NCBI GenBank assembly: GCA_040757335.1
Contig: JBFLXB010000022.1
Coordinates: 1-60,089 of the forward strand
DNA from: Nitrospirota bacterium
GTDB lineage: Bacteria > Nitrospirota > Nitrospiria > 2-01-FULL-66-17
Direction: 5' to 3'
Length of the DNA stretch: 60,089 nucleotides
In this document: positions 1 through 60,089 of the stretch, piece after piece
How the letters are laid out: each line of letters begins with the position of its first letter
Position numbering within the stretch: the first letter of the stretch is position 1
Notes under the pieces: model-generated
Told to the model about the DNA's origin: nothing
The model's database searches: none
Seen by the model: only the letters and a program-made list of their open reading frames with translations
Program-made: the position numbers and the translations under genes

Positions 1-1
1 G

Positions 2-67
2 GTGCGCGGCCATGGACGCTCGGGCATTGAGGCGCTGAAACGGATCTCGAAGCGCCGGAAGACGTAG
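2..67 (+). CDS. 3' end of an unidentified gene (partial)
   Basis: An open frame enters from the left edge and ends at TAG 65-67. About 21 residues are visible, basic at the end (IEALKRISKRRKT). The hairpin at 121-154 lies just downstream and would suit a terminator shared by this gene and the TPR gene converging on it. The fragment is too short to assign a family, and the frame could be open by chance. Confidence 0.3.
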   Translation: MRGHGRSGIEALKRISKRRKT

Positions 68-120
68 CCATTCCCGCGAACGACGCTGGCCGTGTCCGCC
101 CACCCCCACGGCCCAGCAGC

Positions 121-154
121 GGGTCGCGCCACCCATGGGGGAGTGGCGCGACCC
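121..154. terminator. Hairpin between convergent gene ends
   Basis: A perfect 12-bp inverted repeat (GGGTCGCGCCAC and its complement) surrounds a 10-nt loop. It starts 4 nt past the presumed stop of the TPR gene on the minus strand. On the plus strand it is followed by GTCTCATTTT, a weak U-tract, so it probably works as a bidirectional terminator. Confidence 0.55.
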
Positions 155-157
155 GTC

Positions 158-770
158 TCATTTTCGCTGACGCGACTCGGCGGCCTCGATCGCGCGGATG
201 CGCGCTTGCACCCAGGCGCGGGCGTTCGCCTGGCCGGGGTGGCCAGTTCCACGAAACGGCGATAGTGCGACAGGGCTTCACCGCGGCGTCCCACGTCATC
301 GAGCAGGCGCGCGACTTGATAGTGGCCTTCGGGGACGTCGGGCGCGAGGCGCAGCGCGGCTTCGAAGGTGTTGATCGCGGCGGTTTTGTCGCCGCGGGTC
401 AGGTAGAGCCCCGCGAGTGCGACGTGAGCGTCCACGTGTTGGGGATTGTGTTGGACGGCCGACTGGTAGGCGCGAATCGCGTCTTCTGGTCGGCCCTGGT
501 GTTCGAAGACTCGGCCCATCCCATAGTGGGCTTGGGGCAGCGTCGGATCGATCCGCGCGGCGGGTTGGGTATTCGGTGAGCGCGTCGTCCCACCGCTCCT
601 TCTCCTGGTAAAGCGCCCCGAGATTGTTGTGCGCCTCCGCGTCATCCGGTTTAAGGCGAATCGTGTCTTGGTAGGCCTGCACCGCCTCCTCCGTGCGGCC
701 CAGCTCCTGATAGACCACGCCGAGATGGTAGGTGTCTTGGGCATCGGCCGGGTCGATCGGGGGCTGGTTC
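158..770 (-). pseudogene. TPR-repeat protein, frame-broken
   Basis: Tetratricopeptide repeats are clear on the minus strand but lie in three different frames. The first part (about 571-720) reads GVVYQELGRTEEAVQAYQD and continues into LKPDDAEAHNNLGALYQE. Near 565 the repeat pattern moves to another frame (AHYGMGRVFEHQGRPEDAI), and near 245 it moves again so that it ends in a typical TPR tail (ARAWVQARIRAIEAAESR, stop 158-160). No ATG precedes the first repeat in frame, and a stop lies just upstream near 770, so the N-terminus is also missing or shifted. TPR proteins are protein-interaction scaffolds, and the partner is unknown. Either the gene is decayed or this stretch of sequence contains single-base errors. 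Confidence 0.65.
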
Positions 771-836
771 CCATCAGATCAGCCGTAGCCGCTCGACCGC
801 CGGGGTCAGGAACGCGTTGCAGGATGCCGTGCGCTT

Positions 837-864
837 TTGACAATGGCCGTTTTTGGGCTAGGGT
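837..864 (+). promoter_or_regulatory. Sigma70-like promoter for the Rossmann-GAF-GGDEF gene
   Basis: -35 TTGACA at 837-842 and -10 TAGGGT at 859-864, spacer 16 nt. The predicted start of transcription is near 871, about 22 nt before the ATG at 893. A GGAGAG ribosome site lies in between. Confidence 0.5.
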
Positions 865-892
865 AGTGATCGGTCGGACCGGAGAGCTTCTG

Positions 893-2257
893 ATGGTCAG
901 GGTGTTGCTCATTGGAGCCGGCAAAGGGGGCCAGGCCGTGCTGAGCCGCCTTCTGCAGTTCGAGTGGGTCTCGGTGGTGGGGGTGCATGACGTGGACCCG
1001 AACGCGCCGGGGTTGGTGCTGGCGCGGCACGCGAAGTTGCCGATCTTCATCAACGAACCGTTCGAACGGCTTCCGCTCGGAGACGTGGATCTGGTCTTTG
1101 ACTTGACCGGCAATCCCACGGTGCAAGCCCGTCTCGAGGCCCTTGCCGGGCGCTCGTTCGACCTCGTGTCCGGGCAGGTCTCGCACCTGCTCTGGAACGT
1201 CATCCAAACGCTGGAGGAGCGGGAGATCCAGGTCCGAGAGTACTTGCGGGAACATCAAGTGCTCGCGGAGATCAACCTGATGTTGTCGCGGTCGCAGACC
1301 CCGGAGCAAATCTTTGAAGCGATCGTGACCGGGGGAACCCGCATCACCGAGATGCCCTCGGGATCGTTGTCCATCGTCAATCATGAAAAAAACGAGCTGT
1401 ACTTGGTCGCGGCCAAGGGGTTTTCCTCGGGCTTTTATCGGGACCACGCCGTGTACCCGGTCCGGTCCGGCGGGCTGACCGAGCACATCCTCCGCCAAAC
1501 CGAACCGGTGGTGGTGCCCAATATCGCGGACTATCCGGCCTTCCAGAACCCCGTGCTGATCAAGGAGGGGATCCGCTCGCTGGTCGCCTTGCCGTTGCTC
1601 TCGGACCGCGGCCCGGTCGGCATTCTGTACGTGGATGATTTCAGGCCCCGCACGTTCAGCCCCTCCATCCTGAGCATGTTGAAACCGCTCGCCACCCAGG
1701 CTGTGTTGGCCATTCAAAAACAGCAGGCGTTTGAACAAATCAAGACGCTCTCGATCCGGGATCCCTTGACCAACCTCTACAACCGGCGATACCTCAACGA
1801 GGTCATGGTCGGCGAGCTGGATCGCGCTGTGCGATTGCGTCAGCCGTTGTCGGTGATCGTGATCGACATCGATTACTTCAAGTCGATCAACGACCGGTGG
1901 GGTCATGTGGCGGGCGACCAGGTGCTCCGCGGGTTGGCCCAGGTCCTCTCCCGGTACGTGCGAGCCTACGACACGGTGACGCGGTTTGGCGGTGAAGAAT
2001 TCGTGATCCTGATGGCCCAAACTGGTGAAGACGAGGCCCTCGCGTTGGCGGAGCGGATTCGGATCGAGGCCGCCAGGGAACGCCTGCTGCCGGATGAAGC
2101 GGCGGTGACGTGCAGCTTCGGGGTCAGCACGTTGGGCCGTGACGAGCCGCAGGCGCCGACTCCCGAGGAGCTCATTCATCGCGCGGATCAGGCGCTGTAC
2201 GAGGCCAAACACGCGGGCCGGAACTGCGTGCGCGTGTTCGGCGCGGTCTGCCGCTGA
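893..2257 (+). CDS. Diguanylate cyclase with N-terminal Rossmann-like and GAF domains
   Basis: Predicted to make cyclic di-GMP from two GTP. The 454-residue protein begins with a nucleotide-binding Rossmann-like segment (residues about 1-115, glycine motif LLIGAGKGGQ). A short helical linker and a GAF sensor domain (about 130-275) follow. The C-terminal GGDEF domain (about 290-450) keeps a GGEEF active site. An RAYD sequence sits five residues upstream of GGEEF, the position of the product-inhibition I-site, so feedback control by c-di-GMP is likely. The ATG at 893 is chosen because GGAGAG lies 7 nt upstream; the frame is open further 5' but without protein-like sequence. There are no membrane segments, so this is a cytoplasmic sensor. 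The dinucleotide-binding fold in front of GAF-GGDEF suggests sensing of a nucleotide or redox cofactor, which is inference. The PilZ-bearing cellulose synthase at 12-15.5 kb is a plausible downstream target. Confidence 0.9.
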   Translation: MVRVLLIGAGKGGQAVLSRLLQFEWVSVVGVHDVDPNAPGLVLARHAKLPIFINEPFERLPLGDVDLVFDLTGNPTVQARLEALAGRSFDLVSGQVSHLLWNVIQTLEEREIQVREYLREHQVLAEINLMLSRSQTPEQIFEAIVTGGTRITEMPSGSLSIVNHEKNELYLVAAKGFSSGFYRDHAVYPVRSGGLTEHILRQTEPVVVPNIADYPAFQNPVLIKEGIRSLVALPLLSDRGPVGILYVDDFRPRTFSPSILSMLKPLATQAVLAIQKQQAFEQIKTLSIRDPLTNLYNRRYLNEVMVGELDRAVRLRQPLSVIVIDIDYFKSINDRWGHVAGDQVLRGLAQVLSRYVRAYDTVTRFGGEEFVILMAQTGEDEALALAERIRIEAARERLLPDEAAVTCSFGVSTLGRDEPQAPTPEELIHRADQALYEAKHAGRNCVRVFGAVCR

Positions 2258-2298
2258 GTTCGACGGTCACCTCACGCCGACGAGTCCGAACCGAGCCC

Positions 2299-3183
2299 TC
2301 AACCGCGCGCCACCCCAGCGGTGCGGCGGCGCTCCAGCAGCCGTTCCAAGTGGACCTTCATCTCACCGGCTGGAAGGCGGATGCGGTCGCCGTGGCCGGG
2401 GAGCACCCACTCGAAGCGATGGTCGAGGAGTTTGGCCACGGACTTCAGCAGGAGCCGCTTGTTCCAGACCAGGTTCTGCGGAGTTCCCAGTTCCTTGAGG
2501 TCCCGGTCCCACCAGAGATGATCGCCGGAAAACAGAAATTGCTCGGCATAGAGCAAGGCCATGCTGCCCTTGGTGTGCCCCGGCACGGGAATGATCCGAA
2601 ACGGCTCCGACACGGTGACCGGCTCGTCGCCTTCCACGATCCACTCCGCGTCCGGAGCGGCCGCGGCATCCGCCCGGTGGATGATCCGGGCGGCGCCGAA
2701 GTGCTTCGCGTAGAGGGCTGAGTCGGCCACATCGTCCTGGTGGGTGAGGAAGATATGGCGAATCCCGCCCTGCGCTTCGAACGCCTCCACCAGCGGCCGG
2801 AGGTAGCGCGGTGAATCGATCAGCCAATTCCCGGCGGCATGACGGACGAAGTAGCTGTTGCCCCCGAACGATTTCTCGGAGTTGAAGCCGCAGTAATACA
2901 CGTCGTGAGCCAGATGAAGCGGGAAGCTGGCCAGCGCCTTCTGGAAGCGCGCTTTGTCGCTATGCTCGGCACCGATCGAGCCCACCGGGCAGGCCAACAG
3001 GGCTTGATACGCCTGGTACAGTTCATCGTTTCCCTGCGGCTGATTGACCACGGCCGAATTTTCACCGACCTCTCGAAAGCTCGTCGGAGCCAGTTGCCGG
3101 CAGGTATCGCAGTTAATGCAAGTGGCATCGACATAGAAACTGCCGGCCACGTTGGTTGGTAATCGTTTCCTCCGATCGGCCAT
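2299..3183 (-). CDS. Ferredoxin-like domain fused to a metallo-beta-lactamase-fold hydrolase
   Basis: The first ~75 residues resemble a small 4Fe-4S ferredoxin: CINCDTC followed by a distant C-P pair (ACPVGSI). The rest is an MBL-fold domain (about 85-285) with the later metal motifs PGHTKGS, SGDH and LPGHGD. The usual HxHxDH motif is replaced by THQDDVAD, so the metal site is not the standard one. A hydrolase or oxidoreductase acting on a small thioester or thiol substrate is possible, but the substrate cannot be read from sequence. The start is placed at the ATG at 3183; a GTG at 3201 is the alternative. A strong promoter lies at 3231-3260. It converges on the diguanylate cyclase gene with a 41-nt gap. 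Confidence 0.85.
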   Translation of the reverse strand: MADRRKRLPTNVAGSFYVDATCINCDTCRQLAPTSFREVGENSAVVNQPQGNDELYQAYQALLACPVGSIGAEHSDKARFQKALASFPLHLAHDVYYCGFNSEKSFGGNSYFVRHAAGNWLIDSPRYLRPLVEAFEAQGGIRHIFLTHQDDVADSALYAKHFGAARIIHRADAAAAPDAEWIVEGDEPVTVSEPFRIIPVPGHTKGSMALLYAEQFLFSGDHLWWDRDLKELGTPQNLVWNKRLLLKSVAKLLDHRFEWVLPGHGDRIRLPAGEMKVHLERLLERRRTAGVARG

Positions 3184-3230
3184 ATCTGACTCGCTGGTCA
3201 CACCGACTGATCATCTTACGGTGCTCGCCC

Positions 3231-3260
3231 ATTATACGGGGGGCGTCGGAGCTATGTCAG
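3231..3260 (-). promoter_or_regulatory. Sigma70 promoter for the ferredoxin-MBL gene
   Basis: On the minus strand, -35 CTGACA (3255-3260) and a perfect -10 TATAAT (3231-3236) are separated by 18 nt. Transcription would start near 3224, about 40 nt before the ATG at 3183. Confidence 0.65.
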
Positions 3261-3391
3261 GAAGGATACAGCCCGCGACGTGGTGTCTCTCGGCCTCGCC
3301 AGATGTTTCCCGAAAACGCTTCTTTTGGGGGATAGGAATGCGCGGCTGATTGGTTTCATGATGAAAACACGGCGGTATGTGAGAGAAGAAG

Positions 3392-3463
3392 ATGAAGCGG
3401 CTGATTTTCGCGTTGATCGTCATCAAGATCCTCGGACGACTGCCTCACGGCCGGTGGTGGTAG
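3392..3463 (+). CDS. Possible 23-residue hydrophobic small protein
   Basis: A short ORF encodes a mostly hydrophobic peptide beginning MKRLIFALIVIKILGRL and ending in HGRWW. A purine-rich GAGAGAAGAAG directly precedes the ATG and could serve as ribosome site. It lies in the otherwise empty 3184-3465 stretch and would be a single-pass membrane microprotein. There is no homology evidence and it could be chance. Confidence 0.2.
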   Translation: MKRLIFALIVIKILGRLPHGRWW

Positions 3464-3465
3464 AG

Positions 3466-4117
3466 TTAGGATCTCTTCGCGCCGAGGAATCTCATCGCCT
3501 CCGCGTACGCGAGCACCACGTGGGGGTCGCGCTGCAAGGCCTGGAAGTAGTGCCCGGAAAACCCTTTGGCGTGTTCCGAGGGCCTGAGCAGCCCACCGGA
3601 CTGGCTGATCAAGGCCTCCGTCTTCGCTCGCCAACGGCTCCTTCTGGTCCAATATCTCATCGACCGAGACAATGAGAGACGACAGGGGTTGCAGCCAGGC
3701 GAACCAGGGATCGCTGGTGAGCAGGTGCAGGAACTGATTCGGCGACTGGATTTTTCCCATCGCCTTTTCGTAACTCACGCGTTCGGAGTCGATGAGCGCC
3801 TTGTGCAGGGCCAGCAGCGCGTTGCGGAGTTCGAGCGAGCGGTGCCGAAGGCCTTCAGGCTCCGGTTGCGAGTGCGCGACGCAGACGTCCAGCGGCAGGT
3901 CGTACGCCTGACCGCGCGCGAGCTCGGCGCGGATCAGAATATGGCCAACCTGCGGGCCGTTGCCGTGGGTGATGACCATCGGATACCCGCGCCGAATCAA
4001 TTCAACGACACCCCGGGGTGACCTACGCAGAGTGGCTGCTTGCTCCTCGATGCTCCCGGCTTGGCCTGGTTTTACGAGTGCGTTGCCGCCCAGGGCCAGG
4101 AGCAATGGTTCAGGCAC
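3466..4117 (-). pseudogene. Carbamate kinase N-terminus joined to an unrelated hypothetical C-terminus, frameshifted
   Basis: Residues 1-84 (3866-4117) are the start of a carbamate kinase: LLLALGGNALVKPGQAGS, then THGNGPQVG and LPLDVCVAHSQ. The family normally continues with a GEIGY-type segment for about 310 residues. Here the frame runs straight into a different protein (LRNALLALHKALIDSERVSY, then DPWFAWLQPLSSLIV), which I recognise only as a conserved hypothetical of about 125 residues. Near 3622 the hypothetical part shifts frame and finishes in another frame (LISQSGGLLRP to FLGAKRS, stop at 3466). So the kinase is truncated and the partner is frameshifted. The ATG at 4117 overlaps the end of the upstream GTPase gene by 8 nt, as expected for an original operon. 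This is a deletion junction or an assembly join; no active kinase is expected. Confidence 0.7.
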
Positions 4118-5442
4118 GAGACCGCGCTTTCGCGATCACGCGGCCCAGGACCTCTCGCAACGAGGGACCTGCGCGCTCCTGAAACTCGTACGTCACGCGG
4201 CAACTGGGTTGGGTGACCTTGATGACCTGGCGCAGATCCACCGGTGTAGCAAGCACCACCGCATCGCAATCGGTCCGGCGGATGGTTTCCGCCAAGTCGT
4301 CGATCTGGTCGGGTCCATAACCCATGGCCGGCAGCACGCGTTCCAGGTGCGGGTAACGGGCGAGCGTGTCCGCAAGGCTCCCCACCGCGTACGGGCGAGG
4401 ATCCACCAGCTCGCGCGCGCCGGCTTGGCGAGCGGCCAACACGCCAGCGCCGTATGACATCCCACCGTGCGTCAGGGTCGGCCCGTCCTCGATCACGAGC
4501 GCGCGCATCGCGGACCAGCTCAGGGTGGTCGATGGTTACCGGCATGGCAGACTCGATCACGACGGCTTGCGGATTGTGGGTGCGGATGGTGGCCCGCACC
4601 GCGTCGATCTGGCCGGGATTGGCGGTGTCGAGCTTGGTGAGGATCAACACCTCCGCCCGCAAGAGGTTGGCTTCTCCCGGAAAAAAGGACCGCTCGTGCC
4701 CGGCACGGTGCGGATCCACGAGCACAATCTCCAGGTCGGATTGGAGAAACGGCAGGTCATTGTTCCCCCCATCCCACAGGATGACGTCGGCCTCGCCTTC
4801 GGCCTGCCGCACGATGGGTTCGTAGTCCACACCCGCGTAGACCACCACCCCCTCCCGAAGATGCGGGGCATAGTCCTCCATCTCCTCAATGGTGCATTCG
4901 GCCCGTTGCAGGTCTTCCGGAGTTTCGAAGCGTTGTACCGCCTGCTTTTCCAGATCGCCGTACGGCATGGGATGCCGAACCACCACCACCCGGATTCCCT
5001 CGTCCCGCAGCAGCCGCGCGATGGCGCGGACCACCGGACTCTTGCCCGCGCCGGTTCTGACCGCGCAGACCGACACCACGGGTTTGTGGGACGGGATCAT
5101 GGTGGAGCGTGGGCCCAGCAGGGTAAAGTCCGCCCCGCAAGCGATCACGCGCGAGGCGGCGTGCATGACCTCCTCGTGCGATACGTCGCTGTATGCAAAC
5201 ACGACGCGATCGATCCGGTGGCTCTCGACCAGAAACTCCAGCTCCGCCTCCGGGTAGATCGGGATGCCCGCGGGATACAGCGAACCCGCGAGCGAGGGCG
5301 GATAGGTCCGCCCCGCAATGTTCGGAATCTGGGCGGCCGTGAACGCCATGACCTCGTACCGCGGGTTCTGTCGAAACGCCACGTTGAAATTGTGGAAGTC
5401 CCGACCCGCGGCGCCCATGATGAGCACACGGACCCGTTCCAT
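4110..5442 (-). CDS. Cyclic 2,3-diphosphoglycerate synthetase-like P-loop protein, one frameshift
   Basis: The protein begins MERVRVLIMGAAGRDFHNFN, the signature N-terminus of the cDPGS/GTPase-like family. It has a P-loop-like VRTGAGKSPVVRAI near residue 120 and a GTPase-style LTKLD near 250. Near 4510 the frame moves by one base. The conserved C-terminal part continues as LVIEDGPTLTHGGMSYGAG and runs to the stop at 4110, giving about 440 residues, normal for the family. Members make cyclic 2,3-diphosphoglycerate in thermophilic archaea. Bacterial members often sit next to carbamate kinase, as here, and their role is less clear. The ATG at 5442 has GGAG 6 nt upstream. The frameshift may be a real inactivating mutation or a sequence error; the otherwise full-length conservation argues for an error. 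Confidence 0.75.
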
Positions 5443-5609
5443 CACCACTCCGGCTGAATTGTCGCTTCACTGTAGAACAATGCCACGTGTGCCGCAACGT
5501 TCCCAGCGTCTTGGGCGTGATAGGCCACGAACAGCGAGTCGGGTCCCCACGGGGTTCGACTGTCCTGGTGAGATAGTCGGGTCTGGGGTGACCGCTCGGC
5601 GCCGGGTGA

Positions 5610-6164
5610 CTACTGGTGCTTGGCGAACGTTGCGATCCGCGGTTCCGCGAGCCGGATGTAATCCTGATAGGCCATGTGGATCGCCTCGCGGAACGAGCCG
5701 GCGTTAAAGACAATCTCCGCGCTGTCGGCGAGCGATGTATCAACCCAGATATCGAGTCCCCAGAGTTGACCGAACGGCGGCTCTGCGCCCCGCTCGCAGC
5801 CCGGGAACAGCGGTTCAAAGTCGTCGGCGTTCATCAACTCAACCGGTTGGCCCGTCACTGCGGTGAGGCGCTCAAGATCAACGACGTGGGTGGCCGGAAG
5901 AACGACCATCGCAGGTCGGTCGGCAACCGTGACCATAACCACCTTGGCCAGTTGTCTGCCCGGGACGTGCTGGATCTCCGCGAGTTCCTGAGCCGTGTAC
6001 GCTGGAGAGTGCGTGACGACTACGTATTTCACCTTGTTGTCGTGCAAGTACGTTCTGAGGTCTCTGAGCATGGGTACGGTGGGTTCGGGCTGTAGCTCCT
6101 CGCTGATCACCTCCGCCCTCTTCCCTTTGCGAAAACCGATCGTGGGCTGTCTGCGCTTTAACAT
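5610..6164 (-). CDS. YbaK/ProX-type aminoacyl-tRNA deacylase
   Basis: A YbaK-fold domain spans residues about 32-180 (VVTHSPAYTAQELAE, then LAKVVMV and MVVLPATHVVDL), with the C-terminal GAEPPFG segment and IVFNAGSFREAI. The family hydrolyses misacylated tRNAs (for example Cys-tRNAPro or Ala-tRNAPro), or tests prolyl-tRNA in trans. An ATG at residue 32 would give a standard 153-residue protein. However, a perfect GGAGG lies 5 nt before the ATG at 6164, so the 184-residue form with a basic 31-residue N-terminal extension is preferred. It is monocistronic. Confidence 0.85.
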   Translation of the reverse strand: MLKRRQPTIGFRKGKRAEVISEELQPEPTVPMLRDLRTYLHDNKVKYVVVTHSPAYTAQELAEIQHVPGRQLAKVVMVTVADRPAMVVLPATHVVDLERLTAVTGQPVELMNADDFEPLFPGCERGAEPPFGQLWGLDIWVDTSLADSAEIVFNAGSFREAIHMAYQDYIRLAEPRIATFAKHQ

Positions 6165-6382
6165 GGTTGCCTCCTTCCACTGGTCCGGCTGTCGCCCTCA
6201 GGATGACTGTCCTCATCCCCTTAGTCCATCATCCGAATAACGTACTCCCTCGCCTCAAACGAGGGAGGGGGCTAACCACGTTGGGTGTTGGCGCAACGGG
6301 ACGGGTTCGAGGAGATCGGTTTGACGACGGTGTTCAGCCAGAACGGCGCCCCTCTCCTGGGTATGACTCCAGGCTGCCGGCG

Positions 6383-7129
6383 TCAACGAAACAAGCCCTT
6401 GAGTTTGTCCACGGCTGCGCCAGGGTCTTTTTTCAATTCGTCGAGTATCCCGCCGAGGTTGCGCGACGCGACTGTTCGGGTCACGTTCTGGACGAGCGCG
6501 CCCAGGACCTGCTTGACCGCTTCGCCGGCGGTGGCGCCGCCGGATTTTTTGCCGATGTTGCTGAGATGAAGGTCGGGGAGCTGCACTGAGACGGCCTCAC
6601 CCTTCACCGCCGCGGTACTGACCGTGGCGGTGGCGTTCTGGATAGTTAGTGTTTCGATCACGAACTTCTTGCCCGAGTCGCGGTCCGATCGCGGGGCGCT
6701 AGGGCTGCGGCGTTTGCCGGCGTAGCGGTCCACGTTGCGTTGGATGGCGCCGAGGTTGCTGCCTTCCGCGCCCACCTCATAGGTGACGTCCGGCTTTACG
6801 ATCGAAATCCGCTTGATGACGATCACGTCTTTGGTCAGGGAGTTGAGGTCGAGCATCATGCTGATTTCGCCGAGCGAGAGCGCGTGATCGGACCTGAACC
6901 CCTGAGGATTGCCGACCACGAGCCCGTGCAGCGCGGCGCGCCCGTCCAACGCGTCGATCGTCACGCGCTTCAGGTGGATCGAGACGCCGGTGATCTCAGG
7001 ACCGAACGTGCGGATCGCGGACGCCACGAGCGAGTCGAGCGAGTGGTAGAACCACCACAGGCCTCCGGCCAGCGCAAGGATCAGGGCGATCGCGGCCCCG
7101 ACCAGCACTCTCTTGGTTTGGGTGGTCAT
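6383..7129 (-). CDS. AsmA-like periplasmic membrane-anchored protein
   Basis: One N-terminal membrane segment (VLVGAAIALILALAGGLWWF) is followed by an extracytoplasmic domain of about 215 residues. It alternates beta-strand-like hydrophobic stretches (VSIHLKRVTIDALDGRAALH, IVIKRISIVKPDVTYE) of the kind seen in AsmA/TamB/DUF748 relatives. Such proteins help move lipids between membranes or assemble outer-membrane components; the role here is unknown. At 248 residues it is short compared with AsmA (over 600). The ATG at 7129 has GGGGATGG just upstream; an ATG at 7135 is equally possible. It follows tag by 20 nt and is probably co-transcribed with it. Confidence 0.7.
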   Translation of the reverse strand: MTTQTKRVLVGAAIALILALAGGLWWFYHSLDSLVASAIRTFGPEITGVSIHLKRVTIDALDGRAALHGLVVGNPQGFRSDHALSLGEISMMLDLNSLTKDVIVIKRISIVKPDVTYEVGAEGSNLGAIQRNVDRYAGKRRSPSAPRSDRDSGKKFVIETLTIQNATATVSTAAVKGEAVSVQLPDLHLSNIGKKSGGATAGEAVKQVLGALVQNVTRTVASRNLGGILDELKKDPGAAVDKLKGLFR

Positions 7130-7149
7130 GACCATCCCCAGAGGCGGCG

Positions 7150-7764
7150 TTAATCCGTGCGTGTAGCGCGGCAGAAGCAATCCATGGTGTGGTCGTTTAC
7201 CATGCCAACGGCCTGCATGTGTGCGTAGACCACGGTGGGGCCGAGGAACTTGAAGCCGCGCCGCTTTAGATCTTTGGACCACGCCACCGCCTCGTCGATC
7301 ACGGTCGGGTAGTCTTTGAGCGTGCGTAGGTTATGGACGATCGGCTTGCCGTTCACCCACGACCACATGTAGCGGGCGAAGGTCCCGTACTCCTTCTGGA
7401 CCTCGAGGAAGCGCTGGGCGTTGGTGATAGCGGCCTCGATCTTCTGGCGGTTGCGCACAATGCCCTCGTCCTTGAGCAGGCGGGCCACGTCCCGGCGGCC
7501 GAAGCTCGCCACTTTGCGGTAATCGAACCCGGCGAACGCCTTCCGAAAGTTCTTCCGCTTATAAAGGATCGTGCGCCAGGACAATCCGGCCTGGAACGCC
7601 TCCAGCACGAGGAACTCGAAGATCCTGCGGTCGTCGCGCACCGGCACGCCCCACTCCTGATCGTGGTAGGCGATGTAGAGCGGGTCGTCGGCCACGGGCC
7701 AGGGGCAGCGGGTAAGGGTTGGGGAGGGTTGAGTGGATAGCTGACGTCTGCGGCGAGTGGCCAT
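7150..7764 (-). CDS. tag: DNA-3-methyladenine glycosylase I
   Basis: Excises 3-methyladenine from alkylated DNA, starting base-excision repair in the cytoplasm. The protein matches the Tag family along its length. It has the N-terminal RCPW zinc cysteine, YHDQEWGVP with a zinc histidine, LEAFQAGLSW with the conserved active-site glutamate region, and a C-terminal DHTMDCFCR carrying the last zinc ligands. It is 204 residues against 187 in E. coli, with an extra basic, low-complexity N-terminus (ATRRRRQLSTQPSPT). The ATG at 7764 lacks a clear ribosome site, so translation may begin closer to RCPW. It lies upstream of the AsmA-like gene. Confidence 0.93.
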   Translation of the reverse strand: MATRRRRQLSTQPSPTLTRCPWPVADDPLYIAYHDQEWGVPVRDDRRIFEFLVLEAFQAGLSWRTILYKRKNFRKAFAGFDYRKVASFGRRDVARLLKDEGIVRNRQKIEAAITNAQRFLEVQKEYGTFARYMWSWVNGKPIVHNLRTLKDYPTVIDEAVAWSKDLKRRGFKFLGPTVVYAHMQAVGMVNDHTMDCFCRATRTD

Positions 7765-7843
7765 GTTAGGTGAGGTTAGCACCGAGCACTGTCGCAAAGT
7801 CAACTGGTCAAGCCGGACCCCGCGGATGCCCGACGTAAACGGC

Positions 7844-8422
7844 CTACTCGACGGTGATCGGCACCGATTGACTCGAGGTCGCTCCGCTGGCGTCGATGGC
7901 GGTGAGGGTGAGGGTGTGAGTGCCGGGCCGAAGGAGTCCGGGCGGGACCACGGCATCGGTTCCGGTTCCCAGGGCGCCGTCAAGGCTCGACGTCCACGCC
8001 AGGGCCGCGTCATCCGTGATGACACCTTCCTCCGGGTCCTGGACGCCCGCGGACAGCACGAGCGGCGCGCGAATCGACACGGTTTGGCCCTGCCGCGGGC
8101 TGTGGATCACCACGCTGGGTGGCTTGGGTGAGACCAGGACCCCGGTCAGTCGGTCGGACGTGGTGTAGAAGCCGTCATTGACCAGGATTTCGAGCACGCC
8201 CGCCGTGCTCCCGGGGAGGGCATCCGCGGAAGCCAACTGGTAGTCTTCGCGGCCTGCCACATCCAGCGTAATGACGTGCCAGGTTGAGCCGTCCGGGCTG
8301 TAACGAAGGGTGTACGTGAGAAAATCGTCATCTGCATCGCGGCCCGTCCAAGTGACCACGGTGCCGGCTTCGAGGCGTGACTCCGGCAGCGCGGAAAGCG
8401 AGACCGCTGGAGCGTTGGCCGT
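7844..8422 (-). pseudogene. C-terminal fragment of an Ig-like-repeat surface protein
   Basis: About 190 residues resemble two bacterial Ig/cadherin-like modules: GTVVTWTGRDADDDFLTYTL with STWHVITLDV, then VVIHSPRQGQTVSIRAPLVL ending in SGATSSQSVPITVE. Such modules end large secreted or surface proteins. There is no start codon or signal peptide of its own. The frame is fused upstream to a SIR2-like N-terminus at about 8422. It must therefore be the 3' remnant of a larger gene brought next to the restriction-modification locus by a deletion, or joined in assembly. Confidence 0.6.
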
Positions 8423-8572
8423 GGGACTCATCAGCAGGCCATATTGTTTCAGAAAGACTTCGCTCTCTGAATTCTCCTCGATGTTTGCTAATTCAGCATG
8501 CGTTGCTCCCGCCCCAAACAGATACACTACCTTCTGCGGTGCCTCGGGATGTGAGGTTGCGCCTTTCGTCAT
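8423..8572 (-). pseudogene. N-terminal fragment of a SIR2-like protein
   Basis: The first ~50 residues of the 242-residue frame contain KVVYLFGAGATHAELAN, the glycine-rich nucleotide-binding start typical of SIR2-like proteins found beside restriction-modification and defence genes. The frame then jumps into an unrelated Ig-like segment (VFLKQYGLLMS then PTANAPAV). SIR2-like effectors usually deplete NAD when triggered by phage, and only the first strand-helix of the fold remains here. It starts 50 nt downstream of the methyltransferase stop, so it was the third gene of that operon. Assignment to SIR2 rests on this short motif alone. Confidence 0.5.
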
Positions 8573-8621
8573 CAGCGAGGGAGGCGAGGTCTGGAATCGT
8601 GATGCCCGTTTCTGGCCGCGA

Positions 8622-9557
8622 CTACAGACTCACCCTCGCGCCGCGCCGCCGTCCAGACTTTCGATACCTCGGCACGCTTTCGTGGGCCTGAGACCCTTGG
8701 TATCCAAGATCTTCTGCCGCCTCGTATTGAACCCTCACATCGCCAAACAGCGAGTGATTCTCCTTCTCAATCCGCTGCCGCGCCTGCTCGACGTACGCCG
8801 GGTCAATCTCGACGCCGATGCTGTTCCTCCCGGTCTTGATCGCTGCGACCATGGTCGTCCCCGTCCCGCAGAACGGGTCCAGCACGGTATCGCCGGTGAA
8901 CGAGAACATTCGCACTAGCCGGTAAGCCAATTCGTAGGGAAACGGCGCTGGATGCTCCCGGGTTGATGCGCCTGTCAGGGTCCAGATTTGCTGGAACCAT
9001 GCGTCGAATTCCTCCTTCTTCATCTTGCTGTCCCGGCGCTGTGCTTGCGTGGGTTTGCGGTATCCGCCGGGTTTGCGTTGCATCAGGATAAATTCGATGT
9101 CGTTCTTAATGATAGCGTTGGGTTCGTAGGGCTTGCCCAAGAACTTGGAGCCGTTTTCCACCTCGTACGAAGCGTTCGCGATCTTGTGCCAGATGATCGG
9201 GTTGAGATTGTCGAACCCGAGGCGGCGGCAGATCACGGCAATGTCAGCGTGCAGTGGGACGACGACATGGCGGCCGTTCGCCCGTCGTGAGAGGCATACG
9301 TCGCCCACCACGCACACGAGCCGGCCACCGGGTACCAGAATGCGCAGGGACTCCTTCCACACGCGCTCCAGTTGCGCGAGGAACACTTCGTAATCCGCGA
9401 CGTGGCCGAGTTGGTCCGGGTGTTGACGGTACTCCTTGAGCGTCCAGTACGGCGGAGAGGTGACGACCAGATGGACGGATTCGTTCGGGATGAACGACAG
9501 GTCGCGGGCGTCGCCTTGGATCAAACGGTGCACGGTTTTGAGCGGTTGATGGGTCAT
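8622..9557 (-). CDS. DNA methyltransferase (beta class, N4-cytosine or N6-adenine)
   Basis: Transfers a methyl group from AdoMet to DNA bases. Motif IV TSPPYW lies near residue 35 and the AdoMet motif DPFCGTGTT near 230. This motif order, with the target-recognition region between them, defines the beta class. The SPPYW form is most common in N4-cytosine enzymes. The C-terminus after GVEIDPAYVEQARQRI is variable and basic. At 311 residues the length is normal. Its ATG overlaps the stop of the upstream nuclease gene by the ATGA arrangement, so the two are translationally coupled as a type II restriction-modification pair. GC is lower than in the surrounding core genes, consistent with acquisition. 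Confidence 0.88.
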   Translation of the reverse strand: MTHQPLKTVHRLIQGDARDLSFIPNESVHLVVTSPPYWTLKEYRQHPDQLGHVADYEVFLAQLERVWKESLRILVPGGRLVCVVGDVCLSRRANGRHVVVPLHADIAVICRRLGFDNLNPIIWHKIANASYEVENGSKFLGKPYEPNAIIKNDIEFILMQRKPGGYRKPTQAQRRDSKMKKEEFDAWFQQIWTLTGASTREHPAPFPYELAYRLVRMFSFTGDTVLDPFCGTGTTMVAAIKTGRNSIGVEIDPAYVEQARQRIEKENHSLFGDVRVQYEAAEDLGYQGSQAHESVPRYRKSGRRRGARVSL

Positions 9558-10372
9558 CGCGCCATTTCAAACTGGCCGAGCAACATGCGGGCGGCGTTCT
9601 CGATCGAATCGTCTGATTCGGACGCGAAGAATATGCCGTTGATGTGTTTTGACCGCAAGCGGTTCTGAATATTGATGTGCTCGTCAATGAATGGATAATA
9701 AATGACCGCGGCAAACTTCGCGCCTTTGAACGCCTGCTTGAACTTTGCCGCTTTGTTGACGATCTCGTCGCAGCGTTTGTGGATGTCCCGCCGCGCTTCG
9801 ATTCGTTTCACGTCGATCCCGAGTCGGATCGGGCCGGTCGCGGGCGCCGCAGCGTCCAGTTCGAACTCCTCTTTCTGGACCGCGAATTTCCGCTTCTTGA
9901 ACGCTACGGTTCCGAAGCGGTTCAGCGCCTCCACGATTCCACGCTCCCAGCGTCCTTTGCCTTTGCGAATCTCCTTGTCCACGAACGCGACGCGGTCGAC
10001 GTTGACGATTGACGGAATCTCCAAGTACGGCGGGAGGAACGGCTTGAGATAGCCTGCGATCGCGGTCGCATGGTCCGGAGACAGCCGCGGGCTGTAGGTG
10101 TCCACGTTTTTGATCTGCAGATCGCGCTCAATGGCCCGGCCCGCGATGTTGCACGCGGTGAGGAGTGGTTTCAACACGACGGGGTGGGTGCGAATGGCGT
10201 TCGCAAGATCCATCACCCCCACGTTGGCGAAGACAATGACGTCGACCGGGCGGGTTTCAAGAAAACCTGCGAACGCTTCTTTGAGCGCCGCCGCAACGTC
10301 CTGCTGACGGCTTTGGACCTCTGTGTCGATGCGGCCGATGTAATCGGCGTGGGTGCCATATCCGTCCGGCAT
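9554..10372 (-). CDS. Probable type II restriction endonuclease partner
   Basis: A 272-residue protein coupled by a 4-nt overlap to the methyltransferase. A C-terminal segment reads IRLGIDVKRIEARRDIHKRC, compatible with a PD-(D/E)xK nuclease core (D, then a strand with D-x-K); other acidic residues lie upstream (KEEFELD). It ends with IYYPFIDEHINIQNRL. No catalytic residue is proven from sequence. Identification as the nuclease rests mainly on operon position and this core. The ATG at 10372 is preferred over the open frame to 10420, which adds low-complexity sequence. It should cleave the site protected by its partner; the recognition sequence cannot be read. Confidence 0.65.
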   Translation of the reverse strand: MPDGYGTHADYIGRIDTEVQSRQQDVAAALKEAFAGFLETRPVDVIVFANVGVMDLANAIRTHPVVLKPLLTACNIAGRAIERDLQIKNVDTYSPRLSPDHATAIAGYLKPFLPPYLEIPSIVNVDRVAFVDKEIRKGKGRWERGIVEALNRFGTVAFKKRKFAVQKEEFELDAAAPATGPIRLGIDVKRIEARRDIHKRCDEIVNKAAKFKQAFKGAKFAAVIYYPFIDEHINIQNRLRSKHINGIFFASESDDSIENAARMLLGQFEMAR

Positions 10373-10469
10373 TCGAGGTCTCGACCCCGATCCTTGGTGA
10401 GTCAGGCGCCACCGTAACACAAGGCTGTGACGTCGTTCAAGCAGGGAGACCGGCGCGTGCTGTTTCCGA

Positions 10470-12047
10470 TCAAAACGTGTACACCACGAGCCCCTGCAGC
10501 TGCAGGCGTGTCTGGATGCCGGTGATCTGGGTCACGTCCGCCATGAATTTGAGCAGCAGGCGGTCCGGCACGCGCGTGGTGTACGAGACGTGGGCGTCGG
10601 CACCGACGCGGAACGCCGGGTCGTCGTTTGCTTCGTCGATGTACTGGATTGCCGGGCCTGCGGCCACGGAGAGCTCGTTCTTGGTGGGGGAGACGTGCGT
10701 GGCCACTAGGCGCGGGGTTTGGTTGACGAACAGGCGGGGGCTGAAGTAGCCGGATAGGGGTTCGGTGCCGGTGTCGAATTCTGACTGGTCGTTGGCGTAG
10801 TGGGTCGCGTACAGCAGGTATTCGCCGGACACGGTCCAGGCATCGCGGCTCCAGAACGGCATGGCCACTTTCGCATCCAGCCCCACCTGCCCGTTGTTGC
10901 TCAGTGACTCGCCTTCGACCCAGCCGGCAAACGGTGTGGCGTCGACCTGGAGGCTGCCTTTGGAGACGGCTAGGTCGGTGTAGAACAAGGTCGAGCGCGC
11001 GGCGCCGATGAGTTGGCCGGAGACCCGACTCCCCACCAGAGCGGGGAGGGAGTCGTATTTGAGCTCGCGTTTGACGCCCGGGCGAAGCGAGAAGGACGCT
11101 GCGGCGTACGTGTACTCGAGGGTGTAGGCCAGGGTATTGGCCAGCGCAGCCCCGTGATATTCCAGGATGCCGTCGATGCGATTGGACGGATTGAAGCGGG
11201 CCTGGGTCCCGAACGCGAGGTAGCCTCCAGTGGCGTTGTCTGAGGAATCCCCGAAGTACTCGAGACCGGCTTCGAGCGTGCTGGTGGTGAACGGGGTCAG
11301 GTCGCCCTTGACGCGCGAGCCCAGCCGGACGGCATACAGCTCGAAGGGATCTCCGGGCTGGGCCAGGAATCCGACGATGCCTTCAAGGGTGGGTTCGCGG
11401 CCCTTGCTCATGTCGCGCCGCAGCGCGGTGAGATCGCCGGTCTCTGTCATGGCATAACGGTCCGCTAGGTTCGCGTGATGGAGGGCGCGGTCGCGGTCGC
11501 CGAGCCAGGCGTAGGCTTTGGCCAGCCCGCGGTGCGCCCCTGCGTTGCGGGGCTGGCTCGCGAGGACCCGCTCGTACTGGACCACGGCTTCCTGGCTGGT
11601 TTCCCGGGTCTTGGCCAAGTGCGAGGCGTACTTGAGGCGTCGCTTGGGGTCGTCCTTTTGCTTCAGCCCCATTTGGTAGTACTTCAGCATGTCTTTCTCG
11701 CGGTACGCGTACCGCGACCACTCCAAGGCCTCGGCCTGTTTGAAAGCGATCTCCGGATCGTCGTGGTACTTCTGCAAGTAGCGGTCGAACACCTCGATGG
11801 ACTTGTCCTTCAAGCCTTGTTTCTCGTAGGCCAGGCCAAGGCTTCGCATGGCTTCTCGATTGTCCGGGTTCAGTTCGATGACTTTTTCAAAGGCCTCGAT
11901 CGCGGCCTTGTAGTTGCCGATCTCCATGTTGGCGTTGCCCCGGAACATGTACCAGGATTCTCTGAACCCTGCCGCGGACGCGGTCGCGGCGTTGAGGAGC
12001 ATGGCGGGAACGATCAATAGCGTCAGAAGGGTCTTGTTCCAATTCAA
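10470..12047 (-). CDS. BcsC-like outer-membrane protein: TPR domain plus beta-barrel
   Basis: A signal peptide (TLLTLLIVPAMLLNAATASA) is followed by TPR repeats (about residues 30-235, for example NYKAAIEAFEKVIELNPDN). A beta-barrel region of about 280 residues ends in LQGLVVYTF, an outer-membrane assembly signal with a C-terminal aromatic residue. This is the layout of BcsC/PgaA/AlgK-AlgE exopolysaccharide export proteins: periplasmic TPRs guide the chain to an outer-membrane pore. At 525 residues it is much shorter than BcsC (about 1150), with far fewer TPRs. The start is TTG, supported by GAGG 7 nt upstream. It lies 15 nt after the cellulose synthase fusion and surely serves it. Confidence 0.82.
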   Translation of the reverse strand: MNWNKTLLTLLIVPAMLLNAATASAAGFRESWYMFRGNANMEIGNYKAAIEAFEKVIELNPDNREAMRSLGLAYEKQGLKDKSIEVFDRYLQKYHDDPEIAFKQAEALEWSRYAYREKDMLKYYQMGLKQKDDPKRRLKYASHLAKTRETSQEAVVQYERVLASQPRNAGAHRGLAKAYAWLGDRDRALHHANLADRYAMTETGDLTALRRDMSKGREPTLEGIVGFLAQPGDPFELYAVRLGSRVKGDLTPFTTSTLEAGLEYFGDSSDNATGGYLAFGTQARFNPSNRIDGILEYHGAALANTLAYTLEYTYAAASFSLRPGVKRELKYDSLPALVGSRVSGQLIGAARSTLFYTDLAVSKGSLQVDATPFAGWVEGESLSNNGQVGLDAKVAMPFWSRDAWTVSGEYLLYATHYANDQSEFDTGTEPLSGYFSPRLFVNQTPRLVATHVSPTKNELSVAAGPAIQYIDEANDDPAFRVGADAHVSYTTRVPDRLLLKFMADVTQITGIQTRLQLQGLVVYTF

Positions 12048-12062
12048 GAAAAAACCTCGGAT

Positions 12063-15000
12063 CTAGCGGTGTTGGTGCAAGGCCAACTCGCGGCCCTGCG
12101 CGGGAGCGGGGATCGTCTGAACATCCGGGGGCGTGGCAATGCGCAGCCCTACGCGCCACACATAGGGCAGCAGGCGTTTGCGATACACCTCCTGGAGCGT
12201 TGAGCCGTGGAACTGGTCAATCGACAAGCTCCCCGCGGTCACCGGCCATTCCTTGCCGAAGTGCAGGATCCCGATTCCACGTGAAGACCAGTCCCTCAAC
12301 AGCACGTGCCGCTGGTCACTCCCGACCCGCACCGCGATGCGGCGCAGGGTCTTGCTGCGCGGCATGGTTCGGGTGCGGCGTTGTAAGGGGCGCAGGCATC
12401 GGGCGATGCCGCGGAACAGATGGAAGGCCATCGCGAAATTGCCACGCACTCGGGCGGCATGAGCTCCATTCCAGGTTCCGGAGTCGGCGAAGAGATCGAC
12501 GATCAGCTTGCACCGGTCATCGTGGGGTACGTCCAGAAACGCGACCCCGCAGCGGGACGCCCGGCGCGAGACGCGGTCATGGTACACGACCCGATACCGG
12601 CACGTGATCGGGTGGGGGGCGCCGAGGGTGACCTCCCCGGACAATGGGATGGTCTGGTTTGACTCGGTCAGGAACGAGAGTCCGGACAAGCTGAGGTCGT
12701 GCGTGGTTCCCTGCAGCGACACGCCGGCGTTCTCCAGCTCGAATGGCACGGACTTCCTGATCCGGTCCTCGGTTCGTTGCTGCGGTCGTTCCCAGGCGAC
12801 CAGCAGGCCCATGCCCAGGAACAGCAGGTTGAACGAGGCCCAGCCCAGGTTGAAAAAGTAGGCGTCTTTTTCGATGCCGAAGTAGAAGAACTCCCACAGG
12901 CCTTTGGCGATCGCCACCAGGGTGATCCCGGTCGCGATGAGGGGGAGGGTCGACGAGTTGAAATCGAACGCCCGCGTGTGGGACCGCAACCCTTTCGGCG
13001 TGACCTTGAAGCCCAGTCGTTTGGGCAGGAAGAGGTCGAACATGGAGCGAAAGAGTTGAAAGCTCACCGCGGCTTCGTACACCGAGGCCCAGAAGAGTCG
13101 GGGCCAGCCGGGCAGGAGCGTGCTGGCGATCAGCGGCAGGATGACGATGAAGGGCAGCAGGTACGCGACCAAAATCGAGACGTCCGAGAGAATGGGATGG
13201 AAATGAAACAGCAGAAAATAGAGCGGCGTGATCCAGAACACCACCCGCGCCACGGGAAAGAAGAAATAGTACAGCGACGCGAAATACCCTACCCGTTGCC
13301 GCGGCGTCAGGCCTTGGCGGAGCAGGGGATTGTCCTTGAAAAAGATCTGGAGGCAGCCCAGCATCCAGCGTCTGCGTTGTCCGAGATAGGACGACAGGTT
13401 CTCGGCCGCAAGCCCGACCGCCAGGTCCTTGTCGAGGAACGCCGTACGCCAGCCTGCGGCGTGCAGATGCTGGCTGGTGTGGATGTCCTCGGTGATGCTC
13501 ATGAGATTAAAGCCCTTGACCTCGGCGAGGGCCGAGCGTCGAAACAGGGCGCCGCTCCCCACGAAGAACGCCCCGTTCCAGGCGTGCCTCCCGTTCTGAA
13601 TCGCGTGGTTGAACATGTCCTGTTCATTCGGAATCCTCTCGCTGCCTCCGAATGCCCGTTGGAAAATGTCCGGGTTGTAGAAGTGGTGCGGGGTCTGCAC
13701 CACCGCCATCTGGGGATCAACAAAGAACGGCACGGTCTCGTTCAAGAACGTAGTCACGGGAATGTGATCGGTGTCGAATACCGCAACCAGCTCGCCCTGC
13801 GTTTGGCGCAACGCATGGTTGAGGTTGCCGGCCTTGGCGTGCGTTCGCGGGCCTTTGAGGTAGGTGACACCGAATCGCCGCGCGACGCGGGCCACCTCGG
13901 GGCGGTGGCCGTCATCCAGCACGTAGATACGTTTGTCCGCGTAGTCGATGGCGCGTGCCGCCACCAGCGTTTTCTCGAGGATCTCACACGATTCGGAATA
14001 GATCGGAATCAGAATGTCCACGGACGGCGAGAATCCCGGTCGCGGCGGTGCGATCCGCGGCGTCTGCGTTCCGCCCAGCCCCACCTGCACGAGGAGCAGC
14101 AGCACGGTTGAAAACGCATACAACTCCGCTCCCCACAACGACAGGCCGATAAAGGGTCCCGCGGTTTCCACAAAGTTCAGCGTGTTGAAGAGGCGCCAGA
14201 CCAGGTAGTTCCCGCAGAGCGCGCCCCCGCACACCAGAAAGGCCAGTTTGAAACGGGGATGAACACGGGTCACAAAAAACAGGGCGATCGTCACCGCGAA
14301 CAATGCCCAAGGGAAATGAGCCGAGAATCCCTTGAAATCGAACGGGCGCAAAAATCCCAGGAACTCGTCATAGGTCCGCAAGATTTGGAGTTCGAAGGCA
14401 CGCCCGAACCACAGCCAGTTGTGCAGGTAATAGGGCGTGCCGCGGCCGCTCAGCGCTTTCGTGCGAAGCGGGTCCAACTTCGCTTCGCCGATGAGCCGGG
14501 CGAGGGCGGGATCTTCCTGGAGCGCGAGCGCGTGGATTGTGGCGTAGAGGGGGAGGCCTTCGATCCGAGATAGCGGCTGTCCATCAAGCGAGTATTGATC
14601 GAAGAACGCCTTGCGGGCTCGCCACTCGTCTTGGAAATACGCGAGCATGGTGCGGCGCAGCTCGCTCTGGGGCCGGCCGAACCACTGGGCATCCAGCGCC
14701 ACCCGCCAGAAGATCGGGAACGCGTCGTACCCAAAGGACGCCGACGGCCCGGTGCGGGGATGTTGCAGGAGAAGTTCGCCAGTCTGTTTATCGAGAAATA
14801 GAATCTCGGGTGGGAGTCGAAGTTGTTGCTCGAAATAGATCCAATGAAGGATTTCGTAGGAGCTGTCGACCAATCGTTTCCACGGATATCGGTGGTCCAC
14901 GCTCGCGAAGATCTCATACGCGTACGGCGCCAGGTACGCGACGTGGATGGTGGGATAGTCTTCGTGGACCGCCCAGTTCCCGGCGGTCACATAGTACTGG

Positions 15001-15503
15001 CGCCCGATCTTCGCAATTTCCTTGTTCCACATGGAGTCCAGCACGGCCAGCGCTTCTTGTTCATAGGCGGGCTCGGAAAACCGCCGCGAGGCCAGGATCA
15101 GCGCCAAGGCAATGTCGGTGTCCGCGTCAGTGGCGGAATTGGCCGAGAGCACCTGGCCCTTCCACTTCCAGGCAAACAGGTGATCGTCCCGGACCTGAAG
15201 ATGCTGCTTCGTCCACTGCCACGTGCTCGCGAAGGTGAGCCGATCGTTCGACCACACCGCGCGAAGCATGGCGTAGCCCTGGCCTTCGGACGTGGTGACG
15301 CCTTGCTCGTCCAGGCTGATCACGCGCCCGGTCGCGATGTAGGTGTGCCTGTAGAAGCTCCACAACGCGGAGAGTTCGTCCACCTGCCGGATCGCCGCGT
15401 CGCTGGGGCGATCGGGTGTTCGTGCCTGTCCTAACGAACAGGGGATCGACAGGAAGGCCGCAAGGAACACAAGGCCCCGAACCGAAAACAAGCGAGTTGT
15501 CAT
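12063..15503 (-). CDS. GH8 endoglucanase - cellulose synthase - PilZ fusion protein
   Basis: One 1146-residue polypeptide combines three bcs functions. After a signal-like N-terminus comes a glycoside hydrolase family 8 domain (about 30-400). It has the SEGQGYAMLRAVW catalytic-acid motif and TDADTDIALALILA, as in BcsZ. Membrane helices follow, then a GT2 cellulose synthase domain (about 490-720) with DDGHRP, VFDTDHIP, SITEDIHTS and the processive QRRRW motif. More membrane helices precede a PilZ-like region (about 930-1030; RIRKSVPFE and DLSLSGLSF), which should bind cyclic di-GMP. UDP-glucose would be polymerised and extruded while the periplasmic GH8 part edits the chain. The ATG at 15503 is preferred; a TTG at 15533 overlaps the upstream dehydrogenase stop. 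The BcsC-like gene follows. Confidence 0.88.
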   Translation of the reverse strand: MTTRLFSVRGLVFLAAFLSIPCSLGQARTPDRPSDAAIRQVDELSALWSFYRHTYIATGRVISLDEQGVTTSEGQGYAMLRAVWSNDRLTFASTWQWTKQHLQVRDDHLFAWKWKGQVLSANSATDADTDIALALILASRRFSEPAYEQEALAVLDSMWNKEIAKIGRQYYVTAGNWAVHEDYPTIHVAYLAPYAYEIFASVDHRYPWKRLVDSSYEILHWIYFEQQLRLPPEILFLDKQTGELLLQHPRTGPSASFGYDAFPIFWRVALDAQWFGRPQSELRRTMLAYFQDEWRARKAFFDQYSLDGQPLSRIEGLPLYATIHALALQEDPALARLIGEAKLDPLRTKALSGRGTPYYLHNWLWFGRAFELQILRTYDEFLGFLRPFDFKGFSAHFPWALFAVTIALFFVTRVHPRFKLAFLVCGGALCGNYLVWRLFNTLNFVETAGPFIGLSLWGAELYAFSTVLLLLVQVGLGGTQTPRIAPPRPGFSPSVDILIPIYSESCEILEKTLVAARAIDYADKRIYVLDDGHRPEVARVARRFGVTYLKGPRTHAKAGNLNHALRQTQGELVAVFDTDHIPVTTFLNETVPFFVDPQMAVVQTPHHFYNPDIFQRAFGGSERIPNEQDMFNHAIQNGRHAWNGAFFVGSGALFRRSALAEVKGFNLMSITEDIHTSQHLHAAGWRTAFLDKDLAVGLAAENLSSYLGQRRRWMLGCLQIFFKDNPLLRQGLTPRQRVGYFASLYYFFFPVARVVFWITPLYFLLFHFHPILSDVSILVAYLLPFIVILPLIASTLLPGWPRLFWASVYEAAVSFQLFRSMFDLFLPKRLGFKVTPKGLRSHTRAFDFNSSTLPLIATGITLVAIAKGLWEFFYFGIEKDAYFFNLGWASFNLLFLGMGLLVAWERPQQRTEDRIRKSVPFELENAGVSLQGTTHDLSLSGLSFLTESNQTIPLSGEVTLGAPHPITCRYRVVYHDRVSRRASRCGVAFLDVPHDDRCKLIVDLFADSGTWNGAHAARVRGNFAMAFHLFRGIARCLRPLQRRTRTMPRSKTLRRIAVRVGSDQRHVLLRDWSSRGIGILHFGKEWPVTAGSLSIDQFHGSTLQEVYRKRLLPYVWRVGLRIATPPDVQTIPAPAQGRELALHQHR

Positions 15504-15529
15504 TACGTGTTGAAGGGAGGGTGTTCGAT

Positions 15530-16552
15530 TCAACCGCTGCTTGTGAGCACGACTCGAAACCGCGCCTTCCCACTCATCATGCGATCATAGGCCTCTGATG
15601 CGCGCTCCAGGGGGAAGACTTCGTTCATCGACCGAACGCCCGTCAACGCACTGAACGCCAGGGTGTCCTGCGAATCGACGGACGAGCCCGACGGCCAGCC
15701 CGTGACGGATCGGCGGCCGGAGATGAGCAACACAGCGGGCACTTGGAGCGGTTCGTGGGGCGCGCCCAGGATGATCATTTTCCCGTTCAGCCCCAGGCCG
15801 CCCATGGCCGCGTTCATGGCTTTGGCATCCGTGACCGTGGCGAGGATGATCTTGGCTCCGCCCAGCTTCATCAGCTCCGCCGAGGGGTCTGTGGCCTGGC
15901 TGTCGATGTAGTGTTGTGCGCCGAGGTTCTTGGCCAACGGTTCTTTGTCTTTGCCGCGCGCGATCGCGATGGTCCTCATGCCCATCTTGCTGGCGTATTG
16001 CACGCCCAGGTGCCCGAGGCCGCCCAGGCCCAGCACGGCCACGGTCTCGCCCGCCTGTGCACCGCTGTTGCGCAGCGAGTTGTAGGTGGTGACTCCGGCG
16101 CACATCAACGGCGCGGCTTCTTCGGCGGACAGGCCTTGGGGGATCAGGGCCAAGGTCCCCGAGGGCGCGATCATGTATTCGGCGTAGCCGCCATCGCACG
16201 TGATGCCGGTGATCTGGGGCGCGACCGGGCACGTCACGAACTCGCCGCGACGGCACGAATCGCAATACCCGCAGTGTCCGCCGTGCCAGCCCACTCCCAC
16301 CCGCTCGCCGGTTTGCCATCCCACCACGCCGGGGCCGACCGCATCGATGACACCCGCCACCTCGTGCCCCGGGATGCGCGGGTACTGGATGCCGGGCCAG
16401 AGGCCGTCTTTGGTGTACACGTCGCTGTGGCAGATGCCGCAAGCCTGAACCTTGATGCGCACCTTGCCGGGTCCGGGCGCGGGGATCTCGCGCTCCTTCA
16501 GCTCGAATGGACCCTTGGGCTGGGTGACCTGGACGACGCGCATGGTGGTCAC
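15530..16552 (-). CDS. Zinc-dependent alcohol dehydrogenase
   Basis: A medium-chain dehydrogenase/reductase of 340 residues that oxidises primary alcohols or reduces aldehydes with NAD(P). Catalytic zinc ligands are visible in CGICHSDVY and GHEVAG. The structural zinc site is HCGYCDSCRRGEFVTC, and the dinucleotide fold is VLGLGGLGHLGVQYA. It resembles AdhA/YahK-type enzymes; the substrate is not fixed by sequence. Its ATG overlaps the stop of the small upstream gene by 4 nt, and its stop lies just before the cellulose synthase start. It is therefore part of the same minus-strand transcript, though a metabolic link to cellulose is not obvious. Confidence 0.92.
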   Translation of the reverse strand: MTTMRVVQVTQPKGPFELKEREIPAPGPGKVRIKVQACGICHSDVYTKDGLWPGIQYPRIPGHEVAGVIDAVGPGVVGWQTGERVGVGWHGGHCGYCDSCRRGEFVTCPVAPQITGITCDGGYAEYMIAPSGTLALIPQGLSAEEAAPLMCAGVTTYNSLRNSGAQAGETVAVLGLGGLGHLGVQYASKMGMRTIAIARGKDKEPLAKNLGAQHYIDSQATDPSAELMKLGGAKIILATVTDAKAMNAAMGGLGLNGKMIILGAPHEPLQVPAVLLISGRRSVTGWPSGSSVDSQDTLAFSALTGVRSMNEVFPLERASEAYDRMMSGKARFRVVLTSSG

Positions 16553-16758
16553 GGAGTCTCCTTCCCATCACCATGTTCCCCGCGCCGAATTCGCTCCCAT
16601 TGGTCCAGGCGCTCGGGCGGCACGAACCGGCGGACGAATTCATTGGCTTCTTCCAGCCAGCGGAGCTTGTCTTCCGCGGACATGCCTCGGCACGCTTTCA
16701 GCGTGTCTAGGTCAGGCCGAAACGCAAATCCCCTTGGGGAGGAGAGCGGTTTGCTCAT
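16549..16758 (-). CDS. Small partner protein of a nucleotidyltransferase
   Basis: A 69-residue acidic/basic helical protein (CRGMSAEDKLRWLEEANEFV, then VPPERLDQWERIRRG). It overlaps by 4 nt both the nucleotidyltransferase gene upstream and the dehydrogenase gene downstream. Similar short proteins commonly accompany AbiEii/DUF6036-type nucleotidyltransferases in probable toxin-antitoxin pairs. No enzymatic motif is visible. Role as antitoxin or partner is inferred from context. Confidence 0.65.
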   Translation of the reverse strand: MSKPLSSPRGFAFRPDLDTLKACRGMSAEDKLRWLEEANEFVRRFVPPERLDQWERIRRGEHGDGKETP

Positions 16759-17252
16759 GAGGCACCGCCCATGCGCTCGATGGCCTCGAGCGCTTCGATA
16801 TCCGCCAGGTCTTGCGCTCGGCCCGCGATCGTCTTAAGACGTTTGAGGTGAGGGATTGAGATGACCGGAATGCTGAGGTCGGCGGCTTTGACCATGATTT
16901 TGGCCTGATCTATTTCCTGAAACGGGATGGGCTCGTCGACGAAGATATCGATCAACTTGCCGTGATCAGTCGGATGGAAAAGGCTGAACACGGTCATGCC
17001 TTTTTCTCTCTTCCAGCGTTGACGATTCTCCGGCTCCACGAATTCCCGGGCCGGTACCGGGACGCGGGGGCGATAACCCAGTGCGTCTATGGCTTCGACG
17101 AAGGCCAGCAGGTTGGCGCGCTCCAACTGAACTATCAGGTCCAGATCAACGGTCAATCGTACAACGCCGTGTAAGACGAGCGCGACTCCTCCGACCACGA
17201 CGTAGCGGATACGGCGGCGATCAAGTTCCCGGAATACGTCTTCATAGAACAT
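16755..17252 (-). CDS. AbiEii/DUF6036-like nucleotidyltransferase
   Basis: A 165-residue protein with the nucleotidyltransferase start RIRYVVVGGVALVLHG and the acidic metal motif RLTVDLDLIVQ. A further acidic strand, GKLIDIFVDEP, and the closing helix DLADIEALEAIERM follow. This is the fold of AbiEii/AbiGii-type toxins and related enzymes that transfer NMPs to RNA or protein. It is coupled to the small ORF downstream. Together they look like a compact toxin-antitoxin or defence module leading the cellulose operon. Activity is inferred from the conserved G-G and D-x-D residues. Confidence 0.75.
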   Translation of the reverse strand: MFYEDVFRELDRRRIRYVVVGGVALVLHGVVRLTVDLDLIVQLERANLLAFVEAIDALGYRPRVPVPAREFVEPENRQRWKREKGMTVFSLFHPTDHGKLIDIFVDEPIPFQEIDQAKIMVKAADLSIPVISIPHLKRLKTIAGRAQDLADIEALEAIERMGGAS

Positions 17253-17334
17253 CGGATCGCATCACCGCACGTCTATGGCGAACGTTGCCCATCGCGTTCG
17301 TCCTGACAAGTCCGCATTATAGCAATCCTGAACT

Positions 17335-17525
17335 GGAGTGCCCACGGCAGGCGCCGTGTATGCACAGGGTTTGGCTCTGCACCGAGGCCAGAAGCCCCAG
17401 GGCCGTCACCACCAGCACCGGCCCGACCAGGACCACGCTCAGATAGTCGGTAAACTTGCGCGTCCAGGATCGCCCTTGGCGCACCTGCCAGATCGCGTTC
17501 AGCGACTGCTGGAACGCTTTGCTTG
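17335..17525 (-). pseudogene. Internal fragment of a YihY/BrkB membrane protein
   Basis: About 60 codons read SLNAIWQVRQGRSWTRKF, then TDYLSVVLVGPVLVVTALGL, a characteristic stretch of the YihY (BrkB) family of polytopic membrane proteins. The fragment lacks both ends. On the left it ends in an unrelated tail near 17335. On the right it abuts the 3' end of the antitoxin gene in a different frame near 17520. It is a gene remnant left by deletion, or a misjoin. Confidence 0.6.
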
Positions 17526-17730
17526 TCGCGTTGTGACCCTGGCGAGCCTGATGAGAGAGCGGAGCGCAGCGTTGACTGTCTCGTCGTTCGGAAACACCGC
17601 CGCCACTTCAGGCTGCAGGACTACGATATTCGACGATTGTTTCAAGCGTTTCGCGTATTTTCCTCGGATCAATGGGCCAGCAAAGTCAGATCGCTTGTAG
17701 GCTGGTCGAAGATCATTTCTAGGGGCTCGT

Positions 17731-17744
<14 letters not shown>
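17499..17744 (-). CDS. BrnA/CopG-like antitoxin, altered C-terminus
   Basis: An 81-residue protein reads RNDLRPAYKRSDFAGPLIRG, then KYAKRLKQSSNIVVLQPEVA and VFPNDETVNAALRSLI. This is the pattern of small antitoxins paired with BrnT-like toxins, ending in a ribbon-helix-helix-like dimerisation region. Its ATG lies inside the end of the brnT-like gene, so the two are coupled. The last ~12 residues (VTTRQAKRSSSR) are read from sequence that also encodes a BrkB fragment in another frame, so the true C-terminus may have been replaced. It would bind and neutralise the toxin and repress the operon. Confidence 0.6.
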
Positions 17745-19587
<1,843 letters not shown>

Positions 19588-19591
<4 letters not shown>

Positions 19592-20319
19592 TTCACCCCG
19601 ATGTGCAGCGCCACAATGCCGCCGGAGTGGTTCACGTACCGCACGCCGTGAAAGCCTGTCTGCCGCCACATGGCGGCAAAGCGCTCCTGGTCCGGGAAAT
19701 GGCGGATCGAGTCGGGCAGGTATTGATACACCCCAGTACGGTCACGAGCGATCCAGGTGCCGATCTTGGGCAAGAGCGAGAACGAGTAGAAGTCGTACGC
19801 CCTGCGAAACGCCGCGTTCGTCGGCTGGGAGAACTCCAGACACACGGCACGGCCTCCGGGTTTGAGCACGCGATGCATCTCCGCCAGGGCCATGCTCAGC
19901 TGCGTGACGTTGCGCAGGCCGAACGCCACGGTCAAGACGTCAAACGTCTTATCCGCGAACTGCAGGGATTCCGCGTTTCCCAGCACGCAGGTGATCCGGT
20001 CGTCCAGCCTGCGTTTGCGGATCTTCTGTCGGCCGATCTCCAACATCTCCGCATTGAGGTCGCACGCGGTGACGCGCCCGTCCGCACCGACCGCGTCCCC
20101 GAGTAAGATCGCGAGGTCGCACGTGCCCGCGCACAGGTCGAGCACGCGGTCTCCGGGTTTGGCTTGGGTCATCTCTACGGCCTCGCGTTTCCACCGGTGG
20201 TGAAGACCCAGCGACAAGACCGTGTTGTTGAGGTCGTACCAGCGCGCAATGGCGGAAAACATGCGCTGGACAGCCCGCTCTTTTTCGGCAGGGGCGGGGA
20301 GGGCGGGGGAGCGTGACAT
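19588..20319 (-). CDS. ubiE: Ubiquinone/menaquinone C-methyltransferase
   Basis: A 243-residue AdoMet methyltransferase that C-methylates demethylmenaquinone or a ubiquinone precursor. It has the N-terminal VQRMFSAIARWYDLNN signature, motif I VLDLCAGTCDLAILL, the UbiE-specific TVAFGLRNV, and RVLKPGGRAVCLEFSQP. The C-terminal YQYLPDSIRHFPDQE is also diagnostic. A promoter with perfect -35 lies immediately upstream, and no ribosome site fits between it and the ATG. The radical SAM gene follows with a 4-nt overlap. Confidence 0.95.
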
Positions 20320-20325
20320 GGGGTG

Positions 20326-20355
20326 GTGGTAGCATCATTGCCTTGCTTGTGTCAA
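20326..20355 (-). promoter_or_regulatory. Promoter for ubiE, probably leaderless
   Basis: On the minus strand, -35 TTGACA (20350-20355), 18-nt spacer and a weak -10 TACCAC (20326-20331). The -10 ends 6 nt before the ATG, so transcription should begin at or next to the start codon. The -35 sits directly beside the outer arm of repeat copy A. Confidence 0.45.
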
Positions 20356-20356
20356 T

Positions 20357-20545
20357 CTGGCCGCTGATAACGGGGCATCTGCGGCGTTGTCGCTCTCTTG
20401 AAGGTGCCACGGCCGCCTCACCGTCTCGGCGGCGCTCGTGGCTTGGCGCCACTTCTTCGTGGCGCCACTCGCCTCACGTACAGACTCAGTACGCTGCGCT
20501 CCGGTGCTCGCTCCGCCTTGCATCTGCCCCATTCTCAGCGGCCAG
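20357..20545. repeat. Dispersed palindromic repeat, copy A
   Basis: First and longest (189 bp) of five related intergenic elements. The outer arms CTGGCCGCTGA (20357-20367) and TCAGCGGCCAG (20535-20545) are perfect complements. Inside them, GGGGCATCTGCGGCGTTG and CGCCTTGCATCTGCCCC are the shared core ends, and TCAGTACGCTGCGCTCCGG is shared core sequence. An extra ~70 bp absent from the other copies (about 20395-20470) includes a perfect hairpin, GGCGCCAC-TTCTTC-GTGGCGCC. It fills most of the 361-bp gap between ubiE and the RRM gene. No gene is seen in the rest (20546-20680). Confidence 0.75.
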
Positions 20546-20680
20546 TGGCCGCGGAAGAACGCCACCGGAAAAGAAAGTTAGAGGCGGGGATCAAGAAGTG
20601 ATAGGTGCGCGTAAGCGATTCGGGAAAACGCCGGGGGGATGGAGGGGCCGAAGCCGGGTAGAGGCGCGTGCGCCGATGAG

Positions 20681-20980
20681 TCAGGTATTCGGCGAGGGCC
20701 CCGTGGCGCTGGAGTCGTTGCCCTGGCGGCGCGCGGGCGGCCGCGCTTCGTTTACGATGATGGGTCGGCCCTTGAGCGGCGTGCCGTTGAACTGGTCGAT
20801 CGCCTTCTGCCCCTCGTCGCGCGTGGCCATCTCCACGAACCCGAAGCCGCGCGACCGGCCGGTGTAGACATCCGTGATGACTTTGGCGGACTGGACCTGA
20901 CCGACCTGGCCGAACAGCTCGCGCAGATCGCCGTCAGAGGCCGCAAACGATAGATTGCCCACATAGAGCCGCATCCCCAT
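20681..20980 (-). CDS. RRM-type RNA-binding protein
   Basis: A 99-residue protein with one RNA-recognition motif: RNP2 LYVGNLSF at residues 5-12 and RNP1 RGFGFVEM at about 44-51. A short basic, disordered tail follows (ARPPARRQGNDSS). It resembles the glycine-poor Rbp proteins of cyanobacteria and other bacteria, which bind RNA and are often cold-induced. The ATG at 20980 is supported by GGGAGGA about 8 nt upstream. It has a long upstream region and is probably monocistronic. Confidence 0.92.
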   Translation of the reverse strand: MGMRLYVGNLSFAASDGDLRELFGQVGQVQSAKVITDVYTGRSRGFGFVEMATRDEGQKAIDQFNGTPLKGRPIIVNEARPPARRQGNDSSATGPSPNT

Positions 20981-21258
20981 ACGGCATTCCTCCCTTCCGA
21001 GCAGACCTCGGGCCGGAGCCGGTGCGGCTCCAAACGGCCCGATAACGCCCGCGTCGCCTCGGGTCGGCGCGGAGCGATGCGCGGCGCGCGCACGCGCAAG
21101 GTGGTGGCTGTGGGTTGGGTGCGGAGAAACGGTCGGTTGAGCCGAGCGCTGCGAAGAGCACGTCGCCTCCCACGAACCGGAGTCGCGGGGGTTAACCTTG
21201 GGCGGTCACCCTCCCGATTTAAAACGAATTAATCCTAGCACAAAGGAGATAGGCGTTG
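20981..21258 (-). other. Long 5' region of the RRM gene
   Basis: This 278-bp stretch holds no convincing ORF. Near its far end, on the minus strand, TTGTGC and TAAATC in an AT-rich patch (about 21210-21240) could be a weak promoter, giving a leader of more than 200 nt. GC-rich sequence close to the gene could fold. Long leaders are common for cold-regulated RNA-binding proteins, so post-transcriptional control is possible but not shown. Confidence 0.3.
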
Positions 21259-22251
21259 CTACCCGCCGCCGGGTCCATCGGCCGCCGGCGGTTCGGTCAG
21301 TTCGGCCGGGGGTTCGGCGAGTTCCATGGGCGGGACCACGGCGTCGAGGGGCGGCTCGGGCGCGGCGTCATCCTCGGCCAGCTCGTCGTCGGGGGGCTCC
21401 ACCACCGTCGGCTGCGCCACCGGCGTGGGCTCTGCCTCCGGTGCCGGGCGGTCCGGGGCGGGCAGCGTCAGGCCCAGCGCGATGCGGTACTCCTCTTGGG
21501 TGATCTTGTCGTACCGCACCATGCGATCCAGGATGATGCGCTTACGGCGCGCGAGCCGGGAGGAGGGCGCGAGCGGGGTGTGCCGAATCGGGTTGATCAG
21601 CATGCCCGCGAGCGTCGCGGATTGCGCGGGCGTCAGCTCCCGCGCGGAGACGCTGAAATAGGTTTGCGCGGCCTGCTCCACGCCGTACAGATGCGGACCC
21701 CATTCCACCACGTTCAGATAGAGCTCTAAGATCCGGCGTTTGCCCAGTTCCTGTTCGAGGCGTCGGGTGATGAGCAACTCGCGGAACTTGCGGGTGACCG
21801 TGCGCTCCGGCGACAGGTACAAGTTTTTCGCGAGCTGCTGGGTGATGGTGCTGGCGCCTCGTTGGACCTTTCGGTTGCGCCAATTGATCTTCAGGGACTC
21901 CCAGAGCTCGTGGTAATCCACCCCGTCGTGGTGGTAAAAGCCCGCGTCCTCCGCCAGCAGGACCGCGTTGACCAGGTGCGACGAGATGCGACGGAACGGC
22001 ACCCATGTTTGGTGCTTGCGCGGTTTCCGGCCGTCACGCTTGGTGTACTCCTGTTCGCGCAACGCCATGAACGCGGTGGTGGTCGGGTTCTTGGTCTTGA
22101 GCGGACGCACGTCGGGCAACGTCAGGTATACGTACGTCCCGTAGGCGGCCGTGACGCCGGCGATTGCAAGGATGACCCCCGCCAGCGTCCGGCGTACTCG
22201 GTGCGACCCCTGACGGGATCGGGTCACGCGGCGTCGATTCGGGCGAACCAC
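21259..22251 (-). CDS. mtgA: Monofunctional peptidoglycan glycosyltransferase
   Basis: Polymerises lipid II into glycan strands at the outer face of the inner membrane. One N-terminal membrane helix (TLAGVILAIAGVTAAYGTYV) precedes a GT51 domain (about 70-240). It has AVLLAEDAGFYHHDGVD with the catalytic glutamate, QRGASTITQQLAKNLYLS, RKFRELLITRRLEQ, and LELYLNVVEWG. The C-terminus is unusual: about 85 residues of proline- and acid-rich, probably disordered sequence (repeated P-A-E/E-P-P units). No transpeptidase domain is present. The start is GTG at 22251, divergent from coaE across about 120 bp. Confidence 0.92.
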   Translation of the reverse strand: MVRPNRRRVTRSRQGSHRVRRTLAGVILAIAGVTAAYGTYVYLTLPDVRPLKTKNPTTTAFMALREQEYTKRDGRKPRKHQTWVPFRRISSHLVNAVLLAEDAGFYHHDGVDYHELWESLKINWRNRKVQRGASTITQQLAKNLYLSPERTVTRKFRELLITRRLEQELGKRRILELYLNVVEWGPHLYGVEQAAQTYFSVSARELTPAQSATLAGMLINPIRHTPLAPSSRLARRKRIILDRMVRYDKITQEEYRIALGLTLPAPDRPAPEAEPTPVAQPTVVEPPDDELAEDDAAPEPPLDAVVPPMELAEPPAELTEPPAADGPGGG

Positions 22252-22373
22252 TGGGCGCGGAGATGGGTCGAGCGTGGGTCGGTCGGTCGCATGTGCGGCG
22301 CCGAATTGTACGCCCTCCCTCGCGTCATGATCAACGGCCGCGTCCCGGAAATCCGTGCTACACTGCGCCCGCG

Positions 22374-22982
22374 ATGATCAAGGTCGGTTTGACCGGCGGG
22401 ATCGCCTGCGGCAAAAGCACGGTCGCGGCGATGTTTCGTGACCTGGGCGCCTACGTGATCGACGCGGACCAACTCGCCCGCGCGGCGCTTGCGCCGGGCT
22501 CACCGGGCGCCCGCGCGGTGGCGCGCGCGTTCGGCCGAGACGTGGCGCCGAACAATGTGGTGGATCGCGCCAAGTTGGGCGCCCTGGTCTTTGGCCACGC
22601 CAAGCGCCGGAAACGTCTGGAAGCGATCGTCCACCCCTTCGTGTTCGCGGCCGAACGCCGGGTGGCGGCCGAGATCGCCTCCCGCGATCCCGATGCCGTG
22701 GTGGTGTTCGACGCGGCGCTCCTGATCGAGAGCGGCGCGTACCGCCGCATGGACGCGGTGGTGGTGGTGAGCGCGGACCAGCGCACGCAGTTGGCCCGCT
22801 TGGCCGCGCGCGACGGCCTGACGCGCGCCGAGGCTCTGGCGAGGATCAAGAGCCAGTGGCCGCTGGCCAAAAAGCGGCGCGTCGCGGACTATGTGGTCGA
22901 CGGCAGACGGCCGAAGCGCGAGATCCAGCGCGTGGTGGCGGATATCATGGTCGACCTGCGGGCGCGGACCCATCTTCGTTGA
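22374..22982 (+). CDS. coaE: Dephospho-CoA kinase
   Basis: Phosphorylates dephospho-CoA in the last step of coenzyme A synthesis. The P-loop GLTGGIACGKSTV is at residues 5-17, followed by the DADQLARAAL substrate motif at about 31-40. The 202-residue length is normal. The ATG at 22374 fits the family start. A -10-like TACACT at 22359-22364 lies only 9 nt upstream with no ribosome site between, so this message may be nearly leaderless. galU follows after 34 nt but has its own promoter overlapping the coaE stop. Confidence 0.95.
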   Translation: MIKVGLTGGIACGKSTVAAMFRDLGAYVIDADQLARAALAPGSPGARAVARAFGRDVAPNNVVDRAKLGALVFGHAKRRKRLEAIVHPFVFAAERRVAAEIASRDPDAVVVFDAALLIESGAYRRMDAVVVVSADQRTQLARLAARDGLTRAEALARIKSQWPLAKKRRVADYVVDGRRPKREIQRVVADIMVDLRARTHLR

Positions 22983-23007
22983 CTTTCACTCCGGGCGCAC
23001 CTAGAAT
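22979..23007 (+). promoter_or_regulatory. Sigma70 promoter for galU, leaderless
   Basis: -35 TTGACT (22979-22984), 17-nt spacer and -10 TAGAAT (23002-23007). The ATG of galU at 23017 is only 9 nt after the -10, leaving about 2-3 nt of leader and no space for a ribosome site. The -35 overlaps the coaE stop codon. Confidence 0.6.
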
Positions 23008-23016
23008 CAGCGTCTG

Positions 23017-23892
23017 ATGAATGCCTCACCCATCGTGAAGGCCGTCATCCCGGCCGCGGGGCTCGGTACCAGGTTCCTTCCTGCCACCAAGGCCTCGCCC
23101 AAAGAGATGCTCGCGCTTGTGGACAAGCCCCTCATCCAGTACGTGGTCGAGGAGGCGGTGGCCGCGGGGATCCAAGACATCATCATCGTGACCGGCCGCG
23201 GGAAACGCGCGATCGAAGATCACTTCGACGTGGCGTTCGAGTTGGAGTCCACGCTGCGGGGCCAGGGCAAGCACAAACAACTCGAGGAGATCCAACAGAT
23301 CACGGGTCTGGCGCGGTTCATCTACGTGCGTCAGCGTGAGGCCAAGGGATTGGGGCACGCGGTCCTGCAGGCCGGACCCGGGGTGGGCAACGAAACATTT
23401 GCGGTCTTGTTGGGCGACGACATCATCGACCACCCGCTGCCCGCGATCCAACAGTTGATCACCATGTACCACGAGGTGGGCGTGAGCGTGATCGGGCTGC
23501 AGCCGGTGACGCGGCAGGAAGTGAATCAGTACGGCATCATCCAGGGACGCGAGATCAAACCGGGGGTCTATCACATCTCGGATCTGGTCGAGAAACCCGC
23601 GCCGGAGCAAGCCCCCTCGACCCTGGCCGTGATCGGCCGCTACGTGCTCACCCCGGATATTTTCGACATTCTTGAGCGCACGGAGCCGGGGCGAAACGGC
23701 GAGATCCAGTTGACGGACGCCCTGCGCGTGTTGGCGCGGCAAGGTCGGCTGTATGGAAAGATCCTCGACGGCCAGCGGCACGACGCCGGGGACAAGTTGG
23801 GGTTTCTGAAAGCCACGGTGGAATTCGGGCTCAAGAGCCCCGAGCTGGGGCCGGCGTTCCGGAAGTATCTGGAGCAACTGCGGTTGGGATAA
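23017..23892 (+). CDS. galU: UTP-glucose-1-phosphate uridylyltransferase
   Basis: Makes UDP-glucose, the donor for cellulose and other envelope glycans. The nucleotide-binding start KAVIPAAGLGTRFLPATKA is at residues 8-26. Other GalU motifs are FVYVRQ-type FIYVRQREAKGLGHAVL, VLLGDDIID, and VEKPAPEQAPSTLAVIGRYV. The 291-residue length is typical. The start matches the family. It feeds UDP-glucose to the cellulose synthase fusion encoded elsewhere in the window (metabolic inference). Confidence 0.96.
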   Translation: MNASPIVKAVIPAAGLGTRFLPATKASPKEMLALVDKPLIQYVVEEAVAAGIQDIIIVTGRGKRAIEDHFDVAFELESTLRGQGKHKQLEEIQQITGLARFIYVRQREAKGLGHAVLQAGPGVGNETFAVLLGDDIIDHPLPAIQQLITMYHEVGVSVIGLQPVTRQEVNQYGIIQGREIKPGVYHISDLVEKPAPEQAPSTLAVIGRYVLTPDIFDILERTEPGRNGEIQLTDALRVLARQGRLYGKILDGQRHDAGDKLGFLKATVEFGLKSPELGPAFRKYLEQLRLG

Positions 23893-23992
23893 CTCGACGG
23901 GCGGTTCTCGAACCGGGACCGCCCCGGTGGCCCACGCGCCTGGTCCGCGGGAACGGTACGCGGCCGGCGTGGTGTCGTGCAGGAGGCTCGGA

Positions 23993-24406
23993 ATGGGCAA
24001 GCAGGAACCCGCGGTACGGACAACGACCGAGCGCCTGTTGGCGCGGCCCATCCTGCCGGAGCCGGAAGCGCCCAACACGCCGCTCCTTGATCTCTACGAG
24101 ATCCCTGACGGGTTGGTGGTGACGGTGGATCTTCCCGGCGCGGTGGTCCAGGACTTGCGGATCGTGGTCTCGCAGAATAACCTGACCCTGGAGGGCACTC
24201 GGCAGACGGGCCGCGACGCGGGACGCGGCTGTTACCTACGGGTGGAACGCAATTCCGCGGCGTTTCACCGTGTGGTGCATCTGCCGATTCCGGTCAACCC
24301 CCACGCGGCGGTCGCGCGGTACGAACGCGGCGTGCTCACCGTCACGTTCCCCAAGATCCCGGACCGAAGGCAGAAAGCGATCGAGATTTCGGTGCAGGAA
24401 GGATAG
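23993..24406 (+). CDS. Small heat-shock protein (Hsp20/alpha-crystallin)
   Basis: A 137-residue ATP-independent chaperone that holds unfolding proteins in the cytoplasm. The alpha-crystallin domain (about 25-130) shows DLYEIPDGLVVTVDLPG, NNLTLEGTRQ, and RYERGVLTVTFPKI with the conserved A/G-x-L motif (GVLTV). The ATG at 23993 has a perfect AGGAGG 6 nt upstream. It lies directly before lon, so a chaperone and a protease of the same stress response are adjacent and probably share a transcript. Confidence 0.93.
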   Translation: MGKQEPAVRTTTERLLARPILPEPEAPNTPLLDLYEIPDGLVVTVDLPGAVVQDLRIVVSQNNLTLEGTRQTGRDAGRGCYLRVERNSAAFHRVVHLPIPVNPHAAVARYERGVLTVTFPKIPDRRQKAIEISVQEG

Positions 24407-24463
24407 AGAAGCCCAACCGAAGGAGCTTTGCGGCTCAGCGCACTCGTGAAGGAGACTTCAGGC

Positions 24464-26884
24464 GTGACACAGACCCTTGATCAAGAAGGCCAGCAGGTCG
24501 AGATCCCCAGCCAGTTGCCGATGCTCCCGGTGCGGGATCTGGTGGTGTTCCCGCACATGGTGTTGCCGCTGTTCGTGGGCCGCGAGATGTCGATCAAGGC
24601 CATCGACGAGGCGCTCGCCGGCAACCGCCTGGTGCTGTTGGTGGCCCAACGCGCGCTGGACGTGGAGAATCCCCAGCCCAAGGACCTGTACGCGGTCGGG
24701 ACGGTCGGGATGATCATGCGGATGCTCAAGCTGCCCGACGGCCGGATCAAGATCCTGGTGCAGGCGCTCACCCGGGTCCGCGTGCTCGACTACGCCCAGA
24801 CCTCCCCGTTCTATTCGGTCCAGACCGAAAAGCTGCCCGACGCGCTCGTCCCGGAGATCGGCCTCGAGATCGAGGCGCTGATGCGGACGGTCAAGGAGCA
24901 ACTCGAAAAGATCATCGCGTTCGGCAAGTTGATGTTGCCCGAGATCATGGTGGTCATCGAGAACCTCGACGAACCCGGCCGCTTGGCCGACATGATCGCC
25001 TCCAACCTGGGGCTGAAGGTGGACGTGGCCCAAGAGGTCTTGGAGATCCTGGATCCGGTGGCGCGGCTTCGGCGCGTGAACGAGATCCTCAACAAGGAGA
25101 TCGAGCTGCTGTCCATGCAGCAGAAGATCCAGGCCGAAGCCAAGGGCGAGATGGACCGCAGCCAGCGCGAGTACTTTCTGCGCGAACAGCTCAAAGCGAT
25201 CCAAAAAGAGCTGGGCGACGTCGATGAACGCGCCGAAGAGATCAATGAGTTCCGCAAGCGCATCAAGCAGTCCAAGATGCCGGAGAAGGTGTTCAAAGAA
25301 GCCGACAAACAACTCAAACGGCTGGAGAAGATGCACCCCGACTCGGCCGAGGCCGCCACGATCCGCACGTATCTGGAATGGATGGTCGAGATTCCGTGGA
25401 GCAAGAAGACCAAGGACAACCTGGACATCCCGGCCGCGGAAAAGGTGCTCAACGCCGATCACTATGACCTTGAGAAGGTCAAAGAACGCATCCTCGAATT
25501 CCTCGCGGTGCGCAAGATGAAGCAAAAGATGAAGGGTCCGATCCTGTGTTTTTTGGGCCCGCCCGGGGTGGGCAAAACCTCGCTGGGCAAGTCGATCGCG
25601 CGCGCGTTGGGCCGCGAGTTCGTCCGCATGTCGTTGGGCGGGGTGCGCGACGAGGCCGAGATCCGCGGGCACCGGCGCACGTACGTCGGCTCGTTGCCGG
25701 GCCGGATCATCCAAGGCATCAAGCAAGGGGGGTCCAACAACCCCGTGTTCATGCTGGACGAGGTGGACAAGATCGGCATGGACTTCCGCGGCGATCCCGC
25801 GGCGGCCCTGTTGGAGGTGCTGGATCCGGAGCAGAACCACGCGTTTACCGATCACTACCTGGGCGTGCCGTTCGACCTGTCCAACACCATGTTCATCACC
25901 ACGGCGAATCTGCTCGACCCGATCCCCGGTCCGTTGCGCGACCGGATGGAAGTGATCGACATCTCCGGGTACACCGAAGAGGAAAAGGTCGGCATCGCCA
26001 AGAACTATCTCATTCCGCGCCAGTTGAGCGAACACGGGATCTCGGAGAAACACGTGGACCTCACCGAGACCGCGCTGCGGATGATCATTGCGCAATACAC
26101 TCGCGAGGCCGGCGTGCGGAATCTCGAGCGCGAGATCGCCAACGTATTTCGTAAGGTGGCCCGCAAGGTCGCGGAAGGGAAGGTCAAACAGTACATCATC
26201 ACCCCCAAGAGCCTGCAATCCTATCTGGGGATACCGAAACACCTGCCCGAGGCCGAGCAGGAACACGACGAGCTCGGCGTGGCCACGGGTTTGGCGTGGA
26301 CCGAGTCGGGGGGCGACATCATCTACATCGAAGCCACCACCATGAAGGGCAAGGGCGGGCTCACGCTCACCGGTCACCTGGGCGACGTCATGAAGGAGTC
26401 CGCGCAGGCCGCGCTCAGCTACATCAAGTCCCGCCAGCACGAGATCGGCGTCAAACCCGACGTGTTCGGCAAGCTCGACGTCCACATCCACGTGCCCGCG
26501 GGCGCGATTCCCAAGGACGGGCCTTCAGCGGGCATCACCATGGCCACCGCCCTGGCCTCGGTGTTCACCGAGAATCCGGTCCGGCACGACGTGGCCATGA
26601 CGGGCGAAGTCACGCTGCGCGGCCGCGTGTTGCCGATCGGGGGGCTCAAGGAAAAGCTCCTCGCGGCCAAGCGGGCGGGGGTGAAGACCGTGATCATCCC
26701 GAAGCGCAACGAAAAGGACCTCGAAGACGTGCCCAAACACGTCAAGCAGGGCTTGCACCTTGTGTTCGCCGAAACCATGGACGACGTGTTGCCGGTCGCG
26801 CTGCGGGGGTTTCGGATGGCCAAGCCGCGGACGCAGCGGCCGAGTCCGGCGCGCCAGAGTCGCTCTCTCCCCATCAACGCTTAG
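24464..26884 (+). CDS. lon: ATP-dependent Lon protease
   Basis: An 806-residue cytoplasmic protease for misfolded and regulatory proteins. It has an N-terminal LON substrate domain (about 20-210, [20 protein letters not shown]), a coiled-coil region, and an AAA+ ATPase with Walker [14 protein letters not shown]. The S16 protease domain carries the catalytic serine in [15 protein letters not shown] and the lysine in [13 protein letters not shown]. The start is taken at the GTG at 24464, preceded by GAAGGAG; a TTG at 24428 would add 12 residues but crowds its ribosome site. The stop codon overlaps repeat copy B. Confidence 0.96.
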
Positions 26885-27005
26885 CCTGTCCATGAGGGGC
26901 CATCTGCGGCGTTGCCGCTGCGCGTCCGCTCCTCACGTACGCACCCAGTACGCTGCGGTGCGGGCGCTCGCGGCGCCTTGCATCTGGCCCGCTCCTGAAC
27001 AGGCT
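26883..27005. repeat. Dispersed palindromic repeat, copy B
   Basis: A 123-bp element starting inside the lon stop codon. Outer arms are AGCCTGTCCATGAG and CTGAACAGGCT. Core ends are GGCCATCTGCGGCGTTGCC and GGCGCCTTGCATCTGGCC, with CACGTACGCACCCAGTACGC in the middle. Same orientation as copy A, opposite to C, D and E. Its arm sequence is shared with copy D. It may also act as a transcription terminator for lon. Confidence 0.75.
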
Positions 27006-27033
27006 CACAGCGCGCAGATGTATGCGCGCTGTG
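27006..27033 (+). terminator. Perfect hairpin before thiL
   Basis: CACAGCGCGCA and TGCGCGCTGTG form an 11-bp perfect stem with loop GATGTA. It touches repeat copy B on one side and ends 10 nt before the GTG start of thiL. It has no U-tract. It could end lon transcripts or act as an RNA control element on thiL translation; both are speculative. Confidence 0.4.
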
Positions 27034-27043
27034 GAAAGCATCG

Positions 27044-28066
27044 GTGAAAGATAGTCTCGGGCGATTGGGCGAGTTTGGGCTCATTGATCGCCTGGTTCGA
27101 CTGTGTCCCACAACCTCTCCTCGCTTGCGCATCGGGGTCGGTGATGATGCCGCGGTGCTGACGTCGCAGGCTGGGACTGACCTGCTGGTCACGACGGATG
27201 TTCTGGTCGAGGGTGTGGACTTTAAGCGGCTGGTTTGGCCGTTCGAGCGGTTGGGGGAAAAGGCGCTGGTCGTCAACTTGAGCGATATCGCGGCCATGGG
27301 CGGTCGGCCGGTCGCGTTTTTTGTCGCGTTGTCGCTTCCGGCGCTGGCGCGGGTTCGCGACGCGGAGGCGCTCTATCGGGGACTGGGGCGCGCGGCCAGG
27401 CGGTACGGCGTGGTGCTGGCCGGAGGGGACGTGTCCGCGGCGCCCTGCTGGTCGATCGCGGTGACGGTGATCGGCGAGGTCCCACGCGGCCGGGCGCTCA
27501 CGCGCTCCGGCGCGCGTCCGGGGGATCTGCTGTGCGTCACCGGCACGCTGGGCGATTCGGCCGCGGGGTTGGATCTGCTGGGTCGCGGACAACGAGTGCC
27601 GCGAGGCCTTGCGCAAACACACGCGCGCTGGTTGATCGACCGTCACCAGCGTCCCACGCCCAGACTGGAAATCGGCACCCGCCTCGCGCAGCAGCGTCTA
27701 GCCACCTCGGCGATCGACCTGTCCGACGGCCTGGCCGCCGACGTCAGGCGACTCTGCGAGGCGAGCGGCCTGGGCGTGGAGATCGATCTGACAGCGCTTC
27801 CGCTCTCGGCCGCGTTGCGCGCCCATGCGACCGTGGCGCGACGTGAGGCGACGAACTACGCCTTGGGCGGAGGTGAAGACTTTGAACTGCTCGTAACCGT
27901 CCCGCCGCGCCAACTTGGTCGTGCCAAACGTCTTGTCGCTACCGACGCGCCCTTGACCGTCATCGGTCGCGTGACGCCAGCCCGCCGCGGCCTCGCCGTG
28001 ATCGACGCGAAAGGCCGCCGCCCGCTCCCCCGTATCGGATACGAACATTTCCGGAACGGTGGCTAG
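27044..28066 (+). CDS. thiL: Thiamine-monophosphate kinase
   Basis: Phosphorylates thiamine monophosphate to the active diphosphate. The 340-residue protein shows GEFGLIDRLVR, IGVGDDAAVL, TTDVLVEGVDF, KALVVNLSDIAAMG and VVLAGGDVSAAP, the ordered ThiL motifs of the PurM-like fold. The C-terminal part has AIDLSDGLAADVRRL and YALGGGEDFELL. The start is GTG with no strong ribosome site. No THI-box-like riboswitch was recognised upstream; the space holds repeat B and a hairpin instead. Confidence 0.94.
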   Translation: MKDSLGRLGEFGLIDRLVRLCPTTSPRLRIGVGDDAAVLTSQAGTDLLVTTDVLVEGVDFKRLVWPFERLGEKALVVNLSDIAAMGGRPVAFFVALSLPALARVRDAEALYRGLGRAARRYGVVLAGGDVSAAPCWSIAVTVIGEVPRGRALTRSGARPGDLLCVTGTLGDSAAGLDLLGRGQRVPRGLAQTHARWLIDRHQRPTPRLEIGTRLAQQRLATSAIDLSDGLAADVRRLCEASGLGVEIDLTALPLSAALRAHATVARREATNYALGGGEDFELLVTVPPRQLGRAKRLVATDAPLTVIGRVTPARRGLAVIDAKGRRPLPRIGYEHFRNGG

Positions 28067-28072
28067 GAACTT

Positions 28073-28114
28073 CAGGTCCTCAACGAGAGGCGTTAAAAAT
28101 TCGTTGAGGACCTG
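28073..28114. terminator. 14-bp perfect inverted repeat after thiL
   Basis: CAGGTCCTCAACGA (28073-28086) and its exact complement (28101-28114) flank a 14-nt AT-richer loop. It begins 6 nt after the thiL stop and directly abuts repeat copy C. Position suggests a terminator for thiL, but there is no U-tract after it. Confidence 0.5.
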
Positions 28115-28235
28115 CGGCCCGCTCAAAACGTTCCATCTGCAAGGCGCCGCGAGAACCGGAGCGCAGCGTACTGGGTCGTACGAGAGCACCGGAAGCACAG
28201 CGGCAACGCCGCAGATGGACGTTTTCAGCGGGCCG
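28115..28235. repeat. Dispersed palindromic repeat, copy C
   Basis: A 121-bp element between the convergent ends of thiL and the PilB-like gene, overlapping the latter's stop by about 11 bp. Arms CGGCCCGCT-C-AAAACGT-T-CCATCTGC and GCAGATGG-ACGTTTT-C-AGCGGGCCG pair almost perfectly over about 24 bp. The core AAGGCGCCGCGAGAACCGGA with GCAGCGTACTGGGTCGTACG matches copies D and E. Arm sequence is different from all other copies. Confidence 0.75.
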
Positions 28236-29802
28236 TACCGCAGGAGGCGCAGTGGGTCCAGGACGGCGCCACCACCGCCCCGCACGCCCTGCACATGCCT
28301 GCGGCCCGCGCCCCGCAGAACGGGCAGTGAGGCGTGGGTCCCGGTCTGATCTGGCCGCACGCCTCGCAGAGGGGCGGCGCGCCGTCGTCCGGCTCCAACA
28401 CTCGCCCCAACTCTTCCAACGACGTGAGGCCTTCGCGGGCCTTGGTCAACCCGGCGGCGAGCAGCGAGACCATCCCCGACCGCAACGCGGCCATACGGAG
28501 ACTCTGCTCGTGAGCGCCGGCGGCGATGTGTTCGCGTAACTCGCGGGAAGGCAACAAGGACTCGAATAGGCTGATGCGCGCCCGGTACCCGGTCCCTGCG
28601 CACGCGGGGCAGCCGGCCGGCAGCCACCACGTCGGGTCGTCGGCCGCGGATGCAGGCAGACCCAAGTGCAGCGCGTGCGCGAGCGCGGGGCGTTCTTGCG
28701 TGCGACAGGCGGAGCAGAGGGCCCGCACCAAACGTTGCGCCAAGATTCCCGCGGTGTGAGCGGCCACCAGGAAACGCGGCACGCCGAGATCGGTCAGGCG
28801 AGCGACGGTGGCCGGCGCGTCGTTGGTGTGCAGCGTGGAAAGAACGAGATGCCCGGTCATGGCGGCGCGGTACGCGATCTCCGCGGTCTCTCCGTCCCGA
28901 ATCTCTCCGATCAAGACGACATCGGGGTCCTGGCGTAGAATCGCGCGCAGCGCCCGCGCAAACGTCAGCCCGCTGTCACCGTGCACTTGCACCTGGTTGA
29001 CGCCCGGGACCGAGTACTCGATCGGGTCTTCGACCGTCACGATATTCGTGGTGCCGTCCCGGATCGCGTTGAGCATGGCGTACAGCGTCGTGGTCTTCCC
29101 GCTGCCGGTCGGCCCCGTCACCAGGATGATGCCCTTGCGGCGTGCGAGGATGGCGTGAATGGCGTCCGCCTCGCGGGCCGTCAGCCCCAACGCGCCGAGA
29201 CTCAAGAGTTGCCGGGAGTGATCGAGGATGCGGATCACCACGGTTTCGCCGTGTTGGCTGGGCAAGGAGGAGATCCGCAGATCCACGGCGTGTCCCGCGT
29301 GGCGACCGCGAACCGCGCCGTCTTGGGGGAGGCGGCGTTCCGCGATGTCGAGCGAGGCGAGAATCTTCACGCGCGACACCACTGCGGGGTGCAGCCCCTT
29401 GGGCAACCTGAACGCGGACGTGAGCAGGCCGTGGACCCGATACCGCACGAGCGTGGCTTCGCCCGTCGGCTCCAGGTGGATGTCGCTGGCCTGGCATACG
29501 ACGCCGTACCCGATCAGCCCGTCCACCAGCCGTACCAGCGGCGGCGGGGCGGTGCCGTCCCCGGCTCGTCCGCGGGACGCCTCCGCGGCGAGACTCGGGA
29601 TGGTCTGCTCGTACTCGACGCGTTGGAGGTCGGTTTGACGCGCGAGCGCGGCGGAGAGCGCGGCGGGCTCCAGCAGCTTGAGGGCGATGAGTTGTTCACC
29701 CAACAGACCGCCGTGTTGGCGCTGTTCCTCCAACCCACGACCGAGCGCCTGCGGGGTCAGGCGGGCTTGCGCGCACAAGAGTTCACCGAGGCGTTGCGCC
29801 AT
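28225..29802 (-). CDS. GspE/PilB-family secretion ATPase with C-terminal zinc ribbons
   Basis: A 525-residue hexameric ATPase of the type II secretion/type IV pilus kind. The N-terminal MshEN/GSPII_E-like region (about 1-80) is followed by the ATPase core. The core has Walker A GPTGSGKTTTLYAML near 240, Asp-box VTVEDPIEY, Walker B VVLIGEIRDGETAEIA, and His-box STLHTNDA. A CxxC pair (ALCSACR, GCPACAGTGY) marks the usual GspE zinc module. Unusually, the last ~60 residues add a double zinc ribbon: LCEACGQIR, HCPFCGAR, MCRACGAVV, HCASCGTAR. No pilin or platform protein is nearby. The ATG at 29802 has GGAGG 6 nt upstream and a good promoter. Confidence 0.9.
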   Translation of the reverse strand: MAQRLGELLCAQARLTPQALGRGLEEQRQHGGLLGEQLIALKLLEPAALSAALARQTDLQRVEYEQTIPSLAAEASRGRAGDGTAPPPLVRLVDGLIGYGVVCQASDIHLEPTGEATLVRYRVHGLLTSAFRLPKGLHPAVVSRVKILASLDIAERRLPQDGAVRGRHAGHAVDLRISSLPSQHGETVVIRILDHSRQLLSLGALGLTAREADAIHAILARRKGIILVTGPTGSGKTTTLYAMLNAIRDGTTNIVTVEDPIEYSVPGVNQVQVHGDSGLTFARALRAILRQDPDVVLIGEIRDGETAEIAYRAAMTGHLVLSTLHTNDAPATVARLTDLGVPRFLVAAHTAGILAQRLVRALCSACRTQERPALAHALHLGLPASAADDPTWWLPAGCPACAGTGYRARISLFESLLPSRELREHIAAGAHEQSLRMAALRSGMVSLLAAGLTKAREGLTSLEELGRVLEPDDGAPPLCEACGQIRPGPTPHCPFCGARAAGMCRACGAVVAPSWTHCASCGTAR

Positions 29803-29840
29803 GGGCTACCTCCGGATGGAAGCGCGGCTTTCGGCCGGGC

Positions 29841-29869
29841 ATCCTACGCCTGTACCGTGGCGGAATCAA
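29841..29869 (-). promoter_or_regulatory. Promoter for the GspE/PilB-like gene
   Basis: On the minus strand, -35 TTGATT (29864-29869), 17-nt spacer and -10 TAGGAT (29841-29846), about 38 nt before the ATG at 29802. Confidence 0.5.
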
Positions 29870-29929
29870 GAGGGCAACGACGCGGCTTCCGGGCGCGAAC
29901 CCGGGGCACGGACGGCGCCGAGGCGGGGT

Positions 29930-29958
29930 TTGCTCGCGGCAATGCATTTTGCGATAAT
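29930..29958 (+). promoter_or_regulatory. Promoter for the M1 aminopeptidase gene
   Basis: -35 TTGCTC (29930-29935), 17-nt spacer and -10 GATAAT (29953-29958). The predicted transcript starts near 29965, 19 nt before the GTG at 29984. Confidence 0.5.
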
Positions 29959-29983
29959 ACGCCGGCTTTGACGAGATGGTCGC

Positions 29984-32557
29984 GTGAGCACTGATACGTC
30001 CTCGGGCCGCCTCCCGCCCACCGTGCGGCCCGTGACCTACGATCTGGCCGTGGACATTCGGCCCGACGAGGGTCGGTTCTCCGGACGCGTGTCGATCGCG
30101 GTCCGCGTGGACGCCTCCACCCGCGAACTCGTGCTTCACGCGCAGGACCTGATTATCCACAGCGCCTCGCTTCGGATCGAACACCGCAGTCTCCCGCTCG
30201 TCCCGGCGCTCGATCGATCGACGAACACGCTGATCTTAACCGCGCCGGAGCTCCTCGCCTTGGGTCCCGCGGTGTTGGACATCGCGTTTTCCGGAGCGCT
30301 CAACCAACAGATGAAGGGCTTGTACCTGGCCAAGGCCGTGGTGAACGGGGTGGAGGAGCGTTACGCGTTCACCCAGTTCGAACCCACCGACGCGAGACGG
30401 TGTTTCCCGTGTTTCGACGAACCGGCGTTCAAAGCCGCGTTTCGAGTCGAAGTCACGGCGCCCAGCCACCTGACTATTTTGTCCAACATGCCCGCGGTGT
30501 CGGAGACCAACCACGGCGCCACCAACACCGTGCGATTCGCGGAAACCCCGGTGATGTCCACCTACCTGCTGGCGATCGCCGTGGGCCGGTTGTCCCCCAA
30601 ACGCCGAATGGTCGCCGGGACCGAGGTGGCGGTGTGGGCGCTCCCCCACGAGTTGGCGCTGGCGGATTTTGCGCTCGACGTGACCGCAGCCACGCTCCCC
30701 TTGCTCAACGAGTACTTCGCGCTGCCGTATCCCTACCCGAAGTTGGATCTGATCGCGGTGCCGGACTTCGCGATGGGTGCGATGGAGAATTGGGGCGCGA
30801 TCTTCTTTCGCGATTCACGGCTGCTGGTGGACCCCCGACGCGCGTCCACCGCCACCCAACGAGTCGTGGCCAACGTGATCGTCCACGAGATCGTGCATCA
30901 GTGGTTCGGCAATTTGGTCACCATGGCGTGGTGGGACGATCTGTGGCTCAACGAGGCCTTCGCCACCTGGCTGGCGTGCAAAATCGTGGATCAGTGGCGA
31001 CCGGGGTGGCGCTCGTGGGAGGAGTTCGAGCTCGAAAAGCAGGTGCCGCTCGCGCTGGACAGTCTGGACAGTTCGCGCCCGATCGTGGCGGCGGTGGCCT
31101 CATCGGCCGAGATCGAAGCCATGTTCGACCCGCTGACGTATGAGAAGGGCGCGGCGGTGCTGCAGATGTTTGAACAGTTCTTGGGTGAGGACGCGTTTCG
31201 GACGGGGATCCGCGCGTACATGAAACGCCACCAATTTGCGAACACGGTGGCCGCGGATCTGTGGCGGGAGCTCGAGGGCGCGTCGGGCCGTCCGGTCGGC
31301 GCGCTCGCGCACGATTGGTTGTCCCAAGCGGGCTATCCGGTCCTCAGCGTCCGCTCCGCATCCCCGGATCGTCGAATCATTGCGTTGGGGCAACGCCGCT
31401 GGTCGGTCCACGGCCGGCGCCACCCCGTGGCGGGCCGATGGCGCGTTCCTGCGGTTATCCGCTACGAGGACGAGGCCGGGTTACACGCCCATCGGGTCCT
31501 GCTGGACGGGATTGACGCGGCCGTGCGGTTGCCCGGAAGCGGTGCGGTGCGGTGGCTTTATGCCAACGGAGGCGAGTCGGGGTTCTACCGCGTCGAATAC
31601 GACGCGGAACTCCAGCGGATGCTGCTGGCAGCGGGCCTGCAACACCTGACTCCCCCGGAGCGCGTCGGCCTGCTCAGCCACGCATGGGCGGCTGCGGAGG
31701 CGGGTGACGCGTCCGTGGACGCGTTGATGGCCACCCTGCTCGCGTGTCGCGGGGACGACACCCGGGTGGTGGTGGAGGCGCTCGCTGGGTACCTCGAGAC
31801 GCTGGCGGAACGTCTGGTGGCGCCGGACGACCAGCCGGCGTTTGCCAAGGTGGCAGCGGAAATAGCCGCGCCCTTGTGGGCACGGCTGGGATGGGGCGGT
31901 CACGGGGCGGAGGACGACGAGGTGCGGCTCACGCGCGCCGCGACGCTGTGGCTCATGGGCGCGGTGGTCTCTGATCCCGCGGTGCACGGCGAAGTGGATC
32001 GTCGGGTAGAGGCCTATCTCAAGGACGCGTCGTCATTGGAGCCCACCCTGACGTCCAGCGTGGTGCGACTGGGGGCGCGGTTCGGAGACGAGATGCGGTT
32101 CGACTCGTATCTGGCGGCCTGGCGACGCGCGGTTACGCCCGAAGACCGCGACCGGTTCCTCACGACGTTGGCCGAGTTCCCACAGCGGCCGCTGGTTCAG
32201 CGTCTCTTGGAGTGGCTGCTGTCGGGCGAGGTGCGCGGCCAGGACGCGTGGAAACCGTTTCGAGTGTTGTTGGCTCGTCCCGCGGCGCAGGCTCTCGCGT
32301 GGGAGTTTCTCAAACAGCAGTGGCGACCGCTGCGGGAGAAGATCGGCCCGGTGGGTGCGAGCCGCGTCATCCAGGCGACGCAAGGGTTGTGGCGGGCCGA
32401 CTGGCGGTCAGAAGTCGCCGTCTTTTTCTCCGACCCCGCGAATCGGGTGGAGTCCGCGGCCAGAGCCCTGACCCAGACCCTTGAATTCATCGACGTTGGC
32501 GTCGCGTTCAAGGCGGCGCAGGGCGACGCCTTGTCGCGCTGGCTGCAGTCTCGCTAG
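29984..32557 (+). CDS. M1-family zinc aminopeptidase
   Basis: An 857-residue metallopeptidase that removes N-terminal residues from peptides. The exopeptidase motif GAMENWG is near residue 265. The zinc site VHEIVHQWFGN with the downstream glutamate in WLNEAFATW is near 305-330. The N-terminal saddle domain and a long helical ERAP1-C-like C-terminus (about 530-850) place it with puromycin-sensitive or tricorn-interacting-factor aminopeptidases rather than PepN. There is no signal peptide, so it is cytoplasmic. The GTG start is 19 nt downstream of the predicted transcription start. It is divergent from the PilB-like gene. Confidence 0.94.
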   Translation: MSTDTSSGRLPPTVRPVTYDLAVDIRPDEGRFSGRVSIAVRVDASTRELVLHAQDLIIHSASLRIEHRSLPLVPALDRSTNTLILTAPELLALGPAVLDIAFSGALNQQMKGLYLAKAVVNGVEERYAFTQFEPTDARRCFPCFDEPAFKAAFRVEVTAPSHLTILSNMPAVSETNHGATNTVRFAETPVMSTYLLAIAVGRLSPKRRMVAGTEVAVWALPHELALADFALDVTAATLPLLNEYFALPYPYPKLDLIAVPDFAMGAMENWGAIFFRDSRLLVDPRRASTATQRVVANVIVHEIVHQWFGNLVTMAWWDDLWLNEAFATWLACKIVDQWRPGWRSWEEFELEKQVPLALDSLDSSRPIVAAVASSAEIEAMFDPLTYEKGAAVLQMFEQFLGEDAFRTGIRAYMKRHQFANTVAADLWRELEGASGRPVGALAHDWLSQAGYPVLSVRSASPDRRIIALGQRRWSVHGRRHPVAGRWRVPAVIRYEDEAGLHAHRVLLDGIDAAVRLPGSGAVRWLYANGGESGFYRVEYDAELQRMLLAAGLQHLTPPERVGLLSHAWAAAEAGDASVDALMATLLACRGDDTRVVVEALAGYLETLAERLVAPDDQPAFAKVAAEIAAPLWARLGWGGHGAEDDEVRLTRAATLWLMGAVVSDPAVHGEVDRRVEAYLKDASSLEPTLTSSVVRLGARFGDEMRFDSYLAAWRRAVTPEDRDRFLTTLAEFPQRPLVQRLLEWLLSGEVRGQDAWKPFRVLLARPAAQALAWEFLKQQWRPLREKIGPVGASRVIQATQGLWRADWRSEVAVFFSDPANRVESAARALTQTLEFIDVGVAFKAAQGDALSRWLQSR

Positions 32558-32586
32558 CGGGTCGACGCGCGCCGGATCGCGCCGAC

Positions 32587-35466
32587 TCACGCGGCCTTGG
32601 GTTTGGACGCGGGTGGGACCACGGCCACTTGCCACGGAGAATCCACGAACCACCGGCTGAGCGCGTCGGCCGACATCGGCTGACTGATGTAATACCCCTG
32701 CACGGCGTCACAGCCCAGCGAAGCCAGCCGATCCCAAAGATAGGACGTTTCTACGCCCTCGGCAATGACCTGCAAGCCGAGGTTGTGCGCCAGTTCGATG
32801 GTGGACCGCACGATCATGGCGTCGTTGTCATCGGCTTCCATGTTCTTGACGAACGACTTGTCGACCTTCACGGCCGAGACCGGGAGCCGCTTGAGATACC
32901 CCAGCGAGGAGTACCCGGTTCCGAAGTCGTCGATCGCGAGGGGGATGTCCATGCCGTGCAGCTTGGTCAGGACCTCCAGTGCACGGGCCGGATCCGCCAT
33001 GATGGTGCTTTCGGTAATTTCCAACTCGAGGCGATTGGCCGGCGCACCCGCGCGGCGCAGGAGGTCGGTCAAATGGTCGGGGATCTGCGCGTCCAGCAGG
33101 TTTCGGGCCGAGAGATTCACGGCCACGCTCAGTTGGTATCCCTCCTGCTCCCATTTCCGAGCCTGATCCAACGCGGTGGACAGCACCCACAAGGTGAGCG
33201 GACGGATCAAACCGCTGCGTTCCGCCAACGGGATGAAGTCATCGGGAGGGATCATTCCTCGGTGCGGGTGTTTCCATCGGACCAGTGCTTCCACTCCGAT
33301 CACGCGCCGCGTCTGCATATGGATCTTCGGTTGATAATAGAGAGTCAGCTCGTCGTGTTCGATGGCGTAGCGCAGTTCTCCCATCAACGCGAGCCGCCGG
33401 GGACTGTAATGGTCGCGGTCCGCGTCGTAGACCGTCGATCCCATGCCGCTCTGTTTGGCCGCGTACATCGCCACGTCGGCTCGCTGCATGAGGATCGAGG
33501 CGTTGGTGCCATGGTCCGGGAACAGAGCGATCCCGATGGCGGCCTCCACGCTGATACTGAGGCCCTCCAGGTTGAACGGGTTTTGGAGGACCTGGTGGGC
33601 TTTCTTGGCGACGCGCAGCGCGCCCTCCAGATCGGTGTCGGGCAACAGCAGCGCGAACTCGTCCCCTCCGAGGCGAGCCACGGTGTCGGATTGACGGAGA
33701 ATGTCGCGGAGCCTGGGACCGATTTGTTGCAGCAGCAGGTCTCCGTGACGGTGGCCGAGCGTGTTGTTGACGTTCTTAAAGTCGTTGAGGTCCATGAGCA
33801 GGAAGGCCACCGGTGCCTGGCGGCGTTCCGCGGCCTGGACGGCTTGCGCGAGCCGCTCGTGGACCATGGTCCGATTGGGCAGCATGGTCAGCGAATCGTA
33901 GTACGCGAGTTGCCGGATCGTTGCTTCCGCGTGCCGGCGGTCGGAAACGTCTCTTCCGATTCCCACGAGGCCGGTCGCGCGCCCCTGGCTGTCTCTGAGG
34001 CTCGCACAGCTCCAATGGTACGGGGTGGAGGTTCCGTCGGTTCGCAGGAGGCGGGCCTCGACTTCAGCCCGGCCCTCGACCAGTCCGCGCTGGATAGCGT
34101 CGAGAGCGCTCACGCGTTCGTCGGGCACGATCAGGTCGATCAACGGCAACCGGTCCAGCTCAGCCCGGGGCCGTCCCGTCGCCGATTCCGCTTTCGGATT
34201 CCATCGGATCAAGCGCCCGTTGAGATCCAGTATGTACAGGACGTCAGGAATGGTCTCCATGACGTGTTCGGTTTCTTTGAGTGCACCGGCGAGTTGGTCC
34301 ACCATTTGCTGACGTTCAAACTCGGCCGAGGCGCGGACCGCGAAGAGGCGAAATAGTGACTCTCCGAACGGGGTGTTCCGGATCGGTTTACGCCCCAAGA
34401 CCGCCAGCAGCCCGATCGCCTGTCCCGAGGAACCGAACAGGGGGACGCCCATGTAGCTCTCGGCCCCCATCTCCACCAGCAAGCGATCTTCGGGAAAACG
34501 CTCCTGCACCCGATCGGCATACACGCACAGGTCTCGGCCCACGACGCGCTCGCACGGCGTGCCGCCAAGGTCGTACTCGAAATTGTCCACAAACTGGCCG
34601 TCGGCCAGGACCGCAAGCGTCCGGATGCGGTCATCCCGCCCCGCGACGAAACCGCCGACGAACGCGTACTCCACCTCCAACGTCTGGGCCAGGTGTTGCA
34701 GGAGCGTTCGAAAAAACGCGGAGCCCGTGACGGCGGACACGCCCTCGGCGATCTGGCGGATCATGCGTTCGGTGTGATCGCGCTCGGTGACGTCGCGGAG
34801 GATGGCGGTATAGAGAATCCGGCCTTCTTCGCTCGTGCGGGCAATGGTGGCTTCGGCCGGAAATTCGGTCCCGTCTTTGCGGCGTCCGATGATTTCCTGT
34901 CGCTCGGCCATTCGTCGGGCGGCGACCGATCCCGAACCGAATGCGCGCACGTGGTCGCGATGGGGCTTGGCGAATCGATCCGGCATCAGGCGGTCCAGCG
35001 GTTGCCCGATCACCTCCTCGGCACGAAACCCGAAGATCTGTTCGGCCCCGTGGTTGAACAGCACGATACGCTGCTGCTCATCGATGGAGATGATGGCGTC
35101 TGACGCGATGTTGACGATATTCGTCAACCGGGCTTCGCTGACGTGCTGTTCGGCTTGGCGTTGTCGGAGGGCGGCGACCAGGTCGTCGACCGCGACGCCG
35201 ATGCGATCCAGTTCGTCCAGCCCTGACACCGAACGCGCGGGTGTCGGGCGGGCCTCGTGATGCAGGTGCGCGACCGCGTTGGCCAGGCGGGTGATCCGTT
35301 TGGAAAAGAGCCACTCGATCGCCACCACCGCCAACCCCGCGGTCAGCAACACCGCCACCACGCGACCGGCGTTGCTCAGGTAGCCGATGAACGTTGCCAG
35401 CAACGCAACGCTCGAGAGCAGCAGGATAAGACGGGTACGCAGGGTGAGCCAGTTCACGCCGCCCAT
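32587..35466 (-). CDS. Membrane-bound PAS-GAF-PAS-GGDEF-EAL c-di-GMP protein
   Basis: A 959-residue signalling protein. Two membrane segments (LTLRTRLILLLSSVALLATF and VVAVLLTAGLAVVAIEWLF) precede a HAMP-like linker. Then come PAS (about 95-210), GAF (about 225-370), PAS (about 385-510), GGDEF (about 520-690) and EAL (about 700-950). The GGDEF site is intact (RLGGDEFALLLPDTD) and so is the EAL site (IGVEALVRWKHP, with IDDFGTGYSSLGYL), so both synthesis and breakdown of c-di-GMP are possible. The ATG at 35466 is chosen because the frame upstream is antisense to the macro-domain gene; AAGGGA lies upstream. It is homologous to the protein at 36116-39010 and shares its output domains. Confidence 0.92.
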   Translation of the reverse strand: MGGVNWLTLRTRLILLLSSVALLATFIGYLSNAGRVVAVLLTAGLAVVAIEWLFSKRITRLANAVAHLHHEARPTPARSVSGLDELDRIGVAVDDLVAALRQRQAEQHVSEARLTNIVNIASDAIISIDEQQRIVLFNHGAEQIFGFRAEEVIGQPLDRLMPDRFAKPHRDHVRAFGSGSVAARRMAERQEIIGRRKDGTEFPAEATIARTSEEGRILYTAILRDVTERDHTERMIRQIAEGVSAVTGSAFFRTLLQHLAQTLEVEYAFVGGFVAGRDDRIRTLAVLADGQFVDNFEYDLGGTPCERVVGRDLCVYADRVQERFPEDRLLVEMGAESYMGVPLFGSSGQAIGLLAVLGRKPIRNTPFGESLFRLFAVRASAEFERQQMVDQLAGALKETEHVMETIPDVLYILDLNGRLIRWNPKAESATGRPRAELDRLPLIDLIVPDERVSALDAIQRGLVEGRAEVEARLLRTDGTSTPYHWSCASLRDSQGRATGLVGIGRDVSDRRHAEATIRQLAYYDSLTMLPNRTMVHERLAQAVQAAERRQAPVAFLLMDLNDFKNVNNTLGHRHGDLLLQQIGPRLRDILRQSDTVARLGGDEFALLLPDTDLEGALRVAKKAHQVLQNPFNLEGLSISVEAAIGIALFPDHGTNASILMQRADVAMYAAKQSGMGSTVYDADRDHYSPRRLALMGELRYAIEHDELTLYYQPKIHMQTRRVIGVEALVRWKHPHRGMIPPDDFIPLAERSGLIRPLTLWVLSTALDQARKWEQEGYQLSVAVNLSARNLLDAQIPDHLTDLLRRAGAPANRLELEITESTIMADPARALEVLTKLHGMDIPLAIDDFGTGYSSLGYLKRLPVSAVKVDKSFVKNMEADDNDAMIVRSTIELAHNLGLQVIAEGVETSYLWDRLASLGCDAVQGYYISQPMSADALSRWFVDSPWQVAVVPPASKPKAA

Positions 35467-35581
35467 AACCGGACGTCCCTTGCGACCGACGTGGCGCGCA
35501 TGATATGTGAACGTACCGGTAAGTCGGGGAGCTGTCAAACATGAGCGGTCGTTCATTGCGAACCGGATCGGGATCTCCGCC

Positions 35582-36109
35582 GTGAAGTACCTTGGCGGCC
35601 GTGTGCAGATCGTCCAGGGCGACATCACGACGCTGGCGGTGGACGCGATCGTCAACGCCGCCAACCCCTCGCTGCTCGGCGGGGGTGGGGTCGACGGTGC
35701 GATCCATCGGGTCGCGGGCCCTGAGCTCAAGGCCGAGTGTCGGACGCTGGGCGGGGCTGCGGTGGGTGAGGCCAAGATCACGAAAGGCCATCGGCTGCCG
35801 GCCAAGTACGTGATCCACGCGGTGGGACCGGTCTGGCGCGGGGGAGACCAGGGAGAGCCCGAACTGCTCGCGGCGTGTTATCGCAACAGTTTGTCGCTCG
35901 CAGTAACCCGTGGGCTCAAGACGATCGCGTTCCCCGCGATTTCAACCGGCGCGTACGGGTACCCGGTCGAGGCGGCGACGCGGGTGGCGCTGACAGAGGT
36001 GGGGACCTTCCTGGCGGCCGACGCATGGTTGGATCAAGTCGTGTTCTGCTGTTTTTCCGCGGCGGATTTTGAGGTGTACCAGCGACTCGCCGCCGAACTG
36101 CTCCGATAG
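35582..36109 (+). CDS. Macro-domain ADP-ribose-binding protein
   Basis: A 175-residue single macro domain: [52 protein letters not shown] and [18 protein letters not shown]. These loops bind ADP-ribose, and the N-A-A-N and GGGGVD residues needed for O-acetyl-ADP-ribose or ADP-ribosyl deacylation are present. It resembles E. coli YmdB. The GTG at 35582 matches the usual family start; an ATG at 35507 would add 25 non-conserved residues. It lies between two GGDEF-EAL genes on the other strand, diverging from one and converging on the other. Confidence 0.93.
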
Positions 36110-36115
36110 GCCGTG

Positions 36116-39010
36116 CTAGGCGGCGCGCGCCGGATCGGTGAGGCGATCGATCTGCCATGGTGCGTTGTGTAACCACCGATCGAGGTCCCGATCCGGCATC
36201 GGCCGACAGACATAATATCCCTGAGCCGAGTCGCAGCCCAACCGGACCAGATGGTCCCACGCGTCCGCGGTTTCGACGCCTTCGGCGACCACGATCAGAC
36301 CCAGGTGATGTCCCATCTCGATCGTGGAGCGCACGATCGCGGCGTCGTTGTCGTCGGTGGCCAGATTCTTGACGAAGGACTTGTCGATCTTGATGGTGCC
36401 GATCGGAAGTTTCTTGAGATACGCCAGGGAGGAATAGCCCGTTCCGAAGTCGTCGATCGCCAGGGGAATTTTCATCTCGTGGAGTTTCTGGAGTACGTCC
36501 AATGATCGAGCGGGATCCGCCATGATCGCGCTTTCGGTAATTTCCAGTTCCAACCAGGACGGTTGTCCCGGATGCAAGAGGGTGGCGATGAACTCGGCGA
36601 GCGCCGCGTCATGAAGCGTCCGGGCAGACACGTTCACCGCCACGGTCAGGCGGTATCCCGCTTGCCGCAATCGAGCCTCTTGCGCGCGCGCGGCGGACAG
36701 CACCCAGCGGGTCAACGGTCTGATGAGCCCGGTTTGCTCGGCCAGTGGAATGAACTCGTCCGGAGAGACCATGCCGCGGTGGGGGTGGTTCCATCGTACG
36801 AGGGCCTCCACGCCGATGACGCGACGCGTCGCCATGTGGATCTTGGGTTGAAAGAAGAGCGCCAGTTCCTCGTGTTCGATGGCGAAGCGAAGCTCTCCCA
36901 TCAGCGCCAGGCGCCAGGGGTTGTAATGATCGTGTTCCGAGGCGTATACGGCGAGCCCGCTGCGGCTTTCCTTGGCCGCGTACATGGCGACGTTCGCCCG
37001 TTGGAGCAGGACGTCGGGGGAGGTCGCGTGCTCCGGAAACACCGCGATGCCGATGCTGGCCTCGACCGTCATGGACAACGCCTCCACGTCGAACGGGGCG
37101 GTGAGCGCCGCGCGAATCTTTTCCCCAACCTGCACGGCGCCTTCGCGGTTGGTGTCGGGGAGCACGAGGGCGAACTCATCGCCCCCCAGCCGCGCGACCA
37201 GATCTGACTGGCGGACTAGGCCGGCGAGCCGGATGGCGAGCTGCTGCAGGAGGACATCGCCGTGGTGGTGACCCAAGGTGTTGTTGATGTCCTTGAAGTG
37301 ATCGAGATCCATCATCACCAACGCGACTGGTTGCGAGGGTTGGTGCGCGTCGCCGATAATCCGGGCGAGACGGTCAAGCAGGAGCGCGCGATTGGGGAGG
37401 TCCGTGAGCGGGTCGTGGTAGGCGAGCCGCCGGATGGTTTCCTCGGCCAGCCGGTGTTGGGTTAGATCGAAACAGACCTGCACCACGGATTTCAGACGCC
37501 CGTCCTCATCACAGATCGGGTCGCTGTTGGTCGCCAGGTGCAGGTAGCTGCCGTCCCGCTTGCGGAGCCGATACTCGTAGTGACGAATCGGCTGACGGTG
37601 CTGGCACAGCCGTTCGAAGTGGTTGACGGTTTGGGCGAGATCGTCCGGGTGCACATAGCAAAAGAAGTTCGACCCGATGAGCTCGGCCTCGGTGTGCCCC
37701 GTGGCCACGCCCATCGTGCGGTTGACGAATCGGACCAGGCCATCCGGGGTCATCTCGATCACCAACTCGTGCATGGTCTCGACGAGTCCCCGATAGCGCT
37801 GTTCGGAGACCTCGACGGCTCGCATCGCGTTGTGTCGCTCGGTGACGTCCCGCGCGTTGAGGATGAGCCGGACGGCTTCCGCGGCGGCGAACGGCGCGTG
37901 TACCGCGGAGTGACCCACGAGCTCCACCGTTCGCCAGGATCCGTCGGCATGTTGGACCCGACACTCGAGCGTGAACCGGGAGCCCGGTGCGTCGAAGGTG
38001 CGGCAGCATTGCTCCGACACGCGGGAAGCGTCCTGCGGGTGAATCAGTGTGATCACGGGGCGGCTCCGCAGCTCCCCGGCGTCAAACCCCAACACCGGAG
38101 TGGCGGACGGACTGGCGTACCGGACGGCCAAAGTCCGGTCGACCACCAAGATCACGTCGCTCCCGTGCTCCACGAGCGTGCGAAAGGCTTGTTCGCTTTG
38201 CAGCGCAGCGTCGAGGCGATGCGCGTGTTCTCGTACCCTGGCCGCGAGGGCGGCCCGTTTGGATCGGTACACGCCGTACGACGTGGCGCCGGCCACCGTC
38301 AGCGTCACGAGGGCCGCGATGATCCACTCGAGCCGCCGGACAGCGTCCACAGCCGCGTGCTGCTCCACGAGGCGAGCGGTCTGGACCGCCTGAGCCCGTC
38401 GGGTGAGTCGGCTGAGAACGTCTTGCACCCGTTCGTACTTGCGGTTGAGAGTGGCCAACCGTCGTCCGGCCTTGACGGCGTCTCTCCGTTCAACGTTGGC
38501 CAGGACCAGGCTGACTTCCGCGGTCATGTCCTCGACGGTGAGCTGGAGGGCGTCGAGGTCCCGCAGGAGTTGCTCCGTAGGGGGCGACGGCGCATTGGAC
38601 CGGAGATCGCGCCTGGCCGCGTCCAGCGCCGCGTCGAATTGCATCCGGGCCGCGTCGAGGGTGATGCGTTCGGGCGGGACCGGGCGGGCATCGAAGACGT
38701 TTCTCGCCGGCGTATTCACGGCGCTCGCCAGGTTACGGAGCTGGTCGTAGGTCTCCAAGCGGTCGGCCCAGCGTTGGTGTTCGGCGACCGACTGTGCATG
38801 GATCCGCGAGACCCATTGGCTCGTGTACAGCCCGAGCAGGACCGTCAACAGGGCCAATCCCGCGAGAAAAAAGTACGTGAGATGCGACGTCCGGCAGCGG
38901 GTTCTCGGCGGTGAACGGTCGTCCCGCGTGGAGCGTTCGAACCGGGGCGTTGCGGGATCTACGGAATCAATAGGGGGGAGTGGCGCCGGTTCGGCTGGAG
39001 AGTCGGCCAT
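36116..39010 (-). CDS. Membrane-bound sensor-PAS-PAS-GGDEF-EAL c-di-GMP protein
   Basis: A 964-residue protein. An N-terminal membrane helix (TYFFLAGLALLTVLLGLYTS) and a second helix (WIIAALVTLTVAGATSYGV) enclose a helical periplasmic sensor of about 160 residues. Two PAS domains follow (about 280-405 and 410-535), then GGDEF (RLGGDEFALVLPDTN) and EAL (IGVEALVRWNHP, IDDFGTGYSSLAYL). Both catalytic signatures are intact. The output half is highly similar to that of the protein at 32587-35466, so the two are paralogues with different sensors. A promoter with perfect -35 lies just upstream and gives almost no leader. Confidence 0.92.
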   Translation of the reverse strand: MADSPAEPAPLPPIDSVDPATPRFERSTRDDRSPPRTRCRTSHLTYFFLAGLALLTVLLGLYTSQWVSRIHAQSVAEHQRWADRLETYDQLRNLASAVNTPARNVFDARPVPPERITLDAARMQFDAALDAARRDLRSNAPSPPTEQLLRDLDALQLTVEDMTAEVSLVLANVERRDAVKAGRRLATLNRKYERVQDVLSRLTRRAQAVQTARLVEQHAAVDAVRRLEWIIAALVTLTVAGATSYGVYRSKRAALAARVREHAHRLDAALQSEQAFRTLVEHGSDVILVVDRTLAVRYASPSATPVLGFDAGELRSRPVITLIHPQDASRVSEQCCRTFDAPGSRFTLECRVQHADGSWRTVELVGHSAVHAPFAAAEAVRLILNARDVTERHNAMRAVEVSEQRYRGLVETMHELVIEMTPDGLVRFVNRTMGVATGHTEAELIGSNFFCYVHPDDLAQTVNHFERLCQHRQPIRHYEYRLRKRDGSYLHLATNSDPICDEDGRLKSVVQVCFDLTQHRLAEETIRRLAYHDPLTDLPNRALLLDRLARIIGDAHQPSQPVALVMMDLDHFKDINNTLGHHHGDVLLQQLAIRLAGLVRQSDLVARLGGDEFALVLPDTNREGAVQVGEKIRAALTAPFDVEALSMTVEASIGIAVFPEHATSPDVLLQRANVAMYAAKESRSGLAVYASEHDHYNPWRLALMGELRFAIEHEELALFFQPKIHMATRRVIGVEALVRWNHPHRGMVSPDEFIPLAEQTGLIRPLTRWVLSAARAQEARLRQAGYRLTVAVNVSARTLHDAALAEFIATLLHPGQPSWLELEITESAIMADPARSLDVLQKLHEMKIPLAIDDFGTGYSSLAYLKKLPIGTIKIDKSFVKNLATDDNDAAIVRSTIEMGHHLGLIVVAEGVETADAWDHLVRLGCDSAQGYYVCRPMPDRDLDRWLHNAPWQIDRLTDPARAA

Positions 39011-39018
39011 ACCAGCAA

Positions 39019-39047
39019 AAAGTATCTGCCGTCGGCCGGACTGTCAA
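39019..39047 (-). promoter_or_regulatory. Promoter for the second GGDEF-EAL gene, nearly leaderless
   Basis: On the minus strand, -35 TTGACA (39042-39047), 17-nt spacer and -10 TACTTT (39019-39024), 8 nt before the ATG at 39010. There is no room for a normal ribosome site downstream of the predicted transcription start. Confidence 0.5.
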
Positions 39048-39106
39048 TTTCCTTCGTCCTGTCGAGGGGTTCGGAAGGTCGGCCCCGATCCCCGTCTCGG
39101 GGTTCC

Positions 39107-40396
39107 TTACGTCGCGATCTCGGCGAACGCGGGGCGTGCGGCCTTGAGCGTCCGTTCGATTTCCCTCTCCGTGTGCGCGAGGGAGACGAACCACGCTTCG
39201 AACTGCGAGGGAGGCAGATATACGCCCGCGTCGAGCATGGCGGAGAAGAAGCGGGCGAATCGCGTGGTATCCGCGGTCTTGGCCGTGGCGTAGTCGCGAA
39301 CCGGGGTAGCGGTGAAGAACACGGTGAGTACCGACCCCGCGCGGTTGATCTGTACCGAGACGCCGGCAGATTTTGCGGTCTCCGCGAGGCCGTCAGCGAG
39401 CGCGGCGCTGCGCGCCTCCAAGACCTCGTAGACCTTGGGTTTTTGAAGGAGTTTGAGGGTCGCGATGCCCGCGCTCACCGCCAACGGGTTGCCGGAAAGC
39501 GTCCCCGCCTGGTAGACGGGCCCGGCCGGCGCGATCATCTCCATCAAGTCGCGCCGCCCGCCATACGCGCCCACCGGCAGCCCCCCGCCGATGATTTTCC
39601 CCAGACATGTCAGGTCGGGGACAACGCCATAGAGTGACTGGGCTCCGCCGTAGGACGCGCGAAACCCGCTGATCACTTCATCGAAAATCAGCAGTGCCCC
39701 GCGTTCGCGCGTTAGCTCCCGCAGCCCCTGTAGAAATCCTGGTGCAGGAGGAACCACGCCCATGTTGCCCGCGATCGGTTCCACGATGACGGCTGCGACG
39801 GCGCCGGAATTCGCGTCGAACAGTCGACGCACGTCGCTCAAATCGTTGTACGAAGCGGTGAGGGTGTGTTTGGCGAGGTCGGCCGGCACGCCCGGGCTGT
39901 CGGGCAACCCGAACGTCGCCACGCCGGAGCCGGCTTTGACCAAGAGGCTGTCGGCGTGGCCGTGGTACCCGCCGTCGAACTTGATGATGGCGTCGCGCTT
40001 GGTCGCCGCTCGCGCGAGCCGGATCGCACTCATTACCGCTTCGGTCCCTGAACTCACGAGCCGGACCATTTCGATGGACGGCACCGCGGCTACGATCATC
40101 TCGGCGAGCCGGACCTCCAATGGAGTGGGCGCGCCGTAACTCGTACCGTGATTGGCCTCGCGTTTGATGGCGTTGACCACCTGCTGGTGCGCGTGCCCCA
40201 CGATCATGGGCCCCCACGAGCCGACATAGTCGATATACGAATGCCCGTCCACGTCGTACAACCGGCAGCCTTTGGCGCGGAGGATGAACGGCGGCGTGCG
40301 TCCCACGGAACGAAACGCCCGCACCGGGCTGTTCACGCCTCCGGGGATCAAGCTCTGGGCGCGGGTGAACAGGTTCTGTGATTTTTGGTAGCTCAT
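39107..40396 (-). CDS. hemL: Glutamate-1-semialdehyde 2,1-aminomutase
   Basis: Converts glutamate-1-semialdehyde to 5-aminolevulinate for haem and cobalamin. The 429-residue protein follows HemL throughout: [13 protein letters not shown] at the N-terminus, [39 protein letters not shown], and [16 protein letters not shown] with the PLP lysine. The ATG at 40396 has GGAG 5 nt upstream and gives the standard length. A strong promoter is at 40514-40542, and octamer repeats lie in the leader between promoter and gene. Confidence 0.95.
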
Positions 40397-40418
40397 GGGG
40401 CTCCGCATAGAAACGGTG

Positions 40419-40492
40419 GGCCAGTTTGCCGGTTGTCCGGTGCGCCGGTGAAGGACGAGCCGCAACCGGCTAACCGGCGAACCGGCCAACAA
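40419..40492. repeat. Inverted clusters of CCGGTT-type octamers
   Basis: On the left, four 8-bp units with consensus xxCCGGTT (GCCAGTTT, GCCGGTTG, TCCGGTGC, GCCGGTGA) run from 40419 to 40450. On the right (40462-40492) three units occur in reverse complement (CCGGCTAA, CCGGCGAA, CCGGCCAA). The two clusters can pair into a large imperfect hairpin within the hemL leader. A similar octamer cluster lies at 46221-46255. Confidence 0.6.
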
Positions 40493-40513
40493 TTCTCTGA
40501 GCAGCAGCGGCCC

Positions 40514-40542
40514 ATTCTAAGGAGTGGCTTTACGAGGGTCAA
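40514..40542 (-). promoter_or_regulatory. Sigma70 promoter for hemL
   Basis: On the minus strand, -35 TTGACC (40537-40542), 17-nt spacer and -10 TAGAAT (40514-40519). It gives a leader of about 110 nt that contains the octamer-repeat hairpin. Confidence 0.6.
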
Positions 40543-40799
40543 GCAGTCCGTCGAGAAGGCAGGTTCCTCTGTCTTAGGTACGATCGGCCGACGAAGATGA
40601 TGAGGGGATGTATGCGAGTGCCTCGTTGAGTCCAAGCCGAGCCGCCCAGCGGGACAAGCACATGCGGTTCAGCGTGGCCGCACAACGCTGGAGGACAGAT
40701 AGGTAATCGGGCCAGGGTACTTTTCATGTCAACACCACCTGCCGACGACCCTCTCACGTTATCCAGCACGGAAATACCCTGCATCGGTCTTCTCCGTCG
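40543..40799. other. Intergenic stretch between hemL and the GHKL ATPase gene
   Basis: Together with the octamer repeats and the hemL promoter, this completes a gap of about 400 bp. I see no protein-like ORF, no tRNA and no strong hairpin in these 257 bases. Sequence composition is mixed, with small AT-rich patches near 40590-40610 and 40710-40760. Confidence 0.4.
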
Positions 40800-42635
40800 C
40801 TATTTGAGATTCTCCTCGGTATAGAGCGACAGCTCGATCATACGCTCCAGCAACTGCTGGGGGGAGTGGCCGGGGAAGTTCTTCAGGACCAGTTCCTTGG
40901 CGAAAAGCCGGGCGATGTATCGGAGCTTCAGCGCGCGCGAGCGCGCGCAGTACACGAAGTCGCGGTGGCCGTTGTTGATGACAATGACGTTCTGCAGGGC
41001 GTCGTAGCGCGAACGCCACAGCTCGCCCGGCGCGCGCTGGAAGGTGTAGCCCGGGAGCCCCTGTTTGGTCGAGGCCGGCTCCTTGGTTTCGGGTACGAGC
41101 TGCTCCGTGACCGTGACCAATCCCTCGGCCGTGCAGACGACCTCGCCCTGAGTCACCGCGACCTGCAGGCGGGTCAGTCCAGGGTCCGCCGGGGCGTGAA
41201 ACGTGACGATCTCGCCATCGGCGTTCTCGATGCGCCCCTGGCCTTCGGCGATCGTCCAGCGGCACGAGAGATTCTCCTCGACCGATCTGCGAGCGCGGTC
41301 GCGCGCCACTGCGCGCAGCGTGCGCGATTGGTTCACGGGCAGCACGCAGGAGGTCGGCGCGATCCGCACGCTGAAGAGCGGGCCGGCGTATTCGAAGAAC
41401 TGCTTTTGTCCGTCCCCCGTCGTGGCGTCGCCGACCGCGACATCGTCGACCTCCTCTGTGATCACGGCGCCTTCTACCACGTCGGGCGGGCGACGGGGGC
41501 CCGCCGCGTTCCGCGTCCCGACGTCGAACCAGTCGTATTCCTCCGCCGGCAAGGCCATCAACGCCTCCTGGAACGCACGCTGGATGGTGCGCAGCACGTC
41601 GCGGCTGGCGCGTTCCTCTTCCGCGCGGCGTTGTTCCTCGATGAGCTCCGACACCCGCGCCGCGACCGGCGCCAACGCCGAGCAGAACGCCTCGTATTCG
41701 GCGTCCTGGATGATGCCGCTGCGCGTGCCCGGCGTGAGATTGAGCGTCGGCGCATCCACGATGCCCTGAAGGAACCCTGCGTTCCACGGCGCGCCGCGGA
41801 ACGCATCGAGCTCCGCGATGTCCGCCAGCACGCGCGTGCCGGAGCGATACAGCCCCACGCGGTTCTCAGGGTCCGGCACGGAGAGGTACAGCTCAAGGTA
41901 CACCTCGCCGCGCGGGATCGCAGGGCGCGGCAGTTCGTGCAGCAACCGGCCGGAGAAGCGCCGCGGCTCGACCTGGTACTCGCGGCGCGCCTGGCGGTCG
42001 ATGATCGTGACCTTCACGCCCGACTGGCGGATGCGGTCTCGCAGTTCCGAGGCGAGATACCACTGGATCTTCTCCCCGCTGAACTGGCGGATGCCGGGCA
42101 GCAGCGGCTTGATCTTGAGCTCCGTGCCCTTGTGCGGAAAGAGCGTGTGCCGCGGCATCACCGTGTAATTCGGATCGCCCTTGCGCATGCGCATTTGGTG
42201 GGCCCTTCCGTCCGCGCTGGTCGAGGTTAGCGCCAGCTCCTCGCCCACCGTCCAGAAGCTCAAGAGCCCGATACCGAACTCGCCCTGGATGCCTTGCGCG
42301 CCCTGGGCCTTGAGCCGGCGTTTGATCGAGTCACAGATGTGCGTCGCCACGTAGCGGAAGTCGGGCAGCCCCTGCTCGTCGCGCGGAATGCCGTCGCCGT
42401 CGTCGCTGATCGCAAGATAGTGCTCGCCGTGATCCCGGCCGCGCGTGATGGTGACGCGCCCGGCGCGGGCGTCGATGCTGTTCTCGACGAACTCGGCTAC
42501 CGCCTTCAAGGGGTTGCTCTGAGACAGCGCGATGATGGTGATGGCGTTCCAGTCGTCGCCGATCCGGAGCCGCCCGGAGGCCCCCGGGCGCCTCTGCCGT
42601 TTTGCTAGGGTCACAACGGGGCGATCATAACGCAT
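40800..42635 (-). CDS. GHKL-superfamily ATPase of unknown role
   Basis: A 611-residue protein with an N-terminal Hsp90/MutL/histidine-kinase type ATP-binding domain. It shows the N-box AVAEFVENSIDAR near residue 45, G1 box SDDGDGIPRDE near 75, and G2 box GEFGIGLLSFWTVGEE near 110. An S5-like second domain follows (about 180-330), then a helical linker, an Ig-like region (about 405-520) and a conserved C-terminus (NVIVINNGHRDFVYC, then YIARLFAKELVLKNFPG). No kinase, phosphoacceptor or MutL motif was recognised. The ATG at 42635 precedes the first conserved segment; the frame upstream is not protein-like. It is divergent from the phosphoribosyltransferase/SLOG pair and may belong to the same accessory module. 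Confidence 0.8.
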   Translation of the reverse strand: MRYDRPVVTLAKRQRRPGASGRLRIGDDWNAITIIALSQSNPLKAVAEFVENSIDARAGRVTITRGRDHGEHYLAISDDGDGIPRDEQGLPDFRYVATHICDSIKRRLKAQGAQGIQGEFGIGLLSFWTVGEELALTSTSADGRAHQMRMRKGDPNYTVMPRHTLFPHKGTELKIKPLLPGIRQFSGEKIQWYLASELRDRIRQSGVKVTIIDRQARREYQVEPRRFSGRLLHELPRPAIPRGEVYLELYLSVPDPENRVGLYRSGTRVLADIAELDAFRGAPWNAGFLQGIVDAPTLNLTPGTRSGIIQDAEYEAFCSALAPVAARVSELIEEQRRAEEERASRDVLRTIQRAFQEALMALPAEEYDWFDVGTRNAAGPRRPPDVVEGAVITEEVDDVAVGDATTGDGQKQFFEYAGPLFSVRIAPTSCVLPVNQSRTLRAVARDRARRSVEENLSCRWTIAEGQGRIENADGEIVTFHAPADPGLTRLQVAVTQGEVVCTAEGLVTVTEQLVPETKEPASTKQGLPGYTFQRAPGELWRSRYDALQNVIVINNGHRDFVYCARSRALKLRYIARLFAKELVLKNFPGHSPQQLLERMIELSLYTEENLK

Positions 42636-42728
42636 CCATGCTGGCCATCGCCAAGGCCTGTTTGGGAATGGGGACGGAATTCTTTTTCTGTTTAAGCATG
42701 GGTGTATAGTATGCCGACCCAGCAGCAA

Positions 42729-42757
42729 TTGACTTTCTTGGCAGGCGGGCATATACG
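42729..42757 (+). promoter_or_regulatory. Sigma70-like promoter for the phosphoribosyltransferase/SLOG pair
   Basis: -35 TTGACT (42729-42734), 17-nt spacer and -10 TATACG (42752-42757). Transcription would begin near 42764, ahead of the GTG at 42788. Confidence 0.5.
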
Positions 42758-42787
42758 TGGGGCGCTGTCGTACCCAGTGACGGCAGG

Positions 42788-43387
42788 GTGCCGCTTGGGC
42801 ACAACGTGGCAAAGATAAACCCGAAACAACTACATGGACCTTGGGCGACCGGTTATGCGCTTGATATCCACTCTACGGGTAGCGAGTTTATCGGCTACGA
42901 CGAGTACGGCCATGAGCAATTCGACACGAAACGTACAGAGATTGGCGAACTTCTTTACCGTGTAAAATACCAAGGCGACGATGCCGCTCTCGACGAATTG
43001 GTCAGCACGATGGCGGATTTCATTAGAGTGAAACGAAAGGCCGTGGACATGATTGTCCCTGTCCCGCCTACTCGTGCCCGCCGGGTGCAGCCTCTTTTCA
43101 AGATCGCGGACGCCCTCGGAGCAAAGATCAAAACGCCGGTTGTTCGGAATGCGGTGAAGAAGACTGGCGGATCTGAGCTCAAGAATCTCCACAGCTACGA
43201 AGAAAGAAGGCAGGCGCTGGAACACGTCATCATGGCCGACTCGAAATTGGTAACAGGCAAGCGCATCCTTCTACTGGATGATCTGGTTCGCTCGGGAGCG
43301 ACGATCAACGCCGTGGCAGAACAACTCACATCCGCTGGGGCAACCGCGGTTCACGTCTTGGCGATTACGCAAACGAGGCGACAATGA
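42788..43387 (+). CDS. ComF-like phosphoribosyltransferase
   Basis: A 199-residue type I phosphoribosyltransferase. The PRPP-binding loop is RILLLDDLVRSGATINAVA (about 157-175), with an upstream DMIVPVPPTRARRVQP segment as in ComF relatives. The N-terminal ~75 residues (WATGYALDIHSTGSEFIGYD, RTEIGELLYRVKYQGDD) are specific to this subgroup. Unlike ComF it has no zinc ribbon. The substrate base is unknown. The start is GTG 42788, with GTG 42806 as an alternative. It overlaps the next gene by 4 nt (ATGA). GC is clearly lower than in neighbours, suggesting transfer. It probably works with the SLOG-like partner in nucleotide metabolism or signalling. Confidence 0.82.
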   Translation: MPLGHNVAKINPKQLHGPWATGYALDIHSTGSEFIGYDEYGHEQFDTKRTEIGELLYRVKYQGDDAALDELVSTMADFIRVKRKAVDMIVPVPPTRARRVQPLFKIADALGAKIKTPVVRNAVKKTGGSELKNLHSYEERRQALEHVIMADSKLVTGKRILLLDDLVRSGATINAVAEQLTSAGATAVHVLAITQTRRQ

Positions 43388-43935
43388 AGAGCGTTTTTGC
43401 TGGTGGGTCGCGGAAAGTGACCCGCCTGAACGCCGAGATTCGGAAGCGACTCGATCAGATCATCGCGAAACACTTGAGCGTGTTGGTAGGTGACGCCAAC
43501 GGCGCAGATAAGGCCATCCAGAAGTATTTGAGTGACCGCCAATACGACAAGGTTGTCGTATTTTGCACAGCCGACGCGTGCAGAAACAATCTTGGTGAGT
43601 GGGCCGTGCGATCCGTAGCGCCGCCGCACGAAACACGGGATTTTGCCTTCTTCACGGCCAAAGACGCAGCGATGGCACGCGAAGCGGAGTATGGGTTCAT
43701 GCTGTGGGACGGCGAGAGCGCGGGAACGATTGTCAACGTGGCACGACTCGTCGCAGCGGGAAAACCGGTCGTGATCTACTTATCGCCTCGGAAGATATTC
43801 GTCACGCTCAAGTCGCGCCAGGAACTCGATGTCCTCTTGCACGAGATTCCCGCCGCTGCCGCAGCACGAGTCAAGCGATATATCGCAGAGCACGCCCGTG
43901 AGTTCGAGCAACAGAGCATGTTCGGTGCCGCGTGA
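43384..43935 (+). CDS. SLOG-like nucleotide-binding Rossmann protein
   Basis: A 183-residue protein starting MKSVFAGGSRKVTRLNAEI, with LVGDANGADKAIQKYLSD, then EYGFMLWDGESAGTIVNVAR and GKPVVIYLSPRK. These are the glycine-rich, G-D-x-x-G-A-D and late G-x-S/T-x-G-T features of SLOG (YspA/DprA-like) domains that bind nucleotides or cut nucleoside derivatives. It is translationally coupled to the phosphoribosyltransferase. The pair is consistent with enzymes that make and hydrolyse, or sense, a nucleotide. GC is low compared with flanking genes. The exact reaction is unknown. Confidence 0.75.
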   Translation: MKSVFAGGSRKVTRLNAEIRKRLDQIIAKHLSVLVGDANGADKAIQKYLSDRQYDKVVVFCTADACRNNLGEWAVRSVAPPHETRDFAFFTAKDAAMAREAEYGFMLWDGESAGTIVNVARLVAAGKPVVIYLSPRKIFVTLKSRQELDVLLHEIPAAAAARVKRYIAEHAREFEQQSMFGAA

Positions 43936-43977
43936 CCCGTTACTCAACCCCTCGGTTCTTGTGGCCTGGCTAAAGAT

Positions 43978-44021
43978 TTGTCGGGTAGACCCGGGTGGCA
44001 ACACCCGGGTCTACCCGACAA
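43978..44021. repeat. Perfect 20-bp-stem hairpin element
   Basis: TTGTCGGGTAGACCCGGGTG (43978-43997) and its exact complement (44002-44021) surround the loop GCAA. Outside it, CTAAAG and CTTTAG (43970-43975 and 44023-44028) extend the pairing after a small mismatch. It lies about 40 bp after the SLOG-like gene. It may act as a terminator, but its perfect symmetry suggests a mobile palindromic element. Confidence 0.7.
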
Positions 44022-44089
44022 CCTTTAGAAACGAGGAAGTGTGCGGCAAAGGGGGGTGTTGGAGCCCGGACTGGCCCGTTGCGATCCGC

Positions 44090-44118
44090 TTGACTTGCTC
44101 CAGGCGCTTTCCTAGAAT
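44090..44118 (+). promoter_or_regulatory. Sigma70 promoter, leaderless zinc-ribbon gene
   Basis: -35 TTGACT (44090-44095), 17-nt spacer and -10 TAGAAT (44113-44118). The ATG at 44125 is exactly where transcription should start (7 nt after the -10). The boxes are identical to those of galU. Confidence 0.6.
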
Positions 44119-44124
44119 CCCGCC

Positions 44125-44451
44125 ATGCGCTTTCCGATCTCTCGTCGACCACCAGGGGCTCCGGGGCTAGGCGCCACGCCGGCGAAACAGGGCGCGGGTC
44201 ACGGCGCCTCACCGCGTGGGGCGAGGCCGGGCAATGCCTCGGCGCCGGCACAGGGGGGGGAGCAGTTCCAGGAACTGCGGGCCTCGGCGCTGTATTGTCC
44301 CAAGTGCCGAGAGGCCACGCCTACGCGCGAAGTGCTCTTGTTGGTCCTTCCCGATGGCGGCAGCCTTCTTGATTACCGCTGCGCGCGTTGCGGAACCCCC
44401 ACCGGCTCGCGCACGGCGAAGCCGGCCTCCAACGTTCGCGTCCTTCGTTAG
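44125..44451 (+). CDS. Small zinc-ribbon protein
   Basis: 108 residues. A disordered, alanine/glycine/proline-rich N-terminal half precedes a zinc-ribbon-like module: LYCPKCREATPTREVLLLVL, then a second CxxC in YRCARCGTPTGS. The two CxxC pairs are about 28 residues apart. It could bind RNA or protein; no family name is assigned. A well-formed promoter abuts the ATG, supporting expression from this start without a leader. The next gene begins 19 nt downstream. Confidence 0.65.
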   Translation: MRFPISRRPPGAPGLGATPAKQGAGHGASPRGARPGNASAPAQGGEQFQELRASALYCPKCREATPTREVLLLVLPDGGSLLDYRCARCGTPTGSRTAKPASNVRVLR

Positions 44452-44470
44452 CGCGGCGCGGTCGCGCGTC

Positions 44471-45112
44471 GTGGTCAAGAAGATCAAGAAGAAATCTCCC
44501 GCGGGAGCGTCGGGGTGGCGTGGCGTACCACTGGCGTTGGTGGTGACGGCACTGGCGGGACCTCGGCGCGAAGCGCGCGACGTGCTGCGGGCGTTTTCGC
44601 CTACGTGGCGCCTGCGGGAAGTCTTTCTGGATCATTTCAGTCTGGAGGTCGTGTCCACCGATCGACCCCTCACCCTCGTCGAATTCATGGCGTGGCCTGG
44701 ACTCGCTGATCCCGCATGGGCATTTAAGTCCGCGGGCGGATACGGGGTGGTGTTGACCAAGGCGCCGGCGGAGGAGACGAGCGAGGGGCCGCGGTTCGGC
44801 GTGGTGCCGGTCGTGGTTCGCCTCATGGCGTCTGACCTAGACCGGCTGTCCGAGCTGTGGGCCGAGGACGTCCCGGAGGTGGCGCGCGTGGCGTTGACCA
44901 CCGCGTTCACCGAGGCCATGAATCTGATCCCGGGCTATGATCGCGCGGTCTGGAGCGGCCCCCGCCCCGCACGCGATCTCAACGCGCTCATCAACCACCT
45001 CAACGCGCTGGTGACCGATGAGTGCGCGTTGGCGGGTGTGGATGCTCCCAGGAAATTTCCGTTCGCTGCGGATCAGCGGATGGCAGCCATCCCATCGGTC
45101 GTAACGCTGTAA
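44471..45112 (+). CDS. Hypothetical protein
   Basis: A 213-residue protein not recognised. It starts with a basic stretch (VVKKIKKKSP) and continues WRLREVFLDHFSLEVVS, EFMAWPGLADPAWAFKSAGG, VVPVVVRLMASDLDRLSELW and TAFTEAMNLIPGYDRAVW. There are no membrane segments and no obvious catalytic motif. The GTG at 44471 is a tentative start, without a clear ribosome site. The open frame extends upstream but is read there out of phase with the zinc-ribbon gene, which looks real. It converges on the VIT-family gene with only 3 nt between. Confidence 0.65.
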   Translation: MVKKIKKKSPAGASGWRGVPLALVVTALAGPRREARDVLRAFSPTWRLREVFLDHFSLEVVSTDRPLTLVEFMAWPGLADPAWAFKSAGGYGVVLTKAPAEETSEGPRFGVVPVVVRLMASDLDRLSELWAEDVPEVARVALTTAFTEAMNLIPGYDRAVWSGPRPARDLNALINHLNALVTDECALAGVDAPRKFPFAADQRMAAIPSVVTL

Positions 45113-45115
45113 CGG

Positions 45116-46192
45116 TCAACCACCGACCGCGACGCCCAACCACCGGCCGATGAGAAAGGTCGCCCCAGCAGCGGCCGAGCCCAGCAGTGCCATCCTGGCC
45201 GCGCTCCACAGCACGCTCCGACCTGTAAAGAGGCTCATCAGCCCGCCGACTACCAGCAATCCCGCTTCCATCGCGAGCAGCGATCCCAACAGCCCGGGTT
45301 CGTCTGTGGGAAGGAGAAACGGGATCAGCGGGATCAATGCGCCGGCGGCGAAGCTTGCGAAGGACGCCAGCGCGGCGGAAAGGGGGGAGACTAGGTCGCT
45401 GGGATTGAGCCCCAATTCTTCACGTGCGAGTGTGTCGAGGCCTTGCTCGGGATCCGCGATTAGCCGAGAAGCTACGGAGCGCGCCGCGTCCGGGGACAAG
45501 CCTTTGGCTTCGTAGATTGTGGCCAGTTCGTCGATCTCCTCCTCGGGCATGGCTTCGAGCTCGTGCCGCTCCAGCGCGAGTTGGTGTTCCAACAGCTCGC
45601 GCTGCGTCTTCACGGACACATATTCACCAGTGGCCATGGAGAGACTGCCCGCGAGCAGACCTGAAAATCCCGCGATCGCCACGTTGTGCGGGTCCACCCC
45701 GGCCGCAGCCACCCCCACGATCAGACTGGCGTTGGAGACCAGGCCGTCGTTCACGCCGAACACGGCCGCTCGCAACGCCCCCCCGCCTTGTCGGGCGTGA
45801 TGCCACGTCTCCGGGATCGGCGTCGGGGCCATGGCCGGCACGGACTCCACAAGCTGCGGCTCGGGAGGAACGGCTCCGGGCCGGTAGACGGACAGCCCTC
45901 GGACTTTCATGGCTGCGAGCACGGGGAGGATCGGGCGAGGGCCCAACGCGCGGAGCAGCAGGACCGCGATCTTGGCGCGCAGGGGAGGACGGAATGGAGG
46001 GGCGGTGCCGCCCAGCGTCTGCAAGCGGCTTTCCCACAGCGCGGCCTGGCGCTCAGACGCGACGCGCAGCTTGGCGAACAAGGCGGCGCGGGAAGGGGAA
46101 GCGGTCTCCGCTGCTTCCATCGCCCGATACAAGAACGCGGAGGTCCGCTCCTCGTAAAGCGAGGTGAGCACCGACGAGACTTTGGGCGTCAT
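45116..46192 (-). CDS. Ferritin-like domain fused to a VIT1/CCC1-family transporter
   Basis: A 358-residue protein. The N-terminal ~130 residues are a helical rubrerythrin/ferritin-like domain (LYEERTSAFLYRAMEAAETA, KLRVASERQAALWESRLQTL). The C-terminal VIT domain has LRAAVFGVNDGLVSNASLIV, GSLSMATGEYVSVKTQREL, acidic cytoplasmic helices (ELEAMPEEEIDELATIYEAK) and several membrane helices. Family members move iron or manganese out of the cytoplasm, and the ferritin-like part may bind the metal first. The ATG at 46192 has AGGA about 9 nt upstream. Octamer repeats lie in the upstream region. Confidence 0.88.
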   Translation of the reverse strand: MTPKVSSVLTSLYEERTSAFLYRAMEAAETASPSRAALFAKLRVASERQAALWESRLQTLGGTAPPFRPPLRAKIAVLLLRALGPRPILPVLAAMKVRGLSVYRPGAVPPEPQLVESVPAMAPTPIPETWHHARQGGGALRAAVFGVNDGLVSNASLIVGVAAAGVDPHNVAIAGFSGLLAGSLSMATGEYVSVKTQRELLEHQLALERHELEAMPEEEIDELATIYEAKGLSPDAARSVASRLIADPEQGLDTLAREELGLNPSDLVSPLSAALASFASFAAGALIPLIPFLLPTDEPGLLGSLLAMEAGLLVVGGLMSLFTGRSVLWSAARMALLGSAAAGATFLIGRWLGVAVGG

Positions 46193-46220
46193 CGCGGGCT
46201 TCCTAAGAGGAGCGTTAGTT

Positions 46221-46255
46221 AGCCGGTTGGCCGGTTCGCCAGTTGACCGGTCAAC
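46221..46255. repeat. CCGGTT-type octamer cluster
   Basis: Four head-to-tail 8-bp units (AGCCGGTT, GGCCGGTT, CGCCAGTT, GACCGGTC) run without spacers. They match the units at 40419-40492. The cluster sits upstream of the VIT-family gene and 33 bp from repeat copy D. Confidence 0.55.
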
Positions 46256-46287
46256 GTACAGAGATGTGGTGCGCGACCGCGAGAGCG

Positions 46288-46413
46288 GAGCCTGTTCAGG
46301 AAAGGCCAGATGCAAGGCGCCGCTGAGTACCGGAGCGGAGCGTACTGGGTGCATACGTGAGCACCGGAGCGCAAGCGGCAACGCCGCAGATGGCTTTTCA
46401 TGAACAGGCTCCT
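46288..46413. repeat. Dispersed palindromic repeat, copy D
   Basis: A 126-bp element whose right arm overlaps the stop codon of the decarboxylase gene. Outer arms GGAGCCTGTTCA and TGAACAGGCTCC are exact complements. Core ends are AGGCCAGATGCAAGGCGCCG and GGCAACGCCGCAGATGGC, with GAGCGGAGCGTACTGGGTG in the centre. It shares arm sequence with copy B but lies in the opposite orientation. Confidence 0.8.
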
Positions 46414-47968
46414 AGCGCTTGACCACGCCGATCCAGCTGTTAGTCTCGTCCAAACCGTCCACGGTCCCGCCGAGCACCAACATACGTTTCAGATAGGTCA
46501 CGGCGTCCGCGGTGATGATCTCGCCGGGTACCAGCACCGGGATGCCTGGCGGATACACGGTCACGATCTCGGACGAGACCGCGTCGACCGCGGAATCCAG
46601 CGGGATGTAGTCTTGGTCCGCGAAGAACGCTTCGCGCGGGGTCATCACCGCGTCGTGTCCGAACGCGGGCAATGGCTCGGAGGCGAGCGGCGACGGGCCC
46701 GACCTAGTGCCGTATTCTTTCGCGATGTCGCGAAGCGCGTCGACGAGCCGGCGCAGGTCGTCCTGGCGATCGCCGATGCTCACGATCACCAAGATGTGGA
46801 ACGGGTCCGCCATCTCGACCTGGATGTGATACTTGGTGTTGAGAATTTGGGAGACTTGATAGCCGGAGAGTCCGAGGTCCGTCACGGTGATGGTCAGCTT
46901 AGTGACGTCGAGGTCGCCCATCTGCGCGAAGAGGCTGCCCGCGACATTGTCCTTGCCGAGACAAAAGAGCCCGTGGATCTTGTTGATGCGGGCACGCGCG
47001 TCTTGTGCCAGCCGAATGGCCTTGTCCAGCAGCTTCTCGCCCTCGGTGGCCATTTGCATGCGCGCCAAGTCGAGCGACGCCATCAGGATGTAGGACGGGC
47101 TGGTGGTCTGCACGAAACGCAGCACGTTGCTCACCATCGACAAATTGACGCGTGTCGCGCGGGCGTGAAGCATGGAGGCCTGGGTCATGCCCCCGATGAT
47201 CTTGTGGGTGCTCTGCACGCACATGTCGGCCCCGGCTTCCAGCGCCGACGCCGGAAGGTCGGGGTGGAACTTGAGGTGTGGGCCGTGCGCTTCGTCCACC
47301 AGCACCACCACGCCCTTCTCGTGGGCATATGGGACGATGCGTTCCAGATCCGCGCAGATCCCGTAGTAGTTGGGGCTGGTGAGAAACAGGACCTTGCACT
47401 CGGGGTGCGCGTCGATCGCGGCCTTGGTTTCCGCGAACGTCACATTGAGCATGATCTGGAGACGCGCGTCGACCCGCGGGCTGTAGAACACCGGTTGCGC
47501 GCCGGATAAGATGAGCCCGGCCAACACGGACTTGTGGGCGTTGCGCGCGATCAAGACCCTGTCGCCCGGGTTACACGCCGCGAGGATCATGGCCTGATTG
47601 CCGCCGGTCGTGCCGTTGACCAGGAAATAGGAGCGGTCCGCGCCATACGCCTTGGCCGCGAGTTCCTGCGCCTCCTTGATGACCCCGCGGGGCTTTTGCA
47701 GCGAATCGACTTCGTCGAGCGTGGTGAGGTCGATGGAGAAGATCTTGGGGCCGACGAACTTCCGGAAACGGGTAGAGATCCCCTTTCCGCTCTTGTGGCC
47801 CGGGGTGTGAAAGGACACCTTGCGACTCTCCGCCAGTCCGACCATCGCGTCGAACAGCGGCGTGCGGAGCTGTTCGTCGGCCTCAATGGTTGAGGGAGGG
47901 GGAAGCGTTGCTGAAGGCGCTGGGTCAGGGTCGGTGGATTGCGGAGACGGCTCGCTAGCGTTGTTCAC
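46412..47968 (-). CDS. Orn/Lys/Arg decarboxylase family enzyme, probably arginine decarboxylase
   Basis: A 518-residue PLP enzyme of the fold-I aspartate-aminotransferase-like decarboxylase group. It shows SFHTPGHKSGKG near the N-terminus, NGTTGGNQAMILAACNPGD, VLVDEAHGPHLKFHP, and the PLP lysine in VQSTHKIIGGMTQASML. It lacks the wing domain of inducible E. coli AdiA/CadA, like biosynthetic SpeA-type enzymes of Gram-positives. The first ~40 residues are proline-rich and poorly conserved. The GTG start at 47968 has no ribosome site, so the true start may be further in. It is the third gene of speD-speE-decarboxylase, so it supplies agmatine or putrescine-type precursors for spermidine synthesis. 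Lysine specificity cannot be excluded. Confidence 0.9.
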   Translation of the reverse strand: MNNASEPSPQSTDPDPAPSATLPPPSTIEADEQLRTPLFDAMVGLAESRKVSFHTPGHKSGKGISTRFRKFVGPKIFSIDLTTLDEVDSLQKPRGVIKEAQELAAKAYGADRSYFLVNGTTGGNQAMILAACNPGDRVLIARNAHKSVLAGLILSGAQPVFYSPRVDARLQIMLNVTFAETKAAIDAHPECKVLFLTSPNYYGICADLERIVPYAHEKGVVVLVDEAHGPHLKFHPDLPASALEAGADMCVQSTHKIIGGMTQASMLHARATRVNLSMVSNVLRFVQTTSPSYILMASLDLARMQMATEGEKLLDKAIRLAQDARARINKIHGLFCLGKDNVAGSLFAQMGDLDVTKLTITVTDLGLSGYQVSQILNTKYHIQVEMADPFHILVIVSIGDRQDDLRRLVDALRDIAKEYGTRSGPSPLASEPLPAFGHDAVMTPREAFFADQDYIPLDSAVDAVSSEIVTVYPPGIPVLVPGEIITADAVTYLKRMLVLGGTVDGLDETNSWIGVVKR

Positions 47969-48040
47969 GATGTGTGTGTCAGGGCATCTGACTCGCGATG
48001 CCGCGGCGTGGTCCCTTCCTATGCCGTCACGAAGGCCGGG

Positions 48041-48961
48041 TCAGTGGTACGTAAACAACGGCTGATTGTCTTCGATGATCCGGTCGTCGGCGGCCAGACG
48101 CTTTACCAGGTGCTTGGGAAGGAGGAACTGACCCTGGTGGATCTCTCCGTGGTAGTAGCGTAGTTCACCGTTGATTCGCTTGGTGATCCGCTCGTCGATT
48201 TCGTTCGGCGACACCGAGCGGGGATCGAGACTCTTTGACGCCACCGCGAAGCCCCACGGAAGCCCGAACGACGGAATCGATGTCTGATAGGGCGCCACGA
48301 TCGGAAACGCGGTCTTCAGGGTCTGGCAGACGGCGGCGAAACAGAACATGCTGTTCACCGCGGTCGAACCGGCTTGCAACGTGATCGTGCCCTGCGGGGT
48401 CAGACGCCGCTTCACGATTTGGTAAAACTCTTTGGTGTAGAGCAGGTACGCGGGGCCTTCTTCGACCGGCTCCGAAATATCGATGATGATCGCGTCGTAG
48501 GTATCGCTCGTTTCCTCGAGGTACTTGCGGGCGTCGAGGAACTTGAGCTCCACCCGGGGGTCGTCAAACGAGCCTTGATGCCACTCGGGGAGAAATTGTT
48601 TGCACCGCTCCACCACTTCCTGGTCGATGTCGACCATCAACACGCGCTCGACCGAGCGGTGACGGAGAATCTCGCGGAGCGTGGCGCCCTCGCCGCCGCC
48701 GACAATGAACACCCGTTTGGGTTCGGGGTGGGTCAGGAGCGCGGGATGGACCAGCGCCTCGTGGTAGATGAATTCATCGGCTTCGGAGGACTGCATCTTG
48801 CCGTCCAGCACGAGACAACGGCCGTAGCTCCCGGTGTCCATGATCTCCACCTCCTGATACTTGGTTTTGGCGGAGAAGAGCATGGTCCGGATGCCATGCA
48901 TATGACCTTCCTCAGGATTGAGGAAGTCAAGGAACCATTTGTAGCTCTTTGACTCGATCAT
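48041..48961 (-). CDS. speE: Spermidine synthase
   Basis: Transfers an aminopropyl group from decarboxylated AdoMet to putrescine. The 306-residue protein shows VLDGKMQSSEADEFIYHEAL, VFIVGGGEGATLREILRH with the nucleotide-binding glycines, and MVDIDQEVVERCKQFLPEW. The active-site region is YDAIIIDISEPVEEGPA. In this last motif many family members have D-S-x-D/DPxGPA, so the aminopropyl acceptor preference may vary. The ATG at 48961 has GAGGAA upstream and overlaps the speD end by 35 nt. The decarboxylase gene follows about 70 nt downstream. Confidence 0.94.
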   Translation of the reverse strand: MIESKSYKWFLDFLNPEEGHMHGIRTMLFSAKTKYQEVEIMDTGSYGRCLVLDGKMQSSEADEFIYHEALVHPALLTHPEPKRVFIVGGGEGATLREILRHRSVERVLMVDIDQEVVERCKQFLPEWHQGSFDDPRVELKFLDARKYLEETSDTYDAIIIDISEPVEEGPAYLLYTKEFYQIVKRRLTPQGTITLQAGSTAVNSMFCFAAVCQTLKTAFPIVAPYQTSIPSFGLPWGFAVASKSLDPRSVSPNEIDERITKRINGELRYYHGEIHQGQFLLPKHLVKRLAADDRIIEDNQPLFTYH

Positions 48962-49367
48962 CGACGGGCATTTCCTCGACGGCGGGAACCGTCTTGTGAG
49001 GCAGCTTCACGTTGCCCTTGGACAGAATTCCTCGCCGTACCTCCATAATCGAAGGATGTTTGGATTGGAACTTCTCGACCAAGAACTCCGCGGCGACCTC
49101 GGGTTTCAGGACGTCGCCGCAGGTAAAAATATCCACCGCGGCATACCCGTATTCGGGCCAAGTGTGGATGGAAAGATGGGACTCGGCGATCACCACCACG
49201 CCGCTGATTCCGAAGGGAGAGAATTTGTGGAAGTGGACATCCACGATCGTGGCTTTGGCGGCTTTGGCCGCTTCGACCATGATCAGTTCAACCTTCTTCA
49301 GATCGTTGAGTAACCTGGCATTGCACGCCTTGAGCTCCACCAGAAGATGGGTCCCTAATCCGTGCAC
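48927..49367 (-). CDS. speD: S-adenosylmethionine decarboxylase proenzyme
   Basis: A pyruvoyl enzyme that makes decarboxylated AdoMet for spermidine. At 146 residues it is of the short prokaryotic (Thermotoga/Bacillus) class. The self-cleavage site lies in ESHLSIHTWPEYGYAAVDIF, with cleavage before the serine giving the pyruvoyl group. FTCGD carries the conserved cysteine, and KFSPFGISGVVVIAE precedes it. The start is GTG at 49367 with GGGGGA about 8 nt upstream. It is the first gene of the polyamine operon, with a strong promoter at 49494-49521. Confidence 0.95.
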   Translation of the reverse strand: MHGLGTHLLVELKACNARLLNDLKKVELIMVEAAKAAKATIVDVHFHKFSPFGISGVVVIAESHLSIHTWPEYGYAAVDIFTCGDVLKPEVAAEFLVEKFQSKHPSIMEVRRGILSKGNVKLPHKTVPAVEEMPVDDRVKELQMVP

Positions 49368-49493
49368 CGTTCCGTCCCCCTTTCCTCACCGCGTCCCACC
49401 ATTGGGCGCGTTCGAAGCGAAGCCGCGTCCGCTTCGGATGTCGTCGAACCGCTCGCACGACGCGCGAGCGGCACATATGAAATTTTGGTCCGT

Positions 49494-49521
49494 ACTATAA
49501 CTGAATCAAGTGCCAAGTCAA
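49494..49521 (-). promoter_or_regulatory. Promoter of the speD-speE-decarboxylase operon
   Basis: On the minus strand, -35 TTGACT (49516-49521), 16-nt spacer and -10 TATAGT (49494-49499). The predicted leader is about 120 nt. The 377-bp gap 49368-49744 contains this promoter, the pgpA promoter and an A-rich run near 49522-49536, but no gene. Confidence 0.6.
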
Positions 49522-49640
49522 GAAAAAAAATGTACCTCGGTCAAAAAATTTTCCCCGCGGGCTGGCCGCTCGCGCCGCGCTGAGTCGACGGCGTACGACG
49601 AGCATTCCTTGTTGGGATGTCCTCTTCGGGGCGAGTTGTC

Positions 49641-49670
49641 TTGACCCCTCTCTCAACCGGGTGATAGAAT
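49641..49670 (+). promoter_or_regulatory. Promoter of the pgpA-cinA-thpR operon
   Basis: -35 TTGACC (49641-49646), 18-nt spacer and -10 TAGAAT (49665-49670). Transcription would start near 49677, about 68 nt before the pgpA GTG. Confidence 0.55.
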
Positions 49671-49744
49671 CAGCCGCCTTGCACGGCGGTGCGGGACGAC
49701 GTCCCGTGCGGGCCGCGCAACCTCCGGGAGGAGACGGCGACGCG

Positions 49745-50206
49745 GTGCAACGGCGATGGGCATGGTGGGTGGCTACGGCCGGGGGCGTTGGAGCCGCACC
49801 GTGGGCGCCCGGCACCGCCGGAAGCCTCGTCGGCGCGGCCGTCGGTTGGGCGGCCGGACGCTTGTTGGGTCCGGGCTGGTATGTGGTGGGAACCGCCGCG
49901 CTGTTCGGGCTCGGGGTCGCGGTCGCCACCCGCGTTGAGCGCACCACAGGGCGTAAAGATCCGTCGGTCGTGGTGATCGACGAGGTCGTCGGCATGCTCG
50001 TGGCCCTGTTTGCTTTACCGCTTCGAGCCGGCGACGTGCTGATCGCCTTTCTCTGTTTTCGGATTTTCGATATCGCCAAACCGTTTCCGCTCCGTCGCCT
50101 CGAAGCGCAGCCCGGGGGGTGGGGCATTATGCTCGACGATCTGGTCGCGGGTCTCTACACCAACGTGCTCGTGCGGATAGGACTGTGGGCAGCGGGAGTG
50201 GTCTGA
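49745..50206 (+). CDS. pgpA: Phosphatidylglycerophosphatase A
   Basis: Removes the phosphate from phosphatidylglycerophosphate in the inner membrane. The 153-residue protein has several membrane segments, WAPGTAGSLVGAAVGW near the start, VVVIDEVVGMLVALF, FLCFRIFDIAKPFPLRRLE and the final MLDDLVAGLYTN. Conserved acidic residues and the K-P-x-P motif are intact. The GTG at 49745 is supported by GGGAGGAGA upstream. It overlaps cinA by about 20 nt. Confidence 0.9.
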   Translation: MQRRWAWWVATAGGVGAAPWAPGTAGSLVGAAVGWAAGRLLGPGWYVVGTAALFGLGVAVATRVERTTGRKDPSVVVIDEVVGMLVALFALPLRAGDVLIAFLCFRIFDIAKPFPLRRLEAQPGGWGIMLDDLVAGLYTNVLVRIGLWAAGVV

Positions 50207-51435
50207 AGACCGAGTTGATTGCGGTCGGCACGGAATTGCTTTGGGGGGACCGGATCGACACGAACACGGTGGCGCTCTCCGACGCCTTGGCCGCCCTCGG
50301 GATTCGGGTGTCGGCCAAAACCGTGGTCGGGGACGACGAGGCCACGCTCGCCCGCGCGTTGACGGATGCCATGGCGCGGGCGTCGTTGGTCATCATGACC
50401 GGAGGGCTCGGGCTGACGCACGACGACATTACCACCCGAGTCGTGGCGAAGGCCCTGGGACGTGATCTGACGCTTCGGGAGGAGGTGGCGGCCGATATCC
50501 GGGCCGCCTACCGCCGACGGGGGCGCGAGGCCACGCCGGCGAGCGAACGGCTGGCGTTCTTGCCCGCCGGGGCGGACATCTTGCGGAATCCCGTGGGAAT
50601 CGCGCCGGGGTTTCGACTGACGGAACGAGCCGTCTCCCTGGTGGCGCTCCCCGGGGTGCCGTCGGAGATGCGCGCCATGTTCGACACGGCCGTTGCCCCG
50701 TGGCTCTCGCGACTGACCGCCGGGGCGGCGCCGATGACTCGGCGCACGATACACACGTTCGGGCTCAGTGAATCGGAAGTGGATCAGCGGTTGTCGGATC
50801 TGTTCCGCGACGCCGCGTGTGAGACCGGAATGTTGGCGTCACCCAAAGGCGTGGAGATCCGGTTGCGGGCGAGGGGCGGGGATCGTTCGGTCGTCGGCTT
50901 GAACCACCTCGTTTCGGCGATCGCCCAGCGATTGGGTGACGCGGTGTACGCGTTCGACGGCCGGGCCATGGAGGCCGTGGTGGGCGACGCGCTGCTCGCC
51001 AAGGGGTGGACGCTGGCTGTTGCCGAATCGTGCACCGGAGGGTTGGTGGGGCATCGGCTGACTGACGTGCCGGGCAGCTCCCGGTATTTTGTCGGCGGCT
51101 GGGTGACGTATGCCAACGAAGCCAAAATGAGCTGGCTGGGCGTGGACCGCGAACAATTGGCCACGTACGGTGCGGTCAGCGAGCCGGTCGCGGCGCAGAT
51201 GGCCCAAGGCGCACGCCGACACGCGGGCAGCGACATGGGCTTGTCCTTGACGGGCATCGCGGGACCGGAAGGCGGGACCCCCGAGAAACCGGTCGGCACG
51301 CTGGTCGTCGGCCTGGCCAGCGATCGTGGCACCGAGACCAGCCGGTGGCGGTTCACGGGTTCGCGCACGGATACCAAGCTCGCGTTTTCGCAGTTCGGGT
51401 TGAACGCGGTCCGGCGGTTCGTCTTGGGGGCGTGA
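50185..51435 (+). CDS. cinA: CinA family protein (MoCF domain plus NMN deamidase domain)
   Basis: A bifunctional protein acting in pyridine-nucleotide salvage. The N-terminal molybdopterin-binding-like domain (TELIAVGTELLWGDRIDTNT, IMTGGLGLTHDDITT, LPGVPSEMRAMF) has ADP-ribose pyrophosphatase activity in relatives. The C-terminal CinA domain (about 260-416; VAESCTGGLVGHRLTDVPGS, then SLTGIAGPEGGTPEKPVG) is an NMN deamidase. Length is about 416 residues. The GTG at 50185 is a tentative start; conserved sequence begins at the CTG at 50203. It ends in GTGA overlapping thpR. Confidence 0.92.
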   Translation: MGSGSGLKTELIAVGTELLWGDRIDTNTVALSDALAALGIRVSAKTVVGDDEATLARALTDAMARASLVIMTGGLGLTHDDITTRVVAKALGRDLTLREEVAADIRAAYRRRGREATPASERLAFLPAGADILRNPVGIAPGFRLTERAVSLVALPGVPSEMRAMFDTAVAPWLSRLTAGAAPMTRRTIHTFGLSESEVDQRLSDLFRDAACETGMLASPKGVEIRLRARGGDRSVVGLNHLVSAIAQRLGDAVYAFDGRAMEAVVGDALLAKGWTLAVAESCTGGLVGHRLTDVPGSSRYFVGGWVTYANEAKMSWLGVDREQLATYGAVSEPVAAQMAQGARRHAGSDMGLSLTGIAGPEGGTPEKPVGTLVVGLASDRGTETSRWRFTGSRTDTKLAFSQFGLNAVRRFVLGA

Positions 51436-52064
51436 GGACCGGAAGCGGATCCCGCCCGGCGGCCGGCGAAACGGAATCGCTGCGCAGCTTCGTGGCGGTT
51501 CACGTACCCGATGCGTGGCTGGGCGGCTTGACAGTGCTCCGGGAGCGCCTGGCGCGTCACACGGCGGGTGTGCGGTGGGTGCAGCCGGACGGCTCGCACG
51601 TCACCCTCGCGTTTCTGGGGCAGATCGCGCGTTCCCGCGTTCCAGGCATCGCGGCGCGGCTGAGCGATGTGGCGCGGGAGTGTCCGCCTTGTCGGGTCCA
51701 CGCCGGCGGGATCGGGGTCTTCCCCCATCCCGGTCGCGCCACCGTGCTGTGGTTAGGGGTGCAGGATCCCTCCGGCGGACTGCTCCGATTGCAGCGGCGG
51801 GTGGAGCAGGCGTTGTCCGCCGAAGGGTTCACGCCGGACGAACGACCGTTCCATCCGCATGTGACGTTGGGACGGTGGCGCACGCCGCCCCCCAGAACCA
51901 GCGTCGACGCGGTGCTCGCGGAACCGCTGCCGCCGGCGCTGAGTGGCTCCGCTGGGGAGTGGATGGTAACCGAAATCCGGCTGATGGAAAGCCGATTGAC
52001 TTCGGAAGGGTCGATCTACACGGTGCTGGAAGCACTACGGCTCACGGGTAACGCGGCGAGTTGA
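51432..52064 (+). CDS. thpR: RNA 2',3'-cyclic phosphodiesterase (2H phosphoesterase)
   Basis: A LigT/ThpR-type protein of 210 residues that opens 2',3'-cyclic phosphates on RNA ends and can join tRNA halves in vitro. The two H-x-T catalytic motifs are SHVTLAFLG near residue 57 and HPHVTLGRW near 143. The N-terminus has RSFVAVHVPDAW. The start is GTG within the cinA stop (GTGA). The unusual C-terminal ending is TLTGN-like, RLTGNAAS. In many genomes the gene sits between cinA and recA, as here. Confidence 0.92.
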   Translation: MRTGSGSRPAAGETESLRSFVAVHVPDAWLGGLTVLRERLARHTAGVRWVQPDGSHVTLAFLGQIARSRVPGIAARLSDVARECPPCRVHAGGIGVFPHPGRATVLWLGVQDPSGGLLRLQRRVEQALSAEGFTPDERPFHPHVTLGRWRTPPPRTSVDAVLAEPLPPALSGSAGEWMVTEIRLMESRLTSEGSIYTVLEALRLTGNAAS

Positions 52065-52107
52065 ACGCGACAGCGTCAGGGAGTGCGACGGAGCAGTGGG
52101 TCTTGTC

Positions 52108-52244
52108 AGCGCGTTCAGGAACGCGCCAGATGCAAGGCGGAGCGAGCACCGGAGCTGTAGGGGCGTATCGCGATACGCCCCTACAGAGACGTGAGCACCG
52201 GATGCGTAGCGACAACGCCGCAGATGGCCGTTCCCGAACGCGCT
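52108..52244. repeat. Dispersed palindromic repeat, copy E
   Basis: A 137-bp element filling most of the thpR-recA gap. Outer arms are AGCGCGTTC (52108-52116) and GAACGCGCT (52236-52244). Core ends are CGCCAGATGCAAGGCGG and CAACGCCGCAGATGGC. In the centre, where the other copies carry the TACTGGGTGTACG-like segment, it holds a 32-bp palindrome (separate entry). It ends 7 nt before the recA ribosome site region. Confidence 0.78.
52155..52186. repeat. Perfect 32-bp palindrome inside repeat E
   Basis: CTGTAGGGGCGTATCG followed by its exact reverse complement, with no loop. The sequence type (TAGGGGCG...CGCCCCTA) is seen as a dispersed short palindrome in many bacterial genomes. Here it replaces about 15-20 bp of the larger repeat's core, so it is younger than the host element or was acquired by replacement. 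Confidence 0.75.
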
Positions 52245-52261
52245 CCTAGGAGGAGGCGAGG

Positions 52262-53307
<1,046 letters not shown>

Positions 53308-53311
<4 letters not shown>

Positions 53312-54467
53312 GCTTAAACATTGACGAATTGTTGAAGGCGGCGGTGGCCAAACGGGGTTCCGACCTCCATTTGAAGGTGGGCAGTCCTCCGACCGTCCGG
53401 GTCGATGGGCACCTGGAGCCGTTGGATCCCTCGGTTCGCCTCACCCAGGAGGACGCGGTCGCCATCGCGTTCTCGATCATGAACAACACCCAGAAGCAGC
53501 GGTTCAAGGAGAAATCCGAGATCGACTTGGCGTACAGCGCACCGGGTCTGGGGCGGTTCCGCGTCAACCTCTACCAGCAACGCGGAACCGTCAACATGGT
53601 GTTCCGATCCGTTCCCACCAAGATTCTCACGTTCCAGGATCTGCACCTGCCCGCCGTGATCGAAAAGTTGGCCGGCGAGACGCGTGGATTGATTCTGGTG
53701 ACTGGAACCACCGGAAGCGGCAAGTCTACGACCTTGGCTGCGATTATCGACTACATCAACCGCAGCCGTACGGAGAACGTCATCACGATCGAAGATCCCA
53801 TCGAGTTCCTGCATCGGGATCGGAAGTGTCTGGTCAGCCAGCGGGAGATCGGCGCGGACACCGAGTCCTTCAGCGTGGCGTTGCGGTCCGCGCTGCGCCA
53901 GGATCCCGACGTGATCCTGGTCGGTGAGATGCGGGACTTCGAGACGATTTCGACCGCGCTCATCGCCGCGGAAACCGGGCACTTGGTGCTGAGCACGCTG
54001 CACACCGTAGACGCGACCGAGACGGTGAACCGTATCATCTCGGTGTTCCCGCCCTACCAGCAGAAACAAGTGCGCCTGCAACTGGCCGCGATCATCAAGG
54101 GCGTGATCTCCCAGCGGCTGGTGCCCCGCATGGACGGCCAGGGGCGCGTGCCCGCGGTGGAGGTGATGGTCGCCACGCAGACCATCCGCGAGTGCGTGAT
54201 CGACCCCGACAAGACCCGGCGGATCCACGACGTGATCACCGCCGGGACGTCCCAGTACGGGATGCAGACCTTTGATCAGTCCCTGGCGCAGTTGTGTCGC
54301 GAAAAACTCGTGGCCTACGAAGAGGCGTTGCGCTGGTGCTCGAATCCCGACGACTTCGCGCTCAAGATGAAGGGCGTGCAGTCCACCGGCGATCTCACGT
54401 GGGAGACCGACAAGGCGGCACCGGCCGCGGCTGAGCCTCCGGCGTTCAAGGTCGAACGGTTCGGCAA

Positions 54468-54471
<4 letters not shown>
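53308..54471 (+). CDS. pilT: Twitching-motility retraction ATPase
   Basis: A hexameric ATPase that powers retraction of type IV pili at the inner membrane. The 387-residue protein shows [20 protein letters not shown] at the N-terminus, Walker [47 protein letters not shown], and the His-box [11 protein letters not shown]. The retraction-type [14 protein letters not shown] is followed by a tail to residue 387 that is longer than in Pseudomonas PilT (344). The start is GTG overlapping recA; the stop overlaps alaS. Confidence 0.95.
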
Positions 54472-57119
<2,648 letters not shown>

Positions 57120-57275
57120 GGTGGGCTTGCGGAACGCAGGTCAAAACCGTCTCCGAGCCTCGGCGCTAAACTTCGCGCCTGCGTTGCTTCGCGACCTGAG
57201 TGGAAGCGGGCATCGGATTCTGCGTTCAGGGCGCAGTGCAGGTTCGGTTTCGCAAGCGAGGAATGGAGGTCGATC

Positions 57276-57584
57276 ATGTATCGGGTTATGAAGAAGGCGG
57301 TGCTGGCGGGATTGGGTGTCCGCGCGATGGTCAACGACGTGGTGGACGACTTGGTCAAGAAGGGGGAGAGCGCCCAAGACAAGCAGTCGACCAAGGTTCG
57401 GGAGTTTGTCTCCTCATGCGAAGAGTCGGCGCAGGGTGTCGAGCGCGCGCTCAAGGGCGGGTTGGACGCGGTGGTCAAGGCGGTGCGACCGGGCCGGAGC
57501 GATCTGGGCGCGATCGAGCGACAGCTTCACGAGCTGTCGCAGAAAGTCGACGCGCTGTCGCGGAACTCCTCAGCCAAGCGATGA
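57276..57584 (+). CDS. Phasin-like small helical protein
   Basis: A 102-residue amphipathic helical protein (LGVRAMVNDVVDDLVKKGES, REFVSSCEESAQGVERAL, ERQLHELSQKVDAL ending in a coiled coil). It resembles the phasin-like/PhaF-type N-terminal helices of polyhydroxyalkanoate granule proteins. No PHA synthase is in the window, so a granule role is unproven. The ATG at 57276 has GGAGG 6 nt upstream. Its stop overlaps the ruvX ATG (ATGA). The 156-bp gap after alaS holds no other gene. Confidence 0.75.
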   Translation: MYRVMKKAVLAGLGVRAMVNDVVDDLVKKGESAQDKQSTKVREFVSSCEESAQGVERALKGGLDAVVKAVRPGRSDLGAIERQLHELSQKVDALSRNSSAKR

Positions 57585-58048
57585 CGGCCGGGGTGACCGC
57601 TGCGCTACGACTACGCCGGGTGTTGGCGCTGGACGTCGGAGACCGGCGGATCGGCATCGCGGCGAGCGATGAGTTGGGGATCACGGCGCAAGGGGTGACG
57701 ACCCTCCACCGACGGTCGTGGGCCGCGGACCTGACTGAGATCGCGCGGCTGGTCGAAGCACGGGAGGCGGAAGCGGTCGTGGTGGGGCTTCCGCTGGCGC
57801 TCGATGGGACCGCCGGGCCGAGAGCCCAAACTGTCCGCGCGTTCATCAAACGCCTGGAATCGGTGGTTACGGTGCCGATCCTGACCTGGGATGAGCGCTT
57901 CTCGACCGTTGCCGCCGAACGGGTGCTGCTCGACGCCGACGTCTCCCGCGCGAAGCGTCGGCGGGTGGTCGACAAGACCGCCGCGGTGGTGATCCTCCAG
58001 CACTTTCTCGACGCTCGCGCGAATCGGGAGTCCGATGCGCTCTCTTGA
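57581..58048 (+). CDS. ruvX: Holliday-junction resolvase-like protein YqgF
   Basis: An RNase H-fold nuclease needed for 16S rRNA 5'-end processing, and proposed as a Holliday junction resolvase. The 155-residue protein shows VLALDVGDRRIGIAASDELG with the first catalytic aspartate, AVVVGLPLALDGTAGP, LTWDERFSTVAAERVL, and VVDKTAAVVILQHFL with the final aspartate. The ATG overlaps the phasin-like gene stop. mltG follows 36 nt later, the common ruvX-mltG pairing. Confidence 0.93.
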   Translation: MTAGVTAALRLRRVLALDVGDRRIGIAASDELGITAQGVTTLHRRSWAADLTEIARLVEAREAEAVVVGLPLALDGTAGPRAQTVRAFIKRLESVVTVPILTWDERFSTVAAERVLLDADVSRAKRRRVVDKTAAVVILQHFLDARANRESDALS

Positions 58049-58084
58049 CGCGTTGCATCGGGTGCATCGAAGGCGACGGAGACC

Positions 58085-59134
58085 ATGCGCCGCGTAGCCC
58101 CGCCCAAATACGCCGCCCTCTTTGGCCTGTTCATCATGCTGGGGATGTTGGCGTTCGGCACCCACGTGGCCGCGTTTTTGGCGTCTCCCCCGGGCGGTGA
58201 CGGCGGACCCATCACTTTTGAAATCGTTCGGGACGAGCCACTGGCGCGCGTGGCCTCACGGCTTGCCGACGAAGGCTTGATCCGCAACCAAGCGTACTTT
58301 GTCATGTTCGGACGATTGACGGGCAGCGAACGACAGCTCAAGCCGGGGGAGTACGCGCTGTCGCCCACCATGCGCCCGCTGGAAATGCTGCACCGGTTTC
58401 GGCACGGCCTGGTGGTGCTCCATCCGCTGACGATTCCCGAGGGGTATTCAGTCCGGCAGATCGCCGCGGTTCTGCGGGATGCCGGACTCGGCGATCCGGA
58501 CGAGCTGTTGACGCTCGCGGAGTCTCCCGAGTTCGCGCGCGAGCTCGGACTCGATGTGCCGAGCCTCGAGGGGTACCTGTTCCCGGATACCTACGCGTTT
58601 CCACGCGGCGTCGCCACCGCCGATATGGTTCGACGCATGGTCGAGCGGTTCCGAGAGACGTATCAGCCGGTGTGGGCCGCACGCGCCGCAGACTTGGGGC
58701 TCACTCAGCACCAGGTGGTCACGTTGGCCTCGATCATCGAGAAGGAGACGGGAGCCGGGATCGAGCGGCCGATCATCTCGGCGGTCTTTCACAATCGGCT
58801 CCGTCGGCGGATGCCGCTGCAAAGCGATCCCACCGTGATTTATCCGATCAAAGACTTCAACGGCAACCTGCGGAAGGTGGATCTGGTTCGCGACAATCCC
58901 TACAACACGTACCGCCGTCGAGGGCTTCCGCCGGGTCCGATCGCGAACCCCGGGCGCGAGGCCTTGGAGGCCGCGCTGTATCCTTCGCCGGTGGACTACT
59001 TGTATTTCGTCGCCCGCAACGACGGCACTCATCACTTCTCCCGCACCCTGCGCGAACACAACAGGGCGGTGGATCAGTACCAACGTCGCGGCCAGCGCCC
59101 GCGGACCAAAGTCGCCACGACCCGCGGGGCGTGA
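58085..59134 (+). CDS. mltG: Endolytic murein transglycosylase
   Basis: Cuts nascent glycan strands at the inner membrane and sets peptidoglycan chain length. The 349-residue protein has one N-terminal membrane helix (ALFGLFIMLGMLAFGTHVAA) and a LysM-like subdomain (DEPLARVASRLADEGLIR, LKPGEYALSP). The YceG domain has the catalytic glutamate in LASIIEKETG and then ISAVFHNRLRRRMPLQSDPT and PYNTYRRRGLPPGPI. GGAG lies 5 nt before the ATG. It is followed by lgt after 19 nt. Confidence 0.95.
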   Translation: MRRVAPPKYAALFGLFIMLGMLAFGTHVAAFLASPPGGDGGPITFEIVRDEPLARVASRLADEGLIRNQAYFVMFGRLTGSERQLKPGEYALSPTMRPLEMLHRFRHGLVVLHPLTIPEGYSVRQIAAVLRDAGLGDPDELLTLAESPEFARELGLDVPSLEGYLFPDTYAFPRGVATADMVRRMVERFRETYQPVWAARAADLGLTQHQVVTLASIIEKETGAGIERPIISAVFHNRLRRRMPLQSDPTVIYPIKDFNGNLRKVDLVRDNPYNTYRRRGLPPGPIANPGREALEAALYPSPVDYLYFVARNDGTHHFSRTLREHNRAVDQYQRRGQRPRTKVATTRGA

Positions 59135-59153
59135 GCACGTCGTTCCATCCAGC

Positions 59154-59942
59154 GTGCATCCCAACGTAATCGAAATCGGCCCGATCGTCGTCCGCTGGTA
59201 CGGGCTCATGTACCTCGCGGCGTTCCTTGCCGGCGGCTGGCTCTTGGGAAAGGAGATCGTGCGCAAAAGGCTGCCGATCTCCGACGACGACCGGTGGTCG
59301 TTCCTCACGCTGGTCCTGTTCTCAGGGATCCTGGGGGGGCGACTCTACTACGTCGCGTTCAATTGGGGGTACTACGGCGCAAACCCGCTCGAGATCCCCG
59401 CGATCTGGCACGGCGGGCTGGCGATCCACGGCGGCTTGATCGGCGGCACGCTCGCGGGCTGGTGGTGGGTGCGCAAACACAAGATTCCCTTCTGGAGATT
59501 GGCCGACGCGAGCGCGCCGTCGGTCATCCTGGGGCAGGCGTTCGGCCGGTTCGGCAACTTCATGAACGGCGAGGTCCACGGCTACCCGACGAATCTGCCG
59601 TGGGGCATCGTGTTCCCGCCCACCAGCCCCGCGGGCCATGAGTTCGGCCAGGTCCCGCTTCACCCCGCCATGTTGTACGAATTGGTGTTGAACGTGATCG
59701 CGTTTGCGCTTCTTTGGAAGCTGCGGACACGCCGGACGCGAGACGGGTTCCTGTTCTGTTTGTACATCCTGTTTTACGGCGCCATCCGCGCCTTCGTCAG
59801 CAGCTTCCGCGCTGAAGATCTGATGGTCGGGGCCGTCCGCGCGCCGTACTTGGTGAGCGCCGCCATGATCCTGCTCGCAGGCGGGGCCATCCTGACGTAT
59901 CGTCTCTGGAAGACCGAGGCCGCTCCTCCCTTGCGCCCCTGA
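59154..59942 (+). CDS. lgt: Prolipoprotein diacylglyceryl transferase
   Basis: Adds diacylglycerol to the lipobox cysteine of prelipoproteins in the inner membrane. The 262-residue protein has about seven membrane segments and the Lgt signature GQAFGRFGNFMNGEVHGYPT. It also has the HGGLAIHGGLIGGTLAGWWW loop containing an essential histidine, and RAFVSSFRAED near the end. The start is GTG. A probable group II intron begins 22 nt after the stop. Confidence 0.95.
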   Translation: MHPNVIEIGPIVVRWYGLMYLAAFLAGGWLLGKEIVRKRLPISDDDRWSFLTLVLFSGILGGRLYYVAFNWGYYGANPLEIPAIWHGGLAIHGGLIGGTLAGWWWVRKHKIPFWRLADASAPSVILGQAFGRFGNFMNGEVHGYPTNLPWGIVFPPTSPAGHEFGQVPLHPAMLYELVLNVIAFALLWKLRTRRTRDGFLFCLYILFYGAIRAFVSSFRAEDLMVGAVRAPYLVSAAMILLAGGAILTYRLWKTEAAPPLRP

Positions 59943-59964
59943 CCTTGTTTGGGGTCAGATCCTT

Positions 59965-60089
59965 GTGCGCCAGGCGAAGCCTGGGAAAGGGGGAAGCCAT
60001 GTAGAGCGAGGGTGGAAACCTTTCAACGGAACCCAGCAGGTAGCCAGCCCTGCCCGGCAACGGAAGGGCATCCAGCCGGAAGCGAGTCT
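59965..60089 (+). ncRNA. Probable 5' end of a group II intron (truncated by window edge)
   Basis: From GTGCG at 59965 the sequence has the look of a bacterial group II intron. It begins with the GTGYG boundary, then a CCAGGC-GAA-GCCTGG hairpin. A string of GNAA-like turns and short stems of domain I follows (GAGCGAGGGTGGAAA, TTTCAACGGAA, GGCAACGGAAGGGCATCC, CCGGAAGCGAGTC). There is no ORF. The short TGACC...GGTCA hairpin at the lgt stop (59939-59957) lies just upstream and may be the insertion target region. The rest of the intron and any reverse transcriptase lie outside the window, so this is a pattern-based call. Confidence 0.55.

What the first reader, a model, noticed from the sequence alone, without database searches (positions are those of the whole stretch)
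40800..43935. Candidate new accessory module: GHKL ATPase diverging from a ComF-like phosphoribosyltransferase and a SLOG-like protein
The phosphoribosyltransferase and SLOG-like genes are coupled by a 4-nt overlap, have lower GC than neighbours and carry their own promoter. They diverge from a 611-residue GHKL ATPase with an Ig-like middle and unknown C-terminus. SLOG domains are known to bind or process nucleotide ligands and have been proposed in conflict systems; GHKL ATPases are also frequent in defence islands. A nucleotide-signal-making or -sensing pair plus an ATPase effector would be a coherent undescribed system.
Basis: partly seen in the sequence, partly recalled or inferred. Interest (0 to 1): 0.6.

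Follow-up and report, generated by a model that had tools for sequence, protein, structure and literature searches.

The report
Phosphoribosyltransferase–SLOG toxin–antitoxin-like pair
Two of the three genes form a small, widely shared pair that looks like a toxin and its antidote, close in shape to a known anti-phage pair called ShosTA, while the third gene (a GHKL ATPase) is an unrelated neighbour.

Summary
All three genes are real, but they are not one three-gene system. The phosphoribosyltransferase (PRTase, 42806-43387 +) and SLOG gene (43384-43935 +, ATGA overlap) form a conserved two-gene module. In 64 genome and viral loci with an intact pair, 50 keep the exact 4-nt overlap and all have PRTase first. 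The GHKL ATPase was found near none of 88 SLOG loci. Among 396 genomes of the phylum, GHKL (6 genomes) and the pair (5) share only this genome.

The pair is best read as a PRTase-toxin/SLOG-antitoxin module of the ShosTA/PsyrTA/RqlHI kind:
- Predicted structures of both proteins (pLDDT 94) each have a ShosTA component as top PDB match: ShosA 8zva for SLOG, ShosT 8zvd/8zvc for PRTase.
- PADLOC's best hit for the PRTase is PsyrT (6e-22).
- Some SLOG relatives carry a C-terminal "addiction module antidote" HTH domain (PF21716).
- SLOG survives beside decayed PRTases; no intact PRTase without SLOG was found.
- Pairs sit on plasmids beside rep/par genes, in viral contigs, and once beside CBASS.

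It differs from ShosTA: opposite gene order, minimal 183-aa SLOG, no PADLOC antitoxin match. Verdict: new variant of a known kind. Activity is untested.

The parts
42806..43387 (+). PRTase gene, putative toxin (193 aa from GTG 42806; the mechanical ORF starts at 42788)
   Evidence: Pfam PF00156 8.6e-8, TIGR00201 6.6e-17, PADLOC PsyrT 6.4e-22 and ShosT 8.2e-9; AlphaFold pLDDT 94.3, top PDB match ShosT 8zvd
43268..43303 (+). PRPP-binding motif LLLDDLVRSGAT of the PRTase
   Evidence: both aspartates and the G of the motif invariant in 46 aligned homologues; second D and G invariant in a 63-sequence set
43384..43935 (+). SLOG gene, putative antitoxin (183 aa)
   Evidence: AlphaFold pLDDT 94.0; top PDB matches ShosA 8zva (E 1.1e-4, prob 1.00), then DprA; relatives fused to PF21716 addiction-module antidote HTH
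43384..43387 (+). ATGA stop/start overlap that couples the two genes
   Evidence: the same -4 overlap in 50 of 64 intact pairs
43489..43521 (+). SLOG loop GDANGADKAIQ
   Evidence: G36 D37 A38 G40 D42 Q46 invariant in 52 homologues
43582..43590 (+). SLOG RNN motif
   Evidence: R67 N68 N69 invariant in 52 homologues
43702..43728 (+). SLOG loop LWDGESAGT
   Evidence: W108 D109 S112 G114 invariant in 52 homologues; profile alignment places it on SGTL of a ShosA (low probability)
43970..44028 (.). near-perfect palindrome downstream of the SLOG gene; possible transcript end or REP-like repeat
   Evidence: folds at -49 kcal/mol, z -10; two further copies in the genome
40800..42635 (-). GHKL ATPase gene; neighbour, NOT part of the module
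   Evidence: no homologue in 88 SLOG loci; stand-alone in five other genomes

Best explanation
The PRTase-SLOG gene pair is a mobile two-gene toxin-antitoxin-like module that works like ShosTA/PsyrTA/RqlHI. (1) Shown: the two genes overlap, are inherited together and co-vary. (2) Inferred: the PRTase is the toxin. It would use its conserved PRPP site to consume or misuse PRPP and nucleobases, disturbing the nucleotide pool and so DNA replication, as reported for ShosT and for the PRTase domain of RqlH. (3) Inferred: the SLOG protein is the antitoxin, holding the PRTase in check by direct binding or through its DprA-like DNA- or nucleotide-binding site. In some lineages an added HTH domain probably autoregulates the operon. 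(4) Inferred: loss of the module (plasmid addiction) or phage interference with the antitoxin, host transcription or DNA frees the toxin. The GHKL ATPase next door is a separate accessory gene that shares the insertion site.
For: Conserved pair: 76 of 88 SLOG loci have the PRTase just upstream on the same strand; 50 of 64 intact pairs have the exact -4 overlap, the rest lie within -1 to +9 nt, and pairwise distances of the two proteins correlate (Mantel r 0.79, 0 of 2000 permutations as high). Structure: among 350,542 PDB chains the top match of the SLOG model is ShosA and of the PRTase model is ShosT. Sequence: PADLOC PsyrT 6.4e-22 and ShosT 8.2e-9. Antitoxin mark: seven of seven long SLOG members tested carry PF21716, E 5e-16 to 1e-24, and four of four tested pass TIGR02684. 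Asymmetric decay: of 81 SLOG loci with room upstream, 64 have an intact PRTase, 13 a truncated, frameshifted or stopped one and 4 none. In the converse direction, the two PRTase-bearing plasmids found without SLOG both have broken PRTases (L157; L159 cut by IS1), and all five subfamily PRTases of 396 phylum genomes and four of four viral ones have SLOG. Context: 98 plasmid records, including positions beside repA, between repC and parAB and beside rep; CBASS operon; SIR2/HNH/nucleotidyltransferase genes; R-M genes; an AIPR/AbiU-like gene; about 20 viral contigs. Conserved PRPP motif. Literature on the kind: PMC9122126 (DprA + PRTase protects from T7 and lambda), PMC4670107 (RqlH PRTase toxicity, RqlI antidote), PMC12593503 (summary of the ShosTA mechanism paper).
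Against: No toxicity or protection is shown for this pair. At sequence level the PRTase profile scores ComFC proteins (50-80 bits) above a true ShosT (22 bits). The SLOG protein has no PADLOC antitoxin hit, and its profile comparison with ShosA has low probability. The structural matches are distant (TM 0.52-0.57, 13-18% identity). Immediate chromosomal neighbours are mostly ordinary genes, with no demonstrated defence enrichment. Co-variation partly reflects shared descent. The decay asymmetry partly reflects starting most searches from SLOG.
Confidence: 0.75

Rival explanations
1. Three-gene defence system as proposed by the first reader: the PRTase-SLOG pair makes or senses a nucleotide signal and the GHKL ATPase is the effector.
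For: The three genes share one accessory insertion that is absent in the sister genome; both halves are patchily distributed.
Against: No GHKL in 88 SLOG loci. In 396 genomes of the phylum GHKL occurs in 6 and the PRTase-SLOG pair in 5; only the query genome has both. GHKL homologues have no PRTase or SLOG beside them. GC differs: about 64-70% against 54-58%.
Confidence: 0.03
2. Metabolic or salvage pair: a LOG-like phosphoribohydrolase frees a base from a nucleotide and the PRTase puts a base back on PRPP.
For: Both folds belong to nucleotide enzymes; weak Nuc_deoxyrib_tr hit (E 0.01); a type-II LOG is among the structural matches.
Against: The catalytic PGGxGTxxE motif of LOG (from general knowledge) is not kept: the place reads DGESAGTIVNV with N118 nearly invariant. 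Plasmid addiction-type positions, the antitoxin HTH fusion and decay of only the PRTase do not fit housekeeping. Presence is patchy, SLOG in 8 of 396 genomes.
Confidence: 0.1
3. DNA-uptake or repair module: a ComFC-DprA-like pair that helps process incoming DNA rather than a toxin and antidote.
For: ComFC and DprA are the competence relatives of the two proteins.
Against: A separate ComF-like PRTase, probably the housekeeping one, is present in the same genome (G000:C4); no competence genes recognised nearby; plasmid, viral-contig and island locations with high turnover; antidote HTH.
Confidence: 0.08

Closest known systems
ShosTA (PRTase toxin + DprA-type antitoxin)
   Same: Two genes; PRTase with a PRPP site plus a SLOG/DprA-fold partner; best structural match for both proteins (8zvd/8zvc and 8zva); mobile, anti-phage kind.
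   Different: A true ShosTA of the same class (L130) has the DprA-type gene first and the PRTase second, with a 305-aa ShosA; here the PRTase is first and the SLOG protein is 183 aa. PADLOC ShosA scores L130 at 7e-94 but the window SLOG not at all; ShosT scores 1e-48 against 8e-9.
PsyrTA / RqlHI (RecQ-like helicase-PRTase fusion toxin + DprA-like antitoxin)
   Same: The window PRTase is closest in PADLOC to the C-terminal PRTase of PsyrT (6.4e-22); toxin gene first; RqlI has a C-terminal HTH (PMC4670107), as some SLOG members here do.
   Different: No RecQ helicase; the PRTase is a free-standing 193-aa protein; no PsyrA hit for the SLOG protein.
ComFC/GntX family PRTases
   Same: Sequence relatives of the PRTase (TIGR00201 6.6e-17); plasmid members are named 'ComF family protein' in their records.
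   Different: Score far below the curated cut-off (62 against 234 bits); own conserved N-terminal region (G-x-W ... H ... R-[ST]-E-x-G-E); regular SLOG partner; this genome has a separate ComF-like gene.
YspA/cpYpsA-type and ThsA-type SLOG proteins
   Same: SLOG fold and loops; weak YAcAr sequence hit; the ThsA SLOG domain is among the weaker fold matches.
   Different: No SIR2 or other effector domain; partner is a PRTase; structure closest to ShosA/DprA.

Membership tests
ShosTA | toxin matches the ShosT PRTase model at the level of true members | tested here: not met
   8.2e-9 (34 bits) against 9.5e-49 (164 bits) for a true ShosT
ShosTA | antitoxin matches the ShosA (DprA-type) model | tested here: not met
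   no ShosA or PsyrA hit at E 0.1; positive control L130 7.1e-94
ShosTA | fold of both proteins as in solved ShosT and ShosA | tested here: met
   top PDB matches 8zvd/8zvc and 8zva, prob 1.00, TM about 0.55
ShosTA | gene order antitoxin then toxin (as in L130) | tested here: not met
   PRTase first in all intact pairs counted; reference order from one ShosTA locus
ShosTA | toxin is toxic alone, partner relieves it, protects from phage | not testable with these tools
   needs expression and phage assays
PsyrTA/RqlHI | RecQ-like helicase fused to the PRTase | tested here: not met
   193-aa PRTase only; match covers PsyrT residues 537-686 of 689
Toxin-antitoxin modules (general) | two small overlapping co-inherited genes on mobile elements | tested here: met
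Toxin-antitoxin modules (general) | antitoxin can persist without toxin, not the reverse | tested here: met
   13 decayed and 4 absent PRTases beside intact SLOG; no intact PRTase without SLOG seen; sample modest and mostly found through SLOG
Toxin-antitoxin modules (general) | DNA-binding autoregulatory antitoxin | tested here: inconclusive
   HTH (PF21716) in the long SLOG members; the 183-aa window SLOG has no such domain
LOG phosphoribohydrolases | PGGxGTxxE catalytic motif | tested here: not met
   DGESAGTIVNV; N118 nearly invariant; motif definition from general knowledge
ComFC competence PRTase | passes the TIGR00201 cut-off | tested here: not met
   62 bits against 233.55

The most novel reading that the evidence does not exclude
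A third, uncatalogued family of PRTase toxin-antitoxin/anti-phage modules, spread over more than ten bacterial phyla, plasmids and viral contigs, in which a minimal ligand-pocket SLOG domain replaces the DprA antitoxin and directly couples nucleotide- or DNA-state sensing to release of a PRPP-consuming toxin.
Probability: 0.4. Interest if true: 0.6.

Novelty: new variant of a known kind. Interest (0 to 1): 0.45.

Why it matters
PRTase toxins occur in ShosTA, PsyrTA/RqlHI and some retrons, and the antidotes of the first two are DprA-like proteins. A broad family in which a bare 180-residue SLOG domain takes the antidote's place would show how little of DprA is needed for the antidote function and would give a minimal pair for biochemistry. 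It is also missed today: databases name the genes 'ComF family protein' and 'hypothetical protein', and PADLOC 2.0.0 has no model that finds the SLOG partner.

Tried and rejected
GHKL as a third member: rejected. Defence-island enrichment: 105 neighbour proteins scanned against PADLOC and Pfam gave a mixed, mostly housekeeping picture with no matched control, so no enrichment is claimed. Sigma-70 promoter in the divergent region: none found. GenBank phages (INPHARED): no SLOG hit, although about 20 IMG/VR contigs hold it. PRTase search of viral contigs with the four-sequence alignment found nothing; the 46-sequence one found four, all with SLOG. Direct sequence relation of SLOG to PDB chains: none convincing, hence the fold search. 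The ShosTA mechanism paper (10.1038/s41467-025-58540-9) and the psyrTA discovery paper are not held, so their content is taken from reviews, other papers and PDB titles.

Full report
WHAT IS THERE. Three genes stand in an accessory stretch between hemL and a VIT1-family gene: a GHKL ATPase (40800-42635, -), a ComF-like PRTase (42806-43387, +) and a SLOG-like gene (43384-43935, +), the last two joined by ATGA. The pair is poorer in GC (54-58%) than the GHKL gene and most neighbours. In the sister genome G001 the flanking genes are collinear and about 0.9 kb of unrelated sequence replaces the whole stretch, so all three genes are accessory here.

THE ATPASE DOES NOT BELONG. In 147 relatives no second GHKL homologue was found, and in 396 genomes of the phylum only six have hits at E <= 1e-8 including this genome: four others at 60-71% identity over nearly full length (one with an internal stop), and a fragment in G338. 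None has a PRTase or SLOG gene beside it, though some of the stretches held are short. Conversely none of 88 loci with the SLOG gene has the GHKL gene within the up to 8 kb held on either side. It is a rare stand-alone ATPase of the MutL/Hsp90 type; one homologue lies near an AbiEi-like gene. Its function stays open.

THE PAIR IS A CONSERVED MODULE. A scan of one genome per species with the SLOG alignment gave 139 relatives (80 kept) in Acidobacteria, Nitrospirae, Proteobacteria, Planctomycetes, Chlorobi, Chloroflexi, Myxococcaceae, Rokuibacteriota, Eremiobacterota, Akkermansiaceae and others, plus about 20 viral contigs and 98 plasmid records including Listeria. The PRTase is just upstream in 76 of 88 loci. 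In 64 intact pairs the spacing is -4 in 50, and -1 to +9 in the rest; the protein distances correlate with r 0.79 (part of this is shared descent). Catalytic and pocket residues are invariant: DD...G of the PRPP loop, and G8 S9, GDAxGxD, RNN, WDxxSxG of SLOG.

WHAT IT WORKS LIKE. Models of both proteins are confident (pLDDT 94). Searched independently against the PDB, the SLOG model's best match is ShosA (8zva), followed by DprA, and the PRTase model's best matches are ShosT with phosphate and with PRPP-Mg (8zvd, 8zvc). The similarity is distant (TM about 0.55, 14-18% identity), but the coincidence of both partners pointing to the two components of one toxin-antitoxin system is hard to get by chance. 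PADLOC places the PRTase next to PsyrT (6.4e-22) and ShosT (8.2e-9). In alphaproteobacteria, Xanthomonas and others the SLOG protein is extended by an HTH domain of the family 'addiction module antidote protein' (PF21716/TIGR02684, E down to 3e-25), independent evidence that it is the antidote half. Gene decay is one-sided: of 81 SLOG loci with room upstream, 64 have an intact PRTase, 13 a shortened, frameshifted or interrupted one, 4 none, while the two PRTase-bearing plasmids found without SLOG have broken PRTases (one cut by IS1) and all subfamily PRTases in the phylum and viral sets have SLOG. Of the 57 PRTase plasmid records, most were checked against the SLOG hit lists or fetched; a minority of Klebsiella, Enterobacter and Citrobacter records that look alike were not opened one by one. 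On plasmids the pair sits beside repA, rep or between repC and parAB, elsewhere beside CBASS genes, SIR2/HNH/nucleotidyltransferase genes, R-M genes or an AIPR gene. A scan of neighbours did not show enrichment of defence genes.

MECHANISM. From the known kind: the RqlH PRTase domain is genotoxic unless RqlI is present, and mutation of its PRPP site largely abolishes this (PMC4670107); a DprA + PRTase pair protects E. coli from T7 and lambda (PMC9122126); ShosT is reported to act as phosphoribosyltransferase and pyrophosphatase that disturbs purine metabolism, with ShosA as DNA-binding antidote (PMC12593503 citing Pu et al. 2025; original not held). By inference the PRTase here spends PRPP/nucleotides when not restrained, and the SLOG protein restrains it. 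The tight coupling favours a complex. Whether the trigger is phage infection, plasmid loss or DNA damage is unknown.

MEMBERSHIP. It is not filed as ShosTA or PsyrTA. The ShosT score is far below that of a true member; ShosA/PsyrA models do not hit the SLOG protein although they hit a true ShosA from the same class (7e-94, control); the gene order is reversed relative to that locus; no helicase is present. It works like them, but is a separate family: a new variant of a known kind. Absence from PADLOC 2.0.0 and NCBIfam was tested; absence from toxin-antitoxin databases and from literature outside the held library was not.

Noticed in passing
window 43970-44028: Near-perfect 59-nt palindrome (-49 kcal/mol, z -10) downstream of the SLOG gene; two more copies in the genome lie about 80 nt from contig ends (C4, C57), suggesting a REP-like repeat that breaks the assembly.
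   Followed up: partly
window 8622-10420 (-): N6/N4 DNA methyltransferase overlapping an unnamed 288-aa protein with no Pfam hit: a likely type II restriction-modification pair about 30 kb from the finding.
   Followed up: partly
window 7844-8572 (-): ORF starting with KVVYLFGAGATHAE and then looking like Ig-type repeats; possibly the remnant of a larger conflict gene beside the methyltransferase; no Pfam hit.
   Followed up: no
L099:4672-5505: PRTase N-terminal region fused in frame to SLOG, lacking the PRTase catalytic part: an internal deletion that removed the putative toxin but kept the antidote.
   Followed up: partly
L125:5634-7274, L127:1933-3737: GHKL ATPase homologues in related genomes lie next to small accessory genes, one of them AbiEi-like; the ATPase may be a separate conflict gene.
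   Followed up: partly
L130:1495-3016: A genuine ShosTA (ShosA 7e-94, ShosT 1e-48) in another genome of the class, with order antitoxin then toxin.
   Followed up: yes
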